Source of the DNA: Kutzneria sp. 744
GTDB lineage: Bacteria > Actinomycetota > Actinomycetes > Mycobacteriales > Pseudonocardiaceae
NCBI RefSeq assembly: GCF_000568255.1
Contig: NZ_KK037166.1
Location: 8,500,675 to 8,564,674 of the forward strand
DNA length: 64,000 bases
Reading direction: 5' to 3'
Shown: positions 1 through 64,000 of the stretch, one piece after another
Layout: each line of letters starts with the position of its first letter
Position numbering within the stretch: the first letter of the stretch is position 1
Made by a program: the position numbers and the translations under genes
The notes under the pieces: model-generated
What the model was told of the DNA's origin: nothing
Database searches by the model: none
The model's input: the letters and a program-made list of their open reading frames with translations, nothing else

Positions 1-1
1 T

Positions 2-312
2 GGCCGGCGGATCCGGGTCGAGCACCGCATGAACGCCACCGAGCAGTAGTCATGGCCGCCGCCCGCACCCTGCTCGGCAAGGGCGAGCCGTATTCGCCGA
101 TCCCGTACTTCTGGACCGACCAGTACGACGTCAAGATCCAGGCCTACGGAGCCTTCCCCGAGGACGCCGTGCCGTCGGTCGCCGCCGGCGACGTCGGCGC
201 CGGCCGTTTCGCCGCCCTGTACGTGGCCGACGGCCGGGTCGCCGGCGTCGTCGGCTGGAACCTGCCGCGCGACACCCGCCAGCTCCGGACCCGCATCGGC
301 GAGCCGGCGTAG
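2..312 (+). pseudogene. Ferredoxin/rubredoxin reductase, C-terminal fragment, frameshifted
   Basis: C-terminal part of an NAD(P)H- and FAD-dependent ferredoxin reductase, which passes electrons from NAD(P)H to a small iron-sulfur protein, often serving a P450 or ring hydroxylase. The first bases read RIRVEHRMNATEQ and then hit a TAG at 47-49. After a shift of frame at 47-51 the reading continues MAAARTLL and PYFWTDQYDVKIQ, the conserved end of the reductase C-terminal domain. The two parts abut exactly as in intact relatives, so a 2-base gain or 1-base loss at this point splits one gene. The rest of the gene lies left of the window. The ATG at 52 is not a genuine start. Family assignment is strong; whether the break is real or a sequence error is open. 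Confidence 0.8.
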
Positions 313-328
313 GGGCCGTTTGCCCGGC

Positions 329-360
329 TCACGGACCGGTCAAATATGACCGGTCCGTGA
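329..360. terminator. Hairpin terminator after the ferredoxin reductase
   Basis: Perfect 14-bp inverted repeat (TCACGGACCGGTCA at 329-342 and its complement at 347-360) around the 4-base loop AATA, 17 bases after the reductase stop. There is no T run, as is usual in high-GC actinobacteria. Confidence 0.7.
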
Positions 361-500
361 CCTGGCCCGGGCCGATGCGGCCCGGCAGGATCTAGGGCGT
401 TGGCCTCGGACGTCGCGTTCTTGGGGGGAGGGGACGCGGCCCCGTGGCTCATCGGCTCGCCGGACCTGGACCCCCAGACCCGGTTCCGGCGAGCCGTACC

Positions 501-884
501 TCACGTGCCGCTGCCGTAGTCGCGGGTCAGGATCTCCAGGTTGTGCCCGTCCGGGTCCGGGAAGTAGACGCCCCGGCCCCCGTCGTTGGTGTTGATCTCC
601 CCCGGCCGCTGCCGGTGCGGATCCGCCCAGTACGGCAGGCCCGCCGCCCGGATCCGCTCGAAGATCGGTTGGAACTGCTCGTCGGCCACCTTGAACGCGT
701 AGTGCAGCGACCCGATCTCACCGTCGACGCGCATGAAGTCGAGGCTCACGCCGTTGTCCAGCGAGACCACCTGGAACGGCCCGAACGTGATCGGCGCCGC
801 CACCCCCAGCACCTCGGCCAGGAACGTCGCGGACTTGTGGGGATCGGAGGCGGGAACGATGGTGTGGTTCAGTTCGACGGCCAT
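501..884 (-). CDS. VOC (glyoxalase/bleomycin-resistance fold) family protein
   Basis: A 127-residue single-domain vicinal-oxygen-chelate protein. It opens MAVELNHTIVPASDP, with the first metal-site His in LNHT, and ends with YFPDPDGHNLEILT, whose Glu is the typical last metal ligand of the fold. Such proteins act as dioxygenases, isomerases or drug-binding proteins; nothing here fixes the substrate. The ATG at 884 is preferred over a start 7 codons upstream because the fold begins at once after it. It stands alone, convergent with the reductase fragment, and diverges from the RNase Z gene. Confidence 0.8.
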   Translation of the reverse strand: MAVELNHTIVPASDPHKSATFLAEVLGVAAPITFGPFQVVSLDNGVSLDFMRVDGEIGSLHYAFKVADEQFQPIFERIRAAGLPYWADPHRQRPGEINTNDGGRGVYFPDPDGHNLEILTRDYGSGT

Positions 885-1068
885 GAATCCACGGTAGAAC
901 CTCAAGTCCGCTGGAGGTCTACCCCCGTTCGGGCTGCATGTTCCTGCCTGCTCGGCAACGCCCTGTTCGGCTAATGGTGGCCGGCGTTGGTGGTCGCCGG
1001 CCGGGCCGTTCGTGAAGGCATCGGATTTGGCGTGGCGACGACCGCCGCTGATTGGTCAGGATGATGCG

Positions 1069-1977
1069 GTGTCCCAGCGTGAACTCGTGGTCCTCGGCTC
1101 GGCCAGCCAGACGCCGACCCGGCACCGCAACCACAACGGCTACCTGCTGCGCTTCGACCGCGAGGGCATCTTGTTCGACCCCGGCGAGGGCACCCAGCGG
1201 CAGATGATCCTGGCCGGGCGGTCCGCCACCGAGATCACCCGCATCTGCGTCACCCACTTCCACGGCGACCACAGCCTCGGCCTCGCCGGCACCATCCAGC
1301 GGCTGTCCCTCGACAACGTGCTCCACCCCGTGCACTGCTACTACCCGGCGTCCGGGCAGGTGTACTTCGACCGCCTCCGCCACGCGACCTCCTTCCACGA
1401 GCGGGCAACCCTCGTCCCCGTTCCGTTGCATGCGGACGGTCCCGTCGACGCCTCGTTGTCAGTCGCCGCCCTGGAACACCGGATCGACTGCTACGGCTAC
1501 CGCTTCGCCGAGCCCGACGGCCGCCGCATGCTCCCCGACCGCCTCGCCGCCGCGGGCGTTCGCGGCCCCCTGATCAGCGAGCTCCAGCGGGCCGGTGTCG
1601 TGTCGGTGGAGGGTCGCTCTGTCACCCTCGACGAGGTCAGCGTCCCCCGCTTTTGCCAGGAAATTTCCTTTGTCATGGATATTTGCCTCTGCCCCGGCGC
1701 CCTAACCCTCGCCCAGGACGCCGACCTCCTCGTCGCCGAGTCCACCTTCCTGGACGCCGACCAGGCCTTGGCCCACTCCTACTACCACCTCACCTCCCGC
1801 GACGCCGGCCGCCTCGCCGCCGAATCCGGCGCCCGCGAGCTGGTCCTCACCCACTTCTCCCAGCGCTACCCCTACGACGAGGCCGAGCGTTTCCGCGACG
1901 AGGCGGCCTTGGAGTTCAAGGGCGAGATCCACCTGGCCGTCGACCTGGCCACCATCCCCCTACCCACCCGCCGATAA
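1069..1977 (+). CDS. rnz: Ribonuclease Z (tRNA 3'-processing endonuclease)
   Basis: Cytoplasmic zinc-dependent endonuclease that trims 3' trailers from pre-tRNAs. The short form of about 300 residues fits this 302-residue protein. The metallo-beta-lactamase core is clear: HFHGDH at about residues 63-68, the N-terminal VVLGSASQTPT strand turn, LLVAESTF, and a late His in LVLTHFSQRY. A GTG at 1069 is taken as the start because homology begins VSQRELVVLG right after it and AGG lies 8 bases upstream. The longer frame from 1012 adds an unconserved leader. The gene is monocistronic, ending in a long shared hairpin that faces the GH99-GH3 gene. Confidence 0.92.
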   Translation: MSQRELVVLGSASQTPTRHRNHNGYLLRFDREGILFDPGEGTQRQMILAGRSATEITRICVTHFHGDHSLGLAGTIQRLSLDNVLHPVHCYYPASGQVYFDRLRHATSFHERATLVPVPLHADGPVDASLSVAALEHRIDCYGYRFAEPDGRRMLPDRLAAAGVRGPLISELQRAGVVSVEGRSVTLDEVSVPRFCQEISFVMDICLCPGALTLAQDADLLVAESTFLDADQALAHSYYHLTSRDAGRLAAESGARELVLTHFSQRYPYDEAERFRDEAALEFKGEIHLAVDLATIPLPTRR

Positions 1978-2028
1978 CCCCCGCGAGTCACGCTCTCCGG
2001 CACACCGAAACACAGTTTCCGGCAGACC
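1976..2028. repeat. Intergenic repeat, family A, copy 1
   Basis: A 53-base unit beginning AACCCCCGCGAGTCACG and ending GGCAGACC. It recurs with only a few mismatches and the same length at 58047-58099, and shares its CCCCCGCGAGT and CACACCGAAA modules with the hairpin at 39470-39570. Its first copy begins inside the RNase Z stop codon. Confidence 0.75.
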
Positions 2029-2095
2029 ACCGCGAGTCCCGCTCTCGGGCAAGCATGTGTTGAGTTCATGCCTGCCCGAGAGCGGGACTCGCGGT
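2029..2095. terminator. Long bidirectional hairpin terminator between rnz and the GH99-GH3 gene
   Basis: 29-base arms (2029-2057 and 2067-2095) with one mismatch around a 9-base loop. The outer 23 bases pair perfectly, including CCGCGAGTCCCGCTCTC. It sits exactly between two convergent stop codons, so it probably ends transcription from both sides. The CCGCGAGTC module is the same as in the family A repeat beside it. Confidence 0.85.
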
Positions 2096-2096
2096 T

Positions 2097-5000
2097 TCAC
2101 ATGGTGATGGTGGCGGAGAGAGGGAGGGAACGGGAGGAGCCGCCTACGCGGATGGTGGTGGGGCCTGCGGCCTTGGTCCAGGTGGTGGTCCAGTACTGGA
2201 AGCTGCGGGCGTCCAGGGTGACGGTCACGTGCTGGGACTGACCGGGGGAGAGGGTGACGCGGGTGAAACCGCGCAGGCTGTTCGGGGGCTCGCCGGTGGA
2301 GGAGGGCTGGCCGACGTAGACCTGGGCAACCTCGGTGCCGGCCCGTGAGCCGGTGTTGGTGACGTCGAAGCCGACCTGGACGGCGCCGGAGGAGTCCGGA
2401 GTGGACACAGTGAGGTCGGCGTAGGAGTAGCTGGTGTAGGAAAGGCCGAAGCCGAAGGGGAACATGGGGGTGACGTGCTGGCTGTCGTAGTAGCGGTAGC
2501 CGACGTCGATGCCCTCGGAGTACTGGACGGCGCCGTTCTGGCCGGGCCACTGGGGGCCGGTGTGGGCGGGGACGTCGGCCAACGAGGCGGGGAAGGTGAC
2601 GGGAAGCTTGCCGGAGAAGTTGGTGTCACCGTAGAGAAGTGAGGCGATGGCGGCGCCGTCTTCCTGACCGGGGAACCAGTTCTCGACGATGCCCCGCACG
2701 GAGTTGGCCCACGGCATGGTGACGGCGGAGCCGGAGTTGACGACGACGATGGTGTTGGGGTTGGCGGCGGCGACCTGGCTGACCAGGGTGTTCTGGTCTG
2801 CGGAGAGGTCGATGTTCGGCAGGTCGCCGCCCTCGGAGCCGGCGTTGCTGACGAACACGACGGCGGTGGAGGCGGCGCGGCAAATGCATTTCCGCTGTTA
2901 AAACGGCCTGGCCCAACAGGTCCTGGTTGGGGATCTGCCACCCGAGGTTGACCTGGCTGCCGCCGCCGTCCTGGAAGTAGTCCACCTCGACGCTGACGGG
3001 CTGGCCGGCGGTCAGCGAGATGGTGCCGGTCCTGGTGGTCGGCGGCTGGTCGGCCCAGTTGCTGATCACCTGCTGCCCGTTGACGAACAGCCGGCTGCCG
3101 TCGTCGCTGGTCAGCGAGAAGGTGTAGCTGCCGGTGGTGGGCGGGGTGAGGGTGCCGGTCCACTTGGCGGACCAGTTCGTCGCCGGCACCCCGGCTGTGG
3201 GCGACTGGGTGCCCCAGATGAAGTCGACGTCGGGATCGGTCCGGGTCAGGATCGGCGGCCCGGACAGGCTGGTGCCGTTGTAGAAGGTGGCAGTCAGGCC
3301 GTTGCCGAAGAACGACGGGTCGACGATCTCCCCGTTGGGTGCGGCGACGCCCTGCGAGTAGGTGACGGAAGCGTTGCCGGCCCGGGACTTGATGCCCTGG
3401 TACGGCGTGACGACGTGCGGGGCGTTGACGTGGGCGGAACCGCCGCCGGCGGTCAGGGCGTTCTGACCGGCGTCGTCGCCGACGACGGCGATGGAGCCGG
3501 AACCCAACGGCAGCGCGGAGTTGTCGTTCTTCAACAGCACGGAACCCTCCTGCGCCACCTGCCGGGCGACGGCGGTGTGGGCGTCGGAGGTCACCACGGA
3601 GTTGATCGTGCCGGTGGGGGAGTGGTCGAACAGCCCGGCCCGGAACATGGCGACGAGAATGGCCCGCACGTGACTGTCAATGGTGGCAACGGAAACCTGG
3701 CCGCTGGCCACGGCCTGGGTCAGCGCCACGCCGTAGTACTGGCTGCTGTCCATCTCCATGTCCATGCCGTTGGTGACCGACGGAACCGTGGAGTGGGTGC
3801 CGCCCCAGTCCGAGGCGACGAAGCCGGCGAACCCCATCTGCTGTCGCAGGATCGTGTTCAGCAGCTGCCCGTTCTCGCAGGCGAAGGTGCCGTTGATCTG
3901 CGAGTACGAGCACATCACCGAGTCGGTCTGCCCCTGCTGCACGGCGGCCTGGAACGCGGGCAGGTAGATCTCCTGCTGGGCCCGGTCGGAGACGATCGCG
4001 TTGTCCTGCGGGGTGTTCCGGTACGTCTCCTGGTTGTAGACGGCGTAGTGCTTGACCTGGGTCATCGGCCCCTGCGCGCGGATTCCTTGCAGGTCGGCCG
4101 CACCGAGCTGGCCGGCCAGGTACGGGTCCTCGCCCAGCGACTCGAAGGCCCGGCCCCAGCGGGGATCCCGCACGATGTTGATCGTTGGACCAAGGACGAG
4201 GTTCGCGCCCTTGCCCCACTCCTCGGCCCCGATCACGCCGCCGTACTGCTTCATCAGCGCGCTGTCCCACGTCGCGGCGCCGGCCACGGGCGCGGGCAGC
4301 TGGGTCACGCCGACCGCACCGTCGGCAACACCGGCCGGGCCGTCCTGGAGGCGCAGGCCGGGAATTCCCAGGCGAGCAATGGGATCCACGCAGGCGCCAT
4401 AGCCGCACGACGCCCCGCCATGCATCATGGTCAGCTTCTCGTCGGTGGTCATCTGGGCCAGCAACGCGTCCGCGCGCTGTTCCGGCGATCCAGGAGGCGG
4501 CGGCGCGGACGGCGTGCCGTAGACCTGGAACTCCGACACCTGCCCGGCCGGCCAGCCGGTGTTGCCGGTGATCGTCAGCCGCACGTACCGCTGCGAACTC
4601 CCGGGCAGCGAGATGGTGACCTTGTTTCCGCTGGCCGGATCGAAGGTGTAACCCTTGCTGGCCACCAAGGTCGAGAAGTTGGTGCCGTCACTGCTGCCGC
4701 TGACAGTCAGGGTCTGCGTCCGCGCGCCCCAGGCGGTGGAAGGCGGCAGCGTCAGGGTGATCGAGTTGAGTGGGCTCGAAGCGCCGAGATCGACCTGGAG
4801 CCATTGCGGGAACGCGTTGTTGATGCTTTCCCAGTAGCTGTTGGCGTTGTTGTCGTTGGCGTTGCCCGGCGCGAAGCCGCCCTGCGAGCCGCTGGCGGTC
4901 ATCGCCTTGCCCAGAGCCAGGTTCACGTCGGACGGGGCCGTCACGCCCGGATCGAACCTGTCGACCCAGTACTTGGTCCGGTCCAGGTACGCCGTCGACG

Positions 5001-6000
5001 AGGCGGTCCCGGTCTGGCTGTAGGCGCCGTCGTAGGTCAGGTATCCCCGCCCGGCCGGGGGATTCGAGCTGGCCGGCTCGATCTGGGAGCCCTCGTGCCA
5101 CTCGTTGAACGAGGTCACCGACACCCAGTCCGGACTGCCGCCGATGCTCGGGCTCAGCGCGTTGTTCCACGTCTTGTCGTACTCGGCCCCGTTGTCCCGG
5201 TTGACGGTCGGCGTGCTGTTGCCGGGCACCGCGCGGTCGTCGAGGTAGCCGGGTGCGACGGAGGGAGCCCACACCATGCCGTGCTGATGGCAGTACGCGC
5301 CGGCATCGGCCCAACCCGGCGCGGTCGCGGCGGCGATGCCGTCGTAGGTGTACATGCCGTTGAAATGCGCGACCTTGGTGGTGTCGGTGGTCTGCGCGAG
5401 CACGATGTTGGCCCCGGTCACCGAGTCCAGGGCGGACCAGTCGGTGATGTTCAGACTGTCGAAGACGTAGAACGCGGGTTTGTTGCTGTGCAGGGGATCC
5501 CGGTAGAACGCGGGACTCGATCCGTAGCGGGAGTCGATGTAGTTGACGTCGGAGGCCACCGAGGCGGCGGTCCGGTTGCCGTACGGCTCGATGTGCCAGG
5601 CCACCCGGATGCCGTGCCGCGCGGCGGCGGCCAGCACACCCGAGGCCAGACCGTCCTCATAGGACCCCTGGCCCCACCAGCTGTAGATGATCACGCCGGC
5701 CCCGGAGCGGGCGATCCACGTCATCTGCTGGTCCACGGCCCCGGCGAAGTCGCCGGAATCGTAGGCGCCGAGCGAGGGATAGTAGTTGGCGCCGATGTCG
5801 TCGGGCGGGGTGTGCCCGCCCTGGTCCCAGTGCCGGTAGCTGCCGTTCACGGTCGGGCTGCCGTACCAGGGGTAGTAGAACAGCTGGACCTTGTCGGACA
5901 GTCCGGCCGTGTTGCGGGCGAGCGCGGCCGGGGCCTGCACGGCGACCAGGGCGCCGAGCAGAAGGGCCACGACGGCGATCAGGCTTCGCAAGCTTCGCAT
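2097..6000 (-). CDS. Secreted GH99-CBM-GH3-PA14 fusion glycosidase (frameshifted near its 3' part)
   Basis: Domains in order, numbered from the ATG at 6000: signal peptide 1-29; GH99 module about 37-350 with FYYPWYG and NEWHEGSQIEPA, where E300 and E303 match the GH99 catalytic pair; an F5/8-type C (CBM32-like) domain about 360-497; GH3 N-terminal domain from about 507 with RDPRWGR, the KH pair and nucleophile D731 in FVASDWG; GH3 C-terminal domain interrupted by PA14 at about 895-1020; then, in another frame, VFVSNAGSEGGDLPN through a fibronectin-III-like end. GH99 enzymes cut alpha-mannans and GH3 enzymes remove terminal beta-linked sugars. The frame breaks at 2877-2901 in an AT-rich patch. 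Upstream ATGs at 6012 and 6120 exist, but the signal peptide favours 6000. Domain calls are firm; the substrate is inferred. Confidence 0.85.
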
Positions 6001-6126
6001 GGCAGGGTCCATTCGGAAGCCGGGGTAGTACGGATGTGAATCGACCATAGGCTTCTGAACAGCAAGCTGCAATACCATGACTATTTGGCGCAAGAAGCTG
6101 ACACTACCGACAACGGGCATGCGGAA

Positions 6127-6158
6127 GCCCCGCCCGGTCGACAGTGTCCGGGCGGGGC
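6127..6158 (-). terminator. Hairpin terminator after GH3 paralogue A
   Basis: Perfect 11-bp arms, GCCCCGCCCGG and complement, around a 10-base loop, 13 bases beyond the stop of the GH3 gene. Nearly the same hairpin follows the second paralogue. Confidence 0.8.
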
Positions 6159-6171
6159 GTCCTGCCCGCCG

Positions 6172-9100
6172 TCAGCCGACGGCGACCGCGAAAACGTGCA
6201 GCTTGGGCTGCCCCTGGGTGGCGACCGAGGTGACGTTGGGCAGGGTCACCACGGAGATCGTCTTACCGGCCGGCAGCGGGACCGACGAGTAGTACAGGTG
6301 CACGTTGGGCCCCTGCTGGCCGCCGCTGTTGTTCAAGTACGGCAACGTGGCGACCACGTCCTCACCGGGAATCGACGTCGAGCCCGACCACCAGTCGTCG
6401 AAGCCGAGCGTGTACTGCTGGCTGGTGCCGTCGGCGAAGACGATGGTGCCGGTGCCCGACACCGCGCCGGAGTCGGCGGTGCCGATGAAGCCGAGCTTGC
6501 CGCCGGATCCGGTCAGCTGCACCGACTGCCCGCCGGTGAGCACGTTGTCGGGCGCGCCGACGGCGGGCCAGGTGAAGGTCAGGCCGTCGTGCTGGACGGC
6601 CGCGCCGGGGGTGAGGCCGGCGAAGGCGAAGGTCTGCGCGGAGTAGCTGAAGCCGCCGCCGTCGAGGTTGCCCGCGCTGGTGTTGTGGTCATCGCTGACT
6701 CCGGTGTTGTTGTACGCGGCGGAAAGCGACGCGTACGGCACCGAGGTCTGGCCGGAGTCGGTCCTGGTGCCGGCGCTGCTGGACACCGTGGCGCTGAGCG
6801 GATAGGTGCCCGGCGTCGCCGTGGCCGGCGCGGTGATCTGCCAGGTGGTCTTCACCGTCTGACCGCCGGCGACCGAGGCGAACGTCGATGGCGTGGTCGC
6901 GGTCGCCGTCCAACCGGGCGGTGCGGCGATCGACATCGTCACGGTGCGGATCGCCGCCGTGCCACCGTTGGTGAACGTCGTCGTCGCCGTCCCGCTGCCG
7001 CCCGCGGTCACGACCGGCGGCACGGTCAACGCCAGGGAATGTCCGACGACGATCACCGCGGTGCCGGTGACGCCGTTGACGGTGGCCTTGATCGTGGCGA
7101 CGCCGTCGCCCACGGCCCGAAGCAGGCCCTTGTTGTCGACCGTGGCGACCGCGGTGTTGCTGGACGCGTAACTCACCTTGGTCCTGGTCAGATCCACAAA
7201 GGACTGATCGTTGTTGACGGCCTCGACGATGTGGTCGGCGGCTGCATGCTGCTGGCCGGTGTCGTCGGCGATCCACTGGTTCTTGCCGGTCAGGTCGATC
7301 GTGTCGCCGGCGCGGAACTCCACCTGGCCGGGCTGCACGGTGACGTAGGTGACCTTGGGCGTGATCGCCCCGGTCACCTTGGTCTGCACGGCGCCGGCCA
7401 TATCGCGCGAGTTGGAGGCGACCTGGAACTGGTAGGTGCCGTCGTACACGGTCTGCTTGGCGTCGTCCCACTGGGACAGATCGGAGATCTTCACCGGCAG
7501 CGTGATCCGCTGCGACGCGCCCGGCTTGAGCTGGTCGGTCTTCTTGAAGCCGACCAGCCGCTTGATCGGCAGCTGCACGTCCGGCACGGTGAACTGCTGC
7601 GCCGCATAGAGTTGCGCCACGGTGGCGCCGGTCGTGCGGCCGGTGTTGGTGACGGCGAACGAGATGTTCACGGTGCCGTCGGCGTTGACCGTGGAGCGGT
7701 CGATGTGAGGCTGGGAGTAGGCGAAGGTCGAGTAGCTCAGGCCGTAGCCGAACGGATACGTTGGCGTGCCGGTGAAGTACTGGTAGGTCCGCCCGAGGCC
7801 GCCGGTCGCCGCCGGGGTCAGCCCGTAGTTGCCCATGTCCGGCAGCTGCGAATCATCCTTGTACCAGGTGAAGTTGAGGTGGCCGCTCGGATTCTGCCTG
7901 CCGGTCAACACGTCGGCCAGCGCGGCCCCCTGGGCCTGCCCGTTAGGACCGGAGAACAGGATCGCCGGCACGCTGCCCTGCACGTCGTCGAGCACGACCG
8001 GCCCGCCGGACTGCACCACCAATGCCGTCTTTGGGTTGCCCAGCGCGGACACCTGCGTGATCAGCGAGCGGTAGTTTCCGGGCATTGCCAACGTGTTCCG
8101 GTCATGGCTCTCGTCGTTCACGGCGCTGTCGGTGCCGACGAAGACGACCACCAGGTCGGCGCTCTTGATGTCGGCCTGGGTCTGCGCCGACAGCGTGGCC
8201 GGTACGGTCGCAGTGGTGGAGGTGCCGGCGGAATCGAAGATCACCTGCGCGTCGGGCATCGCTGTCTTGATCCCGCCCACCGCCCCGACCTGCACATTCG
8301 GCTGACCCGAATAGTCGCCGAGCGTCACCTTGTTGCCCAGGTCGCCGAGCACCACGACCTTGTGCACCTTGGACGGCGTCACCGGCAGCACGTTGTTGTC
8401 GTTCTTCAGCAGCACCAACGAGTTGTCGGCGACCTTCTGGGCCAGGGCCTGGTGGGCCGGGCTCTGGATGGTGTCCTTGGTGATCTTCGTGTACGGCACG
8501 CTGCCGACCGGGTCGAACTCCCCGGTCTGCATGCGAACCGTGAACAGCCGCACCAGGTCGGCGTCCAGCACACCCTCGCTGAGCACGCCGGCGTTGATCG
8601 CTTCCTGGATGTTCGGGAGCGTGTTGTCCTTCTCGTCCCCGGGACAGTTCACGGTGGTGCCGGCGCGCAGCGCGTACGCCTGGCCGCCGGCCGCGCCGGA
8701 AAGCGTTGCGCCGGTTGCGGTGTTGGTCCAGGTGGACTGGACGTCCTTGCCGTCGGTGGTGAACCCGGGCGGCGCCCAGTTGTGGCCGTTGGGCGACGTG
8801 CGGTATGTGGTGGACACGGCCCCACAGTCGGAGGTGATGTAGCCGCCGAAGCCGTATGTCCGCTGCGCCAAGGCATTCGCTGTGTAGGTGTCGGCCACGG
8901 CAGGCGTGTTGTTGATCGCGTTGTACGAGGTCATGAGCCCGGACACATGGGCGTTCTGGATCAGTTCCTGGAACTGCGCGGTGTAGTAGTCCCGGATGTC
9001 GGCGTCGCTGGCGTCGGACGTGATGCCCATGCGGTTGAGCTCGACATCGTTGAGTGCGAAGTGTTTCGCGGTCGCCGCCACCTTGAGGTACTTGCTCGGC

Positions 9101-9714
9101 GTGCCGTCCGTCTGGTTGCCCTGGTAGCCGTCGATGAACGCGTCGCCGATCTGTCCGACGAGGTACGGGTCCTCGCCGAAGCCCTCATCGGTCCGGCCCC
9201 AGCGCGGATCGCGGTCCATGTTCACGGTCGGGGCCCAGTAGGTCAGGGAGCCGTAGCCGTTCACGTCGGGGCCGATGTTGTTGGGACTGACGCCCCACAG
9301 GGATTTGTCCAGGAAGCCGCGGATCTCGTCGGAGACCGCTGTCGTCTCCTGGTACGTCAGATCGGGGTCCCAGGCCATGCTGGAGGCGAAGTTGGTCGGG
9401 AAGCTGGTGGCGTTGACCTGGCCCGCCGGCGGGTTGGTGGAGGAGCCCAGCCGGTTGATGCCGTGCTGCCCCTCGTTGGAGTAGATGTACTGCTGGACGC
9501 CGAGGCGCGGGATGGCCGGCGCCGGAATCGTCGAGAGCTGGTCGACCTTCTCGGCCAACGTCATGCGGGACACCAGGTCCGCGGCGCGTTCGGCGAAGGA
9601 GTGGTGCGTGTCCCGGTAGGCCGGCCCGGGATCGGTGGCAGCCGCGCTGCCGGTGGTCAGGCCCAGCGCGCATGCAACCGCGCACGCCGAGGCCACAGTC
9701 GCCGATAATCGCAT
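6172..9714 (-). CDS. Secreted GH3 glycosidase, paralogue A (beta-xylosidase/glucosidase type)
   Basis: 1180 residues. Signal peptide 1-26 (cleavage near SAAA-TD). GH3 N-terminal domain with MDRDPRWGR near 170, AKHFALND near 217 and the nucleophile D296 in GYITSDCGAV. GH3 C-terminal domain about 415-620, then a fibronectin-III-like domain, a Big2-like Ig domain about 785-890, a NEW3 (NPCBM-associated) domain about 893-975 and a C-terminal beta-sandwich seen in actinobacterial exo-glycosidases. The Asp-Cys after Ser, rather than Asp-Trp, resembles beta-xylosidase/arabinosidase members, which fits the xylose genes in this window; that is inference. The SD GGAGG lies 11 bases before the ATG. It follows paralogue B on the same strand, but a hairpin separates them. 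Confidence 0.9.
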   Translation of the reverse strand: MRLSATVASACAVACALGLTTGSAAATDPGPAYRDTHHSFAERAADLVSRMTLAEKVDQLSTIPAPAIPRLGVQQYIYSNEGQHGINRLGSSTNPPAGQVNATSFPTNFASSMAWDPDLTYQETTAVSDEIRGFLDKSLWGVSPNNIGPDVNGYGSLTYWAPTVNMDRDPRWGRTDEGFGEDPYLVGQIGDAFIDGYQGNQTDGTPSKYLKVAATAKHFALNDVELNRMGITSDASDADIRDYYTAQFQELIQNAHVSGLMTSYNAINNTPAVADTYTANALAQRTYGFGGYITSDCGAVSTTYRTSPNGHNWAPPGFTTDGKDVQSTWTNTATGATLSGAAGGQAYALRAGTTVNCPGDEKDNTLPNIQEAINAGVLSEGVLDADLVRLFTVRMQTGEFDPVGSVPYTKITKDTIQSPAHQALAQKVADNSLVLLKNDNNVLPVTPSKVHKVVVLGDLGNKVTLGDYSGQPNVQVGAVGGIKTAMPDAQVIFDSAGTSTTATVPATLSAQTQADIKSADLVVVFVGTDSAVNDESHDRNTLAMPGNYRSLITQVSALGNPKTALVVQSGGPVVLDDVQGSVPAILFSGPNGQAQGAALADVLTGRQNPSGHLNFTWYKDDSQLPDMGNYGLTPAATGGLGRTYQYFTGTPTYPFGYGLSYSTFAYSQPHIDRSTVNADGTVNISFAVTNTGRTTGATVAQLYAAQQFTVPDVQLPIKRLVGFKKTDQLKPGASQRITLPVKISDLSQWDDAKQTVYDGTYQFQVASNSRDMAGAVQTKVTGAITPKVTYVTVQPGQVEFRAGDTIDLTGKNQWIADDTGQQHAAADHIVEAVNNDQSFVDLTRTKVSYASSNTAVATVDNKGLLRAVGDGVATIKATVNGVTGTAVIVVGHSLALTVPPVVTAGGSGTATTTFTNGGTAAIRTVTMSIAAPPGWTATATTPSTFASVAGGQTVKTTWQITAPATATPGTYPLSATVSSSAGTRTDSGQTSVPYASLSAAYNNTGVSDDHNTSAGNLDGGGFSYSAQTFAFAGLTPGAAVQHDGLTFTWPAVGAPDNVLTGGQSVQLTGSGGKLGFIGTADSGAVSGTGTIVFADGTSQQYTLGFDDWWSGSTSIPGEDVVATLPYLNNSGGQQGPNVHLYYSSVPLPAGKTISVVTLPNVTSVATQGQPKLHVFAVAVG

Positions 9715-9741
9715 GACTTGGCTGCCTCCGTAGGAAAAGGT

Positions 9742-9773
9742 GCCCCGCCCGGTCGTCGTTGACCGGGCGGGGC
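9742..9773 (-). terminator. Hairpin terminator after GH3 paralogue B
   Basis: Perfect 13-bp arms (GCCCCGCCCGGTC and complement) around the 6-base loop GTCGTT, 14 bases after the paralogue B stop and only 27 bases before the paralogue A start. It is homologous to the hairpin after paralogue A, so it was copied with the gene. Confidence 0.82.
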
Positions 9774-9787
9774 GGTCCGGATGGCCG

Positions 9788-12700
9788 TCAGCCGACGGCG
9801 ATGGCGAACACGTGGAGCTTGGGCTGGCCCTGGGTGGCCACCGAGGTGACGTTGGGCAGGGTCACCACGGAGATGGTCTTGCCGGCCTGCAGCGGCACCG
9901 ACGAGTAGTACATGTTGACCTTCTGCGTCTGCTGCCCGCCGCTGTTGTTGAGGTACGGCAAGGCGGCCAGCACGTCCTCGCCCGGGATCGACGGCGAGGA
10001 CCACCAGTCGTCGAAGCCCAGCGCGAACTGCTGCGTGGTGCCGTCGGTGTAGACGATGGTGCCGCCGCCCGACGGTGTGCCGGAGTCACCGGTGCCGATG
10101 AAGCCCAGCTTGCTGCCGGAACCGGTCAGCAGCACCGATTGCCCGCCGGTGAGCACGTTGTCCGCCTGCCCGGCGCCGGAAGTCGGCCAGGTGAAGGTCA
10201 GACCGTCGTGCTGCACGGCGCCGCCCGAGGCGACCCCGGCCGCTGCCAGCGCCTGGGCCGAGTAGCTCAGGCCGCCGCCGTCCAGGTTGGCCGCGCCGGT
10301 GTTGTGGTCGTCGCTGATGCCGACGTTGTTGTATGCCGCGGTGAACGATGGGTACGGCACGGCCGTCTGGCCGACATCCGTTCTGGTGCCGGCACTTGTG
10401 GTCGCCGTGGCGCTGAACGGGTACGACCCGGCCGCGGCGTTGGCCGGCGCGGTGATCTGCCACGTCGTCTTCACGGTCTGGCCGCCGGCGACCGAGGGGA
10501 ACGTGGCCGGGGTGGTCGCCGTCGCCGTCCAACCGGCCGGCGCGGTGATCGACATCGTCACGTTGGTGATGGCCGAGCTGCCGCCGTTGGCGAACGTGGT
10601 GGTCGCGGTGATGCTGTTGCCCGCCTTGACGATCGGCGGGATCGCAAGCGACAGCGAGTGCCCGACGACAATCACCGCGGTGCCGGTGACGCCGTTGACC
10701 GTGACCTTGATCGTGGCCACGCCGTCGCCGGCCGCCCGGACCAGGCCCTTCGAGTCGACCGTCGCCACCGCCGTGTTGCTGCTGGCGTAGGTGACCTTGG
10801 CCTTGGACAGGTCCACAAAGGACTGGTCGTTGTTCGCAGCCACCACGATGTTGTCGGCCGATGCGTGCTGCTGGCCGGTGTCGTCGGCGATCCACTTGTT
10901 CTTGCCGGTCAGGTCGATCGTGTCGCCGGCCCGGTACACCACCTGGCCGGGCTGCACGGTGACGTAGGAGATCTTGGGCGTGATCGCTCCGGTGACCGTG
11001 GTCTGCACGCTGCCGGCCACGTCACGGGAGTTGGAGGCGACCTGGAACTGGTAGACGCCGTCGTACACGGTCTGCTTGGCACCGTCCCATTGGGACAGAT
11101 CGGCCATCTTCACCGGAATGGTGATCTTCTGCGACTGGCCGGGCTTCAGCACATCCGTCTTCTTGAAGCCCGCCAACCGCTTCACCGGCAGCTCAACGTT
11201 CGGCACGGTGAACTTCTGCGCCGCGTAGAGCTGCGCGACCGTGGCCCCGGCGGTCTTGCCGGCGTTGGTCACGGTGAACGACACCTTCACGGTGCCGTCG
11301 GCGTTGACCGTCGACCGGTCGATGGACGCGCCGGAGTAGCCGAACGACGAGTAGCTCAGGCCGTAGCCGAACGGATACGTCGGCGTGCCGGTGAAGTACT
11401 GGTAGGTCCGCCCCAGTCCGCCGGTCGCCGCCGGGGCCAGGCCGTAGTCGTTCATCGGTGGCAGCTGCGAATCGTCCTTGTACCACGTGAAGTTGAGGTG
11501 GCCACTCGGATTCTGCTTGCCCGTCACCACATCCGCCAGGGCCGCGCCCTGGGCCTGCCCGTTGTAGCCGGAGAACAGGATCGCCGGCACGGAGGCCTGC
11601 ACGTCATCGAGCACGACTGGGCCGTCGGACTGCACGACCAGCGCGGTGTTCGGGTTGCCCAGCGCGGCGACCTGCGTGATCAGCGAGTGGTAGTTGCCCG
11701 GGATGGCCAGCGTGCTGCGGTCATGCCCCTCGTTGGCCACACTTCCGTCCGTGCCGACGAATTCCACCACCAGGTCGGCGCTCTTGATGTCGGCCTGGGT
11801 CTGTGCGGACAGCACCGCCGCGCCGGTGGACCCGGTGGACGTGCCCGCGGCGTCGAAGATCACCTGCGCGCCGGGCAGCGCGGCCTTGATGCCCCCGACC
11901 GCCCCGACCTGCACGTTCGGCTGGCCCGAGTAGTCGCCGAGGGTGACCTTGTTGGCCATGTCGCCGAGGATGACGACCTTGTGCACCTTGGACGGCGTCA
12001 CCGGCAGCACGTTGTTGTCGTTCTTCAGCAGCACCAAGGAGTTGTCGGCCACCTTCTGGGCCAGCGCCTGGTGGGCCGGGCTCTGGATGGTGTCCTTGGT
12101 GATCTTCGTGTACGGCACCGAGCCGGCCGGGTCGAACTCGCCGGTCTGCATCCGGATGGTGAACACCGGCACCAGCGCGGCGTCGATGACGCCCTCGCTC
12201 AGCACGCCGGCGTTGATCGCCTCCTGGATGTTGGGCAGGGTGTTCTCCTCGCCTGGGCAGTTCAGCGCGGTGCCGGCCCGCAGCGCCCACGCCTGGCCGC
12301 CGGCCGGGCCGGAAACCTTGGTCCCGCTTGCGGTGTTGGTCCAGGTGGAGCCGGAGTCCTTGCCGTCGGTGGTCCAGCCGGGCGGCGCCCAGTTGTGGCC
12401 GCCGGTGGGCTGCCGGTAGGTGGTGCCCACCGCGCCGCAGTCGGAGGTGATGTAGCCGCCGAAGCCGTATGTCCGCTGCGCCAATGCGTTCGTCGTGTAG
12501 GTGTCGGCGACCGACGGAGTGTTGTTGATCGCGTTGTACGAGGTCATGAGCCCGGACACGTGCGCGTTCTCGATCAAGTCCCGGAACTGCGCCGTGTAGT
12601 AGTCACGGATGTCGGCGTCACTGGCGTCGGAGCTGATGCCGGTGCGGTTGAGCTCGACGTCGTTGAGGGCGTAGTGCTTGGCCGTCGAGGCGACCTTCAG

Positions 12701-13333
12701 GTACTTGCCGGGCGTTCCGTCGGCCTGGTTGCCCTGGTAGCCGTCGATGAACGCCCCGGCGATCTGCCCGACCAGATAGGGGTCCTCGCCGAATGCCTCG
12801 TCGGTGCGGCCCCACCGCGGGTCGCGGTCCATGTTGACGGTCGGGGCCCAGTAGGTCAGGGAGCCGTAGTTGTTGACGTCAGGGCCGATGTTGTTGGGGC
12901 TCACGCCCCATAACGACTTGTCCAGGAAGCCGCGCACCTCGTCCGACACCGCGGTGGTCTCCTGGTACACCAGGTCCGGGTCCCAGGCCATGCTGGACGC
13001 GAAGTTGGTCGGGAAGCTGGTGGCGTGCACCTGGTCCGGCGGGGTGTTGGGGTTGGTGGCGGCGCCGAGCCGGTTGATGCCGTGCTGGCCCTCGCTCCAG
13101 TAGGTGTACTGCTGCACGCCGAGTCTGGGGATCGCCGGCCCGCTGTTGGTGGAGAGCTGGCGGACCTTCTCCTCCAGCGTCATCCGCGACACGAGGTCGG
13201 CCGCGCGCTCGGCGAAGGTGTAGTGCGTGTCCTTGTAGAGGGGAACGGGATCGGTGGCAGCCGAGCTGCCGCCGGTCAGGGCGAGTGCGCAGACCACCGC
13301 GCACGCCGAGGCCACTGTCGCCGTTATCCGCAT
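9788..13333 (-). CDS. Secreted GH3 glycosidase, paralogue B
   Basis: 1181 residues, collinear with paralogue A along its whole length and very similar in every domain: signal peptide, GH3 N-terminal domain with MDRDPRWGR and the SDCGAV nucleophile motif, GH3 C-terminal domain, fibronectin-III-like, Big2-like, NEW3 and the terminal sandwich. The likely role is release of terminal xylose, glucose or arabinose outside the cell. The two differ by scattered substitutions and small indels, for example the insert around GAATNPNTPPDQ, so this is a tandem duplication with divergence. The start ATG at 13333 has GGAGG upstream. It diverges from the ROK gene; the shared 152-base region carries an imperfect palindrome that may bind that repressor. 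Confidence 0.9.
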   Translation of the reverse strand: MRITATVASACAVVCALALTGGSSAATDPVPLYKDTHYTFAERAADLVSRMTLEEKVRQLSTNSGPAIPRLGVQQYTYWSEGQHGINRLGAATNPNTPPDQVHATSFPTNFASSMAWDPDLVYQETTAVSDEVRGFLDKSLWGVSPNNIGPDVNNYGSLTYWAPTVNMDRDPRWGRTDEAFGEDPYLVGQIAGAFIDGYQGNQADGTPGKYLKVASTAKHYALNDVELNRTGISSDASDADIRDYYTAQFRDLIENAHVSGLMTSYNAINNTPSVADTYTTNALAQRTYGFGGYITSDCGAVGTTYRQPTGGHNWAPPGWTTDGKDSGSTWTNTASGTKVSGPAGGQAWALRAGTALNCPGEENTLPNIQEAINAGVLSEGVIDAALVPVFTIRMQTGEFDPAGSVPYTKITKDTIQSPAHQALAQKVADNSLVLLKNDNNVLPVTPSKVHKVVILGDMANKVTLGDYSGQPNVQVGAVGGIKAALPGAQVIFDAAGTSTGSTGAAVLSAQTQADIKSADLVVEFVGTDGSVANEGHDRSTLAIPGNYHSLITQVAALGNPNTALVVQSDGPVVLDDVQASVPAILFSGYNGQAQGAALADVVTGKQNPSGHLNFTWYKDDSQLPPMNDYGLAPAATGGLGRTYQYFTGTPTYPFGYGLSYSSFGYSGASIDRSTVNADGTVKVSFTVTNAGKTAGATVAQLYAAQKFTVPNVELPVKRLAGFKKTDVLKPGQSQKITIPVKMADLSQWDGAKQTVYDGVYQFQVASNSRDVAGSVQTTVTGAITPKISYVTVQPGQVVYRAGDTIDLTGKNKWIADDTGQQHASADNIVVAANNDQSFVDLSKAKVTYASSNTAVATVDSKGLVRAAGDGVATIKVTVNGVTGTAVIVVGHSLSLAIPPIVKAGNSITATTTFANGGSSAITNVTMSITAPAGWTATATTPATFPSVAGGQTVKTTWQITAPANAAAGSYPFSATATTSAGTRTDVGQTAVPYPSFTAAYNNVGISDDHNTGAANLDGGGLSYSAQALAAAGVASGGAVQHDGLTFTWPTSGAGQADNVLTGGQSVLLTGSGSKLGFIGTGDSGTPSGGGTIVYTDGTTQQFALGFDDWWSSPSIPGEDVLAALPYLNNSGGQQTQKVNMYYSSVPLQAGKTISVVTLPNVTSVATQGQPKLHVFAIAVG

Positions 13334-13384
13334 GACTTGGCGCCTCCGTCGTTGGAGAAGCTTCGGTGCGGGGCTGGCGGCGAG

Positions 13385-13416
13385 GCCATTATGGCTGTCT
13401 TTAGCCCAAAAATGGC
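13385..13416. promoter_or_regulatory. Candidate ROK operator between GH3 paralogue B and the ROK gene
   Basis: Imperfect inverted repeat: GCCATT at 13385-13390 pairs with AATGGC at 13411-13416, and GGCT at 13393-13396 pairs with AGCC at 13403-13406, all centred near 13400. The position between divergent genes suits an operator. Binding is inferred. Confidence 0.4.
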
Positions 13417-13485
13417 GCCCCGGCTGGACTACGATGCCCAGGATTGTCCGGTAGTGCCCCTAAGTCAAGGTGTTACGGTGACGGC

Positions 13486-14670
13486 ATGGCGCAGGCTCCG
13501 CTCAACCTGAGGGAAGAGGGCCGGTTGCGGGTGCTGCAGGCCCTGCACCGCACCGGACACAGCAGCCGGGTGGAGCTGGTCCGGCAGACCGGACTGTCCA
13601 AAGCGACCGTGTCCACGCTGGTCGCGGACCTGATGGCGGTCGGCCTGGTGCGGGAGGACGACGAGCCGCCGGCCTCGGCCAGCCGCACCGGCCGACCGGC
13701 CCAGGGCCTGTCGCTGGTGCCGACCGCGGCGTACGCGCTGGGCGCGGACATCGGGCACCAGCACGTCCGGGTGGTGCTGTGCGACCTGCTCGGCACGCCG
13801 CTGTGGGACCGGTTCGTGGTCAAGGAGGTCGACCGGGAGCCGTCGCAGACCCTGGACCTCGTGGCCGACCTGGTCTCGCAGGCGTTGCTGGACAACGACA
13901 TCCCGGTCGAGCGGGTGCTGGGCATCGGCGCCGGCATCGCCTCGCCGGTCGAGCGCAGCGGCGAGCTGGGCCGGTCGATGATCATGTCCGCGTGGGCCGG
14001 GCTGCGGCCGGCGTGGGAGCTGGAGCGGCGCACCGGGCTGGCCGGCCTGGTCACCAACGACGCCAACGCCGGCGCGCTGGCCGAGCGGCTCTACGGCGTC
14101 GCCCGCGACACCGGGGACATGGTGTACGTCCGGCTGTCCGCCGGCATCGGGGCGGGCATTGTCGTTGACGGACAACTGATGCTCGGCGCACGGGGACTGG
14201 CCGGCGAGGTCGGGCACTTGCTGGCCGAGCCGGGTGGGCGGATCTGCCGCTGCGGCAATCGGGGCTGCTTGGAGACGGTGGCGAGCCCGGTCGCGGTGGC
14301 CGAGCTGTTGGCCCGCAGCTGGGGCGAGCCGGTGACGCCGCTGGACCTGCCGCGGCTGGTGGCCGAGGGCAATCCGGGGGCGTGCCGGGCCATCGAGGAC
14401 GCGGGCGAGGCCGTCGGCCGGGTGCTGGCGTCGGTGGTGACGCTGGTGGACCCGGAACTCGTTGTGGTGGGCGGAGATCTGGCCTCGGCCGGCGAGCTGA
14501 TCCTGGCCCCCGTCCGGTGGAACATCCGCAAGCACGCGCTGTCGCTCGGCACCCGGCAGGTGGACGTGGTGGCCGGTGAGCTGGGGGATCGGGCCGAGGT
14601 GCGGGGCGCGGCCGGCATCGTGCTGTCCAACGCCCCCCGCCTGCTCGCCACGGCCGCCAGCGCGGCCTGA
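13486..14670 (+). CDS. ROK-family transcriptional repressor (XylR-like)
   Basis: 394 residues with an N-terminal winged HTH (about 8-65, with SRVELVRQTGLSKATVSTLV) and a ROK sugar-kinase-like domain (about 85-390). The ROK zinc site is present as CRCGNRGCLE with the preceding GEVGHL His. Such repressors sense a sugar and derepress catabolic genes. The divergence from the GH3 pair and a TTAGTTCA half-site shared by the xylA and ThuA promoters make xylose or a xylo-oligosaccharide a reasonable inducer guess. The ATG at 13486 is chosen because the HTH starts right behind it; the longer frame from 13444 adds no homology. It ends 76 bases before the convergent ThuA gene. Confidence 0.88.
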   Translation: MAQAPLNLREEGRLRVLQALHRTGHSSRVELVRQTGLSKATVSTLVADLMAVGLVREDDEPPASASRTGRPAQGLSLVPTAAYALGADIGHQHVRVVLCDLLGTPLWDRFVVKEVDREPSQTLDLVADLVSQALLDNDIPVERVLGIGAGIASPVERSGELGRSMIMSAWAGLRPAWELERRTGLAGLVTNDANAGALAERLYGVARDTGDMVYVRLSAGIGAGIVVDGQLMLGARGLAGEVGHLLAEPGGRICRCGNRGCLETVASPVAVAELLARSWGEPVTPLDLPRLVAEGNPGACRAIEDAGEAVGRVLASVVTLVDPELVVVGGDLASAGELILAPVRWNIRKHALSLGTRQVDVVAGELGDRAEVRGAAGIVLSNAPRLLATAASAA

Positions 14671-14701
14671 ACGCCAAGGGCACTATCGACCTTCACATAG
14701 A

Positions 14702-14741
14702 TTACCCTCGTTCAACGCGGGTAAGGCGTCCTTCCCTGCAT
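14702..14741. terminator. Hairpin/repeat family B, copy 1
   Basis: 40 bases starting TTACCCTCGTTCAACGCG, identical to 44577-44616. TTACCC and GGGTAA form a short stem here. The outer left arm seen in the other copy is missing. It lies between two convergent stops, so a terminator role is likely. Confidence 0.7.
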
Positions 14742-14746
14742 GGGGG

Positions 14747-16015
14747 TTAGGGCTGCTGCTGCAACTTGAAGGACTGCGACGCGATGCCGGTGCAGGTGGC
14801 CTGCGTCAGCTGCGTGCCGTCGCCCGAACCGGACGCCGTCAGGCACTTCTGGGTGGCCATGCTGGTGAAGTGCCAGTAGCCGCCGGGCTCCTGCACCGCC
14901 TGCCACTGCTGGTTCGTGCCGCCGCCGAAGGCCCACAGCTGGATGCCGGCGCCGTCGGAGGTGGAGCGACCCGACACGTCCAGGGACTCCGCCGTGTTCG
15001 CGCGGTTGTTGACCCGCAGCCACGGGCCGTTCGTGCCCTGGAACTGGAACTGCTGCGCGGTGCTGTTGTTGCAGGCGTACTGCTGGATCACCGTGCCGTT
15101 CGTGGTGCCGGCGCTGCGGGCGTCGACGCACTTGTTGTTGCCCTTGTTGATCACGGTGAAGAAGCCGCCCGGATTGATCTGGTCAGTGGGGGCGTCCGTG
15201 GGTGTGCCGCCGCCGAGCCAGAGCAGGCCGTCGATGATGAACTTGTCCTGGACCGGGTCCGCGAAAGTGGACGACAGCGGCGTCTTCGTCGTGTAGTTCA
15301 TCGCGTCGTGGCCGAAATTGGCGTACAGCATCTTGTACTGCTTGTTCGTCCACAGAATGGGGTAGTAACCGCTGTACCACGACTGGGCCGGGTCGGTGCC
15401 GACCGGGAAGCTCGACGCGTCGACCGAGGCCAGGACCTGGATGTTCGGGTTCTGCCGCAGGTCGTTCTGCCAGCTGTACCATTCGCTAACGCCGGCCATC
15501 CACGTCGTCGGCAGGCGACGGGTGGCCGCGTGCGACGAATCGGTGTGCAGAATGGCCGTCGTCGGGAACCAGGTGTTGTTGTTGAAGGTGCCGGTCCCCA
15601 TCAGCGTGTTGTTGAACCATGGCCAGCCGGTGCCGGAGTCGTTGTAGGCCGACACGTGCCAGCCGAAATACGCGCCACCGTTCTGCATGTAGTGCTGGAA
15701 TCCGGCTCGCTGGCCGGAATCCGTCGGCACGTCGTCGAGGAACATGACTACATTGGCCTGTGCCGTGGTCAGGCTGGTGAGCATCGACCAGTTGTTGGTC
15801 TGCTGGTACGAGAAGTTGTACTGCGCCGCGACCTGGGGGAACCAGACCGCCGCCTCCTTTTCGAATGCGATGTGCGCGTCGTCGTAGGTGCCGCTGTAGA
15901 AGGCGATGACCTTGAACTGCGGCGCCTGGGGCGCGGCGGGGGCGTTGGCTGCCGTGGACAACAGCAACACCGTGGACAGCGCGGCCACGACCGCGCGCGC
16001 GAGTCTCGATTTCAC
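14747..16015 (-). CDS. Secreted ThuA-like protein with C-terminal ricin-B lectin domain
   Basis: 422 residues from a GTG at 16015, which sits directly before a signal peptide (KSRLARAVVAALSTVLLL to NAPA). AAAGGG lies 10 bases upstream. Residues about 33-265 form a ThuA/trehalose-utilisation-like glutamine-amidotransferase fold (VIAFYSGTYDDAH, GAYFGWH, MLYANFGHDAM). Residues about 285-420 are a ricin-type beta-trefoil (CBM13) with QxW motifs such as QQFQF and NQQWQ. ThuA domains are common in actinobacterial sugar-degradation loci, but their chemistry is poorly known. A secreted carbohydrate-binding hydrolase-like role is inferred. The promoter region carries TTAGTTCA, as at xylA. Confidence 0.85.
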   Translation of the reverse strand: MKSRLARAVVAALSTVLLLSTAANAPAAPQAPQFKVIAFYSGTYDDAHIAFEKEAAVWFPQVAAQYNFSYQQTNNWSMLTSLTTAQANVVMFLDDVPTDSGQRAGFQHYMQNGGAYFGWHVSAYNDSGTGWPWFNNTLMGTGTFNNNTWFPTTAILHTDSSHAATRRLPTTWMAGVSEWYSWQNDLRQNPNIQVLASVDASSFPVGTDPAQSWYSGYYPILWTNKQYKMLYANFGHDAMNYTTKTPLSSTFADPVQDKFIIDGLLWLGGGTPTDAPTDQINPGGFFTVINKGNNKCVDARSAGTTNGTVIQQYACNNSTAQQFQFQGTNGPWLRVNNRANTAESLDVSGRSTSDGAGIQLWAFGGGTNQQWQAVQEPGGYWHFTSMATQKCLTASGSGDGTQLTQATCTGIASQSFKLQQQP

Positions 16016-16343
16016 CTTGACTGGACCCTTTCCGTTCAGGGCGACGGGTAGGGGCCGTCCGAGCTGGCGGTCTGCGGGCGACGTGCAGTCAAGGAAGCAT
16101 AAATCCACCACTTAGTTCAAGACTCTAATTAGGGGAGCACGGCCGTTCGGCGCAACGGCTGCGACCATTGCGCCTTTCGGTCCCGACATTGTTTCAGAAA
16201 CAGTGTTGTCGACCGTCTGAGTACATTCGCGGCACCCAGCCGGGCGAATGCACAAACTTTACGAAAGTAATTATCGGCCCGTTGTGCGAGGGCCCCAAGG
16301 CACTGTGTCCGCCGGTCCGACGACTCTGCCCGATCCGTCGGGC
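16016..16343. other. Intergenic region with the ThuA-gene promoter and two palindromes
   Basis: 328 bases without a gene. It contains CTTAGTTCAAGACTCTAATT at 16111-16130, with the half-site TTAGTTCA, and a near-perfect palindrome TGTTTCAGAAACA at 16190-16202 that could bind another repressor. No RNA gene or small ORF with a good ribosome site was seen. Confidence 0.5.
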
Positions 16344-16811
16344 TCAGGTCGCCGCGAGCGTGATCACCAGCGCCGCCAGGCCGCCGGCGCTGGTCAGCGT
16401 CCGCGCGGTGTTCCAGCGCACCCAGCGCGTCTCGAACGCCCGCCAGGCGGTGGCCGGGGCGGCCGGATCGGCCTTGTCCAGCGCGAGGTTGAGCGGGATG
16501 TTGACGCCGAACGTGATCACCAGGGCCGCGCCGAACAGGATCAGGCCGCCGGCCTCGCCGGCCACTCGGGACCAGTTGCCGGCGAGGGCGTCGAGCAGGA
16601 TCGACACGGCCATGAGCAACGGCGCGCCGCTGAAGCCGAGGAAGAACCAGCCGTTCTGGATCGCGGCGTTGATGCGCTGCATGGTCTGCACGCGGACCGC
16701 GTCGTCGGCCAGTCGCAGCCCGGGCATGACCGCGCAGCTGAAGGTGTAGAACAGGCCCGCGCCCAGGCCGGTCGCCACGGTCGCGAGAACGAGCACGATT
16801 TGTCCGACCAT
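16344..16811 (-). CDS. DUF1772 / anthrone-oxygenase-like membrane protein
   Basis: 155 residues with four predicted membrane segments (about 3-22, 52-75, 82-103 and 133-153). FYTFSCAVMPGL in the first helix and WFFLGFSG in the second are typical of the DUF1772 family. Some members are anthrone oxygenases in polyketide pathways, but most are uncharacterised. The ATG at 16811 places the first membrane helix at the N-terminus; the frame continues upstream without support. It is the last gene of a minus-strand group with the nucleotidyltransferase and the P450, 31 bases from its neighbour. Confidence 0.75.
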   Translation of the reverse strand: MVGQIVLVLATVATGLGAGLFYTFSCAVMPGLRLADDAVRVQTMQRINAAIQNGWFFLGFSGAPLLMAVSILLDALAGNWSRVAGEAGGLILFGAALVITFGVNIPLNLALDKADPAAPATAWRAFETRWVRWNTARTLTSAGGLAALVITLAAT

Positions 16812-16842
16812 GCCCGGAGTCAAGACCCCGGGACGGTTGCGG

Positions 16843-17571
16843 TCAACCGAAACTGGCGATTGCCTCTTCCAGGTAGGCGACCGCCGCCGCCTGGCGGTCG
16901 AGGTCGGGATGTTCAGGCCTGGCGATCGGGGAAGTCCGGTGCCGCAAGGCTTCCTCGATGACCGCCCGGTGCTCGGGGAAGGCCTTGATGGCATGGTGCC
17001 CGGCGCCGGACTTGGAGGTGATGTCGCCCGTGACCAGCGAGTAGTGCAGTCGGCTGATGCCCAGCACCGTCCAGGCGATCGCGGCGTCGTAGATCAGGTC
17101 GGACGGGTCGTCGAGCCACTGCCGCCAGTAGCTGTTCGCGTTGCCGCGCACCCATTCCCGCAGCTCTTCGGGATCGGCGTGCACGTCGAGCTCGGCCGGG
17201 CGCGGGCCCCGGATCGTCACGCCGTAGTTGGCCAGCGTGATCCACTCCACCGGCGACCGGCCCTCGTCGCCCGTCTTCAGCTCGCCTTCCAGCTGGAAGT
17301 GGCCGGGCGGCACTTTCGACGGGCTGGTGCGGAGATCCTCGAAGGTCACGTACAGGCCGTCGAACTTCTCCAGCCCCTCATGGACCTTCCGCAGCGACTC
17401 GGGATCCGGGTTCTCGGCGACCGCCACGAAGTCGACGTCCGAGACCTCGTCGTGGAAGTCGTCCAGGGCAACGGATCCGACCAGGTACAGGCCCTGCAAC
17501 AGGCCTGGACTCTCGCGGTCCATGCGGTCCGTGTAGCGGTCGACGAGGTCCTGGGCCCGCGGTGGCAACAT
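16843..17571 (-). CDS. Nucleotidyltransferase-like protein (aminoglycoside adenylyltransferase/DUF4111 type)
   Basis: 242 residues. LVGSVALDDF followed by SDVDFVAV is the GS...DxD signature of the polymerase-beta nucleotidyltransferase fold. The helical C-terminal half (WRQWLDDP, AIAWTVLGISRLHYSL, KSGAGHHAIKAFP) resembles the AadA/DUF4111 domain of streptomycin and spectinomycin adenylyltransferases. Distant relatives often do not give resistance, so the substrate is open. The ATG at 17571 lies 2 bases beyond the P450 stop, so the two genes are probably cotranscribed. Confidence 0.78.
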   Translation of the reverse strand: MLPPRAQDLVDRYTDRMDRESPGLLQGLYLVGSVALDDFHDEVSDVDFVAVAENPDPESLRKVHEGLEKFDGLYVTFEDLRTSPSKVPPGHFQLEGELKTGDEGRSPVEWITLANYGVTIRGPRPAELDVHADPEELREWVRGNANSYWRQWLDDPSDLIYDAAIAWTVLGISRLHYSLVTGDITSKSGAGHHAIKAFPEHRAVIEEALRHRTSPIARPEHPDLDRQAAAVAYLEEAIASFG

Positions 17572-17573
17572 GA

Positions 17574-18710
17574 TCACCAAGTTACGCCGAGGTCGGCCAG
17601 CCGCCAGTTGCCGGGATCGGGCGTGCGCACGGGATCGCCGTCGAGGCGGAGGCCGGGGAAGCGGTTGATCAGGGCCGTCAGCGCGACTTCGGTCTCGATG
17701 CGGGCCAGCGCCGCACCGAGGCAGAAGTGCGCGCCGTGGGCAAAGGCCAGGTGGCCGAAGGAGCCGGGCGTGCGCGTGACGTCGAGGCGATCGGGGTCGG
17801 GGAAGACCGCCGGATCCCGGTTGACCGACAGCATCGACACGGTCACCTGTTCCCCCTTCGGGATCGGCACGCCGCCGATCTCCACGTCCTCGGTGGTGAA
17901 GCGGGGGACCGTCAGCAGCTGGGGCGTGCACCAGCGCAGCAGCTCCTCCACCGCCCTCGGCATCAGCTCCGGATTTTCCTTCAGCAGGGCCATTTGCCCG
18001 GGATGCCGCAGCAGCGCCTCCACCGCGTTGGCGATCAGGTTGCCCGGAACCTGGCCCGCCAGCACGAGATGCCACACCAGCACCACCAGCTCGTCGTCCG
18101 AGGCCTCCGACCGCGTCAGGTCGGTGAGCAGGTCGTCGCCCGGCTCCGCGCGCCGCCGGGCCACCGCCGCCTTGGCCCCGGCGATGACCTCGGGGATCGC
18201 CTCCTGGAACGCCTGGCCCTGGCCGCTCACCACGGCGACGCCGACCCGGCGCCACATCGGCCTTTCCGCCTCGGCGATGCCGACGACGTCGCAGATCACC
18301 TCGATCGGCATCGGATGGGCGAAGTCGCGCAGCAGGTCGGCCGGCGGCTTCAGGCCGTCGAGCAGCTCGTGCACCGTCCGCTCGATCCTGGGCCGGAACT
18401 CGGCGGCCCGTCGGGCCGTGAAGGCCGGCGCCGCGAACTTGCGCAGCCGGGTGTGGTCCGGGCCGTCGATCTCGCCCAGGTTCGGCGTGTCCGGCAGGCC
18501 TTGCGGCCGCATCGCGTAGCTGGCCCGGCTCAGCCGGAACCGGGGGTCGGTCAGCACCATTCTGGCGTGCTCGTGCCGGGTGACGATCCATAACGTGCCG
18601 AGCCCCGGCACCTCCATCGTCGCCACCGGCGAGTCCGCGCGGGCCGCCGCGTAGGTGGCCACCGGATCGAGCATCACCGCGGGGTCGGCGGGGTCGAGCT
18701 GCATGATCAC
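17574..18710 (-). CDS. Cytochrome P450
   Basis: 378 residues, slightly short for a bacterial P450. The heme-binding loop FAHGAHFCLG supplies the Cys ligand, EELLRW is the ExxR motif of the K helix, and DGPDHTRLRKF is a typical B/C region. The I helix reads LVLAGQVPGNLI: the usual acid-alcohol pair of AGxET is replaced by Q-V-P-G, so proton delivery for monooxygenation may be altered. It diverges from a TetR gene, with a 7-bp inverted repeat between them, and is followed by the nucleotidyltransferase and DUF1772 genes. No ferredoxin is encoded nearby; a ferredoxin reductase remnant lies at the window start. An ATG 2 codons in is an equally good start. Confidence 0.9.
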   Translation of the reverse strand: MIMQLDPADPAVMLDPVATYAAARADSPVATMEVPGLGTLWIVTRHEHARMVLTDPRFRLSRASYAMRPQGLPDTPNLGEIDGPDHTRLRKFAAPAFTARRAAEFRPRIERTVHELLDGLKPPADLLRDFAHPMPIEVICDVVGIAEAERPMWRRVGVAVVSGQGQAFQEAIPEVIAGAKAAVARRRAEPGDDLLTDLTRSEASDDELVVLVWHLVLAGQVPGNLIANAVEALLRHPGQMALLKENPELMPRAVEELLRWCTPQLLTVPRFTTEDVEIGGVPIPKGEQVTVSMLSVNRDPAVFPDPDRLDVTRTPGSFGHLAFAHGAHFCLGAALARIETEVALTALINRFPGLRLDGDPVRTPDPGNWRLADLGVTW

Positions 18711-18715
18711 TCCAT

Positions 18716-18749
18716 TCAGATGATGAGATCATATGTTTCTGCCATCTGA
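18716..18749. promoter_or_regulatory. Candidate TetR operator
   Basis: TCAGATG at 18716-18722 and CATCTGA at 18743-18749 form a 7-bp inverted repeat over 34 bases directly upstream of the P450 start, with ATGA/TCAT nested inside. It is the only clear dyad between the divergent P450 and TetR genes. Confidence 0.5.
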
Positions 18750-18830
18750 GTGGTGACGGTATCTTCGCGGCGGGTGCCGGCGCAAGAGTTCGCCGGTCAT
18801 GGCGGCGGAGTACGGCGGGCGAGGAGCGGC

Positions 18831-19871
18831 ATGGCGCGGCTGACCAGGGCGGAGGCGCAGGAGCTCAACCGGAGCCGGGTGCTGGCGGCGGCGAGGGCGG
18901 AGTTCGCCGAGCGCGGGTTTCGCGAGGCCAAGGTCGACGTCATCGCCGAGCGGGCCGAGCTCACGCGTGGGGCGGTGTACTCGAACTTCCCGGGCAAGCG
19001 GGCGCTGTACTTCGCCGTGCTGGCCGAAGACGCCGAGCGGGCTCTTCTGCCGAGCGATCCGGAGATCGGCCTGACGCCCCGGGAGGCGCTGGCGGCGTTC
19101 GCCCGCGCTTGGGTGACCCGGCTGCCGCTGGTGAACGACCGGGAGTCCGCGCGCCTGGGCTTGGACCTGATGCCGGAGGTGTTGGCGTCGGAGCAGACCA
19201 GCCGGCCGTTCGCTCAGCTGAGCCGCTTCACCGCGAGCCTGCTGGGCCTGGCCCTGGAACGACTGGATCCGGCGGCGGGCCGCCTGGTTCGGGTGGCCGA
19301 GTCGGCGCTGACCATGCTGCACGGGGCGAGTCTGCTGGCGGTGGCCGCGCCGGGCTTTGTCGAGCCATTCAACGTGATCACGGCTTGCGCGGCCATGCCG
19401 GACCTGGGGCTGAGGGACGTCTGGCCGGAGCGGCCGCCGATCGTGCCGCCGGTCCGGGCCGTCGACGAGCCGTGGAGCCCGCCGGCGGCAGTCGACCTGT
19501 TGACCGGCGAGTCGATCCGCGCCGGCAAGGGCGTGGTGGCCATCCTCGGCCTGCACCGCCTGTCCGCCGCCGAGGAGATGATCCGCTCGGCCACGCCGTC
19601 CGACGAGGTGACGATCGCCCTGGTCACGGCCGAGCCGGCCGAGCTGTCCGCGTTGGGGCGCTTGGTGATCGCCGATTTCCGCTGGCACCTGCACCACGCG
19701 TTCCCGCGCACGGCGTGGCCTCGCGTGCAGATCGTCTCGGACTCCGGCTCCCTCGCCGCCGCGGCCGGCGTCGCGTCCACCATGGATGGAACCGAGGTGG
19801 CGATTCGTGTCCGTGACGGGCGGATCGTGCGGCGTGCCGAGGGATTTGGGGCCTGCTATGCCGTCTGTTGA
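18831..19871 (+). CDS. TetR-family regulator with a large C-terminal thioredoxin-fold-like extension
   Basis: 346 residues against about 200 for ordinary TetR proteins. The HTH is at about 8-52 (VLAAARAEFAERGF, LTRGAVYSNFPGKRALY). A normal helical ligand domain runs to about 210. The remaining 130 residues (WSPPAAVDLLTGES, VVAILGLHRLSAAEEMI, VRDGRIVRRAEGFGA) look like a peroxiredoxin-type alpha/beta fold without an obvious active-site Cys; that fold call is inference. GAGG lies 7 bases before the ATG, which is preferred to the longer frame from 18750. It diverges from the P450, its likely target, and overlaps the RDD gene by 14 bases. Confidence 0.82.
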   Translation: MARLTRAEAQELNRSRVLAAARAEFAERGFREAKVDVIAERAELTRGAVYSNFPGKRALYFAVLAEDAERALLPSDPEIGLTPREALAAFARAWVTRLPLVNDRESARLGLDLMPEVLASEQTSRPFAQLSRFTASLLGLALERLDPAAGRLVRVAESALTMLHGASLLAVAAPGFVEPFNVITACAAMPDLGLRDVWPERPPIVPPVRAVDEPWSPPAAVDLLTGESIRAGKGVVAILGLHRLSAAEEMIRSATPSDEVTIALVTAEPAELSALGRLVIADFRWHLHHAFPRTAWPRVQIVSDSGSLAAAAGVASTMDGTEVAIRVRDGRIVRRAEGFGACYAVC

Positions 19872-20310
19872 GACCTACGACCGGACGCGCGTGGTGGGGC
19901 GGCGCTGCGTCCAGTGGCTGCTCGACCGCCTGCTCGTCGCCGTGCCCGCGTTGGCTTTGCTGATCGGCTCGGTGATCGCGATCTCCGGCAACCGGTCGTT
20001 GGTGTTCGTGCCCGCGACCGTCTTCCTTGTCGCCCTGTTGGTGGGCAACCTGGTGGTCGATGTGTGGGTGCCGAACCACACCGGCGGCCGCACGCCGGCG
20101 ATGAGGCTGTTGGGCCTGCGGATCATCACCGAGTGGGGCGGGGCCCCGACGCTCGGCACGTATGCGATCCGTTGGCTGCTCCAGGTCGTCGACGGCTTCG
20201 CGTTCGGCCTCGCCGGGCTGCTCGTCATGCTGTTCAGCCCTCGGCACCAGCGCGTCGGCGACCTGGTGGCGCGCACCTTGGTGGTCCGTGTCACCGCCGA
20301 CGCTCCGTGA
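19858..20310 (+). CDS. RDD-family membrane protein
   Basis: 150 residues with three or four membrane segments. VGRRCVQWLLDRLLVAVPALALL carries the Arg and Asp pattern of the RDD family near the first helix, and PRHQRVGDLVARTLVV is its usual end. RDD proteins are membrane proteins of unclear function, some linked to ion or osmotic tolerance. The ATG at 19858 lies within the end of the TetR gene, so translation may be coupled. Its last 20 bases overlap the convergent small membrane-protein gene. Confidence 0.82.
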   Translation: MPSVETYDRTRVVGRRCVQWLLDRLLVAVPALALLIGSVIAISGNRSLVFVPATVFLVALLVGNLVVDVWVPNHTGGRTPAMRLLGLRIITEWGGAPTLGTYAIRWLLQVVDGFAFGLAGLLVMLFSPRHQRVGDLVARTLVVRVTADAP

Positions 20311-20488
20311 ACAGTCCGGTGACGCCTTGCACGACCATCGCGACCCCGCACAGCGCCACGACGCCTTGCAGCACCAGTTGTTCCGTGCCGGCGCCGTACC
20401 AGCCCTGCGTGTATCCGATGATCGTCAGCACGGCGATCACCGATCCGGCCGTGATGCGCAGCCATGAGGTGCGAAGCTCTTTGGTCAT
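20291..20488 (-). CDS. Small two-helix membrane protein of unknown function
   Basis: 65 residues: MTKELRTSWLR, a membrane segment about 12-28, a short loop YTQGWYGAGTE, a second segment about 37-58, and a basic tail TERRR. No family is recognised. The ATG at 20488 is the first in frame in front of the hydrophobic part; the much longer frame upstream overlaps the plus-strand gene at 20567 and is not real. It converges with and overlaps the RDD gene. Confidence 0.6.
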   Translation of the reverse strand: MTKELRTSWLRITAGSVIAVLTIIGYTQGWYGAGTEQLVLQGVVALCGVAMVVQGVTGLFTERRR

Positions 20489-20566
20489 GACATCGATCTT
20501 CGCCTTCGCCCGTGGTCGCCGCCTCGATCCGGCGAGTGGTTCCGTCTCAGACTTTCGGACGATCTG

Positions 20567-20887
20567 ATGTGGTCCTGGGACCAGCGCCTGTTCGACGAGG
20601 TCTGGCTGTTGCTGCCCGCCGAGCAGGCCGCCGACGCCCGTCACCTGCTCGATCACGGCGAGTCCGCGCTGGCCTTCGACACCGCCGTCGGCTATTTGTA
20701 CGACCTCCACGTGCCGATCACCCCGTCGTTGCGGCAGCGTTTGGCCCAGTCCTCTTCGCGCCCCGATGAGGCCTTGCTCCATCTGCGTTTCTGCCCGGAC
20801 GTCGACCAGCCGCGTTGGCGCGTGGTCGAGGACACCTTCACTACCTCCACCGATGCCTTGGACCACTTGGAGAGGTGCTGGTCGTGA
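20567..20887 (+). CDS. Hypothetical protein coupled to the DUF1152 gene
   Basis: 106 residues, mostly helical and acidic, with DEVWLLLPAEQAADARHLLDHGE and a Cys-containing end (LERCWS). No domain is recognised. Its TGA overlaps the GTG of the next gene (GTGA), which supports it as a genuine, cotranscribed gene. Size and helical make-up would suit a small partner or immunity-like protein, but nothing in the sequence proves this. Confidence 0.65.
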   Translation: MWSWDQRLFDEVWLLLPAEQAADARHLLDHGESALAFDTAVGYLYDLHVPITPSLRQRLAQSSSRPDEALLHLRFCPDVDQPRWRVVEDTFTTSTDALDHLERCWS

Positions 20888-21840
20888 GCTCCCTGACGGT
20901 GCCACCCCTGTTCGCTCGTCTCTCTGACGCACAGCGGATCCTCATTGCCGGCGCCGGCGGCGGTTTCGACGTCTACGCCGGCCTCCCTTTGGCGACTGCT
21001 CTGCGCGCCTCGGGAAAGCAGGTGCACTTGGCCAACCTGTCGTTCAGCGACCTGGACGGCTTGGACATCGACTCCTGGGTCGAGCCCGGCCTCGCCGCCG
21101 TCACCCCCGACAGTCTCGGCGGCGCGGGCTACTTTCCCGAGCGCACCTTGTCCCGTTGGCTCTCGGCCCGTTCTCTTCCGTCCACTGTGTACGCTTTCCC
21201 TCGCACCGGCGTCCAGCCCCTCCGCTCCGCCTACGCCACCCTCGTGAGGCGCCTCGACCTTGACGCCATCGTCTTGGTCGACGGCGGCACCGACATCCTC
21301 ATGCAGGGCGACGAGTCCGGCATCGGCACTCCTGAGGAGGACATGGCCAGCCTCGCCGCCGTCGCCGGCCTGGACGGCATCGACCGCCTCGTCGTCAGCC
21401 TCGGCTTCGGCATCGATTCCTTCCATGGCGTCAGTCACGCCGACGTCTTGGAGAATCTCGCTATGCTGCAACGTGTTGGCGGCTACCTCGGCGCCCTCTC
21501 CATCCCTCCCGACTCTCCCGAGGCCGCCGCCTACCTCGACGCCGTCTCCCATGCCCAGTCCTCCACCCCTCTGCGTCCCAGCATCGTCAACGGCCAGATC
21601 GCCGCCGCCGTCCGTGGCCAGTTCGGCAACGTTCACGTCACTTCCCGCACCTCCGGCAGCGAGCTCTTCGTCAACCCCCTGATGGCCGTCTACTTCACCG
21701 TCGACCTCCTCACCTTGGCCCGCCACGTGAAGTACCTCCCCTCGCTGGAGAACACCCGCACCATCACCGAGATCGCCTACGCCATCGAGGACTACCGCGA
21801 CACCGTCCCCCGCCGCCCTCGCCGCACCCTGCCCCACTAG
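20884..21840 (+). CDS. DUF1152 family protein
   Basis: 318 residues from a GTG at 20884 with GGAGAGG about 9 bases upstream. ILIAGAGGGFDVYAGLPL near the N-terminus is a Gly-rich nucleotide-binding-like turn. IVLVDGGTDILMQGDESGIGTPEEDM and the SLGFGIDSFHGV segment are characteristic of DUF1152. The biochemical role is unknown. It is translationally coupled to the 106-residue protein before it. Its stop codon TAG lies inside the target duplication of the insertion sequence, so the element landed exactly at the gene end and replaced all native 3' sequence. Confidence 0.82.
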   Translation: MSSLTVPPLFARLSDAQRILIAGAGGGFDVYAGLPLATALRASGKQVHLANLSFSDLDGLDIDSWVEPGLAAVTPDSLGGAGYFPERTLSRWLSARSLPSTVYAFPRTGVQPLRSAYATLVRRLDLDAIVLVDGGTDILMQGDESGIGTPEEDMASLAAVAGLDGIDRLVVSLGFGIDSFHGVSHADVLENLAMLQRVGGYLGALSIPPDSPEAAAYLDAVSHAQSSTPLRPSIVNGQIAAAVRGQFGNVHVTSRTSGSELFVNPLMAVYFTVDLLTLARHVKYLPSLENTRTITEIAYAIEDYRDTVPRRPRRTLPH

Positions 21841-21841
21841 C

Positions 21842-23607
21842 CGGGTATTCCGCACGTGAGGATTGATCAACTCGGGATGATCGTCGAGTGGGATGTTATT
21901 TGATCATCTCGGCTGGGTGGGGTCGACACCGAGTAGGTCCAGGAGCCTGGCTTGTAGCGGGGGTGGTTGCGGAATCCCTGGTGGTTGCCCGTTGACAGCG
22001 GGAATCAGGCGAAGCCGGGCGAGCGCTTCGAAAATCAGCCGCCCGGTGGGCTTGGCGGGTCTGCCCGCGTAGAGGCCGTCGAGCGTGATGTGCGGGGCGA
22101 TCGCCTGCCGGACTTGACGTTCGATCAGACAGAAGATCAGCAGTGCCAGGCAGATCACGGTGATCAGGGCAGCGATGCGCCGGTTGTTCTTCACGAACAG
22201 CGGTGCCACTGCCAGGGGGCCTTTGACGGCGCCGTAGCGGCGTTCCACAACCTCCTGGCCTTTGTAGCGGATCAGGATCTCGGCCGGGTCGACGTCGGCG
22301 GGCAGGTTGGTCAGCAGCGCGTACCAGCCGTCGGTGGCGGTCTCGGCATCCAGCGCCGCGTGGTCGAACCACCAGCGCAGGATGGGTTTGCCGGTGGCAG
22401 GATCGGTGCCGGTCTCGGTGCGCAGGTAGGCAGTGACCCGGCGGGCGGCCGCGATCGCGGCGATCCGGGCGGTCACCGCCTTCTCGTCGGGGTAATGCCG
22501 GGAGCCCAGGCCCCGGACCAGCCGGTCCAGATCGTCGCGAGCACGGTCGAGTTTGCGGGCCCGCGCGGTGGCCGCGGCGCGGGCTCGGGCGGTGGAGTGC
22601 ACGAACACCCGCCGCAGCGTGAGCACCGGGTCACGCTTGCGTTTGCCCGCCAGCGTCATCGTGTCCTCGGTGACTCGCCAGCGGCCACGGTCGGCGGCTG
22701 GTTTGCCCGCGTCCCGTTCGGCGACGTAGTCCACCTCGGCGGCCGAGTCGAGGTCCAGCGCGGCCAGCGTCGCGGCCGGCGTGTAGGCCTTCGACGCGGG
22801 CGCGACGAACCCGACACCGGAGGCGATCATCGCCGAGACATTGGCGTAGGACACCAGCTTGGAGTCCCCGACCAGCAGGAACTCTCGGGGTCTGGCCATA
22901 GTCTGCAGCGCGCTCATCGCGCCCACCACCTGGGCGACTTCGCCCGCGCCACCGTCGTAGGCCCGGTGGAACACCGGCACACCACCATCGCCGGTGACCG
23001 CCAGCCCGGCCTGGATCTGCTTCAGGTCGGGGCGGCGGTCTTTGGGGTGCCCGAACTTCGGCGCCGGGTGGTCGGTGTCGGCCTGGTCGTAGGCGCCGTA
23101 CAGCGAGATCGAGGTCATGTCCCAATGAAGCCGGGATGTGTCCAGCCCGAACATCGAGATCGCTTGTGCGCCAACGGACCCGACGATGTGATCGAGTTCG
23201 GGGGCGATCGCGTCCAACGCCCGGCCGATCCGGTCGTCGTTGAGCAGCGTGGGCTCGATGCCGAAGACCTCCTCGACCGCGTGCTCGCGGGCCCAGTCGG
23301 TCACCCGGACCAGTGGTGCTGGTGAGGTCAGTCGGTTCGCGACCAGCGCTTCGATCACCTGTCCGTGGGTCAGGAGTGCGAGATCACGCACCGGGCAGGC
23401 GCGGTCGATGATCCCGGCCAGGTCCAGACGGCGACAGTAATCGGCGATCACCGGCAGCGCGCCCAGTGTTTTCTCCACACTCGCCGCGACATAGCGAGCC
23501 CGTCGTCGTGCACGTTGATCCACGACTGAACACCCTGGCAGAGCCCTTGACCGAGCGGACACCGGCCCGCGTGATCAACTCACCTGTGTCCATGTGCGGA
23601 AGACGGG
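21842..23607 (-). mobile_element. IS1634-type insertion sequence with target-site duplication
   Basis: About 1766 bp. The left end reads CGGGTATTCCGCACGTG and the right end, read inward, CCCGTCTTCCGCACATG: 13 of 17 match. ACTAGC flanks both ends (21836-21841 and 23608-23613), a 6-base direct repeat as expected for this family. A single transposase gene fills the element. Intact ends and duplication suggest a fairly recent insertion. Confidence 0.85.
21904..23562 (-). CDS. IS1634-family transposase
   Basis: 552 residues from a GTG at 23562. The N-terminal part (LGALPVIADYCRRLDLAGII, then VEALVANRL-type helix) matches the DUF4277 domain. The DDE core follows (LHWDMTSISLYG for the first Asp, LLVGDSKLVSYAN for the second) with a late Glu in KGQEVVERRYGAVKG. 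It catalyses cut-and-paste movement of the element. The frame is uninterrupted, so the element may be active. The exact start is uncertain; other GTGs exist a few codons downstream. Confidence 0.88.
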   Translation of the reverse strand: MSARSRALPGCSVVDQRARRRARYVAASVEKTLGALPVIADYCRRLDLAGIIDRACPVRDLALLTHGQVIEALVANRLTSPAPLVRVTDWAREHAVEEVFGIEPTLLNDDRIGRALDAIAPELDHIVGSVGAQAISMFGLDTSRLHWDMTSISLYGAYDQADTDHPAPKFGHPKDRRPDLKQIQAGLAVTGDGGVPVFHRAYDGGAGEVAQVVGAMSALQTMARPREFLLVGDSKLVSYANVSAMIASGVGFVAPASKAYTPAATLAALDLDSAAEVDYVAERDAGKPAADRGRWRVTEDTMTLAGKRKRDPVLTLRRVFVHSTARARAAATARARKLDRARDDLDRLVRGLGSRHYPDEKAVTARIAAIAAARRVTAYLRTETGTDPATGKPILRWWFDHAALDAETATDGWYALLTNLPADVDPAEILIRYKGQEVVERRYGAVKGPLAVAPLFVKNNRRIAALITVICLALLIFCLIERQVRQAIAPHITLDGLYAGRPAKPTGRLIFEALARLRLIPAVNGQPPGIPQPPPLQARLLDLLGVDPTQPR

Positions 23608-23740
23608 ACTAGCCTCGTCGCATCCCCATGCCAGGCTCGCCGCGCAGGCCTCGCGGCCGGGGTGGCACGCGCGGATCCCTTTGCTGCTAGCCGTTCCCGG
23701 GCGCGGTCGTAACCACCGCCGGCTCACGGCGGTGCCTCCT

Positions 23741-24886
23741 CTACCCCGCGTCCTCCAGGCCGTCGGAGAACACCGGTCGCCCATCCACCATCCGCACCGT
23801 CCAGCGGCTGTGGTGGATCAATCGGTGGTGGGATCCGCACAGCAGCACCATGTTGTCCAGGCTGGTGGGTCCTCCGTTCGCCCACTCGACCACGTGATGG
23901 GCGTGACACCGCGCCGGTTCCGTCGCGCAACCGGGGAACGCACAGCTGCCGTCCCGCTCGATCAGAGCCTTGCGGATCCCCTTCGGGGCCGTCCGCTGCT
24001 GGCGGCCCACATTCAGGATCTCTTTGCCAGCCCCGAGCACCAGCCGCATCACCGTGCTGTCACAGGCGATCCGGCGGGCCTCGGCCGCGCTCATCACGCC
24101 GCCGCCTTCGACCTTCGCCACACCCGTGTTGTCCATGAAATCCTGGAACGACATCGACAACGTCAGGTGCGGCCGTTCCCCGCCCTGCTCGGGCAGACCT
24201 TCGCTACGGGAGGCCAGTTCGATGATCTCCGCGAACGCATCGCCCTGCCGTTCGGCGGTGGTGCGGGGGTCTGTGCCCGAGGTGGGCTTGGCCAGCGCAC
24301 TGAGCATCGCCGCGATCTTCGCCCCGTACTCCTGGTCGAGCCTGCCCCAGAACACCATGCTGCCGTCCAGCTTGCGCTCGAAGCGGAACTCCCGCTTCGG
24401 CTCCCGCAACTCCCGGTCGTCGGGCGCTTTGCCGTCCTGGTTGAGGTGGAACAGGATCCGTTGCGCGATGTTCTTGAACTCGCCCTCGTCGAACTGGACG
24501 TTCTCCAACAGTGATGCTTCAACCCGGTCCCGCTCGACCGCCGGCGCTATCCGCAACGTCTCGTGGATGATCTTCAGATGCTGCCGGTCCAACTCTCCAG
24601 CGCGGCCTGCTTCGCGGATCGCCTCGCTGTGGAACAGTTCCGCGTACCGAAGCCGCTCACGCGCTTCCCTGACCGTGAGCCGCCAGCGGATCACCATTGT
24701 CGACACGATCGAGGTCCGGTCCTCCTTCGACCGGCACGACCGGTCCCAGACTTCCCACACCCGCTCCAGCTGCTGGATGTAGGTCGCCCGGTACAGGGTT
24801 TCGGCTTCTTCGCCTGCTTGCCACAGCTCCAGTTCGCCGTGCTGCCACCCTTCGGTGTCGGCAGGGAATTCAGGATTCGCTGACAT
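23741..24886 (-). CDS. DUF222 / HNH endonuclease domain protein
   Basis: 381 residues. DUF222 (13E12-type) region about 20-260, then an HNH nuclease fold about 315-365 with CAFPGC...CHAHHVVEWANGGPT...NMVLLCGSHHRLIH, which holds the zinc Cys pairs and the catalytic HH-N-H residues. This family is present in many copies in actinobacteria and is often associated with mobile DNA; its cellular role is unclear. It lies next to the insertion sequence and beside a repeat-bearing intergenic stretch. All HNH residues are intact. Confidence 0.87.
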   Translation of the reverse strand: MSANPEFPADTEGWQHGELELWQAGEEAETLYRATYIQQLERVWEVWDRSCRSKEDRTSIVSTMVIRWRLTVREARERLRYAELFHSEAIREAGRAGELDRQHLKIIHETLRIAPAVERDRVEASLLENVQFDEGEFKNIAQRILFHLNQDGKAPDDRELREPKREFRFERKLDGSMVFWGRLDQEYGAKIAAMLSALAKPTSGTDPRTTAERQGDAFAEIIELASRSEGLPEQGGERPHLTLSMSFQDFMDNTGVAKVEGGGVMSAAEARRIACDSTVMRLVLGAGKEILNVGRQQRTAPKGIRKALIERDGSCAFPGCATEPARCHAHHVVEWANGGPTSLDNMVLLCGSHHRLIHHSRWTVRMVDGRPVFSDGLEDAG

Positions 24887-25455
24887 ACCAACATCTTACT
24901 CCCGTTATGTGATCGACTTCCGTTACACACCAACCTGTACACGATCGTGGCGGCTCAAATCGCCCTGGTCGGAAAGCGCTTTCCAGCCTCCCGTGCAACG
25001 CTTCCTTCACGGGAATCAATCCCCCACTCTCCGACCCGTCCCAAGCCTTCTTTAGACGCGCGCACCCACCCAACCATTGCCGCGCAACGAACCCCCGCCC
25101 GCCCCACCCGCCTCGCGCCCCCTCACTCCAGCACCGCATGCCGAAGAGAGAACGATTGTTGTATAGGCAGAGGCCGGCAACTGCGCGGTGCGGACACCCG
25201 ACGCCCCACCGCACGCGCAGGAGTTAGTGGCGGTGCGGGATGTGGCAGCCGAGGCAGTGCACGGCTGCCGATCACGACAGCAACCCCGCTGTGAGACCTG
25301 GCAACCAGCCAACCGGCGACTGCGCGGTGCGGACACCCACCGCACCACCGCGACTCAGAAGCCAGCGCCAGCCGGCATGCCAGCAGTTGCAACAGCGCAA
25401 CCGCCCGCTGCGGACACCCCACGCACCACCACCGCTCAACCGCCCAACCACCCAC
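24887..25455. other. 569-base intergenic region with three imperfect direct repeats
   Basis: No convincing gene: short frames here have no ribosome site and biased, Pro/His/Ala-rich translations. It holds the direct repeats annotated separately at 25180, 25319 and 25400. The part near 24890-25030 is relatively AT-richer. Confidence 0.6.
25180..25434. repeat. Three imperfect 33-35-base direct repeats
   Basis: Copies at 25180-25212, 25319-25351 and 25400-25434. Copies 1 and 2 share ACTGCGCGGTGCGGACACCC, followed by a C/A-rich CGCxCCACCGC tail; copy 3 is looser. Start-to-start distances are 139 and 81 bases, so this is not a regular array. Confidence 0.65.
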
Positions 25456-25938
25456 CTAAAGCTCCAGTGCATACGCCAACAACTCAAACGTCTCACTCCG
25501 ATAGTCCCGCTTCGGCACCCTCACGAACCCAACCTCCTCATACAACCGATGGGCGGTAACCATTGTCGGCTGCGAATGCAGCACCAGCCGCCGAACACCC
25601 CGCCGAACACCCCACTCCACGCCAAGCTCAACCACCGCCCGCACCAACGCCCGACCAACCCCTCGCCCCTGTGCCGAAGGGGAAACGGCCAGCGCTCGGA
25701 TCTCGGCCTCCTCCGGCCCGACCGCCAGGTCGCTGCCGGAGTGCCAACGCTCCAACGTGATCGTGCCGAGGAGCTGCGTACCCTCGACGGCGACCAGCAC
25801 GACGCCGTGCGAGCCCAATGCGCGCAGGGTGTCGGCGTAGGCGGGGAAGGGGTCGAGGAAGTGGTCGGAGTTGTAGGCGGCCACCCGGAGCTCGCCGACG
25901 GCGGCGAGTTCGGCGGGTTGGGCGGTTCGCACGATCAT
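25456..25938 (-). CDS. GNAT-family N-acetyltransferase
   Basis: 160 residues. ALAVSPSAQGRGVGRALV is the acetyl-CoA pyrophosphate-binding motif A of GNAT enzymes, and AHRLYEEVGFVRVPKRD is the usual C-terminal motif. It transfers an acetyl group to an unknown amine. The ATG at 25938 is used; 28 bases separate it from the divergent methyltransferase start. Its 3' end borders the direct-repeat region. Confidence 0.85.
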   Translation of the reverse strand: MIVRTAQPAELAAVGELRVAAYNSDHFLDPFPAYADTLRALGSHGVVLVAVEGTQLLGTITLERWHSGSDLAVGPEEAEIRALAVSPSAQGRGVGRALVRAVVELGVEWGVRRGVRRLVLHSQPTMVTAHRLYEEVGFVRVPKRDYRSETFELLAYALEL

Positions 25939-25966
25939 GGGGTTATTCAAGCGGCAGGATGGGCCT

Positions 25967-26521
25967 ATGTCATGGGATGAGGCGGCGGAGAGTTTCGACG
26001 AGGAGCCGGATCACGGGCTGCGCGACCCTGCGGTGAAGGCGGCCTGGGCCGCGCTGTTGCTGCCGAGGCTGCCTGAGGGGCGGGGGAGGATCGCGGATCT
26101 GGGCTGTGGGACGGGCAGTGTGTCGGCGCTGTTCGCGCAGGCGGGCCACGAGGTGCACGGGGTGGACCAGTCGAGCCGGATGCTGGAGATCGCACGTACG
26201 AAGTGTGACGCGGACTTCCGGCTGGGCGACGCGGCGGATCCGCCGCTCGGTCCGGGCGTGTACGACGTGGTGTTCGCCCGGCACGTGCTGTGGACGCTGC
26301 CGGCGGAGGCCCTGGAGCGGTGGGTGGGGCTGCTGAAGCCCGGAGGGCGGCTGCTGCTGGTGGAGGGCCGATGGTCGACGGGGGCGGGCATCACGGCGCA
26401 GGAGTGCCGGGAGCTGGTGCTGCGGCACCGAAAGCACGCGGAACTGTGCACACTGGACGATTGGGCGCTGTGGGGCGGACCGATTGCCGACGAGAGGTAT
26501 CTGCTGGTCAGCGACGAGTAA
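25967..26521 (+). CDS. Class I SAM-dependent methyltransferase
   Basis: 184 residues. IADLGCGTGSVSALF is the SAM-binding motif I, and VHGVDQSSRML and FRLGDAADPPL are motifs II and III. LLKPGGRLLLVEG is the post-motif strand. The substrate is unknown. AGGA lies 7 bases before the ATG at 25967. The stop TAA is part of the left arm of a perfect inverted repeat that precedes the next gene. Confidence 0.87.
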   Translation: MSWDEAAESFDEEPDHGLRDPAVKAAWAALLLPRLPEGRGRIADLGCGTGSVSALFAQAGHEVHGVDQSSRMLEIARTKCDADFRLGDAADPPLGPGVYDVVFARHVLWTLPAEALERWVGLLKPGGRLLLVEGRWSTGAGITAQECRELVLRHRKHAELCTLDDWALWGGPIADERYLLVSDE

Positions 26522-26546
26522 GATGTGAACGGCGAACACATCTTAC
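26518..26546. promoter_or_regulatory. Perfect 10-bp inverted repeat, candidate operator
   Basis: GTAAGATGTG at 26518-26527 and CACATCTTAC at 26537-26546 around AACGGCGAA. It lies between the methyltransferase stop and the reductase start, 15 bases before the GTG. Symmetry and AT-richness suit a repressor site better than a terminator. Confidence 0.6.
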
Positions 26547-26560
26547 GAGAGGGGCGCGGC

Positions 26561-27472
26561 GTGCGGATCCTGGTCATCGGCGCGGGGGCGACCGGCGGGC
26601 TGTTCGGGGCGCGGCTGGCCACGGCGGGCCGGGATGTGACGTTCCTGGTGCGGCCGCGAAGGGCGGAGCTGCTGCGCGAACGGGGCCTGCGGGTGCACGG
26701 CGCGGGGCAGGACTTCGCGATCCAACCAAAGGTGCTGGTCACCGGGGAGATCACCGAGACGTACGACGTGATCCTGGTGTCGGTGAAGGCGGTGAGCCTG
26801 GAGTCGGCGATCGAGGACTTCGCGCCCGCGGTCGGCCCGGACACGCTGGTCATGCCGTTCCTCAACGGAAGGCGGCACCTGGAGGTCCTGGAGAAGCGGT
26901 TCGACGCGGACCGTGTGCTCGGCGGCGTGGTCCGCGTCCAGACCACTGTGGACACCGAAGGCGACATCTTCCGGGTGGGCGAGCTGGAGGAGATGTTCTA
27001 CGGCGCCCGTGTCGGCACCGCGCCGCGGCGGCTGGCGGAGCTGCACGAGACGCTCAGCGGCGCGGGCTTCCCGGCGACGCTGTCCGAGCACATCGACGCC
27101 GAGATGTGGACGAAGTGGGTGCTGATCGCCTCCTTCGGCGGCGCGACGTGCATGATGCGCGGCACCATCGGCGAGATCGTGGCGGCCGGCGGCGCGCAGT
27201 TCGCTGCCGCCCTGGTCGACGAGTGCGCGGCGGTCGCGGCGGCGGCCGGTTATCCGGTGCCGGAGCAGATCCACAACGGCCTGCGCGCGAGCGCGACGGC
27301 TCCCGGCTCGCCCGCCGCCACGTCGATGTACCGCGACCTGAGCCACGGTTATCCCACCGAATCCGACCACCTGCTCGGCGACTTCCTCCAGCGGGCCCGC
27401 CAGCTCGACGTGCCGACCCCGCTGCTGGAACTCGCCACGATCAGCATGCGGGTGTACGAGAACAGCCGCTGA
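26561..27472 (+). CDS. Ketopantoate reductase family (PanE/ApbA-like) oxidoreductase
   Basis: 303 residues. RILVIGAGATGGLFGARLA is the N-terminal NADP-binding Rossmann turn. DVILVSVKA and LVMPFLNG follow as in 2-dehydropantoate reductases, and the C-terminal helical domain has KWVLIASFGGATCMMRG and SMYRDL. A catalytic Lys is likely in TKWVL. PanE makes pantoate for coenzyme A; many paralogues act on other 2-oxo acids, so panE is not assigned. The GTG at 26561 follows GAGAGGGG. A strong dyad lies just upstream and a hairpin just downstream, so it may form its own transcription unit. Confidence 0.85.
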   Translation: MRILVIGAGATGGLFGARLATAGRDVTFLVRPRRAELLRERGLRVHGAGQDFAIQPKVLVTGEITETYDVILVSVKAVSLESAIEDFAPAVGPDTLVMPFLNGRRHLEVLEKRFDADRVLGGVVRVQTTVDTEGDIFRVGELEEMFYGARVGTAPRRLAELHETLSGAGFPATLSEHIDAEMWTKWVLIASFGGATCMMRGTIGEIVAAGGAQFAAALVDECAAVAAAAGYPVPEQIHNGLRASATAPGSPAATSMYRDLSHGYPTESDHLLGDFLQRARQLDVPTPLLELATISMRVYENSR

Positions 27473-27481
27473 CCGCCGGCC

Positions 27482-27509
27482 GTCGAGGACCCCGATGGGT
27501 CACCTCGAC
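27482..27509 (+). terminator. Hairpin terminator after the reductase
   Basis: GTCGAGG at 27482-27488 pairs with CCTCGAC at 27503-27509; inside it ACCC pairs with GGGT around CGAT, with a two-base bulge. It starts 10 bases after the stop codon. Confidence 0.6.
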
Positions 27510-27590
27510 CGGGGCCCCGACCTGCGGAACCGTGGTGAATCAGACTTTCGGTTGAGGCGGGCCGCGGCGACCACGGGCAGGATTGTCACC

Positions 27591-28730
27591 ATGAGTCACG
27601 GCTGGACGGGCCGACGGGGCCCGCTGGTGGCCGAGTGCGTGGTGCTCGGCCTGCTGCTGGCCGTGGATCTCGGCTGGGCGGTGCGCGCGGGTGTGCCGAC
27701 AGGGTTGCCGAGCACGCTGGCCTTCAACCTGGCGCCGGGTCAGTCCACGGCGGTGGCGGTGTTGGCGTTGCTGCGCAGGCGGTTTCCCAACCGGGTGCTG
27801 CTGCTGGGCTGCGTGGTGGCGGCGCTGTCCCTGATCGGCACGGCGGCGCTGCTGATCACTGCATCGCTGGGCCAGCCGGTGCCGGTGGAGCTCGACCTCA
27901 CCGAGCTGATGGCGTTGGCGCTGCTCATCGGCTCGGCCAGCCGGCGGCTGGCCCCGATACCGGCGGGCATCGTCGTCGGCGCCGGCGCGGTGGCGATGAT
28001 CGCCCAGGCGCTGCTCCGCTACGGACTCGGCGGTCTTCCGGCCGTGCCGGCGGCTGTGCTGTGGGGTGGGGCGGTGGCCGTCGGTCTGGTGCTGCGGGAC
28101 GCGGATTCCCGGCGCCGCAGCGCTTTGACCGAGGTGCGCACCGGCGAACGGCTGATCCTGGCCCGAGAGCTGCACGATCTGGTGGCGCACCACGTCACCG
28201 GCGTGGTGGTGCTGGCGCAGGCCGGAAGGCGGGTCGCGCCCGAGCGGGACGAGGTGTTCGGCGAGATCGAGCAGGCGGGCGCGGAGGCGCTGGCCGCGAT
28301 GCGCCGGCTGGTCGGCATGCTCCGTACCGACGGCGATCTTGGGGCCTCGCCCAGCGGTCTGCTCGATGCCGTGCAGCAGGCAGTGCCCCCGGAGGCGACG
28401 CTGACCGTCCAAGATGGACTGGACGTGCTGGCCGTGACGCCCGAGGCGGCGACGACGGTGCACCGGGTGATCATGGAGTCGGTGACCAACGCCCACCGGC
28501 ACGCCCCGCAGGCCCGGGAGATCGATGTTGACGTGCACGTGGACGGCGACTGGCTGGTGGTCGAGGTGGTCAACGACGGCGTGCGGTCCGGGCCGTCCTG
28601 CGATCGAGGCTACGGCCTGGTCGGCATGACGGAGCGGGTCGACGCGCTGGGCGGTAGTCTGCTGGCCGGCGCGGCGCCGGGACAGCGCTGGCGGGTGTCC
28701 GCGCGACTGCCACTGGGGAGGACCGTGTGA
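27591..28730 (+). CDS. Two-component sensor histidine kinase (NarL/DesK class)
   Basis: 379 residues. Several membrane helices fill about 10-165. A HisKA_3 dimerisation domain follows with the phosphoacceptor His in LARELHDLVAHHV, then an HATPase_c domain with N box MESVTNAHRHA and G box GYGLVGMTERV. It phosphorylates the response regulator encoded directly downstream. The sensed signal is not evident because no extracellular domain is present. The ATG at 27591 follows AGGA by 9 bases. The stop overlaps the next start (GTGA), so the two are coupled. Confidence 0.92.
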   Translation: MSHGWTGRRGPLVAECVVLGLLLAVDLGWAVRAGVPTGLPSTLAFNLAPGQSTAVAVLALLRRRFPNRVLLLGCVVAALSLIGTAALLITASLGQPVPVELDLTELMALALLIGSASRRLAPIPAGIVVGAGAVAMIAQALLRYGLGGLPAVPAAVLWGGAVAVGLVLRDADSRRRSALTEVRTGERLILARELHDLVAHHVTGVVVLAQAGRRVAPERDEVFGEIEQAGAEALAAMRRLVGMLRTDGDLGASPSGLLDAVQQAVPPEATLTVQDGLDVLAVTPEAATTVHRVIMESVTNAHRHAPQAREIDVDVHVDGDWLVVEVVNDGVRSGPSCDRGYGLVGMTERVDALGGSLLAGAAPGQRWRVSARLPLGRTV

Positions 28731-29371
28731 GCCTGCGGGTCCTGGTCGCCGACGACCAGGCCATGGTGCGGACCGGGTTCCGGCTGATCCTGAACGGGGA
28801 GCCGGACATCGAGGTCGTCGGCGAGGCGGCGGACGGCCGGGAAGCCGTGTCGCTGGCCCGCCAGCTGCGCCCGGACGTGACGCTCATGGACATCAAGATG
28901 CCCATGGTGGACGGCATTCAGGCCACCCGCCTGCTGGCCGGCCCGGAAGTGTCGGATCCGCTGCGGGTCGTCGTGGTCACGACGTTCGATCTGGACGAGA
29001 ACGTGCATGCCGCGCTGCGGGCCGGGGCCTGCGGTTTCCTGCTCAAGGACGCCGGGCCGGGCCTGCTGATCGAGGCCGTGCACGCGGCGGCCAACGGTGA
29101 GGCGCTGGTGTCGCCGTCCATCACCACCCGGCTGCTTGCCCACTTCGCTCAGCCACGCATCGAGCGCAAGCCGCTGGAACCGTTGACGGAGCGGGAATTC
29201 GACGTGATCCGGCTGGTCGCCCGCGGCCGCACCAACGCCGAGATCGCGGCCGAGCTGGTGATCTCGCTGTCCACGGTGAAGACGCATCTGGGCGCTGTGC
29301 AACGGAAGTTGGCCGCTCGCAACCGCACCGAGGTGGCGATCTGGGCGTGGGAAACGGGATCCGTGCGTTGA
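28727..29371 (+). CDS. NarL/LuxR-type response regulator
   Basis: 214 residues from a GTG. Receiver domain about 1-120 with the acidic pair VADDQ, phosphoacceptor Asp in VTLMDIKMP and Lys in GFLLKDAG. LuxR-type HTH about 145-205 with LTEREFDVIRLVARGRTNAEIA and STVKTHLGAVQRKL. It pairs with the kinase just upstream (4-base overlap). Targets are unknown; the membrane-protein gene downstream is a possible one. Confidence 0.93.
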   Translation: MSLRVLVADDQAMVRTGFRLILNGEPDIEVVGEAADGREAVSLARQLRPDVTLMDIKMPMVDGIQATRLLAGPEVSDPLRVVVVTTFDLDENVHAALRAGACGFLLKDAGPGLLIEAVHAAANGEALVSPSITTRLLAHFAQPRIERKPLEPLTEREFDVIRLVARGRTNAEIAAELVISLSTVKTHLGAVQRKLAARNRTEVAIWAWETGSVR

Positions 29372-29583
29372 AGCCGGTGCGTTGAAGCAAGGGGCGGGCG
29401 CTCGCCGATCTCCTCGTTGCTCAGGCCTTGTGCGGCGACCCGGGCTGGCCGCCGTGCCCGGAGGTGAGACTCGACCCCAGGGTTGAGACGGACCTCCACC
29501 CGGTTTCCAACCTGGAGCCGACGCACTCCCACCCCCGCCGGGGCGACGCTGGACGACGTCGAAACCGATTGGGGAGGAAGCGA

Positions 29584-30198
29584 ATGTCCACGCCGCAGTC
29601 CATCCAGCTCCGCAGGTTCCTGCCGAGCATCGTGCTCAACGCCGTGGTGCCGTTGGTGATCTACACGCTGGTGCGGCCGTATTTCGCCAACGACGTGACC
29701 GCGCTGATCATCGCCGGTGCGATCCCGCTGGCGGCGACCCTGGTCGGCTTCGTGGTGCGCCGCAAGCTGGATGTCATCGGGGCGATCTCGGTGGTGGGCT
29801 TCGTGGTCGCCGTCGCCGCGCAGCTGCTCACCGGCGGCGACGGCCTGATCGTGAAGGTTCAGGGCGTGGTCGTCACCGGCCCGGTCGGCGTGCTGTTCCT
29901 GCTGTCCGCGCTGATCGGCCGCCCGCTGGTCGGGGTGATCTTCCAGTTCCTGGCCCGCCGCAACCCCGCCATGCGGGTGCCCACGAAGAGCCGGTCCACG
30001 GCGCTCACCCTGGTCATCGGCGGCATGTTCGTCCTGCACGCGGTGGTCGCCGTTACCCTCGCGCTGACCCTGCCGACGCCGGTGTTCCTGGCCGTGTCCA
30101 ACCCGATCGGGCTGAGCATCATCGCCGTCGGCTTCGGGGTCATCTTCCTGATGCGCCGCCGGTGGCAGGCCAGCGTCGCTGACGTTCAGCCGCGCTGA
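29584..30198 (+). CDS. VC0807-like integral membrane protein
   Basis: 204 residues with six hydrophobic segments. The start MSTPQSIQLRRFLPSIVLNAVVPLVIYTL and the segment ALIGRPLVGVIFQFLARR are typical of the VC0807 family of bacterial membrane proteins with no known activity. GGGGAGGAAG stands a few bases before the ATG, a strong ribosome site. It lies 212 bases after the response regulator and is 3 bases short of the convergent DUF2000 gene. Confidence 0.72.
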   Translation: MSTPQSIQLRRFLPSIVLNAVVPLVIYTLVRPYFANDVTALIIAGAIPLAATLVGFVVRRKLDVIGAISVVGFVVAVAAQLLTGGDGLIVKVQGVVVTGPVGVLFLLSALIGRPLVGVIFQFLARRNPAMRVPTKSRSTALTLVIGGMFVLHAVVAVTLALTLPTPVFLAVSNPIGLSIIAVGFGVIFLMRRRWQASVADVQPR

Positions 30199-30201
30199 CG
30201 A

Positions 30202-30657
30202 TCAGCCCAGCAGCCGCAGTCCGCCGACCAGCTTGTCGACCAGGTTGCGCGGTCCGACCAGGCTGATCGCGTAGTAGTCGAGCTCGTCGGACCGGGCCAG
30301 GGTGTTCAGGTACTCCTGGTACACCCGGCTGGTCTGGGCCGGCTCGGGCATGTCGACGAGGTGCACGCCGACCTTGCCGATCGCCTTGGCCCGCACCGCC
30401 GCGATCTTCTCGCGGTCGGCGGCGAGGATCGCGCAGCCGGTCCAGGGCAGGCCCGGGTGGTGGTCGCCGACGGCGTCCGCGCCGCCCGGGCCGAGCAGGG
30501 TGGGGACGGCGTTGCCGACCGAGGCGGCCAGGCAGCCGACGGCGTTGGCGATCAGGCCGGGGTTGAGGTCGCGGTCCACGACCATCACCCACTTCAGCCT
30601 GGCCTCGCGGGTGGGCCGGTCGATGCGGATCTCGTCGGGGGCGAAGGCGGGCAACAT
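30202..30657 (-). CDS. DUF2000 family protein
   Basis: 151 residues. KWVMVVDRDLNPGLIANAVGCLAASVG and DHHPGLPWTGCAILAAD match the DUF2000 pattern. The fold is small and cytoplasmic and the function is unknown. It diverges from an Lrp-type regulator, which is the probable controller; a 7-bp palindrome lies between them. Confidence 0.78.
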   Translation of the reverse strand: MLPAFAPDEIRIDRPTREARLKWVMVVDRDLNPGLIANAVGCLAASVGNAVPTLLGPGGADAVGDHHPGLPWTGCAILAADREKIAAVRAKAIGKVGVHLVDMPEPAQTSRVYQEYLNTLARSDELDYYAISLVGPRNLVDKLVGGLRLLG

Positions 30658-30727
30658 GGGCCAAGCTCCTCATGGTGTGCGGTGGATGGCCGAGATGCTA
30701 TGCGGAGTCACCGGCGCTTACCATGGG

Positions 30728-30746
30728 TGCCGAATTTCGTTCGGCA
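30728..30746. promoter_or_regulatory. Candidate Lrp operator
   Basis: TGCCGAA, loop TTTCG, TTCGGCA: a perfect 7-bp inverted repeat of 19 bases between the divergent DUF2000 and Lrp genes, 17 bases before the Lrp ATG. Confidence 0.55.
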
Positions 30747-30763
30747 AAGGGGTTGATTTCGGG

Positions 30764-31219
30764 ATGTTGGACGAACTTGATCAGGCGCTCCTGCTGGCCC
30801 TGCAACACGATGCACGGCAGACCAACCGCGACCTGGCGGCCGCGACCGGGGTCTCCCCGTCCACCTCGCTGGAACGGGTGCGGGGTCTGCGCGAGCGCGG
30901 CGTCATCAAGGGCTACCTGGTGGACGTCGACCTGCCGGCCATCGGCCGCGGAGTGCAGGCCCTCATCGCCGTGCGCATCCGGCCCCCGTCCCGCCGCCAC
31001 ATCGAGGCCTTCCGGCAGTGGGTCGCCGGCCGGCCCGAGACCATCGGCGTCTTCGTGGTGTCCGGCAGCGAGGACTTCCTGATCCACGTCGCCGTGCCCG
31101 ACAACAACAGCCTGTACAGCTTCGTCATCGACCGCCTCACCGAACGCCCCGAGGTCGCCGACGTGCGGACCAGCGTCGTGTACGAGCACATCCGCAACCC
31201 CCGCATCACCCCGGCCTGA
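30764..31219 (+). CDS. Lrp/AsnC-family transcriptional regulator
   Basis: 151 residues, full length for the family. The HTH is at about 4-55 (LDQALLLALQHDARQTNRDLAAATGVSPST). The RAM/AsnC ligand-binding domain is at about 65-145 (VQALIAVRI, VFVVSGSEDFLIHVAV, TSVVYEHI). These proteins bind amino acids or related metabolites and often regulate the adjacent divergent gene, here DUF2000. The ATG at 30764 is the only start that gives a complete HTH without unrelated leader sequence. Confidence 0.9.
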   Translation: MLDELDQALLLALQHDARQTNRDLAAATGVSPSTSLERVRGLRERGVIKGYLVDVDLPAIGRGVQALIAVRIRPPSRRHIEAFRQWVAGRPETIGVFVVSGSEDFLIHVAVPDNNSLYSFVIDRLTERPEVADVRTSVVYEHIRNPRITPA

Positions 31220-31237
31220 GGGAAGCGAGCGAAGGGG

Positions 31238-32161
31238 TCAGCCCGGCTGGTGGGAGCCGGTCATCAGCTCGGCCAGGTCCTCCGGCCTGATGAACGACGG
31301 CGGCGGCTTCGGTCCCCAGTTGAACAGGCCCTTGGCCCCCTCCAGCACCTCCGGCTTCCACACCGCGTCCTCCACGATGCAGTCCATGTCGGAGTAGTAC
31401 TCGGAGAAGTTGCCGGCGGGATCCTTGAGGTACCAGAAGAAGTTGGAGCCGGCGTGGTGCCGGCCGAGGCCCCAGACGTGCCGCTCGGGATGGTCCTCCA
31501 GCATGGCCGAGGCGCCGCGGCCGACCTCGTCGATGTCGTCCACCTGCCATGAGCTGTGGTGCATGTACGTGACGGGCGCTTGGAGCACCAGCACGTTGTG
31601 GTGGTCGGTGGAGCAGCGCAGGAACGCGCCTTCGTTCTTCATCTCGTCGCTGAGCTTGAAGCCGAGGCCGTCGGTGAAGAACCGCCGGGTGGCGCCGTAG
31701 TCGGTGGAGCCGATCACCACGTGCCCAAGCTTGCGTGGCATGACCTTGTTGGTGCGCAACACACCTGGCGTCCGCCGGTTGGTGCGCACGATGTGGCCGG
31801 GCGCGTTGGGCGGCGGCGGAATGGTCGGCTCCTGCGAGATGCGTGGCGCGATGCGGACCACGGCGCGCACGCCGGTCGCCCGCTCGATGGCGGTCACGCT
31901 CTCGGCCGTCTTCTCCGTGTCGATGTCCAAACCGGACAGTCGTGAGGCCACGGCGCCGAGGTCGTCGGCGTCGTCGGCCCGCACGGCCACTTCGAGCAGA
32001 CGGCGGGTCGGCGCCTGGAGCACCCGCAGCTGACGGCCGCCGTCCACGGTGGACAGCCAGCCGTCCGAGGAAGGGGTGAGGCCGAACTCCGTGTAGTAGG
32101 AGATGGTCTCCTCGACATCGGGCACGCCGATGGTGATGGCGGCCAGTCCGTGCAGCGCCAT
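31238..32161 (-). CDS. Extradiol (catechol 2,3-type) ring-cleavage dioxygenase
   Basis: 307 residues with two VOC domains (about 1-110 and 145-290). In the catalytic half the metal ligands are probably the His in LGHVVIGSTD, one His of TYMHHSSWQ and the Glu in GNFSEYYSD, as in class I extradiol enzymes, which open catechols next to the hydroxyls using Fe(II). The substrate is unknown. Its start overlaps the stop of the FAH-family gene by one base, so the two form an operon: the hydrolase gene comes first, then this enzyme. A GntR gene diverges from them. Confidence 0.86.
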   Translation of the reverse strand: MALHGLAAITIGVPDVEETISYYTEFGLTPSSDGWLSTVDGGRQLRVLQAPTRRLLEVAVRADDADDLGAVASRLSGLDIDTEKTAESVTAIERATGVRAVVRIAPRISQEPTIPPPPNAPGHIVRTNRRTPGVLRTNKVMPRKLGHVVIGSTDYGATRRFFTDGLGFKLSDEMKNEGAFLRCSTDHHNVLVLQAPVTYMHHSSWQVDDIDEVGRGASAMLEDHPERHVWGLGRHHAGSNFFWYLKDPAGNFSEYYSDMDCIVEDAVWKPEVLEGAKGLFNWGPKPPPSFIRPEDLAELMTGSHQPG

Positions 32162-33006
32162 CACGCACCGCCGCTGAAGGTGTGCCGCATGGTGCCGATG
32201 CCCTCGATGTAGGTGACGAGTTCCTCGCCCGCCTTGAGGAAGCGCTGCGGCTTGCGGCCCATGCCGACGCCGGACGGGGTGCCGGTGAAGATGATGTCGC
32301 CGGGCAGCAGCGGCGTGATCGCCGACAGCCAGGCCACCAGCTCGGCCACCGAGAACACGAGGTCGCTGGTGCGGCTGCGCTGCACGTGCTCGCCGTCGAT
32401 GAGGCAGCCCAGCTCCAGGTCGTCCCGGTCGGGCACCTCGTCCGGCGTGACCACGACCGGGCCCATCGGGCCGAAACCCGGGTACGACTTGGCCATGCTG
32501 AACTGCGGCGCCGGGCCGGACCGCTGCAGCACGCGCTCGGACAGGTCCTGGCCGACGGTCAGGCCGGCGACGTGGTCCCAGGCGTCCGCGACGGTCACGT
32601 GGTCGGCGGCCTTGCCGATGACGGCGACCAGCTCGACCTCCCAGTCCACGTCGCCCGGGGGCAGCGCGACCTCGCCGGTGGGGCCGGTCAGGCAGGTGAC
32701 GAACTTGGTGAACACCGTCGGCTGGTCGGGGACGGCGAAGCCCGACTCCTTGGCATGCGCGGTGTAGTTCAGGCCTATCGCGTAGATCTGGCGGGGCCGG
32801 GGGATCGGGTTGCCGTAGTCCTCGGCCGCGACCGGGGTCGACGCGCTGTCGTCCAGCGTCGCCGCGAACGCCTTCGCGTCGTCCCACTGCTCGTACGCGA
32901 GCTGGATGTCCGGTGAGAACCGGCCGTTGCTGGCCTCGGCCAGGTCCACGGCGCGGTCGGGCGCGGTCAGGACGGCCGCGCGGCCCTTGATGTCGGCCAG
33001 CCTCAT
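32161..33006 (-). CDS. Fumarylacetoacetate hydrolase family protein
   Basis: 281 residues. IYAIGLNYTAHAKESG, the acidic metal-site strand VDWEVELVAVIGK, the DLSERVLQ and QFSMAKSYPGFGPMG segments and GDIIFTGTPSGVGMG are all typical of the FAH superfamily, which includes hydratases, decarboxylases and hydrolases acting after meta ring cleavage. Beside an extradiol dioxygenase it probably processes the ring-cleavage product. The ATG at 33006 is preferred over a start 12 codons upstream because homology begins at RLADIKG. A 16-bp palindrome 50 bases upstream probably binds the divergent GntR. Confidence 0.88.
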   Translation of the reverse strand: MRLADIKGRAAVLTAPDRAVDLAEASNGRFSPDIQLAYEQWDDAKAFAATLDDSASTPVAAEDYGNPIPRPRQIYAIGLNYTAHAKESGFAVPDQPTVFTKFVTCLTGPTGEVALPPGDVDWEVELVAVIGKAADHVTVADAWDHVAGLTVGQDLSERVLQRSGPAPQFSMAKSYPGFGPMGPVVVTPDEVPDRDDLELGCLIDGEHVQRSRTSDLVFSVAELVAWLSAITPLLPGDIIFTGTPSGVGMGRKPQRFLKAGEELVTYIEGIGTMRHTFSGGA

Positions 33007-33055
33007 GGTGGTGCCTCCCTTGGTGGCGCCCCGGTCGGGCACCTCACCAGTGAAC

Positions 33056-33071
33056 CAACTTTCGAAAGTTG
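33056..33071. promoter_or_regulatory. Perfect 16-bp palindrome, likely GntR operator
   Basis: CAACTTTCGAAAGTTG is a perfect dyad. CCAACTTTCG at 33055-33064 is repeated as CCAACGTTCG at 33074-33083. It overlaps the -35 box of the GntR promoter and lies upstream of the divergent catabolic operon. Confidence 0.75.
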
Positions 33072-33097
33072 AGCCAACGTTCGTACTGAGCTAGGGT
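33069..33097 (+). promoter_or_regulatory. GntR promoter, apparently leaderless
   Basis: TTGAGC at 33069-33074 and TAGGGT at 33092-33097 with a 17-base spacer. The -10 ends 6 bases before the ATG at 33104, so the transcript probably begins at or near the start codon. No ribosome site is present. Confidence 0.65.
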
Positions 33098-33103
33098 TTG
33101 TGC

Positions 33104-33778
33104 ATGGCGACCACCGGCACCGGGGTGACCCGCACCGACGGGGTGCACGCACGGCTGCGTGAGGACATCCTCAGCGGCGTGCTGCCGCCCGGGCAGCGGC
33201 TGAAGTTCCCCGAGCTGTGCCGGCGCTACGACACCTCCGTCGGCGCCGCGCGCGAGGCGCTGACCAGGCTGGCCTCCGCCGGGCTGGTGCGCAGCCAGGC
33301 CCACCAGGGCTATGTGGTGACGCCGCTGTCGGTCGAGGATCTGGCCGAGCTGACCGTGGCCCGCGTGGAGATCGAATGCCTCGTGCTGCGCATGGCCATA
33401 TCCGAGGGCGACGTGCGCTGGGAGGCCGATGCCATCGCCGCGCATCACCTGCTGGAGCGCGCGCCTTACCTCGATCCCGACAACCCGGCCAGATCAACCG
33501 GCGAATGGGCCGCCGCGCACACCGCGTTCCATGAGGCGCTGCTCGCCGGCTGCGGCAACCGCCGTCTGCGCGAGGTCGCCAACGGGCTTCGCGACGAGGC
33601 CGAGCTCTACCGTCAGTGGTCCATCACGCCGGCCCAGGCCAAGGGCCGCGACGTCGGCGCCGAACACCGCGCCATCCTCGCCGCCGTGATCACCCGCGAG
33701 GCCGACCTGGCCGTCCGCCTGCTCGGCGAGCACATCTCGATGACCACCCGGCTGCTCAGGGACGCAGCCGAGGCCTAG
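33104..33778 (+). CDS. GntR-family regulator with FCD domain
   Basis: 224 residues. Winged HTH about 12-72 (LREDILSGVLPPGQRLKFPEL, TSVGAAREALTRLASAGLV). FCD ligand-binding domain about 85-215 with a metal-type His set around HTAFHEALLAG and AEHRAILAAV. FadR/VanR-type proteins with FCD domains respond to organic acids, and this one lies divergent to a ring-cleavage operon, so it probably represses that operon until an aromatic-derived acid appears. The ATG at 33104 is supported by the -10 box 6 bases upstream. The end overlaps the convergent small gene by 4 bases. Confidence 0.88.
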   Translation: MATTGTGVTRTDGVHARLREDILSGVLPPGQRLKFPELCRRYDTSVGAAREALTRLASAGLVRSQAHQGYVVTPLSVEDLAELTVARVEIECLVLRMAISEGDVRWEADAIAAHHLLERAPYLDPDNPARSTGEWAAAHTAFHEALLAGCGNRRLREVANGLRDEAELYRQWSITPAQAKGRDVGAEHRAILAAVITREADLAVRLLGEHISMTTRLLRDAAEA

Positions 33779-34050
33779 AGCCGCACGGTTCCGCTGTCCA
33801 GGTCGATGCGGTTGGGCGGGGCGCCGTCCGCCTCATCGTCGCGCATCATCGACTGCGACTGCCGGTGCTCGATCTCCATGCGCTTGCTGCCGTAGAAGGC
33901 CGCGCCGATCTCGTCGAAGCCGGTCGCGCTGATCGGGGGACCGGTGCGCTTGCGCCGCCAGGGCAGCCAGCTGACGCGGCTGGCCCACAGTCCCATCCGC
34001 TCCAGCGCGGCGAGCACCACCAGCAGCACCACCAGCCCAGGCAGTGACAT
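33775..34050 (-). CDS. Small DUF6191-like membrane-anchored protein
   Basis: 91 residues: one N-terminal membrane helix (about 4-19, GLVVLLVVLAALE), a basic linker LPWRRKR, then a polar tail rich in Arg, Met and acidic residues, ending IDLDSGTVRL. The pattern resembles the short actinobacterial DUF6191 proteins; the assignment is from memory of that pattern. A start at 34068 would add 6 residues. It converges with the GntR gene. Confidence 0.6.
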   Translation of the reverse strand: MSLPGLVVLLVVLAALERMGLWASRVSWLPWRRKRTGPPISATGFDEIGAAFYGSKRMEIEHRQSQSMMRDDEADGAPPNRIDLDSGTVRL

Positions 34051-34513
34051 CGCCCACAGCAGACCCATGCCGGCCCAACGACCCGGGAACCGTCCGGGTT
34101 CCCGTGTGGTCGAACCGCGGCGCGTATGTGGCCGAACGATACGGCCGGCCGACCCGGCGGATGATCGGCTATTGGGTTCACGTGAGGAATGTATGACGGC
34201 ATGACGAACCGCACGCCTGTGCGAATCTCGGGTAAATGCGCTGGTGAGAGGCTTGTCGGGCAAGGGTTTTCCGACTGCGAGCGCGTTACATTAATACATG
34301 ACGGGCGCATGTATACAATTCCGGTCCGCTGACCGCTTTCGCCTCGCATCAATTCGGGCATCGAACGCAAGGCCGATCGGGCACGCGGACTTGACCTGTT
34401 CGACGGGGCCGTGCACAGAATTGGCGTGAATGCGGCACGCGTCGCGATGGGGGGTTGGCAGTGAGGGAATTCGATCCGCCGTTCCGTGTCGGCGGTTCAC
34501 GCGTGGCGGCGGT
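34051..34513. other. 463-base intergenic region with two palindromes
   Basis: No gene seen. It holds CGGGAACC/GGTTCCCG (34084-34091 and 34097-34104, 5-base loop) and ATACATG/CATGTAT (34294-34300 and 34308-34314, 7-base spacer) in an unusually AT-rich patch. The second may be an operator for the FAD monooxygenase gene. Confidence 0.5.
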
Positions 34514-36125
34514 GTGAACGAGGTGCCCGGGACGCGGAAGCGGTGCGACGTTGTGGACGAGACCGACGTGCTGATCGTCGGGGCCGGCCTGGCCGGCCTC
34601 GCGCTCGCGCTCGACCTGGAGCGGCGTGGGGTGCGCTGCCTGGTGTTGGAGCCGGGCGACGGCCAGGTGGACACGCCCGCGGTCAGTCCGATCGGCCCGC
34701 GTTTCGATGGAGCTGTTCCGGCGCTGGGGGGTGGCCGAGAAGATCCGCTGCGCGGAGTTCCCGGGCGCGCGGCCGCCGGACATCGCGTGGGTCACGCAGG
34801 TCGGCGGGCACGAGATCCACCGCTTCGAGCGGTTCACGCACGACACCCACACGCCCGAACCCGAGCAGATCTGCCCGGCCGACTGGCTGCTGCCGGTGCT
34901 GCTGACCGCCGTCGGCACGCACCCGGGCGGCTCGATCCTGTTCCGGCACCGGCTCGACGGCTTCACTCAGGACGCCGACGGCGTCACCGCGCGCGTCTCG
35001 CGGCTGGCCGAAGGCGACACGACCACGATCCGCGCCTCCTACCTGGTCAGCACCGACGGCCCGTGCTCACTGGTCCGCAGCGCCTGCGGGATCCAGTCCA
35101 CGCCGCGGTTCGAGCCGCAGGTGTTGCGCGGCATCGTGTTCCGCGCCCCCCGGCTGGCCGAGGGCCTGGCCGCCCGCGGGTACCGTCCGGCGCTGACGTA
35201 TTTCCTGCTCCAGTCCTGCGGAGCGCGCTTTCCGTTGCAGGCCATGGACAACAACGGCACATTCAAGCTCATCGCCGGCAGCGACGAAGGCGCGATCGAC
35301 GCCCTTTCCCTGGTGCGCGACGCGATCGCCTTCGACACGCCGACCGAAGTGCTGTCGGACGAGCTGACCAATGTGCCACTCATGGTCGCCGAACGCTATC
35401 GCGCCGGGCGGGTTTTCCTGATGGGCGCCGCGGCGCACACGCTGTCGCCGCCCGGGGGTTTCGGTCGCAACATCGCCATCGCCGACGCGGCCGACCTGGG
35501 GTGGAAGCTGGCCGCCGAGCACGCGGGCTGGGCCGGCGCCGGGCTGCTCGACAGCTACGACGCCGAGCGCCGGCCGGTCGCGCTGGAGGGCCTGGAGGCG
35601 GCGGGGATCGCCTTGCGCTCCAGGGGATCCGACGACCTGTCCGGCCGGCTGCGGGACGACACTTCCGAGGGCGTGCTGGCCCGGACCGAGCTCGGGTTGC
35701 AGCTGGCCGAGAGCGTCGCGCACTGGGACGTCGACGCCCCGGAGGTCCACTTCGGACACGGGTACCGGTCGTCGCTGGTGGTCGGCGACGAGGTGAAGAT
35801 GACCGCGCCGTGGCGGCCGAGCAGCGATCCGGGCTTCCGGGCCGCCCATGCCTGGCTGCGGCCCGGTGTGTCCACTTTGGACATCTTCGGGGACGGTTTC
35901 GTGCTGGTGTGCTTCGCGCCGCACCAGCGGCTGGGCGAGGTGGTGCGTGCGTTCGAGCAGCGCGGCGTGCCGTTGCAGATCCTCAAGTGCGCGGATCCGG
36001 AGATCGCCGAGCTGTACCGCTACCCGTACGTGCTGGTCCGTCCGGACGACCATGTCGCCTGGCGCGGGCACCAGCCGCCGGCCGATCCACTGCTGCTGGC
36101 GGACATGGTGCGCGGCGCCTGCTGA
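34514..36125 (+). pseudogene. FAD-dependent aromatic-ring monooxygenase, frameshifted
   Basis: A flavoprotein hydroxylase of the PheA/TfdB/MhpA group, which would add a hydroxyl to a phenolic ring using NAD(P)H and O2. The N-terminal dinucleotide motif DVLIVGAGLAGLALALDLERRG reads in one frame up to SPIGPR. From SMELFRRWGV on, the protein reads in the next frame to the end at 36125. Removing one T from TTT at 34702-34704 restores a single frame of about 536 residues from a GTG at 34514 (another at 34553). The usual GD motif is GAAAH here instead of GDAAH, so an FAD-ribose contact is missing. It lies beside ring-cleavage genes, which fits aromatic catabolism. Confidence 0.8.
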
Positions 36126-36137
36126 CGCCGGAAAGGA

Positions 36138-36167
36138 AGCCGGGTCGTCGCCGCCACGACGACCCGG
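36138..36167 (+). terminator. Hairpin terminator after the FAD monooxygenase
   Basis: Perfect 12-bp arms (GCCGGGTCGTCG and complement) around the 6-base loop CCGCCA, 13 bases after the stop. Confidence 0.8.
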
Positions 36168-36267
36168 CCGATCAGGGGTGTCCCTGTGCGGGCCCCACTG
36201 CCCGCGACCAGGGGTGATGCGCCGTCGACCCCCGCGAGCCGGAGCGGGGAGGACGGGTTCGGCAGGG

Positions 36268-36287
36268 CTTCGGAACCGGTTCCGAAG
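36268..36287. promoter_or_regulatory. Perfect 20-bp palindrome, LacI-type operator
   Basis: CTTCGGAACCGGTTCCGAAG reads the same on both strands and has the central CCGG step common in LacI/GalR-family sites. It lies 165 bases before the GH3 start. The LacI protein encoded just after that GH3 gene is the natural candidate to bind it. Confidence 0.75.
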
Positions 36288-36452
36288 GTGTGTGGTGCAG
36301 TTAACAACGCCGTCACGTCCGCGTCAAGTGCCGAGGGCGTTGACAGCCTTCGTACCGTGAAGTGAGAGCGTTCCCACGGCCCGGGCCCACCTCCCGACCG
36401 TGTCACCGCGAGCCGCCGGTCCCTGCCCACCGCGCGAAGGGTTCGCCGTCTC

Positions 36453-39422
36453 ATGACACTCGCCCGTTGGCCCGCGTGGCTGTTCGCCGCGCTCGCGGCC
36501 GTCGTCGTGACCGCCCTGCTGACCGTGCCCGGCGTCGGACACGCCGCGCCCGCCCTGCTCTCCCAGGGGCACTCCGCCTCCTCCTCGTCCTCGGAGAACG
36601 CCACCTTTCCGGCCTCATCGGCCGTCGACGGCGACAGCGGCACAAGATGGTCGAGCCAGGCCGCCGACCCCCAGTGGCTGGCCGTCGACCTCGGCGGCGC
36701 GCACTCGCTGTCCCAGGTCGTGCTGAACTGGGAAGCCGCCTACGCCAAGGCGTTCCAGATCCAGGTCTCCACGGACAACGTCAACTGGACCAACCTGACC
36801 CCGGTCACCGCCGGCAACGTCGGCGTCCAGACGCTGTCGGTGTCCGGGACCGGCCGCTACGTCCGCATGTACGGCACCCAGCGGGCCACCCAGTGGGGGT
36901 ACTCGCTGTGGGAGTTCCAGGTCTACGGCGATGACACCGCCGCCGCCTGCAACGCGGGCGTGAACTCGGCCCTCAACCAGCCGGTGCTGGCTTCGTCCAC
37001 ACAGGACGCCGGCGCGTTCCCGGCTTCCTCGGCCGTGGACGGGAATCCCGGCACCCGGTGGTCGAGCGTCGCCGCGGATCCGCAGTGGATCCGGGTCGAC
37101 CTGGGCAGCGTGCGCCAGGTCTGCGGCGTCGAGCTGGACTGGGAGGCGGCCTTCGCGTCGTCGTTCCAGATCCAGGTCTCCACCGACGGCAACAGCTGGA
37201 GCAACCTGACCCAGCCGATGGCCGGCCTCGCCGGCAACCAGACACTGACCGTCAACGGCTCCGGCCGTTACGTGCGGATGAACGGCGCCCAGCGGGCCAC
37301 GCAGTGGGGCTATTCGTTGTGGGAGTTCATCATCCACACCGTCGGCGCCCCGCCGACCACCACCACGACGACGCAGCCGCCCCAGGGCGACTGCCCGTGG
37401 GTGAAGTCGACCGCGCCGGTCGCCCAGCGGGTCGACCAGCTCATGGCCGCGATGACCAACGCGCAGAAGGTCGTCGTGCTGCACGGAAACGGCGCCACCG
37501 GGCCGTACATCGGCAACACCGACCCGATCCCGGCGCTGTGCGTGCCGGCGATGGGGCTGCAGGACGGGCCGGCCGGCGTCGGCGACAGCCTCGACGGCGT
37601 GACCGAGCTGCCCGATCCGACGGCGCTCGCCGCGACCTGGGACGTCAACGCGGCCAAGCAGTACGGGACCGTGATGGGGCAGGAGTTCGCCGGCAAGGGC
37701 GCGAACGTCGTGCTCGGGCCGACGATCAACATCGTCCGCGATCCGCGCTGGGGCCGGGACTTCGAGACCTACAGCGAGGACCCGTACCACGCCGGGCAGA
37801 CCGCCGTCGGCGCCGTGCAGGGCATCCAGGGGCAGGGCGTGATGGCGCAGGTCAAGCACGCCGCCGCCTACAACGTCGAGGGCGGGGCGTCGCGGGGAAC
37901 GCCGTCCGACAACGTGATCATCGACGACCGGACGCTGCACGAGATCTACCTGCCGGCGTTCCAGACCGTGTTGACGCAGGGGCAGGCCGCGTCGGTGATG
38001 TGCGCCTACAACCAGATCAACGGCACCCCGGCCTGCCAGGACTCGGCCGTCATGAACACCGCGCTCAAGCAGGCCACCGGCTGGGACGGTTTCATCGGCT
38101 CCGACTGGGGTTCGGCCACCGGCGGCGCCCCGCAGCTGGCCAACGGCGGGCTGGACATGGAGATGCCCGGCGGCGCCTTCTTCGGGCAGGCGCTGATCGA
38201 CGCCGTGAACCAGGGCAAGGTCAGCCAGTCCACTTTGGACGACATGACCCGGCGCGTGCTGACCCAGATGTTCAAGTTCGGTCTGTTCGACCACGGGGCG
38301 ACCGGCAACACCGGGGCCGTGGTCACCAGCGCCGCTCACACCCAGGTCGCGCAGGACGTCGCCGCGCAGGGTTCCGTGCTGTTGAAGAACAACGGCGTGC
38401 TGCCCCTGTCGGCCTCCTCGCTGAAGTCGATCGCCCTGCTCGGCGGCGACGCCATCGACCCGCAGAACATCGGCGGCGGCAGCGCCAAGGTCAATCCCTC
38501 GCCGGCCGCCGTCAATCCGATCAACGGCATCACCAAGCGGGCCGGCAGTGGCGTGAGCGTGCAGTGGGTCGCCGGGGCCGGCGAACACGTGCAGACGCCC
38601 GACATCCCCGCCGCCGTGGCCCTGGCCCAGAAGTCCGACGTGGCCGTCGTCTTCGCCTCGTACGGGGAGAGCGAGACCGACGACCTGTCGTCGATTGATC
38701 TCCAGTTCTCGCAGAACGACCTGATCAGCGCCGTCGCCGCGGCCAACCCGCGGACGATCGTCGTGCTCAACACCGGATCCGCCGTGACCATGCCGTGGCT
38801 CACCAACGTCGCCGGCGTGATCGAGGGCTGGTATCCCGGGCAGGAGAACGGCGACGCCATCGCCAGCCTGCTGTTCGGCGACGTCAACCCCTCCGGCAAG
38901 CTGCCCGTCACCTTCCCGCGCAGCATGGCCGACATGCCCACCGCCAGCGCGCAGCAGTTCCCCGGGGCCAACGACCGGATCGAGTACTCCGAGGGCATGA
39001 ACGTGGGCTACCGCTGGTACGACGCCCGCAACATCACGCCCCTGTTCCCCTTCGGCTTCGGCCTGTCGTACACCACGTTCGGCTTCTCGGGCCTGACGGT
39101 CTCCGCCCAGGCCAACGGTTCCGCCACCGTGCGGGCCACCGTGACCAACACCGGCGCCAAGGCCGGGGCCGAGGTGCCCCAGCTCTACATCGGACAGCCC
39201 GTCGCCAACGGCGAGCCTCCCCGCCAGCTGAAGGGATACCAGAAGATCACCCTCACGCCCGGGCAGAGCCAGGTCGTCACGTTCACGGTGACGCCGCGGG
39301 ACCTTGCCCACTGGAACGGCTCGGCCTGGACGACCAACACCGGCTCCTACGGGGTGTTCGTCGGTGACTCGTCACGGAACCTGCCGTTGACCGGAACCAT
39401 CGCTGTCACCACCGGCAGCTGA
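36453..39422 (+). CDS. Secreted GH3 beta-glucosidase-type enzyme with two N-terminal carbohydrate-binding domains
   Basis: 989 residues. Signal peptide 1-32 (ends GHAAP). Two F5/8-type C (CBM32-like) domains at about 36-160 and 170-296, each with AVDGxxGTRWSS and RYVRMxGxQRATQWGYSLWEF. Thr/Pro linker about 300-312. GH3 N-terminal domain with NIVRDPRWGRDFETYSEDP and nucleophile D551 in GFIGSDWG, then GH3 C-terminal and fibronectin-III-like domains to the end. The Asp-Trp pair is usual in beta-glucosidases. The ATG at 36453 directly precedes the signal peptide. It is related to the GH3 half of the fusion at 2.1-6.0 kb but lacks PA14. The LacI operator upstream and the LacI gene downstream suggest local control. 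Confidence 0.92.
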   Translation: MTLARWPAWLFAALAAVVVTALLTVPGVGHAAPALLSQGHSASSSSSENATFPASSAVDGDSGTRWSSQAADPQWLAVDLGGAHSLSQVVLNWEAAYAKAFQIQVSTDNVNWTNLTPVTAGNVGVQTLSVSGTGRYVRMYGTQRATQWGYSLWEFQVYGDDTAAACNAGVNSALNQPVLASSTQDAGAFPASSAVDGNPGTRWSSVAADPQWIRVDLGSVRQVCGVELDWEAAFASSFQIQVSTDGNSWSNLTQPMAGLAGNQTLTVNGSGRYVRMNGAQRATQWGYSLWEFIIHTVGAPPTTTTTTQPPQGDCPWVKSTAPVAQRVDQLMAAMTNAQKVVVLHGNGATGPYIGNTDPIPALCVPAMGLQDGPAGVGDSLDGVTELPDPTALAATWDVNAAKQYGTVMGQEFAGKGANVVLGPTINIVRDPRWGRDFETYSEDPYHAGQTAVGAVQGIQGQGVMAQVKHAAAYNVEGGASRGTPSDNVIIDDRTLHEIYLPAFQTVLTQGQAASVMCAYNQINGTPACQDSAVMNTALKQATGWDGFIGSDWGSATGGAPQLANGGLDMEMPGGAFFGQALIDAVNQGKVSQSTLDDMTRRVLTQMFKFGLFDHGATGNTGAVVTSAAHTQVAQDVAAQGSVLLKNNGVLPLSASSLKSIALLGGDAIDPQNIGGGSAKVNPSPAAVNPINGITKRAGSGVSVQWVAGAGEHVQTPDIPAAVALAQKSDVAVVFASYGESETDDLSSIDLQFSQNDLISAVAAANPRTIVVLNTGSAVTMPWLTNVAGVIEGWYPGQENGDAIASLLFGDVNPSGKLPVTFPRSMADMPTASAQQFPGANDRIEYSEGMNVGYRWYDARNITPLFPFGFGLSYTTFGFSGLTVSAQANGSATVRATVTNTGAKAGAEVPQLYIGQPVANGEPPRQLKGYQKITLTPGQSQVVTFTVTPRDLAHWNGSAWTTNTGSYGVFVGDSSRNLPLTGTIAVTTGS

Positions 39423-39427
39423 CCCCG

Positions 39428-39467
39428 GGGCGGGGCTCGACACACCCCCTGCCGTCGAGCCCCGCCC
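39428..39467 (+). terminator. Hairpin terminator after the GH3 gene
   Basis: Perfect 14-bp arms (GGGCGGGGCTCGAC and complement at 39454-39467) with a 12-base loop, 5 bases after the stop codon. Confidence 0.8.
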
Positions 39468-39469
39468 AC

Positions 39470-39570
39470 ACCCCCGCGAGTTCCCCCAGAAGTCAGACAC
39501 TGTCAGTCACACCGAAATGCTGAAACGGATTCGGCATTTCGGTGTGACGCTGAGCGGGACTCGCGGGGGT
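39470..39570. terminator. Nested double hairpin, repeat family A, copy 2
   Basis: Outer arms ACCCCCGCGAGT (39470-39481) and ACTCGCGGGGGT (39559-39570). Inner arms GTCACACCGAAATGC (39506-39520) and complement (39534-39548), all perfect. The right outer arm reaches the LacI stop codon. The CCCCCGCGAGT and CACACCGAAA modules are shared with 1976-2028 and 58047-58099. Confidence 0.8.
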
Positions 39571-40544
39571 CAGGCGGAATCCCTGATCACCAAGGAGGTC
39601 GGCACGACGTGGGGCTCCTCGGGGAGGGGGGTGCCGTCCAGCAAGTGGTCCAGGAGCATGGTGGCGGCGGCCTCGCCCATCTCGCGGGAGGGCTGGCGCA
39701 CGGTGGTGAGGGCGGGCACGGAGTGGGTGGCCAGGGCGATGTCGTCGAAGCCGATGACGGCGACGTCGGACGGGACCGAACGACCGGCCTCGCGGAGGCT
39801 GTCGAGGGCGCCGACGGCCATCATGTCGTTCTGGGCGAAGACGCCGTCGAACGAGACACCGGAGCGGAGCACCTCCTGCATGGCGGCGAGACCGCTCTCG
39901 GGGGTGAAGTCGCCCTCGACGAGGACGGCCTCGGCCATGACGTCGCGGAAACCCTGCACCCGGTCGACGGTGCAGCCGAAGGTGGCCGGGCCGGTGATCA
40001 TGACGACGCGCCGCCGGCCGATGGAGGCGAGGTGCTGCGCGGCTGAGGCGGCGCCGGCGCGGTTGCTGGTGGCGACGGAGGGAAAACCGCGGTGGTGCCC
40101 ACGGTCGTCGATCATCACGACCGGCAGGCCGGACTCGTGCAGGGTCTCGATGTAGCTGAGGGTGTCGGGCGGCTCGACCAGCAGCAGCCCGTCGAAGGCC
40201 TTGGCCGACACGTGCCGGGCGAACTGGGTCATGGAGTCGGCGCCGCGGTTGACGGTGTTCAGCAGCAGGCCGTAACCCTTGGCCTCCAGCACGTCGGCCA
40301 CGCCCTGCAGCACGTCGCCCATCCACGGCCAGGTCAGGCCGGGCACCAGCATGCCGACGGTGTTGGTGCGGCCCTTGGCCAGTCCGACCGCGCCCGCACT
40401 GGGGATGTAGCCGGTGGCGGCGATCACCTCGCGGACCCGGATCGCGGTCGCGGCGTCCACGTCGGACTTGTTGTTCAGCACCCGCGACACGGTCGTCTTG
40501 CTCACCCGTGCCCGCCGGGCGACCTCGGCGATCGTGACCCGCAT
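39570..40544 (-). CDS. LacI-family transcriptional repressor
   Basis: 324 residues. HTH at 1-50 (VTIAEVARRARVSKTTVSRVLNNKSDV) with the hinge region after it, then a periplasmic-binding-protein-like sugar domain (VGMLVPGLTWPWMGDVLQG, GLPVVMIDDRG, DGVFAQNDMMAVGAL, VAVIGFDDIALA). It probably represses the GH3 gene beside it through the 20-bp palindrome at 36268. A second role at the divergent xylA promoter is possible. The ATG at 40544 gives the canonical short N-terminus before the HTH. Confidence 0.92.
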   Translation of the reverse strand: MRVTIAEVARRARVSKTTVSRVLNNKSDVDAATAIRVREVIAATGYIPSAGAVGLAKGRTNTVGMLVPGLTWPWMGDVLQGVADVLEAKGYGLLLNTVNRGADSMTQFARHVSAKAFDGLLLVEPPDTLSYIETLHESGLPVVMIDDRGHHRGFPSVATSNRAGAASAAQHLASIGRRRVVMITGPATFGCTVDRVQGFRDVMAEAVLVEGDFTPESGLAAMQEVLRSGVSFDGVFAQNDMMAVGALDSLREAGRSVPSDVAVIGFDDIALATHSVPALTTVRQPSREMGEAAATMLLDHLLDGTPLPEEPHVVPTSLVIRDSA

Positions 40545-40587
40545 GGCCTCACGTTACCCGGCGACGCGCGCCGGCGACACGCGGCGG

Positions 40588-40615
40588 TTGACAGCGGAGC
40601 GCCGGCATTTAGTAT
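40588..40615 (+). promoter_or_regulatory. xylA promoter
   Basis: A consensus TTGACA (40588-40593) and TAGTAT (40610-40615) separated by 16 bases, followed by AAGGAGG before the GTG start. Confidence 0.8.
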
Positions 40616-40629
40616 GGGCACTGAACTAA
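40609..40629 (+). promoter_or_regulatory. Candidate XylR/ROK operator at xylA
   Basis: TTAGT at 40609-40613 and ACTAA at 40625-40629 form an inverted repeat that covers the -10 box and likely start of transcription. TGAACTAA (40622-40629) is the complement of TTAGTTCA in the ThuA-gene promoter. Confidence 0.6.
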
Positions 40630-40642
40630 CTAAGGAGGCGCC

Positions 40643-41797
40643 GTGCCACCCACGCGGGAAGACAGGTTCAGCTTCGGTCTCTGGACCGTCGGTTGGCGCG
40701 CGAACGACCCGTTCGGCGAGCCGACGCGGCCGGCGCTCGACCCGGTGGAGTCGGTGCACCGGCTGGCCGAGCTCGGTGCATGGGGCGTCTCCTTCCACGA
40801 CGACGACCTGATCCCCTTCGGGTCGGACGACGCCGCCCGCGAGGACCGCATCGCCCGCTTCCGCAAAGCCTTGGACGAGACGGGAATCGTGGTGCCGATG
40901 GCCACCACGAACCTGTTCACCCACCCGGTGTTCAAGGACGGCGGTTTCACGAGCAACGACCGCTCGGTGCGTCGCTTCGCGCTCCGCAAGGTGTTGCGCA
41001 ACGTCGATCTCGCGGCCGAGCTCGGCGCTTCGACGTACGTGCTGTGGGGCGGGCGAGAGGGCTCCGAGACCGACGCGGCCAAGGACGTGCGGGCGGCGCT
41101 GGACCGCTACCGCGAGGCCATGAACGTGCTCACGCAGTACGTGATCGACCAGGGCTACAACATCAAGTTCGCGTTGGAGCCCAAGCCGAACGAGCCGCGC
41201 GGGGACATTCTGCTGCCGACCATCGGCCACGCCCTGGGCTTCATCTCCACGCTGGAGCACGAGGAGCTCGTCGGCCTCAACCCGGAGGTCGGGCACGAGC
41301 AGATGGCCAACCTCAACTTCGTGCACGGCATCTCGCAGGCCCTGTGGCAGAACAAGCTGTTCCACATCGACCTCAACGGCCAGAAGGGCCCGCGGTTCGA
41401 CCAGGACCTGATCTTCGGCCACGGCGACCTGCTGTCCGCATTCTTCCTCGTGGACCTGCTGGAGAACGGCGGCTACGAAGGCCCGCGGCACTTCGACTAC
41501 AAGCCGCTGCGCACCGAGGACATCGACGGCGTGTGGGCCAGCGCCGCCGCCAACATGCGCACTTACCTGCTCCTGAAGGAACGTGCCGCCGCATTCCGGG
41601 CCGACCCGGACGTGCAGGAGGCGTTGGCCAAGGCCAAGGTCGCCGAGCTGGCCGAGCCGACGCTGGCCGACGGCGAGTCGGTGGCCGACCTTCGGGCCGC
41701 CGACGCGGACTTCGACCCGGACGCCGTCGGCGCCCGCGGCTACGGCTTCGTGGAGCTGGAGCAGCTGGCCGTCGAGCACGCGATGGGAGCTCGCTGA
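40643..41797 (+). CDS. xylA: Xylose isomerase
   Basis: 384 residues, the short actinobacterial class I form. It converts D-xylose to D-xylulose in the cytoplasm using two divalent metals. FGLWTVGW opens the barrel. [13 protein letters not shown] contains the ring-opening His and Asp, YVLWGGREG follows, [14 protein letters not shown] supplies a metal-site Glu, and HFDYKPLR is near the end. The GTG at 40643 follows AAGGAGG by 6 bases. It is the first gene of an operon with xylB (1-base gap). The promoter with a consensus -35 overlaps a dyad, so repression in the absence of xylose is likely. Confidence 0.97.
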
Positions 41798-41798
41798 C

Positions 41799-43184
41799 AT
41801 GACGCTCGTCGCCGGCATCGACTCGTCCACCCAGTCCTGCAAGGTGGTTGTGCGGGACGCCGACACCGGGGCGCTGGTCCGCGAGGGCCGCGCCGTGCAT
41901 CCGGTCGGCACTGAGGTCGATCCGGCGGCGTGGCAGCAGGCGCTGGACGAGGCGACCGCCGACGCCGGCGGTCTCGCCGACGTCGCGGCCCTGTCCGTCG
42001 GCGCCCAACAGCACGGCATGGTGTGCCTGGACGAGTCCGGTGACGTCGTCCGGCCGGCACTGCTGTGGAACGACACCAGGTCGGCAGCCGCCGCGGCCGA
42101 TCTGGTGTCGGAACTCGGCGGCCCCGAGCCGTGGGTGGACGCGGTCGGCAGCGTGCCGGTCGCCTCGTTCACGATCACCAAGCTGCGCTGGCTGGCCGAG
42201 CACGAGCCGGCCAACGCCGCCCGCACGGCCGCGGTCTGCCTGCCGCACGACTGGTTGACGCAGCGGCTGACCGGCGGCGATCTCCACACTGATCGCAGCG
42301 ACGCCAGCGGAACCGGCTACTGGTCGCCGGCTTCCGGTTCGTACCGCGAGGATCTGCTGACTCGCGCCTTCGGCCGCACGCTCACGCTGCCGCGCGTGCT
42401 TGAGCCTGCGGGGGCCGCCGGTCACACGCCGTCCGGCGCGCTGGTCGCCGCCGGTGCCGGCGACAACGCGGCGGCAGCCCTTGGCGTGCAAGCGGAACCG
42501 GGCGATGTCGTGGTGTCGATCGGCACCTCCGGCACCGCCTTCGCGTCCAGCGTGAAGCCGGCCGGCAGCCTGGTCGTGAACGGATTCGCCGACGCACAAG
42601 GCCGATTCCTGCCGCTGGTGTGCACCTTGAATGCCGCTCGGGTGCTCGACGCCACGGCCCGGATGCTGCGGGTCGGCGTCGACGAGCTGTCAGAGCTGGC
42701 CCTGTCCGCGCCCGCCGGCGCCGACGGACTCGTGCTGGTGCCGTACTTCGAGGGCGAGCGCACCCCCAACCGGCCCGATGCCTCCGGCACGCTGCACGGC
42801 CTCCGGCTGGACACGGCCACCGCGGCGCACCTGGCCCGCGCGGCCGTCGAGGGCCTGCTGTGCAGCCTCGCCGACGCCGTGGACGCCTTGGTGGAGCTGG
42901 GAATTCCGGCGACACGGGTGGTGATCGTCGGCGGCGGGGCCAGATCCGAGGCGGTCCGTCGGATCGCGCCCGCGGTCTTCGGTTGCCCCGTCGTGGTTCC
43001 CGAACCGAGCGAATTCGTCGCCGACGGAGCCGCCAGGCAGGCAGCATGGGCGTTGGGTGGTGAGATCGACCCTCCACAGTGGAGCGCGCTCACTTCTCGC
43101 TGCTACGAGGCCAATCCGGTGCCCTCGGTGCGTGAGCGGTACGCGCATGCCCGTGACCTGGTGCTCAACCGTCCACGGTGCTGA
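41799..43184 (+). CDS. xylB: Xylulokinase
   Basis: 461 residues of the FGGY kinase family; phosphorylates D-xylulose to xylulose 5-phosphate, which enters the pentose phosphate pathway. [18 protein letters not shown] is the N-terminal phosphate-1 motif. [13 protein letters not shown] is the substrate region. [13 protein letters not shown] holds the catalytic Asp, and [15 protein letters not shown] is the adenosine motif. The ATG at 41799 comes one base after the xylA stop, so the genes are cotranscribed. Confidence 0.95.
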
Positions 43185-43297
43185 ATCCTTTGGGGAACCG
43201 TTGCGCCGCAGTCGAATCAGGCCTAGTCTTCGCCGCACTGGCGAGGTCCTTGCCGCCACAAGGGTCTTCTTGTCGACGATGACAAGGAGTATTCGAC

Positions 43298-44527
43298 ATG
43301 GGACTGTCTCGACGTGCGTTTCTCGCCTCGGCGGTCGCCGCGGCGAGCACGGGATACTTACCCACCGCGTCCGCGAGTCCGCTGGCCAGTCCGGTCGGCG
43401 ACGTCGTGGGCAAGATGACGGTCGGCTACCAGGGCTGGTTCGCCTGCATCGGCGACGGCGCCCCGATCAACTCCTGGTGGCACTGGAGCCAGAACGCCGG
43501 CCAGGCGCCGTCACCGTCCAACAACAACATCAAGGCCTGGCCGGACATGCGGGAGTTCAGCCGCGGCTACCAGACCTCCTACAGCAACCTGAACAACGGC
43601 AACGCCGCCACGTTGTTCTCTTCCTACGACCAGCAGACCGTCGACGCTCACTTCGCGTGGATGCACCAGTACGGCTGCGACACCGCCGCCCTGCAGCGGT
43701 TCAACCCCAACAGCCCCGAGGGGCCGACCCGGGACGCCATGGCCGGCAAGGTTCGGTCGGCCGCTGAGAGCCATGGCGTGAAGTTCTACATCATGTACGA
43801 CGTCACCGGCTGGTCGGCCATGCAGTCGGAGATCAAGGCCGACTGGACCAACAAGATGCGCGCCCACACGGCGTCGTCGGCCTACGCCCGGCAGAACGGC
43901 AAACCGGTCGTCTGCATCTGGGGTTTCGGCTTCACCGATGGCAATCACCCGTGGGACGCCGGCACCTGCCTCGACGTGATCAACTGGTTCAAGGGCCAGG
44001 GCTGCTACGTGATCGGCGGCGTGCCAAGGGAATGGCGGGTCGGCGGCGCCGGCAGCCGGGCCGGCTTCCTCGACACCTACCACGCCTTCGACATGATCTC
44101 GCCGTGGATGGTCGGCGCCATCAAGAACGCCGGCGAGTCCGACAACATCTACAACACCGTCAACGTCGGTGATCAGGCCGACTGCAACAGCCACGGCATC
44201 GACTACCAGCCCTGCGTCCTGCCCGGCGACGTCTCCGAGCGCCAGCGCGCCCACGGTGACTTCATGTGGCGGCAGTTCTACAACATGGTTCGTGTTGGGG
44301 CGCAAGGCATCTACATCTCCATGTTCGACGAGTACGGCGAGGGCAACCAGATCGCCAAGACCGCCCCCGACGCCTCATGGGTGCCCGCCGGTTCGGGACT
44401 CTGGGCCCTCGACGAGGACGGCACCTGGTGCTCCTCGGACTACTACCTGCGGCTCACGGCCGACGGCGGGCGCATGCTGAAGAAGCAGATCGGGTTGACG
44501 GCCACCCGGCCGACCAGCCCAGCCTGA
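43298..44527 (+). CDS. Tat-exported GH71/GH99-like glycosidase
   Basis: 409 residues. The twin-arginine signal SRRAFLASAVAAASTGYL is followed by ASAS at the cleavage site. The mature part begins KMTVGYQGWFACIGDGAP and contains WWHWSQN, FYIMYDVTGW, VCIWGFGFTDGNHPW and YISMFDEYGEGNQI; the last carries two acidic residues in the place of the GH99 catalytic pair. Relatives are annotated as GH71/99-like or xylosidase-like, with little biochemistry. AAGGAG stands 11 bases before the ATG. It lies 113 bases downstream of xylB and probably joins extracellular sugar release. It ends at a strong bidirectional hairpin. Confidence 0.83.
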   Translation: MGLSRRAFLASAVAAASTGYLPTASASPLASPVGDVVGKMTVGYQGWFACIGDGAPINSWWHWSQNAGQAPSPSNNNIKAWPDMREFSRGYQTSYSNLNNGNAATLFSSYDQQTVDAHFAWMHQYGCDTAALQRFNPNSPEGPTRDAMAGKVRSAAESHGVKFYIMYDVTGWSAMQSEIKADWTNKMRAHTASSAYARQNGKPVVCIWGFGFTDGNHPWDAGTCLDVINWFKGQGCYVIGGVPREWRVGGAGSRAGFLDTYHAFDMISPWMVGAIKNAGESDNIYNTVNVGDQADCNSHGIDYQPCVLPGDVSERQRAHGDFMWRQFYNMVRVGAQGIYISMFDEYGEGNQIAKTAPDASWVPAGSGLWALDEDGTWCSSDYYLRLTADGGRMLKKQIGLTATRPTSPA

Positions 44528-44560
44528 TCCCAGCCGCCTTTCCGCCCAGGGACCCCCTTA

Positions 44561-44616
44561 TGCAGGGAAGAACGCCTTACCCTCGTTCAACGCGGGTAAG
44601 GCGTCCTTCCCTGCAT
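44561..44616. terminator. Hairpin/repeat family B, copy 2, with a complete stem
   Basis: TGCAGGGAAGAACGCCTTACCC pairs with its complement on the far side of TCGTTCAACGC; the pairing has only a small mismatch block. The right 40 bases (44577-44616) are identical to 14702-14741. It lies between convergent stops. Confidence 0.85.
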
Positions 44617-44618
44617 CA

Positions 44619-45962
44619 TCAGACGCCGAGGGCCCGGCACACCCGATCCACGTCCGCCATGGTGGTGCGCCAGTTGCTGAAGGCGGCGCGGATGGCCGGG
44701 ACGCCCTGGTAGACCGTGGGCGTGAGGAAGGCCTCCCCGCTGCGGGACAACGCGTCCAACACCTCGGGGACCTGACGGTCAACCGGCGTGAAGCAGACGA
44801 CGTTCAAGCGCACGGGGGCCAGCAGCCGCCACGAAGGGCTGGCGGCGAGGCGGGAGCCCAGTGCCTGGGCGCAGGCGATGTTGCGTTCGACGATCTCGCG
44901 GTAGCCCTCGCGGCCGTAGGCGGAAAGGGCGAACCACGCGGGCAGGGCGCGGAGCCGGCGGGAGGTCTCCGGGGTGAGGTGCATCGGGTCGGGGACCGCG
45001 CCGGGAGCGCCGAGGTAGGGGGACTGGTTCTCGAACACGCGGACCTGAAGGTCCTGGCGGCGGGTGAACTGCACGGCGGAGTCGTAGGGCACGTTGAGCC
45101 ACTTGTGCAGGTCGATGCACACGGAATCGGCCTCCGACCAGCCGTCCACCAGCTCCGCGTACGCCGGCGACACGGCGGCGAAGCCCCCGAAGGCGGCGTC
45201 GACGTGCAGCCAGAACGGGTACCGGGCCTTCAGGTCGGCGATGGCCCGGATGTCGTCGAAGTCGACCGTGTTCACGGTGCCGGCGTTGGCCACCACGATG
45301 GCCGGCCCGGCGGCCAGTTCGCGTTCCAGCGCGGCCACGTCGGCGGCCTCGCGGTCGGGCAGCGTGGGCACGGAGATCAGGTGCTTGCGGCCGATTCCCA
45401 ACACCGACAACGACTTGCCGATGCTGGAGTGCGGCGTGCCCGACAGCACCCGGACCGGCTCGGTCAGCCCCTCGTCGGTCACGGAGACGCCCAGCTGGGT
45501 GCCCAGCCATTCGCGGCCGATGGCCAGCCCCACCAGGTTGGACATCGTCGCACCGGTGACGAAGGCCCCGGGCATGTCCAGCCCGAACAGCGACCCGAGC
45601 CACGCCACCGCCTCGCGTTCCAGGGCGACGGCCGAGGAGCCGACGGAGCCGTGCGCGTTCTGGTCGAGGGTCGAGGTCAGCCAGTCGCCGGCCAGCGCCG
45701 CCGGGGTCGAGCCGCCGGTGACGAAGCCCAGGTAGCGGGGCCCCGCGCTGGCCGCGAACCCCGGCTCCCACCGCTCCGCGAAGGCCGCCATCGCCGCCCG
45801 CAGGCCCTCCCCGGACTCGGGCAGCGGGGCCGAGCCGGCATCGGACGCCATGGCCGCGACCGGCCGGGAGTCCAGGCCGGCGAGGATGCGCCCGGCGTAT
45901 GTTCGGGTCGCTTCCAGCAGGTCGGGCAGCTCGGCGAGGTCCTCGGCCAGTTTCGCGAACAT
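44619..45962 (-). CDS. PLP-dependent decarboxylase (aromatic L-amino-acid decarboxylase/GadB-like family)
   Basis: 447 residues of the group II decarboxylase family, which removes CO2 from amino acids with pyridoxal phosphate. VTGGSTPAALAGDWL and TGATMSNLVGLAIGREW form the cofactor phosphate region. FWLHVDAAFGGFAAV holds the PLP-ring Asp, and VCIDLHKWLNVPYDSA holds the Schiff-base Lys. The substrate is not clear; such genes often serve amine or secondary-metabolite pathways. The ATG at 45962 is the first that gives the conserved N-terminus; the frame continues upstream but overlaps the divergent gene's promoter. Confidence 0.88.
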   Translation of the reverse strand: MFAKLAEDLAELPDLLEATRTYAGRILAGLDSRPVAAMASDAGSAPLPESGEGLRAAMAAFAERWEPGFAASAGPRYLGFVTGGSTPAALAGDWLTSTLDQNAHGSVGSSAVALEREAVAWLGSLFGLDMPGAFVTGATMSNLVGLAIGREWLGTQLGVSVTDEGLTEPVRVLSGTPHSSIGKSLSVLGIGRKHLISVPTLPDREAADVAALERELAAGPAIVVANAGTVNTVDFDDIRAIADLKARYPFWLHVDAAFGGFAAVSPAYAELVDGWSEADSVCIDLHKWLNVPYDSAVQFTRRQDLQVRVFENQSPYLGAPGAVPDPMHLTPETSRRLRALPAWFALSAYGREGYREIVERNIACAQALGSRLAASPSWRLLAPVRLNVVCFTPVDRQVPEVLDALSRSGEAFLTPTVYQGVPAIRAAFSNWRTTMADVDRVCRALGV

Positions 45963-45987
45963 GGGGCCAAGACTAGGGTGGCCGCTC

Positions 45988-46443
45988 ATGTGGGTGCGGA
46001 CCGTTGTCGTGGCGACGGTGATCGCTGCCCTGGTGGCCGCGGGCGTGGTGATCGGCCGGGCCACGAGCGCGGAGCCACCCACGGCGGCCCCGTTGACGCT
46101 GCTCCACGCCGACAACGACACCGACGACGGGCCGCCGGCGCCGGGCACCCGGGACGCGACGGGGACCAGCGGTGACGCGACCCTGCACGTCGCGGTGTCG
46201 CCGGCCAACGGCTGGCTGGGCATCGAGGTGGAGGCCGCGACGGTGCCGGTCGGCACGCGCTGCCGGCTGTTCGCCTACGACCACGCCGGCAAGGGGTACG
46301 AGGCCGGCGGCTGGGTGCAGAGCGAGCACCCGGACTTCCCGATCTACGGCGCGGTGATCCTGGACCCGGCCGACCTGGCCTCGGTCTCGCTGGTGGACGA
46401 CAGCGGCGCGAAGGTGGTCAGCGCCCAGATCCCGCCGCCCTGA
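45988..46443 (+). CDS. Small secreted or membrane-anchored protein, anti-sigma-like extracellular domain
   Basis: 151 residues: membrane helix 5-22 (VVVATVIAALVAAGVVIG), then an extracellular beta-rich part (ATLHVAVSPANGWLGIEVEAATVPVGTRCRLFAYD, VWVQ-type strand, SVSLVDDSGAKVV). This resembles the outer domain seen in some actinobacterial anti-sigma proteins, but no zinc-binding N-terminal domain is present. TAGGGT (45974-45979) ends 8 bases before the ATG, so it is probably leaderless. It converges with the sigma-factor operon and stops 2 bases from it. Confidence 0.62.
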   Translation: MWVRTVVVATVIAALVAAGVVIGRATSAEPPTAAPLTLLHADNDTDDGPPAPGTRDATGTSGDATLHVAVSPANGWLGIEVEAATVPVGTRCRLFAYDHAGKGYEAGGWVQSEHPDFPIYGAVILDPADLASVSLVDDSGAKVVSAQIPPP

Positions 46444-46445
46444 GC

Positions 46446-46841
46446 TCAGTGCTGGGTGGGCACGCCGTCGCCCGTGGTCGTCGCGCCGGTGCCGGTGGTC
46501 GTGCCCGTGCCGGTGGTCGTGCTGGATTCGGTGGTCGTGGGGCCGTGGTCCGTGGTCGTGACGGTCGGCGTGGTGTCGTCGACGGTGGTGGTCACGATGG
46601 TGGTGGCTGGAGGCGGCGGCGAGGCGGGCTCGACGGGGCGGCCCCCCGACACCAGCAGCAGCGACACCGTCACGCCGGCGAACACCACCACGACCCCGGC
46701 GACGCCGCCGCCCCAACGCAGCATCCGGATGCGGCGGCCGCGGCGGGCGATGGTCGTCGGGGTGAAGCCGAGCGGCGGCCCGGCCTGGTCACCGGCCCGG
46801 GCCAGCAGGGCGCGCACCTTCTCGTCGTCCGAGGAACTCAC
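46446..46841 (-). CDS. Putative sigma-factor-associated membrane protein with Thr-rich tail
   Basis: 131 residues from a GTG. Cytoplasmic N-terminus about 1-40, one membrane helix (about 46-66, GGVAGVVVVFAGVTVSLLLVSG), then an extracellular tail of Pro and Thr repeats (TTTESSTTTGTGTTTGTG). It starts 3 bases after the sigma-factor stop on the same strand, the usual place of an anti-sigma factor. Sequence similarity to known anti-sigma domains is not obvious, so that role is inferred from position. Confidence 0.62.
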   Translation of the reverse strand: MSSSDDEKVRALLARAGDQAGPPLGFTPTTIARRGRRIRMLRWGGGVAGVVVVFAGVTVSLLLVSGGRPVEPASPPPPATTIVTTTVDDTTPTVTTTDHGPTTTESSTTTGTGTTTGTGATTTGDGVPTQH

Positions 46842-46844
46842 GGC

Positions 46845-47369
46845 TCACCTCCCGTCCGGTGACAGCACGTCGAAGTGGGGGCCCAGCCGCCGCCGCAGGG
46901 CGGCCACGCCGCGGGCGGCCTGGCTCTTGACGGTGCCAGTGGAGCAGCCCAGCGCCTCGGCGGTCTCCTCGACGGACAGATCGTTCCAGTAGCGCAACAC
47001 GAGCACCGCGCGCTGCCGTGGCGGCACGGAGGACAGCGCGGCCTGCACGAGCAGGCGTTCTTCGGCGTCGCCGCCGAACGACGCGGGCAGCTCGGGCGGC
47101 TCGTGGGTGAGGTGCTCGCGCTTGCGCCACAGCCGCCGGTTCTCGGCGAGGAACGTCCGCACCACCACCTTGCGCGCGTAGGCGTCCAGCCCGACCTGCC
47201 GCAGCCGGGGCCAGGCCAGGTACAGCTTGGTCATCGCCACCTGGGTGATGTCCTCGGCCCGGTGCCAGTCGCCGCACAGCAGGTACGCGGTCGCCCGCAG
47301 GGCATGCGCCCGCGCCGCGAAGTACTCGCTGAAGTCGTCGTCCCTGGCCACCGCCGCCGAGTATGCCAT
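46845..47369 (-). CDS. SigE-family (ECF-like) RNA polymerase sigma factor
   Basis: 174 residues. Region 2 (about 8-75) has FSEYFAARAHALRATAYLLCGDWHRAEDITQVAMTKLY, typical of the actinobacterial SigE family. Region 4 (about 105-165) has LSSVPPRQRAVLVLRYWNDLSVEETAEALGCSTGTVKSQ. It directs polymerase to a small regulon, probably including its own operon with the membrane protein downstream. The ATG at 47369 gives the standard short N-terminus. A divergent glycosyltransferase gene begins 124 bases away and may be in the regulon. Confidence 0.88.
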   Translation of the reverse strand: MAYSAAVARDDDFSEYFAARAHALRATAYLLCGDWHRAEDITQVAMTKLYLAWPRLRQVGLDAYARKVVVRTFLAENRRLWRKREHLTHEPPELPASFGGDAEERLLVQAALSSVPPRQRAVLVLRYWNDLSVEETAEALGCSTGTVKSQAARGVAALRRRLGPHFDVLSPDGR

Positions 47370-47493
47370 CGAAAACCGCGTGCAACCCGCTGACCTGTTC
47401 GAGGCATACCTACCCCTGAACGGGCCGCCGACCGGCGGCGCCCGCCTGCCCACCGGACGACAATTGCGCACAGAACTCATCACGGCCGCCGAT

Positions 47494-48636
47494 GTGACGG
47501 TGACGGCCGAGCCCGCGGCGAAGGCCGAGAAGCTGGTCGACCGCCTGGTCCGGCACTTCCTGGCCCCCGCCGGCGTCTACCTGGCGGTTCGCCTGGTCGG
47601 CGTGGCGATCCTGGGTGTGCTGGCTGCCGTGCACGACCGGAACCTGTTGGACGTGCTGAAGGCGTGGGACGGCGACTGGTACCTGACGATCGCCCGTGAC
47701 GGCTACGCCACCACCAACTTCGGCATGGTCGACGCGGCCGGCCACTTCACGCCGAACACGACGCTGGCCTTCTTCCCCGGATATCCGCTGGTCGTCGGCA
47801 TGCTCGGCCGCCTGACCACTACAGCGTTACCTCTGGTCGGAGTCGCCGCGAGCCTCATCGCCGGCCTGGCTGCCTCGTACGGGGTCGTACGACTGCCGCA
47901 GGACCGGAAAGTGGGCCTGATCACGGTCGCGCTGTTCGCCGCGACGCCGATGGCCGTCACGTTGTCCATGGTGTACTCGGAGGCGCTGTTCAGCGCGCTG
48001 GCCGCGTGGACGCTGGTCGGGGTCATGGAACGCCGCTGGTGGTTGGCCGCTTCCTGTTGCGCGGCAGCGGGTCTGGTCCGGCCCAGCTCGGGCGTGCTGA
48101 TCCTCATCGTGATCGTGGCGGTCGTCATCTACGGCCGTTCGGCCAAAGCGTGGATCGCGGCGATCGTCTGTCCACTCGGGCTGGTCGCCTTCCTGGGCTG
48201 GGTCGCCGACCGCACCGGCAGCCTGGCCGGCTGGTTCACCGTGCAGAAGGCCGGCTGGGGCACGGCCTTCGACTTCGGGGCCAACACGGGGGAGTTCATC
48301 CGCTACGTCCTGACCGGCGACACCTCGGTCATGGAGACGGCCAACATGGTGACCGTGCTGGGCGCCGTCGTCCTGTGTGTGATCGCCGTCCTGCGCAAAC
48401 TGCCGTGGCCGCTCGTCGCGTACGGCATCGGGCTGGTGGTGATGACCGCCGGATCGAGCGGCGTCACCTACTCCAAGATGCGGCTGCTGGTGCCGGCGTT
48501 CACCCTGCTGATCCCCGTGGCGATCGGACTGAGCCGCCGCCGTAACGGCACCGTGCTGGCCGTTCTCGTCGCGTCCGCGCTGGTCAGCGGGTGGATCGGG
48601 GCGTACGCGCTGACCGGCTGGAAGTACGCCATCTGA
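47494..48636 (+). CDS. PIG-V-like integral-membrane mannosyltransferase
   Basis: 380 residues with about eight to ten membrane helices. LKAWDGDWYLTIARDGY is the WDGxWYxxIAxxGY motif of the PIG-V/GT-C family, with the conserved Asp likely binding the donor phosphate, and FFPGYPLVVGMLGRL follows. These enzymes use polyprenyl-phosphate mannose at the outer membrane face. GTGs at 47494 and 47500 are both possible; both precede the soluble TAEPAAKAEKL stretch. It diverges from the sigma-factor operon. Confidence 0.82.
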   Translation: MTVTAEPAAKAEKLVDRLVRHFLAPAGVYLAVRLVGVAILGVLAAVHDRNLLDVLKAWDGDWYLTIARDGYATTNFGMVDAAGHFTPNTTLAFFPGYPLVVGMLGRLTTTALPLVGVAASLIAGLAASYGVVRLPQDRKVGLITVALFAATPMAVTLSMVYSEALFSALAAWTLVGVMERRWWLAASCCAAAGLVRPSSGVLILIVIVAVVIYGRSAKAWIAAIVCPLGLVAFLGWVADRTGSLAGWFTVQKAGWGTAFDFGANTGEFIRYVLTGDTSVMETANMVTVLGAVVLCVIAVLRKLPWPLVAYGIGLVVMTAGSSGVTYSKMRLLVPAFTLLIPVAIGLSRRRNGTVLAVLVASALVSGWIGAYALTGWKYAI

Positions 48637-48748
48637 TCAAAAGGGCACCATCTGGCGTCCGGCCTGAACCGGTGCCGGGGTCCGTCCGTGTATGTCGCGA
48701 ACGGGTTCCGGAACGGCCGGAACCGCCTGCCCCGCCTGGAGAATCCCG

Positions 48749-48829
48749 ATGACCCGCACTGCTGTCGCGTCCGCTGCCGCCCTCATGGCGGCCGGCGCCA
48801 AGCTGACCGCCTCCGTCCTCGTCGGCTGA
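48749..48829 (+). CDS. Possible 26-codon peptide
   Basis: ATG at 48749, GGAG about 8 bases upstream, reading MTRTAVASAAALMAAGAKL and ending in LVG before TGA. It is Ala-rich and resembles a truncated export signal. It lies between the mannosyltransferase and metallopeptidase genes, 29 bases before the latter. It may be a leader peptide or a decayed gene start. Confidence 0.3.
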   Translation: MTRTAVASAAALMAAGAKLTASVLVG

Positions 48830-48858
48830 TTTCCGATCCTCCACAAAGGACCTCAGTG

Positions 48859-50286
48859 ATGATCTCCAAGGTCGGTCACGCCGTTGCCGCACTGGCCGCC
48901 GTCGCGGTGCTGACCAGCGGCTGCGCCCGGGTCGTCGCGGGCACCGGGGCCGTCGAGCGCCCGGACCCCGACCAGGTCGCCGGGCTCACCGTCACCGGCG
49001 GCGACAGCGGCCCGCGACCGGGCGTCGCCGACGCCGGCCTGCCGGTGGCCAACACCGACGGCAGCGCCGTCGACCGGTTGGCCGAGAACGCCGTCGCCGA
49101 TGTGCAGTCGTTCTGGGAGAAGGAACTTCCGGCCGACTTCGGCAAGGACTTCAAGCCGGTCAAGGGTTTGCTCTCCTATGAGTCGAACGGTCCGGCGCTC
49201 AAGGTGTGCAACTCCAGCACCGCCGGCCTGGTCAACGCCTTCTACTGCCAGAACGACGACACCGTGTCCTGGGACCGCGCGCAGCTGCTGCCGCAGCTCA
49301 ACGACTCCTTCGGCCCGATGTCCGTGGTCGCCGTGCTGGCCCACGAGCTCGGCCACGCCGTGCAGTTCCGGCTGGGCAGCGTCAACCAGGCCACGCCGAC
49401 GATCGTCAAGGAGCAGCAGGCCGACTGCTACGCCGGTACGTTCTTCCGTTCCGTCGCCGAAGGCAAGGCGCCGCACTTCCAGCTCTCCACCGGTCCCGGT
49501 CTGAACTCGATCATGGCCACGCTGTTCTTCATCCGTGACACCGCCGGCACCAGCGCGCAGGCGGACGGCGCGCACGGCAACGCCTTCGACCGTGTGACCG
49601 CGTTCCAGCTCGGCTTCTCCGACGGCGCCAAGCGCTGCGCGCAGATCGACGTGCGCGAGGTGCAGGGCCGGATCACCGAGCAGCAGTTCGACCCCAACGA
49701 CCAGGATCGCGGCCTGGGCAAGGGAAATCTCCGGGTTAGCGACCAGAGTGCCCTGGGAGACCTGCAAACCACGCTCCAGGCGGCCTTCCCCGGCGTCAAG
49801 CCGCAGCTGGTCGCCGGCCAACCGTCCTGTTCGGACGCCAAGCCGACCTCGCCGGCCTCGTACTGTCCGGACACCAACAAGATCTCACTCGACCTGGCCA
49901 ACCTGGTCCGGATCGGCACACCGCCCCAGAAGGGGTCCAAGGGAGGCATCGGTGACTTCGCCGCATTCGCCGAAATCGCGTCGCGGTTCGCGCTCGCCGT
50001 CGAACACGCATCCGGCCACGCCGTCGACGGTCCGGCGACCGGCCAGCTCACGGCGTGCCTGACCGGCATGTGGGCCGGCACGATCACGCCGCAGCACCAG
50101 GGCGCGCTGCAACTGTCGCCCGGTGACCTGGACGAGGCCGTCGGCGAGATGCTGATGGGCGAGAGTCTGATCGCCGCCGACGTGGACGGCGCCACGGTGC
50201 CGTCGGGCTTCGCGCGGGTGCAGGCCTTCCGGGACGGGTTCACCTCGACCGGGCCGGCCATCTGCACCAGCAAGTACGGCGCCTGA
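48859..50286 (+). CDS. Lipoprotein neutral zinc metallopeptidase (YpfJ-like)
   Basis: 475 residues. A lipoprotein signal ends LTSGC, so Cys22 is probably lipidated and the protein anchored outside the membrane. The peptidase part has VLAHELGHAVQ, the HExxH-type zinc motif, followed by KEQQADCYAG with the third ligand, as in the putative neutral zinc metallopeptidases of the YpfJ type. The second half repeats similar helical segments without a clear HExxH and may be a degenerate duplicate; that is inference. AAAGGA stands 8 bases before the ATG. The physiological substrate is unknown. Confidence 0.83.
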   Translation: MISKVGHAVAALAAVAVLTSGCARVVAGTGAVERPDPDQVAGLTVTGGDSGPRPGVADAGLPVANTDGSAVDRLAENAVADVQSFWEKELPADFGKDFKPVKGLLSYESNGPALKVCNSSTAGLVNAFYCQNDDTVSWDRAQLLPQLNDSFGPMSVVAVLAHELGHAVQFRLGSVNQATPTIVKEQQADCYAGTFFRSVAEGKAPHFQLSTGPGLNSIMATLFFIRDTAGTSAQADGAHGNAFDRVTAFQLGFSDGAKRCAQIDVREVQGRITEQQFDPNDQDRGLGKGNLRVSDQSALGDLQTTLQAAFPGVKPQLVAGQPSCSDAKPTSPASYCPDTNKISLDLANLVRIGTPPQKGSKGGIGDFAAFAEIASRFALAVEHASGHAVDGPATGQLTACLTGMWAGTITPQHQGALQLSPGDLDEAVGEMLMGESLIAADVDGATVPSGFARVQAFRDGFTSTGPAICTSKYGA

Positions 50287-50379
50287 TACCCGCCGGGCAT
50301 CACAGGCGCGGCAAAGGGTCTTGGACTTCGGGGCCTGACCGGGGCGAAGCTCTTGTCAGGCAACGAAAGGATTCCAGCC

Positions 50380-51228
50380 ATGAAGGTCTTCGTCACCGGC
50401 GGCTCCGGTTATGTGGGCGGCCCGACGATCCGGGCGCTGGTGCGCAACGGCCACCAGGTCGCCGCACTGGCCCGCACCGACAACTCCGTCTCCGCGGTCG
50501 AGGCGTCCGGCGCGGTCGCGGTGCGCGGCGCGTTGACGGACACGGATGTGTTGCGGGAACAGGCTTCCCTCGCCGACGCCGCGATCCACCTCGGCATGGC
50601 CAACGAGCGCACCGCGGAGGTCGACCTCGTCGCCGCCCAGGCGATGCAGGACGGCCTGGCCGACCGCGGCGCCTACGTGCACACGGGCGGGACCTGGGTG
50701 TTCGGCAACACCGACGGCGTGGCCGACGAGACGCACCCGATGTCCCCGCCCGCGCTCACGTCGTGGCGGCTGGACAACGAGAAGCAGGTGCTGGCCAACG
50801 GCGGCCGGCCGGTGATCGTCATGCCGGGCCTGGTGTACGGCAACAACGGCGGCCTGATCCAGGCGTTCTACGTCGACCCGGCGCGCCGGGACGGGGAGCT
50901 GCCGCAGATCGGCGACGGCAGCACCCACTGGGCGCTGGTGCACGTCGAGGACCTGGCCGACCTCTACGTGCGGGCCCTGAATGCCAAGCCCCGCAGCGTT
51001 TTCGTCGGCGTCGACGACCAGAACCCGACGATCGCCGACGTCAGCCGGGCCCTGGCCCACGCGGCCGGCGTCCCGGTGCGGGCGATGGATCTGGCCGAGG
51101 CGACCCGGCGGATGGGCCCGATCGCCGAGGCGTTCGCCCTCGACCAGCAGCTGACCGGCGCGAAGGCCCGCCGGGAGCTCGGATGGCAGCCCCGGCACAC
51201 CGACGCCGTGGCCGAGCTAGCGCTTTAG
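50380..51228 (+). CDS. NAD-dependent epimerase/dehydratase (extended SDR)
   Basis: 282 residues. MKVFVTGGSGYVGGPTIRALV is the NAD(P)-binding turn GxxGxxG. THWALVHVEDLADLYVRAL is the usual downstream motif of atypical extended SDRs. The catalytic Tyr of YxxxK is not in its usual form (WRLDNEKQVL), so the enzyme may be a reductase-like or regulatory member. AAAGGA precedes the ATG by 9 bases. The last 12 bases overlap the convergent ligase gene. Confidence 0.83.
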   Translation: MKVFVTGGSGYVGGPTIRALVRNGHQVAALARTDNSVSAVEASGAVAVRGALTDTDVLREQASLADAAIHLGMANERTAEVDLVAAQAMQDGLADRGAYVHTGGTWVFGNTDGVADETHPMSPPALTSWRLDNEKQVLANGGRPVIVMPGLVYGNNGGLIQAFYVDPARRDGELPQIGDGSTHWALVHVEDLADLYVRALNAKPRSVFVGVDDQNPTIADVSRALAHAAGVPVRAMDLAEATRRMGPIAEAFALDQQLTGAKARRELGWQPRHTDAVAELAL

Positions 51229-52627
51229 CCTGGCCTGTAGGGCTTTCTTGTCCGGCTTGCCGTTCGGGGTCAGCGGCACCTCGGCCAGTTCGGTGATCGT
51301 CGCCGGCACGCTGTTGGCGCCCAACAGTTCCCGCACCAGGTTCCGCAGCCGTTCCGGATCGGGCTTCGAGCCGGTCACGAAGGCGTGGATCGCCTCGCCG
51401 GTGGCCGGGTCCGGCAACCCGGTCACGTAGGCCTGATCGACGGCATCATCCCTGGTCAGGGCGTTTTCGATGGCGCTGGCGTAGACGTTCGTGGCGTTGA
51501 CGATGATCACGTCGCGGGGTCCGGCCGTGCAGGTGCAGCAGGCCGCGCTCGTCGAGGGCGGCCAGGTCCTGGGTGCGCAGCCAGCCGTCGGCCAGCACCT
51601 CGGCGGTCAGCTCCGGCTGACCCCAGTATCCGGCCATCAGGAACGGGCTGCGCACGAACATCTCACCGATCTCGCCCGGCGCCACTTCACGGCCGTCCGG
51701 GTCGCGGAGGCTGATCTCGACGTCGGGGTGCGGCCGGCCGACCGAGCCCATGGCCCGCTCGTCCACGGCATCGGCCGGCGACAGCAGCGAGATCATGCCG
51801 TTCTCGGTCTGCCCGTAGACGTTGAACACCACGGGACCGAGCGCGGCCCGGGCCCGGGCGAACAGCTGCGCGCTCACCGGCGAGCCGGAGATCGCCAGGG
51901 CTCGCAGGCTGCGCACGTCGACGTCCTCGGCGGCCAGCACGTCGAGCATGGCGTGCGCCCGGGGCACGGTCAGCACGGCGGCGGTGATCCGGTGCGTGGC
52001 GAAGACGTGCGGAATGGGCAGGCCGACGCCGATCACCACGGTGCCGCCGGCCAGCAGGCAGCGGGTGGTGTAGTCCAGCATCACGCCGCTGGCCAGCGGT
52101 CCGTGCAGCAGGAACCGGCTGGTGCCGGCGATCATCGCCGCCAGGCCCGGCGTCCAGCTGGTCGGCTGCCAGCGGTAGCGGAAGCCGATGGCGCCGTAGG
52201 TGTGCGCGATGCCCTTAGGCTCCCCGGTGCTGCCGCTGGTGTACACGAGCCGGATGACGTCGTCGGGATCGGCGGACGGCGTCAGCTCGATCGGCTCGTG
52301 GTCGAGCAGCCCGGCCAGCACGTCATCGGTGACGACCAGGTCGATGCCGCCGGCCAGGATGTGCTCCCGCTGCGCGGCCGGCAGCCCCGGCAGGAGGCCG
52401 ACGACCCGGCAGCCCAGCGTGTACGCGGCGAGGTAGGCGGCAAAGGCCTGCGGCATCACGGAAAGCTCCATGGCGACGGCCTTCGCGCCGGTCTCGGCCA
52501 GGCCGCCGGCGACGCGGGCGGCCAGCTCGGCCAGCTCACGGCGGCTGACCCGCCGGTCGTCGTGCTCGAACGCGACGGCCGACGGATTGGCCGCCAACTC
52601 GTCCAACAGCACCTGGGGGAACACCAT
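51217..52627 (-). pseudogene. AMP-dependent acyl-CoA synthetase/ligase, frameshifted near its C-terminus
   Basis: An adenylate-forming enzyme that would activate a carboxylic acid as acyl-AMP and then acyl-CoA. VYTSGSTGEPKG is the P-loop-like A3 motif, FNVYGQTENG is A5, DGWLRTQDLA contains the ribose-binding Asp, and LTPNGKPDKKAL holds the catalytic Lys. The frame changes between HLHGRT and RDVIIVNATN. Removing one G from GGGG at 51516-51519 restores about 470 residues, the normal family length. It diverges from the LysR gene. The acid is unknown. Confidence 0.8.
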
Positions 52628-52699
52628 GGGCTCATCCTCGGTTCCGGTCGATCGGCTGTGCAGTGGCTCTGCTGGTCTTCTGAGGCGATACTCAGCGTG

Positions 52700-53554
52700 A
52701 TGGACGTCGACCTGCGCAAGCTTCGCTACTTCGTCGCCGTCGCCGAGGAACTGCACTTCGGCCGGGCGGCGGAGCGGCTGCACATCGCCCAACCCGTGCT
52801 GTCGCGGCAGATCCGGGTGCTGGAGGACGAGCTGAAGGTGCAGCTGTTCGCCCGCGACCGTCGACGCACCGAGCTGACGGCGGCGGGGGAGCAGCTGCTG
52901 GCCGACGCCCGGCCCCTGCTGGCCAGCGCCACCGCGCTGCGCCTGCGCGTCGGGCGGGCGGCACGTGGGGAGAACTCGTTCACGGTCGGCTTCATGCCCG
53001 GCCTGATCGTCACCGCTGCCGTGCGGGCCCTGTCCGAGCGGCATCCGTCGCTGGTCGTCAACGTCGTGCGGCCTCCTGGGACGACCAGGTCGAGGTCGTG
53101 CACGACGGCCGTGTCGACGTCTCCCTACATCCGGCTGCCGGTCGACCAGTCCGGGCTGACCGTGCGGCCGCTGCTGACCGAGCCCCGCGTCGCCGTGCTG
53201 CCGGCGGATCACCGGCTGGCCGGCAAGGAGACCATCGCCATCGCCGACCTCGCCGACGAGCACCTGTTGCAGGACCCCGACGCCGTGCCGGAGTGGCGGG
53301 ACATCGCCACCGAGCTGCGCGACGGCACCCGGACGCCGGTCGGCCGCTTCCACGCCGTCGAGGAGAAGTTGGAGCACGTGGCCACCGGGCGGGGCATCAC
53401 GGTGCTGCCGCTGTCCACGGCGTCGTTCTACACGCGGCCGGACATCGTGCACGTGACGGTCCGTGACATCGCGCCGAACCAGGTCTGCCTGGCCTGGGAG
53501 GCCGGTCGGCGCGGCGGGCTCATCCAGGAGTTCGCGGCCCTGGCCGGTGGTTAG
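52700..53554 (+). CDS. LysR-family transcriptional regulator (two compensating frameshifts)
   Basis: 284 residues. HTH at 1-60 (RKLRYFVAVAEELHFGRAAERLHIAQPVLSRQI). The substrate-binding domain starts at about 90. The frame is open throughout, but between 53071 and 53124 it gives a nonsense stretch (PPGTTRSRSCTT), while the next frame gives SWDDQVEVVHDGRVDVS, the sequence expected in this family. A missing base near 53070 and an extra C in CCC at 53123-53125 explain it. It diverges from the ligase gene, its likely target, and its end overlaps the SagB-type gene by 4 bases. A GTG one codon upstream is an alternative start. Confidence 0.83.
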   Translation: MDVDLRKLRYFVAVAEELHFGRAAERLHIAQPVLSRQIRVLEDELKVQLFARDRRRTELTAAGEQLLADARPLLASATALRLRVGRAARGENSFTVGFMPGLIVTAAVRALSERHPSLVVNVVRPPGTTRSRSCTTAVSTSPYIRLPVDQSGLTVRPLLTEPRVAVLPADHRLAGKETIAIADLADEHLLQDPDAVPEWRDIATELRDGTRTPVGRFHAVEEKLEHVATGRGITVLPLSTASFYTRPDIVHVTVRDIAPNQVCLAWEAGRRGGLIQEFAALAGG

Positions 53555-54477
53555 GCAGTTCCGACGACGGCGCAGCCGATGGCGAACTCCGTGGCCGGGT
53601 CGCAGCCGATGAGCTCCTCGACCAGCTCGTCCCGGATCGCGGCGGTGAACGTGGTCCGCAGGCCCAGGGCGGTCGCGGTGAGTGACAGGGTCTGGTTCAC
53701 GTGCCCGGCGTCGAGCTGGAGCACGCGGTAGGCGCGAGGCGTGTCCTGGTTGCGGACGATGCTCGTGTAGAAGACGGCGAGGCCGGCGCCGGCGACCCAC
53801 CGCTGATCGCCGCAGGCCGCCACCAGATCGGCGTCGGCCACGGCATCGCCGACCAGGGCGAGCTCGTGCTTGCGGCAGTCGTAGTGGTAGACGCCGGGCT
53901 TGAGGCCCTCCACGTCCCGTACTGCCGGGTACAGTTCGGTCGAGTTCGCGGCGCTGACCTGGAGCAGCGCGCCGAGCGAGGCCAGCGGCAGCGGGCCGGG
54001 GCCGAAGTCCCGGTGGTCGCGGCGAAGCTGGAGCACCTCCAGCAGATCCCGGTTGCGCCACTGGGCGTCCTCGGCCGCCGGCAGCGGGATCCGCTCGGTG
54101 TCGGGGAAGGTGCTGACCGGATCGAGCCGGTCAGCGGGCCGGTCGGCGCCGGGGAACCGGGTGCCGCGGGTGGTCCGCGTCGAGTAGTGGTACGCCCTGG
54201 CCACCGGCCCCCACTGGCCCCAGGCGTGCAGCACGGCCTGCTCCTGGGCGTCCCGCTGCGAGCCCTCGGCCACGAGCACGTCGTTGGCGAGCAGGGCGTC
54301 CCGGGCCGGTCGCAGCCGCTCCGGCACCGAGTCGCGGTCCCGCCAGCGCAGGAACCAGCGCATCACCTCGTCGGTGTCGGTGCCCAGCGTGAGCTGCCGG
54401 TGGTCCAGGTAGTCGTCCCAGACGACCTGGCCATCGATGACGAACACCCCGCCGCACGCGGAGATCCGCAGCCGCAT
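53551..54477 (-). CDS. SagB-type / nitroreductase-family dehydrogenase
   Basis: 308 residues. The C-terminal two thirds are an FMN-dependent nitroreductase fold of the SagB/ThcOx type: LQLRRDHRDFGPGPLPLASLGALLQVS, LKPGVYHYDCRKHELALVGD, RVLQLDAGHVNQTLSLTATALGL and the final EFAIGCAVVG. In RiPP pathways SagB enzymes oxidise thiazolines or oxazolines to thiazoles or oxazoles; other members dehydrogenate different small molecules. The N-terminal third (VVWDDYLDHRQLTLGTD) resembles the extra domain of SagB proteins. The ATG at 54477 overlaps the stop of a 15-codon ORF. Two ABC transporters lie upstream on the same strand. No cyclodehydratase (YcaO) is in the window. Confidence 0.85.
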   Translation of the reverse strand: MRLRISACGGVFVIDGQVVWDDYLDHRQLTLGTDTDEVMRWFLRWRDRDSVPERLRPARDALLANDVLVAEGSQRDAQEQAVLHAWGQWGPVARAYHYSTRTTRGTRFPGADRPADRLDPVSTFPDTERIPLPAAEDAQWRNRDLLEVLQLRRDHRDFGPGPLPLASLGALLQVSAANSTELYPAVRDVEGLKPGVYHYDCRKHELALVGDAVADADLVAACGDQRWVAGAGLAVFYTSIVRNQDTPRAYRVLQLDAGHVNQTLSLTATALGLRTTFTAAIRDELVEELIGCDPATEFAIGCAVVGTA

Positions 54478-54524
54478 CAGGCCACGCCGGGCGACGCGCG
54501 GTCGGTGTCCACAAACTCGTCCAT
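54477..54524 (-). CDS. 15-codon ORF coupled to the SagB-type gene
   Basis: ATG at 54524, peptide MDEFVDTDRASPGVA, stop TGA overlapping the SagB ATG (TGATG). TAACCT, a plausible -10 box, ends 7 bases before the ATG, so it could be read from a leaderless transcript. It may be a RiPP precursor, a translation leader or chance. It lacks Cys and has one Ser and one Thr, which limits azole chemistry. Confidence 0.35.
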   Translation of the reverse strand: MDEFVDTDRASPGVA

Positions 54525-54585
54525 GCCCGTCAGGTTATCGTCGTCTAACCGGAACGGACCAAATCGTTACCGGCCGCGACCAGGA

Positions 54586-56316
54586 TCAACTGCCCGTTCG
54601 ACCGTATGCGCGGGCCTGAATCCGGTACAGCCGCGCGTATCGCCCGTCGGCCGCCATCAGCTCGGCGTGTGAGCCCCGTTCGACCAGCCGGCTGCCGTCG
54701 AGCACCAGGATCTGGTCGGCCATCCGCACGGTGGCGAACCGGTGCGAGACGAGCACCGTCACCCCTGGGCCGCCGGCGTGGGCGTAGCGGTCGAACAGGG
54801 CGTCCTCCGTGGCGGCGTCCAGGGCCGAGGTCGGCTCGTCCAGCACGAGCAACAGGGGAGCGGGTCGCATGAAGCCGCGGGCCAGCGCCACCTTCTGCCA
54901 CTGGCCGTGCGACAGGTCCACGCCGTTCTCCCAGGTCACGCCCAGTTGCGCGGTGAGGTCCGGCACGGCGTCGCCGGCGCCGGCCCGGGCGACGGCTTCG
55001 TGCAGCGCGACCGGATCGTCGATGCGCCTCAGGTCTCCGACGCCGATCGATTCGCCGGCGGTGTACTCGAACGGGAAGAAGTCCTGGAACGCGCCGGAAG
55101 TCCTTTCCCGCCATCGCTGTGCGTCGATCGTCGCGAGATCGACGCCGTCGACGAGGATGCGGCCGGCGGTGGGTTGGTAGAGCCGGCACAGCAGCTTGAC
55201 CAGCGTGGACTTGCCGGCGCCGTTCTCGCCGACGACGGCGACGGTCGTGCCGGCGTTGAGGGTGACGGTGACGTCGTCGAGCACGTTCCGGTCGATGCCG
55301 GGGTAGCGGAAGGTGACGTTCTCCAGGTGGATGCCGGTTTTCAGGCGAGCCGGCGGATGGCGGTCGGCGTGCTGGGCCTGGGCCGTCGCGTAGTCCTCCA
55401 GCCAGGCCAGGCGGCGGGCGACATCGAGCCAGATCGTGCGGAAGAAGTGCGTCTGCTGGACAGTGTTGGCGACGTACTGGGCGAGCCGGCCGCCGGCGGC
55501 CAGGACGAGCAGCAGCGTCGCCGGTTGGCGCACGGTGGTGGCGATCGCCGCGAGGAAGGCCAGGCCGAACAGGGCATGCGCGCCGGCCTGCCACCAGGCC
55601 GTACGCCAGCGGGCCTTGGCGATTGGCCGGTGCCGTTTCCACCACGCCTCGCGGCGCAGGTCGGCGATCTTGTCCTGGACGCCGAAGACGCGGATCTCCT
55701 TGGCCGGACCGGGCGTCGTGCCGAGCTCGAACAGGTGCTTGGCCAGCCGATCGTGCTGCGCGCCGGCCTCTTCGGCCCTCCGCTCGGCGCCGGCCCGCCA
55801 CGTCGACACCAGCACCGCCGGGACCGCGACGACGCCGAGCAGCCCGAACCAGGGGTTGGCGGACATCAGCAGGGCCGCCGTGATCACGAGTCGGACGAGG
55901 GCGCCCAAGGTCGCGAACAGCTGCTGGTAGATCTCGCTCAGGGCGGCGGCGTGGTCGCGCAGCACCCAGATGCGGTCCATGACCTCTGGGCGCTCGTGGT
56001 GCTCCATGGTCGTGATCGAGGACTGGAGGCGGGCCACGTGTTCCTCGACGACGATCGCCGCGCGGTCGGCGAACCGTCGGTTGGCGCGGTCGCTGACCGT
56101 GGTGAGCAGCCAGCCGCCGATGGCCAGCACGGCCAGCGTTCCGGCGGCTGTCGCGGTGTGCGTGGCCAGTTGTGAGAAAGCCAGCGCCAGCAAGGCATCG
56201 GGGATCGCCGCGCCGATCGTCGTGACGAAGGCGACCGCGATCAGCGCGGGGCTGGCGCGGTAGCCCAGTTCGAGGGAGCGGGCCAGCGAGGGCAGCCAGC
56301 CGGGGAGCTCAGTCAT
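54586..56316 (-). CDS. ABC transporter half-molecule (membrane domain plus ATPase), second of the pair
   Basis: 576 residues. Membrane domain about 1-320 with six helices. ATPase about 335-570: Walker A VVGENGAGKSTLV, signature DLSHGQWQKVALARG, Walker B LLLVLDEPTSALD, H loop VLVSHRF. The signature reads LSHGQ instead of LSGGQ. It is an exporter-type half transporter and probably pairs with the one encoded just before it (8-base overlap), as in heterodimeric peptide or drug exporters. No peptidase C39 domain is present. The SagB-type gene follows 62 bases beyond its stop after the small ORF. Confidence 0.88.
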   Translation of the reverse strand: MTELPGWLPSLARSLELGYRASPALIAVAFVTTIGAAIPDALLALAFSQLATHTATAAGTLAVLAIGGWLLTTVSDRANRRFADRAAIVVEEHVARLQSSITTMEHHERPEVMDRIWVLRDHAAALSEIYQQLFATLGALVRLVITAALLMSANPWFGLLGVVAVPAVLVSTWRAGAERRAEEAGAQHDRLAKHLFELGTTPGPAKEIRVFGVQDKIADLRREAWWKRHRPIAKARWRTAWWQAGAHALFGLAFLAAIATTVRQPATLLLVLAAGGRLAQYVANTVQQTHFFRTIWLDVARRLAWLEDYATAQAQHADRHPPARLKTGIHLENVTFRYPGIDRNVLDDVTVTLNAGTTVAVVGENGAGKSTLVKLLCRLYQPTAGRILVDGVDLATIDAQRWRERTSGAFQDFFPFEYTAGESIGVGDLRRIDDPVALHEAVARAGAGDAVPDLTAQLGVTWENGVDLSHGQWQKVALARGFMRPAPLLLVLDEPTSALDAATEDALFDRYAHAGGPGVTVLVSHRFATVRMADQILVLDGSRLVERGSHAELMAADGRYARLYRIQARAYGRTGS

Positions 56317-58012
56317 CAAGGAACCTCGCCGCCTGGAGGTCGAACATCGTGCGGTACTTGCCGTTCGCGGCCATCAGCTCGTCGTGGCTGCCCAGCTCCG
56401 CCACCTTTCCGTTGTCCAGCACGCATATCCGGTCGGCCTGTCGGACCGTGCCGAAGCGGTGCGAGACCAGGATCGTGGTGCAGCCCTTGGTTTGTTCGAG
56501 GAAGTTCGTGAAGGCCTCGGCCTCCCCCTTGACGTCCAGCTGGGCCGTCGGCTCGTCCAGCACGACGATGCCGGCGCCCTGCTTCACCGCCGTCAGCGCC
56601 CGGGCCAGGGCGATCCGCTGCCACTGGCCGCCGGAGAGGTCCGTGCCGCCGTCGTATCCCTTGGACAGCACCGTGTCCAGGTCGGCGAAGTCCGCGCCGG
56701 TGGCCTTCAGCGCGGCTCGTATGTCCTCTTCGGACGATCCGGTGGGGGCGACGTTGTCTCTCAAGGGAAGTTGGTAGCGGATGAAGTCCTGGAACACCGC
56801 CGTCACGTTCTCCCGCCAGTTGCTCAGGGTCTTCAGGTCCTCGCCGTCGGCCTCGACGGCGCCGCCGGTCGGGTCGTAGAGGCGGCAGATCAGCTTGGCC
56901 AGGGTCGTCTTGCCCGCGCCGTTCAGGCCGACCACGGCCATCGAAGTGCCGGCCGGGATGGTGAGATCCAGGCCGTCCAGCACGGGTTCGTCGCTGTTGG
57001 GATAGCTGAATCGGACATTCCTGAACCGAATGGTCGTGCCCTTGGCCATGCGTGAACCGGGTGGCAGGTTGCCGACCTCGGACATCCTCTTCTCCAGCCG
57101 GGCCGCCGACCGGACCGCCTCGACCGCCGGCGGCAGCGCCCAGTTCAGGCCGCCGAAGGCCAGCGCCGCAGTGCCGATCGCCGCTTGGGCGTAGGTGGCC
57201 CTCTCGCTCAGCGTGCTCCCGTCCGTCGCCAGCATCCAGAACACCAGGCCGTTCGCCGCCGCCAGCAGGGCCAGCGTCCAGCCGACCCCGCGTTGACGCA
57301 GCTTCGTGGCCTGCCAGCGGAGGTCGACCAGCCTCCGTCTGTTGTGGACGAACTGGCGGACCGTCCAGTCGCTGAGGCCGAAAAGCCGGATCTCCTTGCC
57401 CGCCGGGGGATCCACCGCCAGCCGGTACGTGTACTCCGCCCGCCGCTGCGCGTACTGCACCTCCGGCGTGTCCCGGTGCCACACGCTGGCGTCCTTCAGC
57501 AGCCAGTGCGTGGCCAGCCAGGCCGCCGCCAGCGCCGCCCCGGCCCACCAGTGGTACGTCGCCAGCAGGATCGCCTGGCCCACGCCCGCCAGCGCCTCCA
57601 CCAGGCTGCCCGCGATCATGCCCATCGACAGCGCCAGCGGCGGGCCCGACACGCCCTGGTCGAAGTCCCTCGCCACCGCCAGCTCGCCGGCCAGGGCCGT
57701 CGACTCCAGGTGGGCGATGCCCGGCGGCCCCGTCGCCGCCGAGATCAGCCGGTCCTGCAGCCGTGACGACAGGCGGTCGCCCAGGTTCGTGCTCACCTGG
57801 CCGTGCACCGGCGCCAGCACCTGCATCAGCAGAAACACCACGCCCAGACCCAGCAGCGCCGCCGGCTCTTGTGTCCCGATCAGCCGCCCCGTCTCATAGG
57901 CAAAGGCCGCCGGCAGAACCGCTTGTGCGACAAGGAGAATCCACCACGCCACGGTCAGGCCGGCATGCGAGCGCCAGAGCGCTTTGACGAAGTCCCCCAC
58001 GAGGCCGAGCAT
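56309..58012 (-). CDS. ABC transporter half-molecule (membrane domain plus ATPase), first of the pair
   Basis: 567 residues. Six membrane helices in about 1-310, then the ATPase domain with Walker A VVGLNGAGKTTLAKL, Q loop, signature DLSGGQWQRIALARAL, Walker B GIVVLDEPTAQLD and H loop ILVSHRFG. All key residues are intact. Its ATGACTGA junction with the second half transporter shows tight coupling, and together they probably export a small molecule or peptide. The ATG at 58012 puts the first helix at the N-terminus; a TTG 9 codons upstream is less likely. The SDR gene lies upstream on the same strand, separated by a family A repeat. Confidence 0.88.
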   Translation of the reverse strand: MLGLVGDFVKALWRSHAGLTVAWWILLVAQAVLPAAFAYETGRLIGTQEPAALLGLGVVFLLMQVLAPVHGQVSTNLGDRLSSRLQDRLISAATGPPGIAHLESTALAGELAVARDFDQGVSGPPLALSMGMIAGSLVEALAGVGQAILLATYHWWAGAALAAAWLATHWLLKDASVWHRDTPEVQYAQRRAEYTYRLAVDPPAGKEIRLFGLSDWTVRQFVHNRRRLVDLRWQATKLRQRGVGWTLALLAAANGLVFWMLATDGSTLSERATYAQAAIGTAALAFGGLNWALPPAVEAVRSAARLEKRMSEVGNLPPGSRMAKGTTIRFRNVRFSYPNSDEPVLDGLDLTIPAGTSMAVVGLNGAGKTTLAKLICRLYDPTGGAVEADGEDLKTLSNWRENVTAVFQDFIRYQLPLRDNVAPTGSSEEDIRAALKATGADFADLDTVLSKGYDGGTDLSGGQWQRIALARALTAVKQGAGIVVLDEPTAQLDVKGEAEAFTNFLEQTKGCTTILVSHRFGTVRQADRICVLDNGKVAELGSHDELMAANGKYRTMFDLQAARFLDD

Positions 58013-58046
58013 TGAACCGGGTAGGGCAGCAGACCGCAACCAATTT

Positions 58047-58099
58047 AACCCCCGCGAGTCACGCTCTCCGACACACCGAAATACGGTTTCGGGCAGACC
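58047..58099. repeat. Intergenic repeat, family A, copy 3
   Basis: 53 bases matching 1976-2028 with a handful of substitutions, starting AACCCCCGCGAGTCACG. It lies directly after the SDR stop and before the first ABC gene. It has no long self-complementary arm of its own, so its terminator strength here is uncertain. Confidence 0.75.
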
Positions 58100-58102
58100 G
58101 GG

Positions 58103-59221
58103 CTATCGGCTCAGCGAGGGGACTGTGCGGGGGGAGGTGGTGTGGGTCTGGTACCAGATCTGGAAGTCGCGCAGGACGGCCAGGTCCAGGTGCCAGGAAG
58201 AGACAGCGGGGGAGGGCACCGCGGCGAGCAGCCGGGAGCGGTCGAAGGTCTTCGCGCCGGTGAGGTACGAGCGGAAGAATTCGATCTTGCGATCGAAGTC
58301 GCGGTCGGCAGGGGCGAAGCCGGCGTCGGAGTAGGTGTAGTGCGGTCGGGACAGGCCGGCGACGTCGAACATGAGGTCGAGGCCGTCGCCGAGCCGGATG
58401 CCGGTGGGGTGCGTGAGGTGGAAGACGCCGGCGTGGCCGGACAGGCTCAGCGACACGGCGTCGGCGGCGACGAGGTCGACGGGAGCCAGGTCGACGGGGG
58501 TGAAGGGGTCGGCCCGAAGCCGCAGGGGGCGGGTGCGGACGGCCGGGTCGCCGAGCATGGAGAGCATGCGCTCGACCTGCACGAGCTGGCGGTGGATGCC
58601 GTACATGCCGGAATGGCCGCCCACCACGGCATGGGTGACGCTGTGCCCGATGACGATGCCGGGCCGCAGGATCCGCTTCGCCATGCCGTCCGCGGCCAGC
58701 ACTACCCACTCGGCGGCGATCTTGCTTTCCTCGTAACGGTTGTTGTGCAGCGGATCGGTGACCGCGCGCTCACGGACCGTCCCGGAACGACGGCCGGCCA
58801 CGTAGGCGGTGCTGAAGTGGTTGAAGGACCGGCAACCCAGGGCGGACGCCAGGTCGACGGCGTGGCGGGTGCCGAGCACGTTGGTGCGCTGCAAACCTTC
58901 CCAGTGCCGTTCCTCGTAGCGCTGGTCGGCGGCGCAGTGCCAGAACTCGGTGGCGCCGGCCGGGAAGCGGGCGGGATCGACGCCACAGAGCGGAAGATCC
59001 ACATCGGCGGCCACGGCGACGCAGCGGTGCCGGATGTCGGCGTCGAACGCCTCGCCGTGGCCGAAGGCCCGGGCGGCGGCGCCGAGGGCGGCCGTCAGCC
59101 GGGCGGCGGCGTCGGAGCGGCCGGGGCGCACGAGGCAGGCGACGTCGACGTCGGTGCGGCGCAGCAGCTCCAGCACGAGCGCCGAGCCGACCAGCCCGGT
59201 TGCTCCGGTGACGACGTGCAC
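58103..59221 (-). CDS. Extended SDR, thioester-reductase / fatty acyl-CoA reductase-like (NAD_binding_4)
   Basis: 372 residues from a GTG. VVTGATGLVGSALVLELL is the NADP-binding turn, VACLVRPGRSD follows, and the catalytic YxxxK appears as NNRYEESKIAAEWV, preceded by FNHFSTAYVAG. This subfamily includes terminal reductase domains of NRPS and carboxylic acid reductases, which reduce a thioester to an aldehyde, and free-standing relatives. A role in finishing a small activated acid made with the nearby ligase is possible, but no carrier protein is seen. It is the first gene of the minus-strand run SDR, ABC, ABC, SagB. Confidence 0.82.
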   Translation of the reverse strand: MHVVTGATGLVGSALVLELLRRTDVDVACLVRPGRSDAAARLTAALGAAARAFGHGEAFDADIRHRCVAVAADVDLPLCGVDPARFPAGATEFWHCAADQRYEERHWEGLQRTNVLGTRHAVDLASALGCRSFNHFSTAYVAGRRSGTVRERAVTDPLHNNRYEESKIAAEWVVLAADGMAKRILRPGIVIGHSVTHAVVGGHSGMYGIHRQLVQVERMLSMLGDPAVRTRPLRLRADPFTPVDLAPVDLVAADAVSLSLSGHAGVFHLTHPTGIRLGDGLDLMFDVAGLSRPHYTYSDAGFAPADRDFDRKIEFFRSYLTGAKTFDRSRLLAAVPSPAVSSWHLDLAVLRDFQIWYQTHTTSPRTVPSLSR

Positions 59222-59366
59222 GAAAAGCCCTCTTCCCTGCCTGCGGCGGTCCTTCGATGCTAGCCATCGGGCGGGGTCGGTTCAGCGGACGTTCGGGCCG
59301 ACTTGCCCAAACAAAGGTGCCTTGTCCAGGCCGAATGTGTGCGCTGGGCCACAGCCGCGCCGGGCG

Positions 59367-59372
59367 TAGGCT
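59367..59372 (+). promoter_or_regulatory. -10 box of a leaderless promoter for the MhuD-like gene
   Basis: TAGGCT ends 6 bases before the ATG at 59379 and no ribosome site is present, so the transcript probably starts at the ATG. No clear -35 is visible. Confidence 0.5.
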
Positions 59373-59378
59373 GGCGGC

Positions 59379-59681
59379 ATGGCAGTCGTGAAGATCAACG
59401 CGGTCGAGGTGCCCGATGGCCAGGGCGAGGAGATGGAGAAGCGGTTCGCCGCCCGCGCGGGCGCGGTCGACTCCGAGCCGGGCTTTCTAGGCTTCGAGCT
59501 GCTCCGCCCGACGGGCGGCGACAACCGCTACTTCGTCTACACCCGCTGGGAGTCCGACGCGGACTACCAGGCGTGGGCGGCCAAGGCCTTCGGCAACCAC
59601 GGCGGCGGCCGGCCGGTGGGCACCGGCTCCAGCCTGCTGGAGTTCGACGTCGTGATCAGCGCGGGGCCGAAGCAGGCCTGA
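59379..59681 (+). CDS. MhuD-like heme-degrading monooxygenase (IsdG/ABM fold)
   Basis: 100 residues. VVKINAVEVPDGQGEEMEKRF, PGFLGFELLRP, RYFVYTRWESD, YQAWAA and GSSLLEFDVV align with mycobacterial MhuD, which opens heme to mycobilin and frees iron. The catalytic Asn7 and Trp66 are present. Around the heme ligand the loop is about three residues shorter than in the mycobacterial protein, with His74 in GNHGGGRP as the probable ligand. Antibiotic-biosynthesis monooxygenases share the fold, but similarity is clearly closest to MhuD. It overlaps the convergent FAD monooxygenase by 26 bases. Confidence 0.82.
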   Translation: MAVVKINAVEVPDGQGEEMEKRFAARAGAVDSEPGFLGFELLRPTGGDNRYFVYTRWESDADYQAWAAKAFGNHGGGRPVGTGSSLLEFDVVISAGPKQA

Positions 59682-61395
59682 CGATCGAGGTGTACGCCCG
59701 CGTCAGCGCGGCCGCCGGATCGTCCGGCAGCCGCGCGGCGCGCCAGGCGATGTGCCCGTCCGGCCGCACCAGCAGGGCGCCGTCCTCCTCGATCTCCCTG
59801 GCCCGCAGCCATTCCCCGTACGCGTCGCGCAGGCCGTCGACCCCGATCCTGGTCACGGTGACTGGCAGCGCCGCGGCGGCGTCCACCCAGGCCGTCCCAG
59901 AAATCCCGGTGAGCAGGGTGAACCGGCCCTGGCCGACCAGATCCAGTGTGGACAGTCGGTGGCCGTTCGCGCCGACCAGCCACGCGTGCGGCAGCCGCGC
60001 GCCAGGCCGGGTGGTGCCCTGGTAGTACAGCTCCCTGTCCCGCCGGAACACCTCTTCCGGTGAACCGTCCGGGATCACCGCCGAGGATTCGTAGCGCTGG
60101 TTCATCTCCACGCCGTGCGCGTTGAACTCGTAGTTCTTCAGCTCGATGGCCTCGGCCATGCGCGCCCGCCGCGCCGCCCCGTCCGCGTCCGGCGCGTCCA
60201 ATGCCTTCATTCCCAGGGTGATCGCCTCGTCGTCCCCGCCGCCGGCGATGCCCAGCGTCTCGAAGATCGGCAGGAACTGGTCGCGGCTGAGGTTGGCCCG
60301 GTCCACGATCTGCCTGCCCACCGGCGCACGCTCGGCGGTGTAGCTGTCCAGCAGCGCCGCGTCGGCCTCGCCGCGCACGACCATCGCCAGCTTCCACGCC
60401 AGGTTGTACGAGTCCTGAATGGACGTGTTGGAGCCCAGGCCGTTTGACGGCGGGTGCCGGTGCACGGCGTCGCCGGCGCAGAACACGCGCCCGGCCGAGT
60501 ACTCGGTGGCATAGCTGTGGTTGACCGTCCACAGTGACGTCGAGCTGATCGTCACGTCCAGGTCGTCGTCGCCGACCAGGTCCCGCACGATGGCGGTGGC
60601 CGCCTCGTCATCGACCTCCGGCGGCGCCTGGTCGATGTCGTAACCCCAGGTCAGCAGCCACTTGTGCCACGGCCGCACGCAGCGCACCAGCCCCATTCCG
60701 ATGCCGCCGGTCTCGGCGCCGGGCCGCATCACCCAGTACAGGATGCTCGGCCGGTGCTGCACGTAGCGGCTCAGGTCGGCGTCGAAGACGATGTTCATGC
60801 TGCCGGCCTTGCCGGTGCGCCCGGCGACCGGCAGGCCGAGCTGCTCGGCGACCAGGCTGCGGCCGCCGTCGGCGCCGATCAGGTAGCGGGCGCGAATGGT
60901 CTGCGTCTCGCCGCGCACCCGGTCCAGCACGGTCGCCGTCACGCCGTCGTCATCCTGTTGCAGGGAAAGGAATTCCGTGTCGAAACGGACCTTCGCGCCG
61001 CGCTCGGCCGCGCGGGAGACCAGGATCGGCTCCAGGTAGGTCTGCGGCAGGTCGATCATGCCGCACGGGCTGGCCATGGCGTACTCGGTCGTGGTGGCGT
61101 CGCCGGTGCCCCAGGTGCGGATGCGGCCGATCTCCTCGCCGGCCAGCGACGTGCACAGCACCGTGTCGCCCATCAGGTGCTGCGGCGTGCCCTGCGCCTC
61201 GGCCTCGGCCTGCACGCCGAGATCGCGCAGGACCTCCATGGTGCGCTGGTTGGTGATGTGCGCCCGCGGCGTGTTCGCCACCCAGCCGTACTTGGTGATG
61301 AGCGTGGTGCGCACGCCGTACGTGGCCAGCAGCAGCGCGGCCGACCCGCCGGCGGGCCCGCTGCCGACGACCAGGACATCCGTGTCGTGGGTCAT
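59656..61395 (-). CDS. FAD-dependent phenolic monooxygenase (2,4-dichlorophenol 6-monooxygenase-like)
   Basis: 579 residues. DVLVVGSGPAGGSAALLLATYG is the FAD-binding turn. YLIGADGGRSLVAEQLGL is the DG motif, and GRVFCAGDAVHRHPPSNGLGSNTSIQDSYNLAWKLA is the GD motif with its Asp intact, unlike the frameshifted paralogue at 34.5 kb. The thioredoxin-like C-terminal domain follows at about 420-575. Members hydroxylate phenols or halophenols; the physiological substrate is unknown. It sits 63 bases downstream of an AraC-type regulator on the same strand, which may control it. Confidence 0.88.
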   Translation of the reverse strand: MTHDTDVLVVGSGPAGGSAALLLATYGVRTTLITKYGWVANTPRAHITNQRTMEVLRDLGVQAEAEAQGTPQHLMGDTVLCTSLAGEEIGRIRTWGTGDATTTEYAMASPCGMIDLPQTYLEPILVSRAAERGAKVRFDTEFLSLQQDDDGVTATVLDRVRGETQTIRARYLIGADGGRSLVAEQLGLPVAGRTGKAGSMNIVFDADLSRYVQHRPSILYWVMRPGAETGGIGMGLVRCVRPWHKWLLTWGYDIDQAPPEVDDEAATAIVRDLVGDDDLDVTISSTSLWTVNHSYATEYSAGRVFCAGDAVHRHPPSNGLGSNTSIQDSYNLAWKLAMVVRGEADAALLDSYTAERAPVGRQIVDRANLSRDQFLPIFETLGIAGGGDDEAITLGMKALDAPDADGAARRARMAEAIELKNYEFNAHGVEMNQRYESSAVIPDGSPEEVFRRDRELYYQGTTRPGARLPHAWLVGANGHRLSTLDLVGQGRFTLLTGISGTAWVDAAAALPVTVTRIGVDGLRDAYGEWLRAREIEEDGALLVRPDGHIAWRAARLPDDPAAALTRAYTSIVRPASAPR

Positions 61396-61458
61396 CGCCA
61401 GAGTATTGCCGGGCCGTACCGGTTACGCCTGCACGGAATGCGCGCCGCGCTGCACGTT

Positions 61459-62289
61459 CTATGCACGCACGCGCAGCGCGCCCGGCGTTGTGCCCAGCCG
61501 TGACCGCATTACCCGGGTGAGGTGCTCCTGGTGGCTGAATCCACATCGGACAGCGATGTCGGCGATGGGCAGCGTGGTGTTGCGGAGCATGCGCTGGGCG
61601 TGCCGCAGTCGGAGGCCGACGAGGTAGCGGTGGGGCGTGTCGCCGGTGCTGGCCTTGAACTGGCGGACGAACTGACTGACGCTCAGCGCCGCCGCGTCGG
61701 CGAGGTCGGACAGCGGCAGTGGTTCCGCGATCCGGGCCTCGATCAGCTCCCGGACGGCCGCGAGCTGGCGCTCGGTCAGTCCCACGGTCGGCTCCGGCTG
61801 CCGGCGGCGGGCCAGGTGGCTGGCCAGCAGCGCCGTCAGGTGGTCGACGTACGTGCGCGCCGACGGCTCCCACTCGCGCAGCACCCCGTCCAGCGCGAGC
61901 ATCAGCTGCTCCACCAACGGATCGACCGCGCCGACCTCCTCGGCCAGCTGCCCCTTTCCGTCTTCGAAGGCGTCGTCCGTGAGGTAGACGTGCACGGTGT
62001 TCAGGCTGCCGCCGAGCTCGACCGTCAGATCATGCCCGGCCGGGTGCACGAAGAGGCCGCCCGCCGGCACCGTGCACGGGCGGTTGTGGCCGCGGCTGAC
62101 CTTGACCGGGCCGTCCAGGTGCAGGATCACCGTGCTCGTCGGGGCGGCGTCGAAGCAGGCGCGGTAGGCCCGTTCCGCCTGCGTGGAGAGGAACAGCCGA
62201 TCCCAGCCCAGGCCGGCGCTGGACCGCCTCGGCCGCACCCACGGCTGGCTCAGGATGCCGTTGGTGTCACGAAGGCCGAGTTCGCGCAC
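61459..62289 (-). CDS. AraC-family transcriptional regulator
   Basis: 276 residues from a GTG. N-terminal cupin-like sensor domain about 20-130 (TVILHLDGPVKVSRGHN, VPAGGLFVHPAGHDL). C-terminal double HTH about 175-275 (LSDLADAAALSVSQFVRQFKASTGDTPHRYL, LPIADIAVRCGFSHQEHLTRVM). It likely activates the FAD monooxygenase gene downstream. A perfect 9-bp inverted repeat starts 19 bases upstream of its start codon and may be its own or a neighbour's operator. Confidence 0.9.
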   Translation of the reverse strand: MRELGLRDTNGILSQPWVRPRRSSAGLGWDRLFLSTQAERAYRACFDAAPTSTVILHLDGPVKVSRGHNRPCTVPAGGLFVHPAGHDLTVELGGSLNTVHVYLTDDAFEDGKGQLAEEVGAVDPLVEQLMLALDGVLREWEPSARTYVDHLTALLASHLARRRQPEPTVGLTERQLAAVRELIEARIAEPLPLSDLADAAALSVSQFVRQFKASTGDTPHRYLVGLRLRHAQRMLRNTTLPIADIAVRCGFSHQEHLTRVMRSRLGTTPGALRVRA

Positions 62290-62307
62290 GTCTTGAGTTT
62301 ACGCCGT

Positions 62308-62331
62308 CAGTAGTTGAACTCGCAACTACTG
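62308..62331. promoter_or_regulatory. Perfect 9-bp inverted repeat upstream of AraC
   Basis: CAGTAGTTG and CAACTACTG around AACTCG. It lies between the divergent AraC and MBL genes, closer to AraC. Confidence 0.65.
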
Positions 62332-62378
62332 GCCGTGGCTGGAATCGATCGGTGTTCGGCGGACCGGCCACTCCCCGT

Positions 62379-62394
62379 GAGAACGTCCGTTCTC
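62379..62394. promoter_or_regulatory. TetR-type palindrome upstream of the MBL gene
   Basis: GAGAACG, TC, CGTTCTC: a perfect 7-bp dyad of 16 bases, 13 bases before the ATG. The form is typical of TetR-family sites. No TetR gene lies next to it inside the window. Confidence 0.6.
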
Positions 62395-62407
62395 CGAGGA
62401 TCGGCTC

Positions 62408-63161
62408 ATGACCACAACGATGCAGTTCGTCGGCGGTCCGACCGCCCTGATCGACCTCGGCGGCGTTCGCTTCCTCACCGACCCGACCTTCGACCCGCCC
62501 GGCGACCACCCGATCGGCAATCGCGTCCTGGTGAAGCTGATCGGACCGGCTCTCGGCCCCGACGAGCTCGGCCGCGTCGACGCCGTGCTGCTGTCTCACG
62601 ACCAGCACCCGGACAACCTCGACGACCTCGGCCGCGAGTTCCTCGGCCGGGTGCCGCTCGTGCTCGGCACCGCCGGCACGGCGGAGCGGATCGGCGGCGT
62701 GGCTCGCGAACTGCCGCTTTGGCACAGCGTCGACGTGGGCGGCGTGCGGGTCACCGGCGTGCCGGCGCGGCACGGTCCGACCGGCAGCGAGTACCTGACC
62801 GGCGAGGTGCGTGGCTTCGTGCTGTCCGGCCCCGACTGCCGCGTGTCTACGTCAGCGGCGACAACGCGTCGCTGGACATCGTCCAGGAGATCGCCGACAA
62901 CCTCGGCCCGATCGACATCGCCGTGCTGTTCGGCGGCCATGGGCGCAGCGCTGTGATGGACGCGTACCTGACGCTCGGCGCCGACCAGTTGGCCCGGGCC
63001 ACCGGGATTCTCGACGCCAGGATCGTCGTGCCGATCCACGTCGACGGCTGGGGCCACTTCACCGAGGAGCGCTCCGCCGTGCCCGCCGCGTTCGCAAGCG
63101 CGGCCTGTCCGACCGCCTGGTGATGCCCGCGCCGGGCGAGGTGGTGATACTGGCCGAATGA
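62408..63161 (+). pseudogene. Metallo-beta-lactamase-fold hydrolase, two frameshifts
   Basis: About 250 residues once corrected. It opens TMQFVGGPTALIDLGGVRFLTDPTFDPPGDH and has the metal motif LLSHDQHPDNLD of the UlaG-like MBL group, a late PIHVDGWGHFTE, and ends DRLVMPAPGEVVILAE. The first frame runs to about 62835. PRVYVSGDNASLDIVQEI continues one frame over, and from about 63101 the end reads in the third frame to TGA at 63159-63161. Each break is explained by one missing base (near 62836 and near 63101). The stop overlaps the next gene's ATG, so the two form an operon. Confidence 0.8.
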
Positions 63162-64000
63162 GGCGGGACAAGGCCACCGTCGCGGTGCTGATGTTCGACC
63201 GGGCCCCGATGTTCGAGACGTCGGTGCCGATCAGCGTGTTCGGCGTGGACCGGACCTCCAGCGGCGCGCCGGCCTTCACCGTCCGGCCGGTCGCCGCGGA
63301 GTCCGGGCCGCTGACCACCACCGGCGGCATCCAGGTCGTGCCGCCGTACGGGTTGGAGGCGTTGGACGGGGCCGGGATCGTCGTCGCGCCGTCGTGGCGG
63401 AACTCCGCCGAGCGGCCGCCTGAGCCCGCCCTTCGGGCCCTTCGTGCCGCGCATGAGGACGGCGCTCTGGTCGTCGGGCAGTGCATGGGGGCCTTCGTGC
63501 TCGCCGCCGCCGGTCTGTTGGACGGCCGGCGGGCCGCCACCCATTGGTTCCATGCCCCCGTGTTGGCCGCCTCGTATCCTCGGGTCACCGTGGATCCCGG
63601 TGTCCTGTATGAGGATGACGGCGATGTGATCACCAGCGCCGGCACCGCCGCCGGCATCGACGCGTGTCTGCATGTCGTGCGCCGGCTGTGGGGCGCCGAG
63701 GCCGCGACCGCCATCGCGCGGCGGATGATCGTCGCTCCGCAGCGCAGCGGCGGGCAGGCCCAGTACATCGACCATCCCATCCTCGTCATGCCCGACGGCG
63801 ACCAGCTCGCGCGGGCCATGACCTTCGCCTTGGAGCATCTCGACGAGCCCCTTGAGGTCGACACCCTCGCCGCCCAGGCTCTCCTGTCCCGTCGCACCTT
63901 CGACCGCCAGTTCCGCGCCGTGGTCGGCATTTCTCCCCTTCAGTGGCTGCTACACCAGCGGATCTTGCAGGCGCAGCGCATGTTGGAGCAGACCGACCTG
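63158..64000 (+). CDS. GATase1-like (FtrA-type) AraC regulator, cut by the window end
   Basis: 281 codons visible, open at the right edge. N-terminal DJ-1/PfpI-type glutamine-amidotransferase-like domain about 5-170 (VAVLMFDRAPMFETSVPISVFG, VGQCMGAFVLAAAGLLDGRRATHW-type segment with the nucleophile-position Cys, ITSAGTAAGIDACLHVVRRLWG). The AraC HTH begins at about 225 (LDTLAAQALLSRRTFDRQFRAVVGISPLQWLL, with LEVDTL before it). Such regulators control amino-acid or aromatic catabolism genes. The ATG overlaps the MBL stop (ATGA), so the two are cotranscribed. Confidence 0.88.
   Translation, partial: MRRDKATVAVLMFDRAPMFETSVPISVFGVDRTSSGAPAFTVRPVAAESGPLTTTGGIQVVPPYGLEALDGAGIVVAPSWRNSAERPPEPALRALRAAHEDGALVVGQCMGAFVLAAAGLLDGRRAATHWFHAPVLAASYPRVTVDPGVLYEDDGDVITSAGTAAGIDACLHVVRRLWGAEAATAIARRMIVAPQRSGGQAQYIDHPILVMPDGDQLARAMTFALEHLDEPLEVDTLAAQALLSRRTFDRQFRAVVGISPLQWLLHQRILQAQRMLEQTDL

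Follow-up and report, generated by a model that had tools for sequence, protein, structure and literature searches.

A 15-codon reading frame and a motif-depleted SagB-type protein in Kutzneria as likely remains of a two-gene RiPP-type module

The minus strand of the window (the whole 64,000-nucleotide stretch of DNA analysed here) carries, in order, genes for an SDR, two ABC half exporters, a 15-codon ORF and a SagB-type protein, each of them found where a sequence-only reading of the same DNA had placed it. The two ABC genes overlap (58039-56309 and 56319-54586), and the TGA of the 15-codon ORF shares its A with the SagB ATG (TGATG). The features are listed below; the coordinates of both SagB deletion sites were derived by hand from the alignment.

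58103..59221, minus strand: SDR, thioester-reductase-like (NAD_binding_4, with GxxGxxG and YxxxK)
56309..58039, minus strand: ABC half exporter 1, permease and ATPase (Walker A, LSGGQ and DEPT motifs)
54586..56319, minus strand: ABC half exporter 2, permease and ATPase (Walker A, LSHGQ and DEPT motifs)
54532..54537, minus strand: -10-like hexamer TAACCT, separated by exactly 7 nt from the start codon (ATG) of the 15-codon ORF
54477..54524, minus strand: 15-codon ORF, MDEFVDTDRASPGVA, a putative core-less remnant of a 34-codon precursor-like ORF
53551..54477, minus strand: SagB-type protein of 308 aa (TIGR03605, PF00881), with a putative clamp-like N-terminal domain and a nitroreductase-fold domain, and without the FMN-site loop
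53949..53950, minus strand: site of a 63-nt in-frame deletion in SagB (KTxPSGGGRHP segment), as seen against K. buriramensis and other homologues
53754..53755, minus strand: site of a 12-nt in-frame deletion in SagB (RxxW(K/R)Y position), beside changed residues, from the alignment

Profile scans (Pfam and/or NCBIfam) covered the proteins at about 50.3-62.3 kb of the window, LysR excepted. The SDR matched NAD_binding_4 (PF07993) with 119.8 bits and TIGR01746 with 89.2 bits (under the cut-off of 213.35), and both ABC proteins contain an ABC_tran domain. By their motifs the SDR and the ABC pair look intact, and with this pair the locus holds the exporter looked for in a RiPP cluster. No ATP-grasp ligase, as looked for in a graspetide locus, was present among the scanned window proteins around the locus. 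YcaO was matched four times in the genome (twice at 4.46 Mb and once each at 9.32 and 9.45 Mb), always outside the window (8.50-8.56 Mb), which bears out the earlier statement that no YcaO is present and leaves the locus without the YcaO of a TfuA-YcaO locus. A scan for a sigma-70 promoter and terminator found neither.

The adjacent acyl ligase gene falls into two reading frames (51446-52627 and 51217-51510), and four relatives have nothing corresponding to it next to the locus (best E value 0.31); the ligase was therefore rejected as a partner, and we regard the ligase and the LysR gene as neighbours rather than parts of the block. The earlier suggestion that SagB acts on a ligase product is not supported, since the ligase is not conserved at the locus and SagB has lost motifs that its outside homologues keep, as described below.

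The full block occupies one chromosomal site, in synteny, in four of seven Kutzneria genomes. At the same site Kutzneria buriramensis carries the SDR and SagB genes without the ABC pair, and the remaining two genomes have no close relatives of the SDR and SagB. Similarity between the K. buriramensis spacer and the window begins at the last five ABC2 codons (score 70, versus a maximum of 25 in 1000 shuffles). Because five ABC2 proteins from outside stop immediately short of those codons, gain of the ABC pair by the four genomes and its loss by K. buriramensis would both fit.

Among 27 SagB loci outside the genus, no SDR relative was found at E 1e-5 and ABC1 matches were found in just three, all at 27-29%. 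Searches of 297 genomes of the family, which scored at most six SDR and four ABC candidates per genome, placed the best outside matches to the SDR and ABC1 in unrelated contexts. A cross-genus SDR-ABC-ABC-SagB block was rejected on these grounds; conservation of that gene order, the check proposed by the sequence-only reading, extends to the four syntenic Kutzneria genomes and was not seen beyond the genus. The SDR and the ABC pair, for which we see no tie to SagB in other genera, share a site with SagB and may act in a pathway of their own.

In K. buriramensis an azole (LanB/YcaO/SagB) cluster is directly followed by the nearest relative of the ABC pair (identities of 59% and 55%), and no ABC pair was seen in the azole-cluster stretches read of the window genome, G002 and G006. 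Both observations would suit an ABC pair that serves the separate azole cluster of its own genome and stands beside SagB by relocation. We consider this very improbable: when K. buriramensis is compared with the window genome, five other cluster proteins reach 84-89% identity and the ABC proteins only 55-59%, and genome G005 has the ABC pair but a single SagB match in all, with no azole-cluster SagB found. A close second SagB of the present group in the window genome was likewise rejected, as the one further SagB match, at 30% identity, is that of the azole cluster.

The start, reading frame and TGATG overlap of the short ORF recur in all five locus-bearing Kutzneria genomes (with GTG as the start in G006), so this tiny ORF is not a product of chance. 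It has 34 codons in K. buriramensis versus 11-15 in the window and three relatives, in frame and ending in TGATG throughout. With 15 codons against 34, the window ORF does not present the leader and core of a RiPP precursor, and we infer that the part lost was the core. No second copy of the 34-codon ORF was found in the genus genomes, and a second full-length peptide gene in the window genome was rejected for this reason. Conservation of the stub's first codons could indicate that the peptide itself still matters.

In all five genomes the start codon is preceded by TAACCT and 7 nt, within a conserved block. The same order of elements (TANNNT, a gap of 7 nt and the start codon) is given for leaderless actinomycete mRNAs in PMC4895711. 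Of 21 short ORFs from other genera, not one has TANNNT at this place, and most have an SD-like sequence by eye. The core-less stub is thus probably a leaderless cistron that drives coupled translation of SagB.

The SagB-type protein scored 79.7 bits against TIGR03605 (cut-off 78.4), 39.7 bits against Nitroreductase PF00881 and 90.3 bits against TIGR04511 (under the cut-off of 240). It belongs to the RiPP-associated SagB group and not with generic nitroreductases, a doubt that the sequence-only reading had raised about itself. Its predicted structure is a confident nitroreductase fold (pLDDT 83.0), and the model gave a whole-chain structural match to ThcOx from ThcOx residue 115 on (rmsd 8.1, VIA-align). 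The N-terminal domain gave no PqqD or other meaningful match in Pfam and no match to PDB sequences at E 10. Three PqqD-like stretches of the genome aligned too poorly to be of use.

Two segments of SagB are affected. The PSGGGRHP segment is deleted from SagB in the window and its three Kutzneria relatives (4/4), which leaves the window protein without the PSGG(G/A)xxP segment of azoline dehydrogenases; K. buriramensis keeps a segment of this type, as do all 28 outside homologues in some form, and the ThcOx segment aligned to it, PSGGALYELE, sits in the FMN domain. At the position of RxxW(K/R)Y in homologues, the window protein instead reads RNQ, following a deletion of four residues; each of the 28 outside homologues aligned has some form of RxxW(K/R)Y. 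The R and Y of that segment are missing, and RR(S/T)xR is altered, in all four derived Kutzneria proteins, of which that of G006 retains the W and R (WRH). The Tyr is absent from five of 33 aligned SagB proteins, all five from Kutzneria, and six outside homologues have WRY. K. buriramensis has WKH instead of WKY, and because of this replacement its SagB is perhaps not a working reference. If W(K/R)Y is equated with the catalytic Lys-Tyr motif, which rests on alignment with RLFWKY of ThcOx, the window SagB lacks that motif, and PMC11055893 describes it as important for catalysis in TOMM dehydrogenases. None of the literature matches listed was on point for Lys201/Tyr202 of McbC.

The losses are unevenly spread. 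Of 69 columns that are at least 90% conserved in the 28 outside homologues, the window SagB misses 17 (15/55 in the nitroreductase domain, 2/3 in the linker and 0/11 in the N-terminal domain), and its three derived counterparts lack 17-19, likewise with 0/11 in the N-terminal domain; K. buriramensis misses 9 and each outside homologue 0-7. The 63- and 12-nt gaps are identical across four separate genomes, and all gaps relative to K. buriramensis are multiples of three. A sequencing artefact behind the short ORF or the missing motifs was rejected, since these four genomes share both, with the same gaps. Judged by its motifs, the window SagB is probably no longer an azoline-type dehydrogenase, and normal FMN binding has probably been lost. 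The earlier name of SagB-type FMN dehydrogenase therefore holds as to type, by profile, with FMN as a family name only, the FMN-site segment being missing. Residual flavin binding may persist, which would be compatible with the score just over the TIGR03605 cut-off and the confident fold model.

Pairwise dN/dS among the same four Kutzneria genomes (calculated by a simple counting method) was 0.28-0.58 for SagB versus 0.08-0.21 for the SDR, and by SagB domain it was 0.43 and 0.35 versus 0.14 and 0.14 in six Amycolatopsis proteins. These values, together with the lost motifs and the shortened peptide, would suit plain decay, in which SagB and the stub are still-open pseudogene remnants of a dead RiPP cluster and the SDR and ABC genes are unrelated. 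However, the SagB ORF is open in all four genomes at a dS of 0.29-0.44, with no nonsense change where 6.5-16.6 are expected under neutrality, and both the in-frame gaps and the untouched conserved residues of the N-terminal domain speak against decay, which we judge rather unlikely. The raised dN/dS is no special evidence of degeneration, because the values for a flanking ABM gene, which shows no decay, run from 0.19 to 0.68 across these genomes. As counted here, substitutions in the SagB ORF show purifying, though relaxed, selection.

That selection, the block conserved in four of seven genomes, the intact SDR and ABC motifs and the nitroreductase fold kept in the model could also point to an active RiPP or small-molecule pathway, the view of the sequence-only reading, with SagB as an altered-site flavoenzyme that acts with the SDR on a peptide or acid and with ABC export. 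The loss or alteration of three motifs in all four derived proteins, the absence of a core peptide and the lack of a ligase beside the locus in relatives make such a pathway quite improbable.

Outside Kutzneria, a short peptide ORF lies immediately before SagB in 22 of the 27 loci, and in Amycolatopsis this ORF is under purifying selection (pN/pS 0.19; 10 sequences, 45 pairs). The RiPP connection drawn earlier is thus upheld by the SagB group and by these short ORFs, while an active SagB in the window is unsupported. Within 10 kb at most on each side of SagB (less at contig ends), YcaO and TfuA adjoin it in three of the 27 loci, and no relative of two YcaO queries was found in the other 24, four of which have an ATP-grasp instead. 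YcaO is present somewhere in 17 of the 18 outside-locus genomes tested, the exception being Umezawaea (none in the whole assembly), and could act in trans. We found no paper on these short peptide and SagB loci in a search of open-licence literature.

We favour, as fairly probable, the explanation that the 15-codon ORF and SagB are what is left of a two-gene RiPP-type module, probably in a new use. The 34-codon ORF in K. buriramensis and the short ORFs at outside loci argue for descent from such a module, in which a short precursor peptide would be paired with a SagB dehydrogenase; this pairing occurs in other genera, and K. buriramensis retains it mostly intact. The Tyr of W(K/R)Y would have changed first, in the ancestor of all five Kutzneria loci. 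On the branch to the window and the three other genomes, the peptide core would then have been lost, with a start-proximal stub kept, and SagB would have lost its PSGG-bearing loop together with a further part of W(K/R)Y, and therefore probably normal FMN binding or peptide dehydrogenation. Transcription would start from the TAACCT box at or near the stub start codon, the leaderless stub would be translated, and ribosomes would re-start at TGATG to make SagB. With its clamp-like N-terminal domain kept, SagB may be held by selection as a non-catalytic, binding-type protein, and the SDR and the ABC exporters may have their own small molecule to reduce and export.

A further step, which we regard as doubtful, is that a RiPP module became a non-catalytic pair, made up of an 11-15-residue peptide that amounts to a leader only and a SagB without flavin but with a putative clamp domain. 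Selection would preserve this pair, perhaps because it senses peptides or controls expression for the adjacent exporter and reductase; the parent SagB, in a locus lacking a cyclodehydratase, would oxidise short acidic peptides. On the favoured explanation, the locus would illustrate the retention of a peptide-modification enzyme whose chemistry has been lost, and K. buriramensis and the four derived genomes would offer a comparison for testing a retained but inactive enzyme. It also points to loci of a short acidic peptide and SagB in Amycolatopsis, Kibdelosporangium, Umezawaea, Actinosynnema and others, where SagB action on such peptides is a testable question.

Compared with the SagB/ThcOx azoline dehydrogenases (TIGR03605, TIGR04511; ThcOx 5lq4, McbC 6gos), the window SagB is without the PSGG loop and most of W(K/R)Y, and the Kutzneria locus is without a cyclodehydratase. 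The same wider SagB group stands beside an ATP-grasp in four of the 27 outside loci, as in branch 6 (clusters 367 and 1115) of PMC8939145, and, by gene calls, in six family genomes; the one ATP-grasp that was domain-checked (L071) scored 84.9 bits against TIGR04187 (cut-off 350). We infer that these loci are the clusters described there. Unlike them, the Kutzneria locus has no ATP-grasp, and its precursor sequence differs. Three Nonomuraea loci combine a short ORF and a SagB of the same group with YcaO and TfuA, as in TfuA-YcaO RiPP loci; the Kutzneria locus has neither YcaO nor TfuA. Relative to the leaderless mRNAs of PMC4895711, its first cistron differs in being an 11-15-codon stub that is probably coupled to the next gene, and the spacing from TANNNT through 7 nt to the start codon is alike.

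The locus occupies the minus strand of the window, within a genome assembled as one contig of 11.65 Mb, and reads along that strand as follows:

59221-58103, minus strand: SDR, with GxxGxxG and YxxxK present
58039-56309, minus strand: ABC1, a half-exporter with Walker A, signature, Walker B and H-loop motifs
56319-54586, minus strand: ABC2, a half-exporter with the same four motifs
54524-54477, minus strand: 15-codon ORF, with a TGATG overlap with the SagB start
54477-53551, minus strand: SagB

Domain searches confirmed the gene names given in the sequence-only reading, and the gene order is as described there. On its far side SagB is met tail to tail by LysR, encoded on the plus strand, and beyond LysR comes an acyl ligase with its C-terminal domain in a different frame. 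The ligase is split across two frames (51217-52627), and LysR stays open through a stretch, at about 53075-53130, that is out of register relative to the Kutzneria genome G002, with two shifts that cancel; these may be assembly indels or genuine change.

The block SagB-ABC-ABC-SDR is syntenic at the level of the genus, occurring in the same flanks in four of seven Kutzneria genomes (the window genome, G002, G005 and G006, the last being Kutzneria sp. CA-103260; here the four derived genomes). One flank holds LysR (separated from SagB by two genes in G002) and the other an ABM monooxygenase, an FAD monooxygenase and AraC. K. buriramensis (DSM 45791; G001) carries SagB and SDR at the same place without the ABC pair; G003 gave no SagB or SDR match, and G004 only weak ones (33-38% and 31-34% identity, respectively). 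No counterpart of the ligase is found near the locus in G001, G002, G005 or G006; its part in a pathway, as proposed earlier, is on this evidence not borne out. In all four carriers the spacer between SDR and ABC1 (57990-58102 in the window; also in L032, L033 and L034) has a GAGCG(T/G)GACTCGC-like motif at its end, and in G002 an upstream reverse-complement copy would form a long hairpin with it.

In a tree of SagB proteins, the Kutzneria sequences form a single clade in which K. buriramensis branches outside the four (support 0.88). The sequence separating SDR from the short ORF in K. buriramensis aligns with that of the window, beginning at the last five codons of ABC2. It is therefore at this point that the ABC pair was either inserted or deleted. 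Its closest relative (59 and 55% identical) lies beside the azole cluster of K. buriramensis; in the window genome, G002 and G006, no ABC pair accompanies this cluster within the stretches read. The azole-type cluster, at 4.46-4.47 Mb of the window genome (L131; also L130, L141 and L142), encodes a LanB-like N part, a LanB C-type protein, a SagB with a ThcOx domain, a YcaO and a precursor with SSSSHCSGSCSCGGGSCSC; among the four stretches read, an ABC pair follows the cluster in K. buriramensis alone, and that pair is related to the window's.

Outside Kutzneria, relatives of the parts of the locus are found in separate places. Scanning GTDB contigs with a SagB alignment yielded 29 loci, 27 of them non-Kutzneria, and none of these 27 contains an SDR relative. 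At E up to 1e-30, an SDR relative is present in 10 of 297 family genomes; five of the ten are Kutzneria, and in the other five the stretches read around it contain no match to this SagB at 1e-15. The best ABC-pair relatives elsewhere lie beside the K. buriramensis azole cluster and at other loci, one of which, from gene calls not scanned for domains, would be an NRPS-type cluster. SDR and the ABC pair may have a role separate from that of SagB.

Conservation within SagB was measured at the 69 columns conserved in at least 90% of 28 non-Kutzneria homologues, an alignment that excluded four close Amycolatopsis loci (L061, L062, L078 and L079) and more distant SagB matches. The window protein misses 17 of these columns, G002 17, G005 18 and CA-103260 19, compared with 9 in K. 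buriramensis and 0-7 in each of the 28 homologues. Of the 11 conserved columns in the N domain, none is lost in any of the four and one in K. buriramensis. All four derived genomes share two in-frame deletions, of 63 and 12 nt; further gaps comprise 30-39 nt in the linker and 6 nt in G006. The first deletion removes KTxPSGGGRHP, aligned with PSGGALYELE in the FMN-holding domain of the known azoline dehydrogenase ThcOx. The second falls within RxxW(K/R)Y, where R and Y are absent from all four and W from three (G006 reads WRH); PMC11055893 describes a Lys-Tyr motif that matters for catalysis by azoline dehydrogenases. RR(S/T)xR is also changed, to RRDHR, RRDHR, RHDSR and NQSHR. K. buriramensis reads WKH at W(K/R)Y, which places the loss of the Tyr before the divergence of the four and makes this genome an imperfect reference. 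The window SagB scores 79.7 bits against TIGR03605, versus 122.7 for K. buriramensis; five other members scanned score 109-123. Judged from these alignments, conserved motif blocks have been lost from SagB, which would have lost its flavin chemistry and would now have a binding role. Of the peptide or small-molecule pathway proposed earlier, the RiPP ancestry stands; the intact flavoenzyme, on this evidence, does not.

Selection on SagB is purifying, though relaxed. Pairwise dN/dS among the four is 0.28-0.58 for SagB, 0.20-0.32 for the ABCs, 0.08-0.21 for SDR, and, in the flanks, 0.15-0.18 for the FAD monooxygenase and 0.19-0.68 for the ABM gene. By domain, SagB gives 0.43 (N), 0.54 (linker) and 0.35 (nitroreductase), and six Amycolatopsis SagB proteins give 0.14, 0.39 and 0.14. 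Neutral drift would predict 6.5 to 16.6 nonsense changes, the range reflecting base bias (about 631 substitutions, from the observed synonymous tree length under a star approximation, multiplied by 0.0103 to 0.0263). No such change was observed and no gap breaks the frame, so SagB is still under constraint, though a relaxed one.

The ORF before SagB has 34 codons in K. buriramensis (MDEFVDTAAVLRPVAGCYDDPVDPWGAPVEFDAA) versus 11-15 in the four (MDEFVDTDRASPGVA, MDEIVDTGAVLPGAA, MDEFVDTDAVLPGVT and VDKLVDIGAVT), and all five end in a TGATG overlapping the SagB start. On reading the loci, a short ORF lies directly upstream of SagB in 22 of the 27 outside loci (all but L064, L071, L076, L077 and L080), for example MHDEDDDEFLYELEAEYKAQSTWGGFEPPPHGGPPFRSRR in Amycolatopsis and MIEDVDLEIAFESYSQDYDKPIDEIFGFVTRSEG in Kibdelosporangium and Umezawaea. 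Ten equal-length Amycolatopsis copies (45 pairs; an eleventh, L057, one codon shorter, was excluded) give a pN/pS of 0.19, so the short ORFs are genuinely protein-coding.

The hexamer TAACCT precedes the start codon of the Kutzneria ORF by exactly 7 nt, in a block conserved in all five genomes. In Streptomyces coelicolor, as reported in PMC4895711, the -10 element is TANNNT, the authors' motif taking 7 nt after it, and leaderless transcripts account for 21% of primary starts. TANNNT is absent from the corresponding place in all 21 short ORFs of other genera, most of which are preceded, by eye, by an SD-like sequence; scanning the region for a sigma-70 consensus gave no promoter. These sequence features suggest leaderless, coupled expression, in which the short ORF would be a leaderless first cistron and ribosomes would re-initiate at the SagB start, coupled to its translation. 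If so, the ORF and SagB would form a transcription unit separable from SDR-ABC-ABC.

Among the 29 SagB loci, a BTAD-regulator family is present in 19 and an MFS family in seven (one member of each Pfam-checked). One homologue (G032:C1:7248141-7249195; L008 and L037) matches SagB piecewise in different frames, as if broken. An acidic short ORF lies directly 5' of SagB in L053-L058, L060-L063, L065-L067, L070, L073-L075, L078 and L079, and queries for YcaO, TfuA and ATP-grasp found no relative in the stretches around SagB in these loci; they are possibly RiPP loci in which SagB acts without a local cyclodehydratase. A YcaO is encoded somewhere in 17 of 18 tested genomes of the outside loci, the exception being Umezawaea. 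YcaO and TfuA adjoin SagB in three of the 27 outside loci, all from Nonomuraea (Pfam-checked in L059), and an ATP-grasp protein does so in four, an association with SagB already published (PMC8939145).
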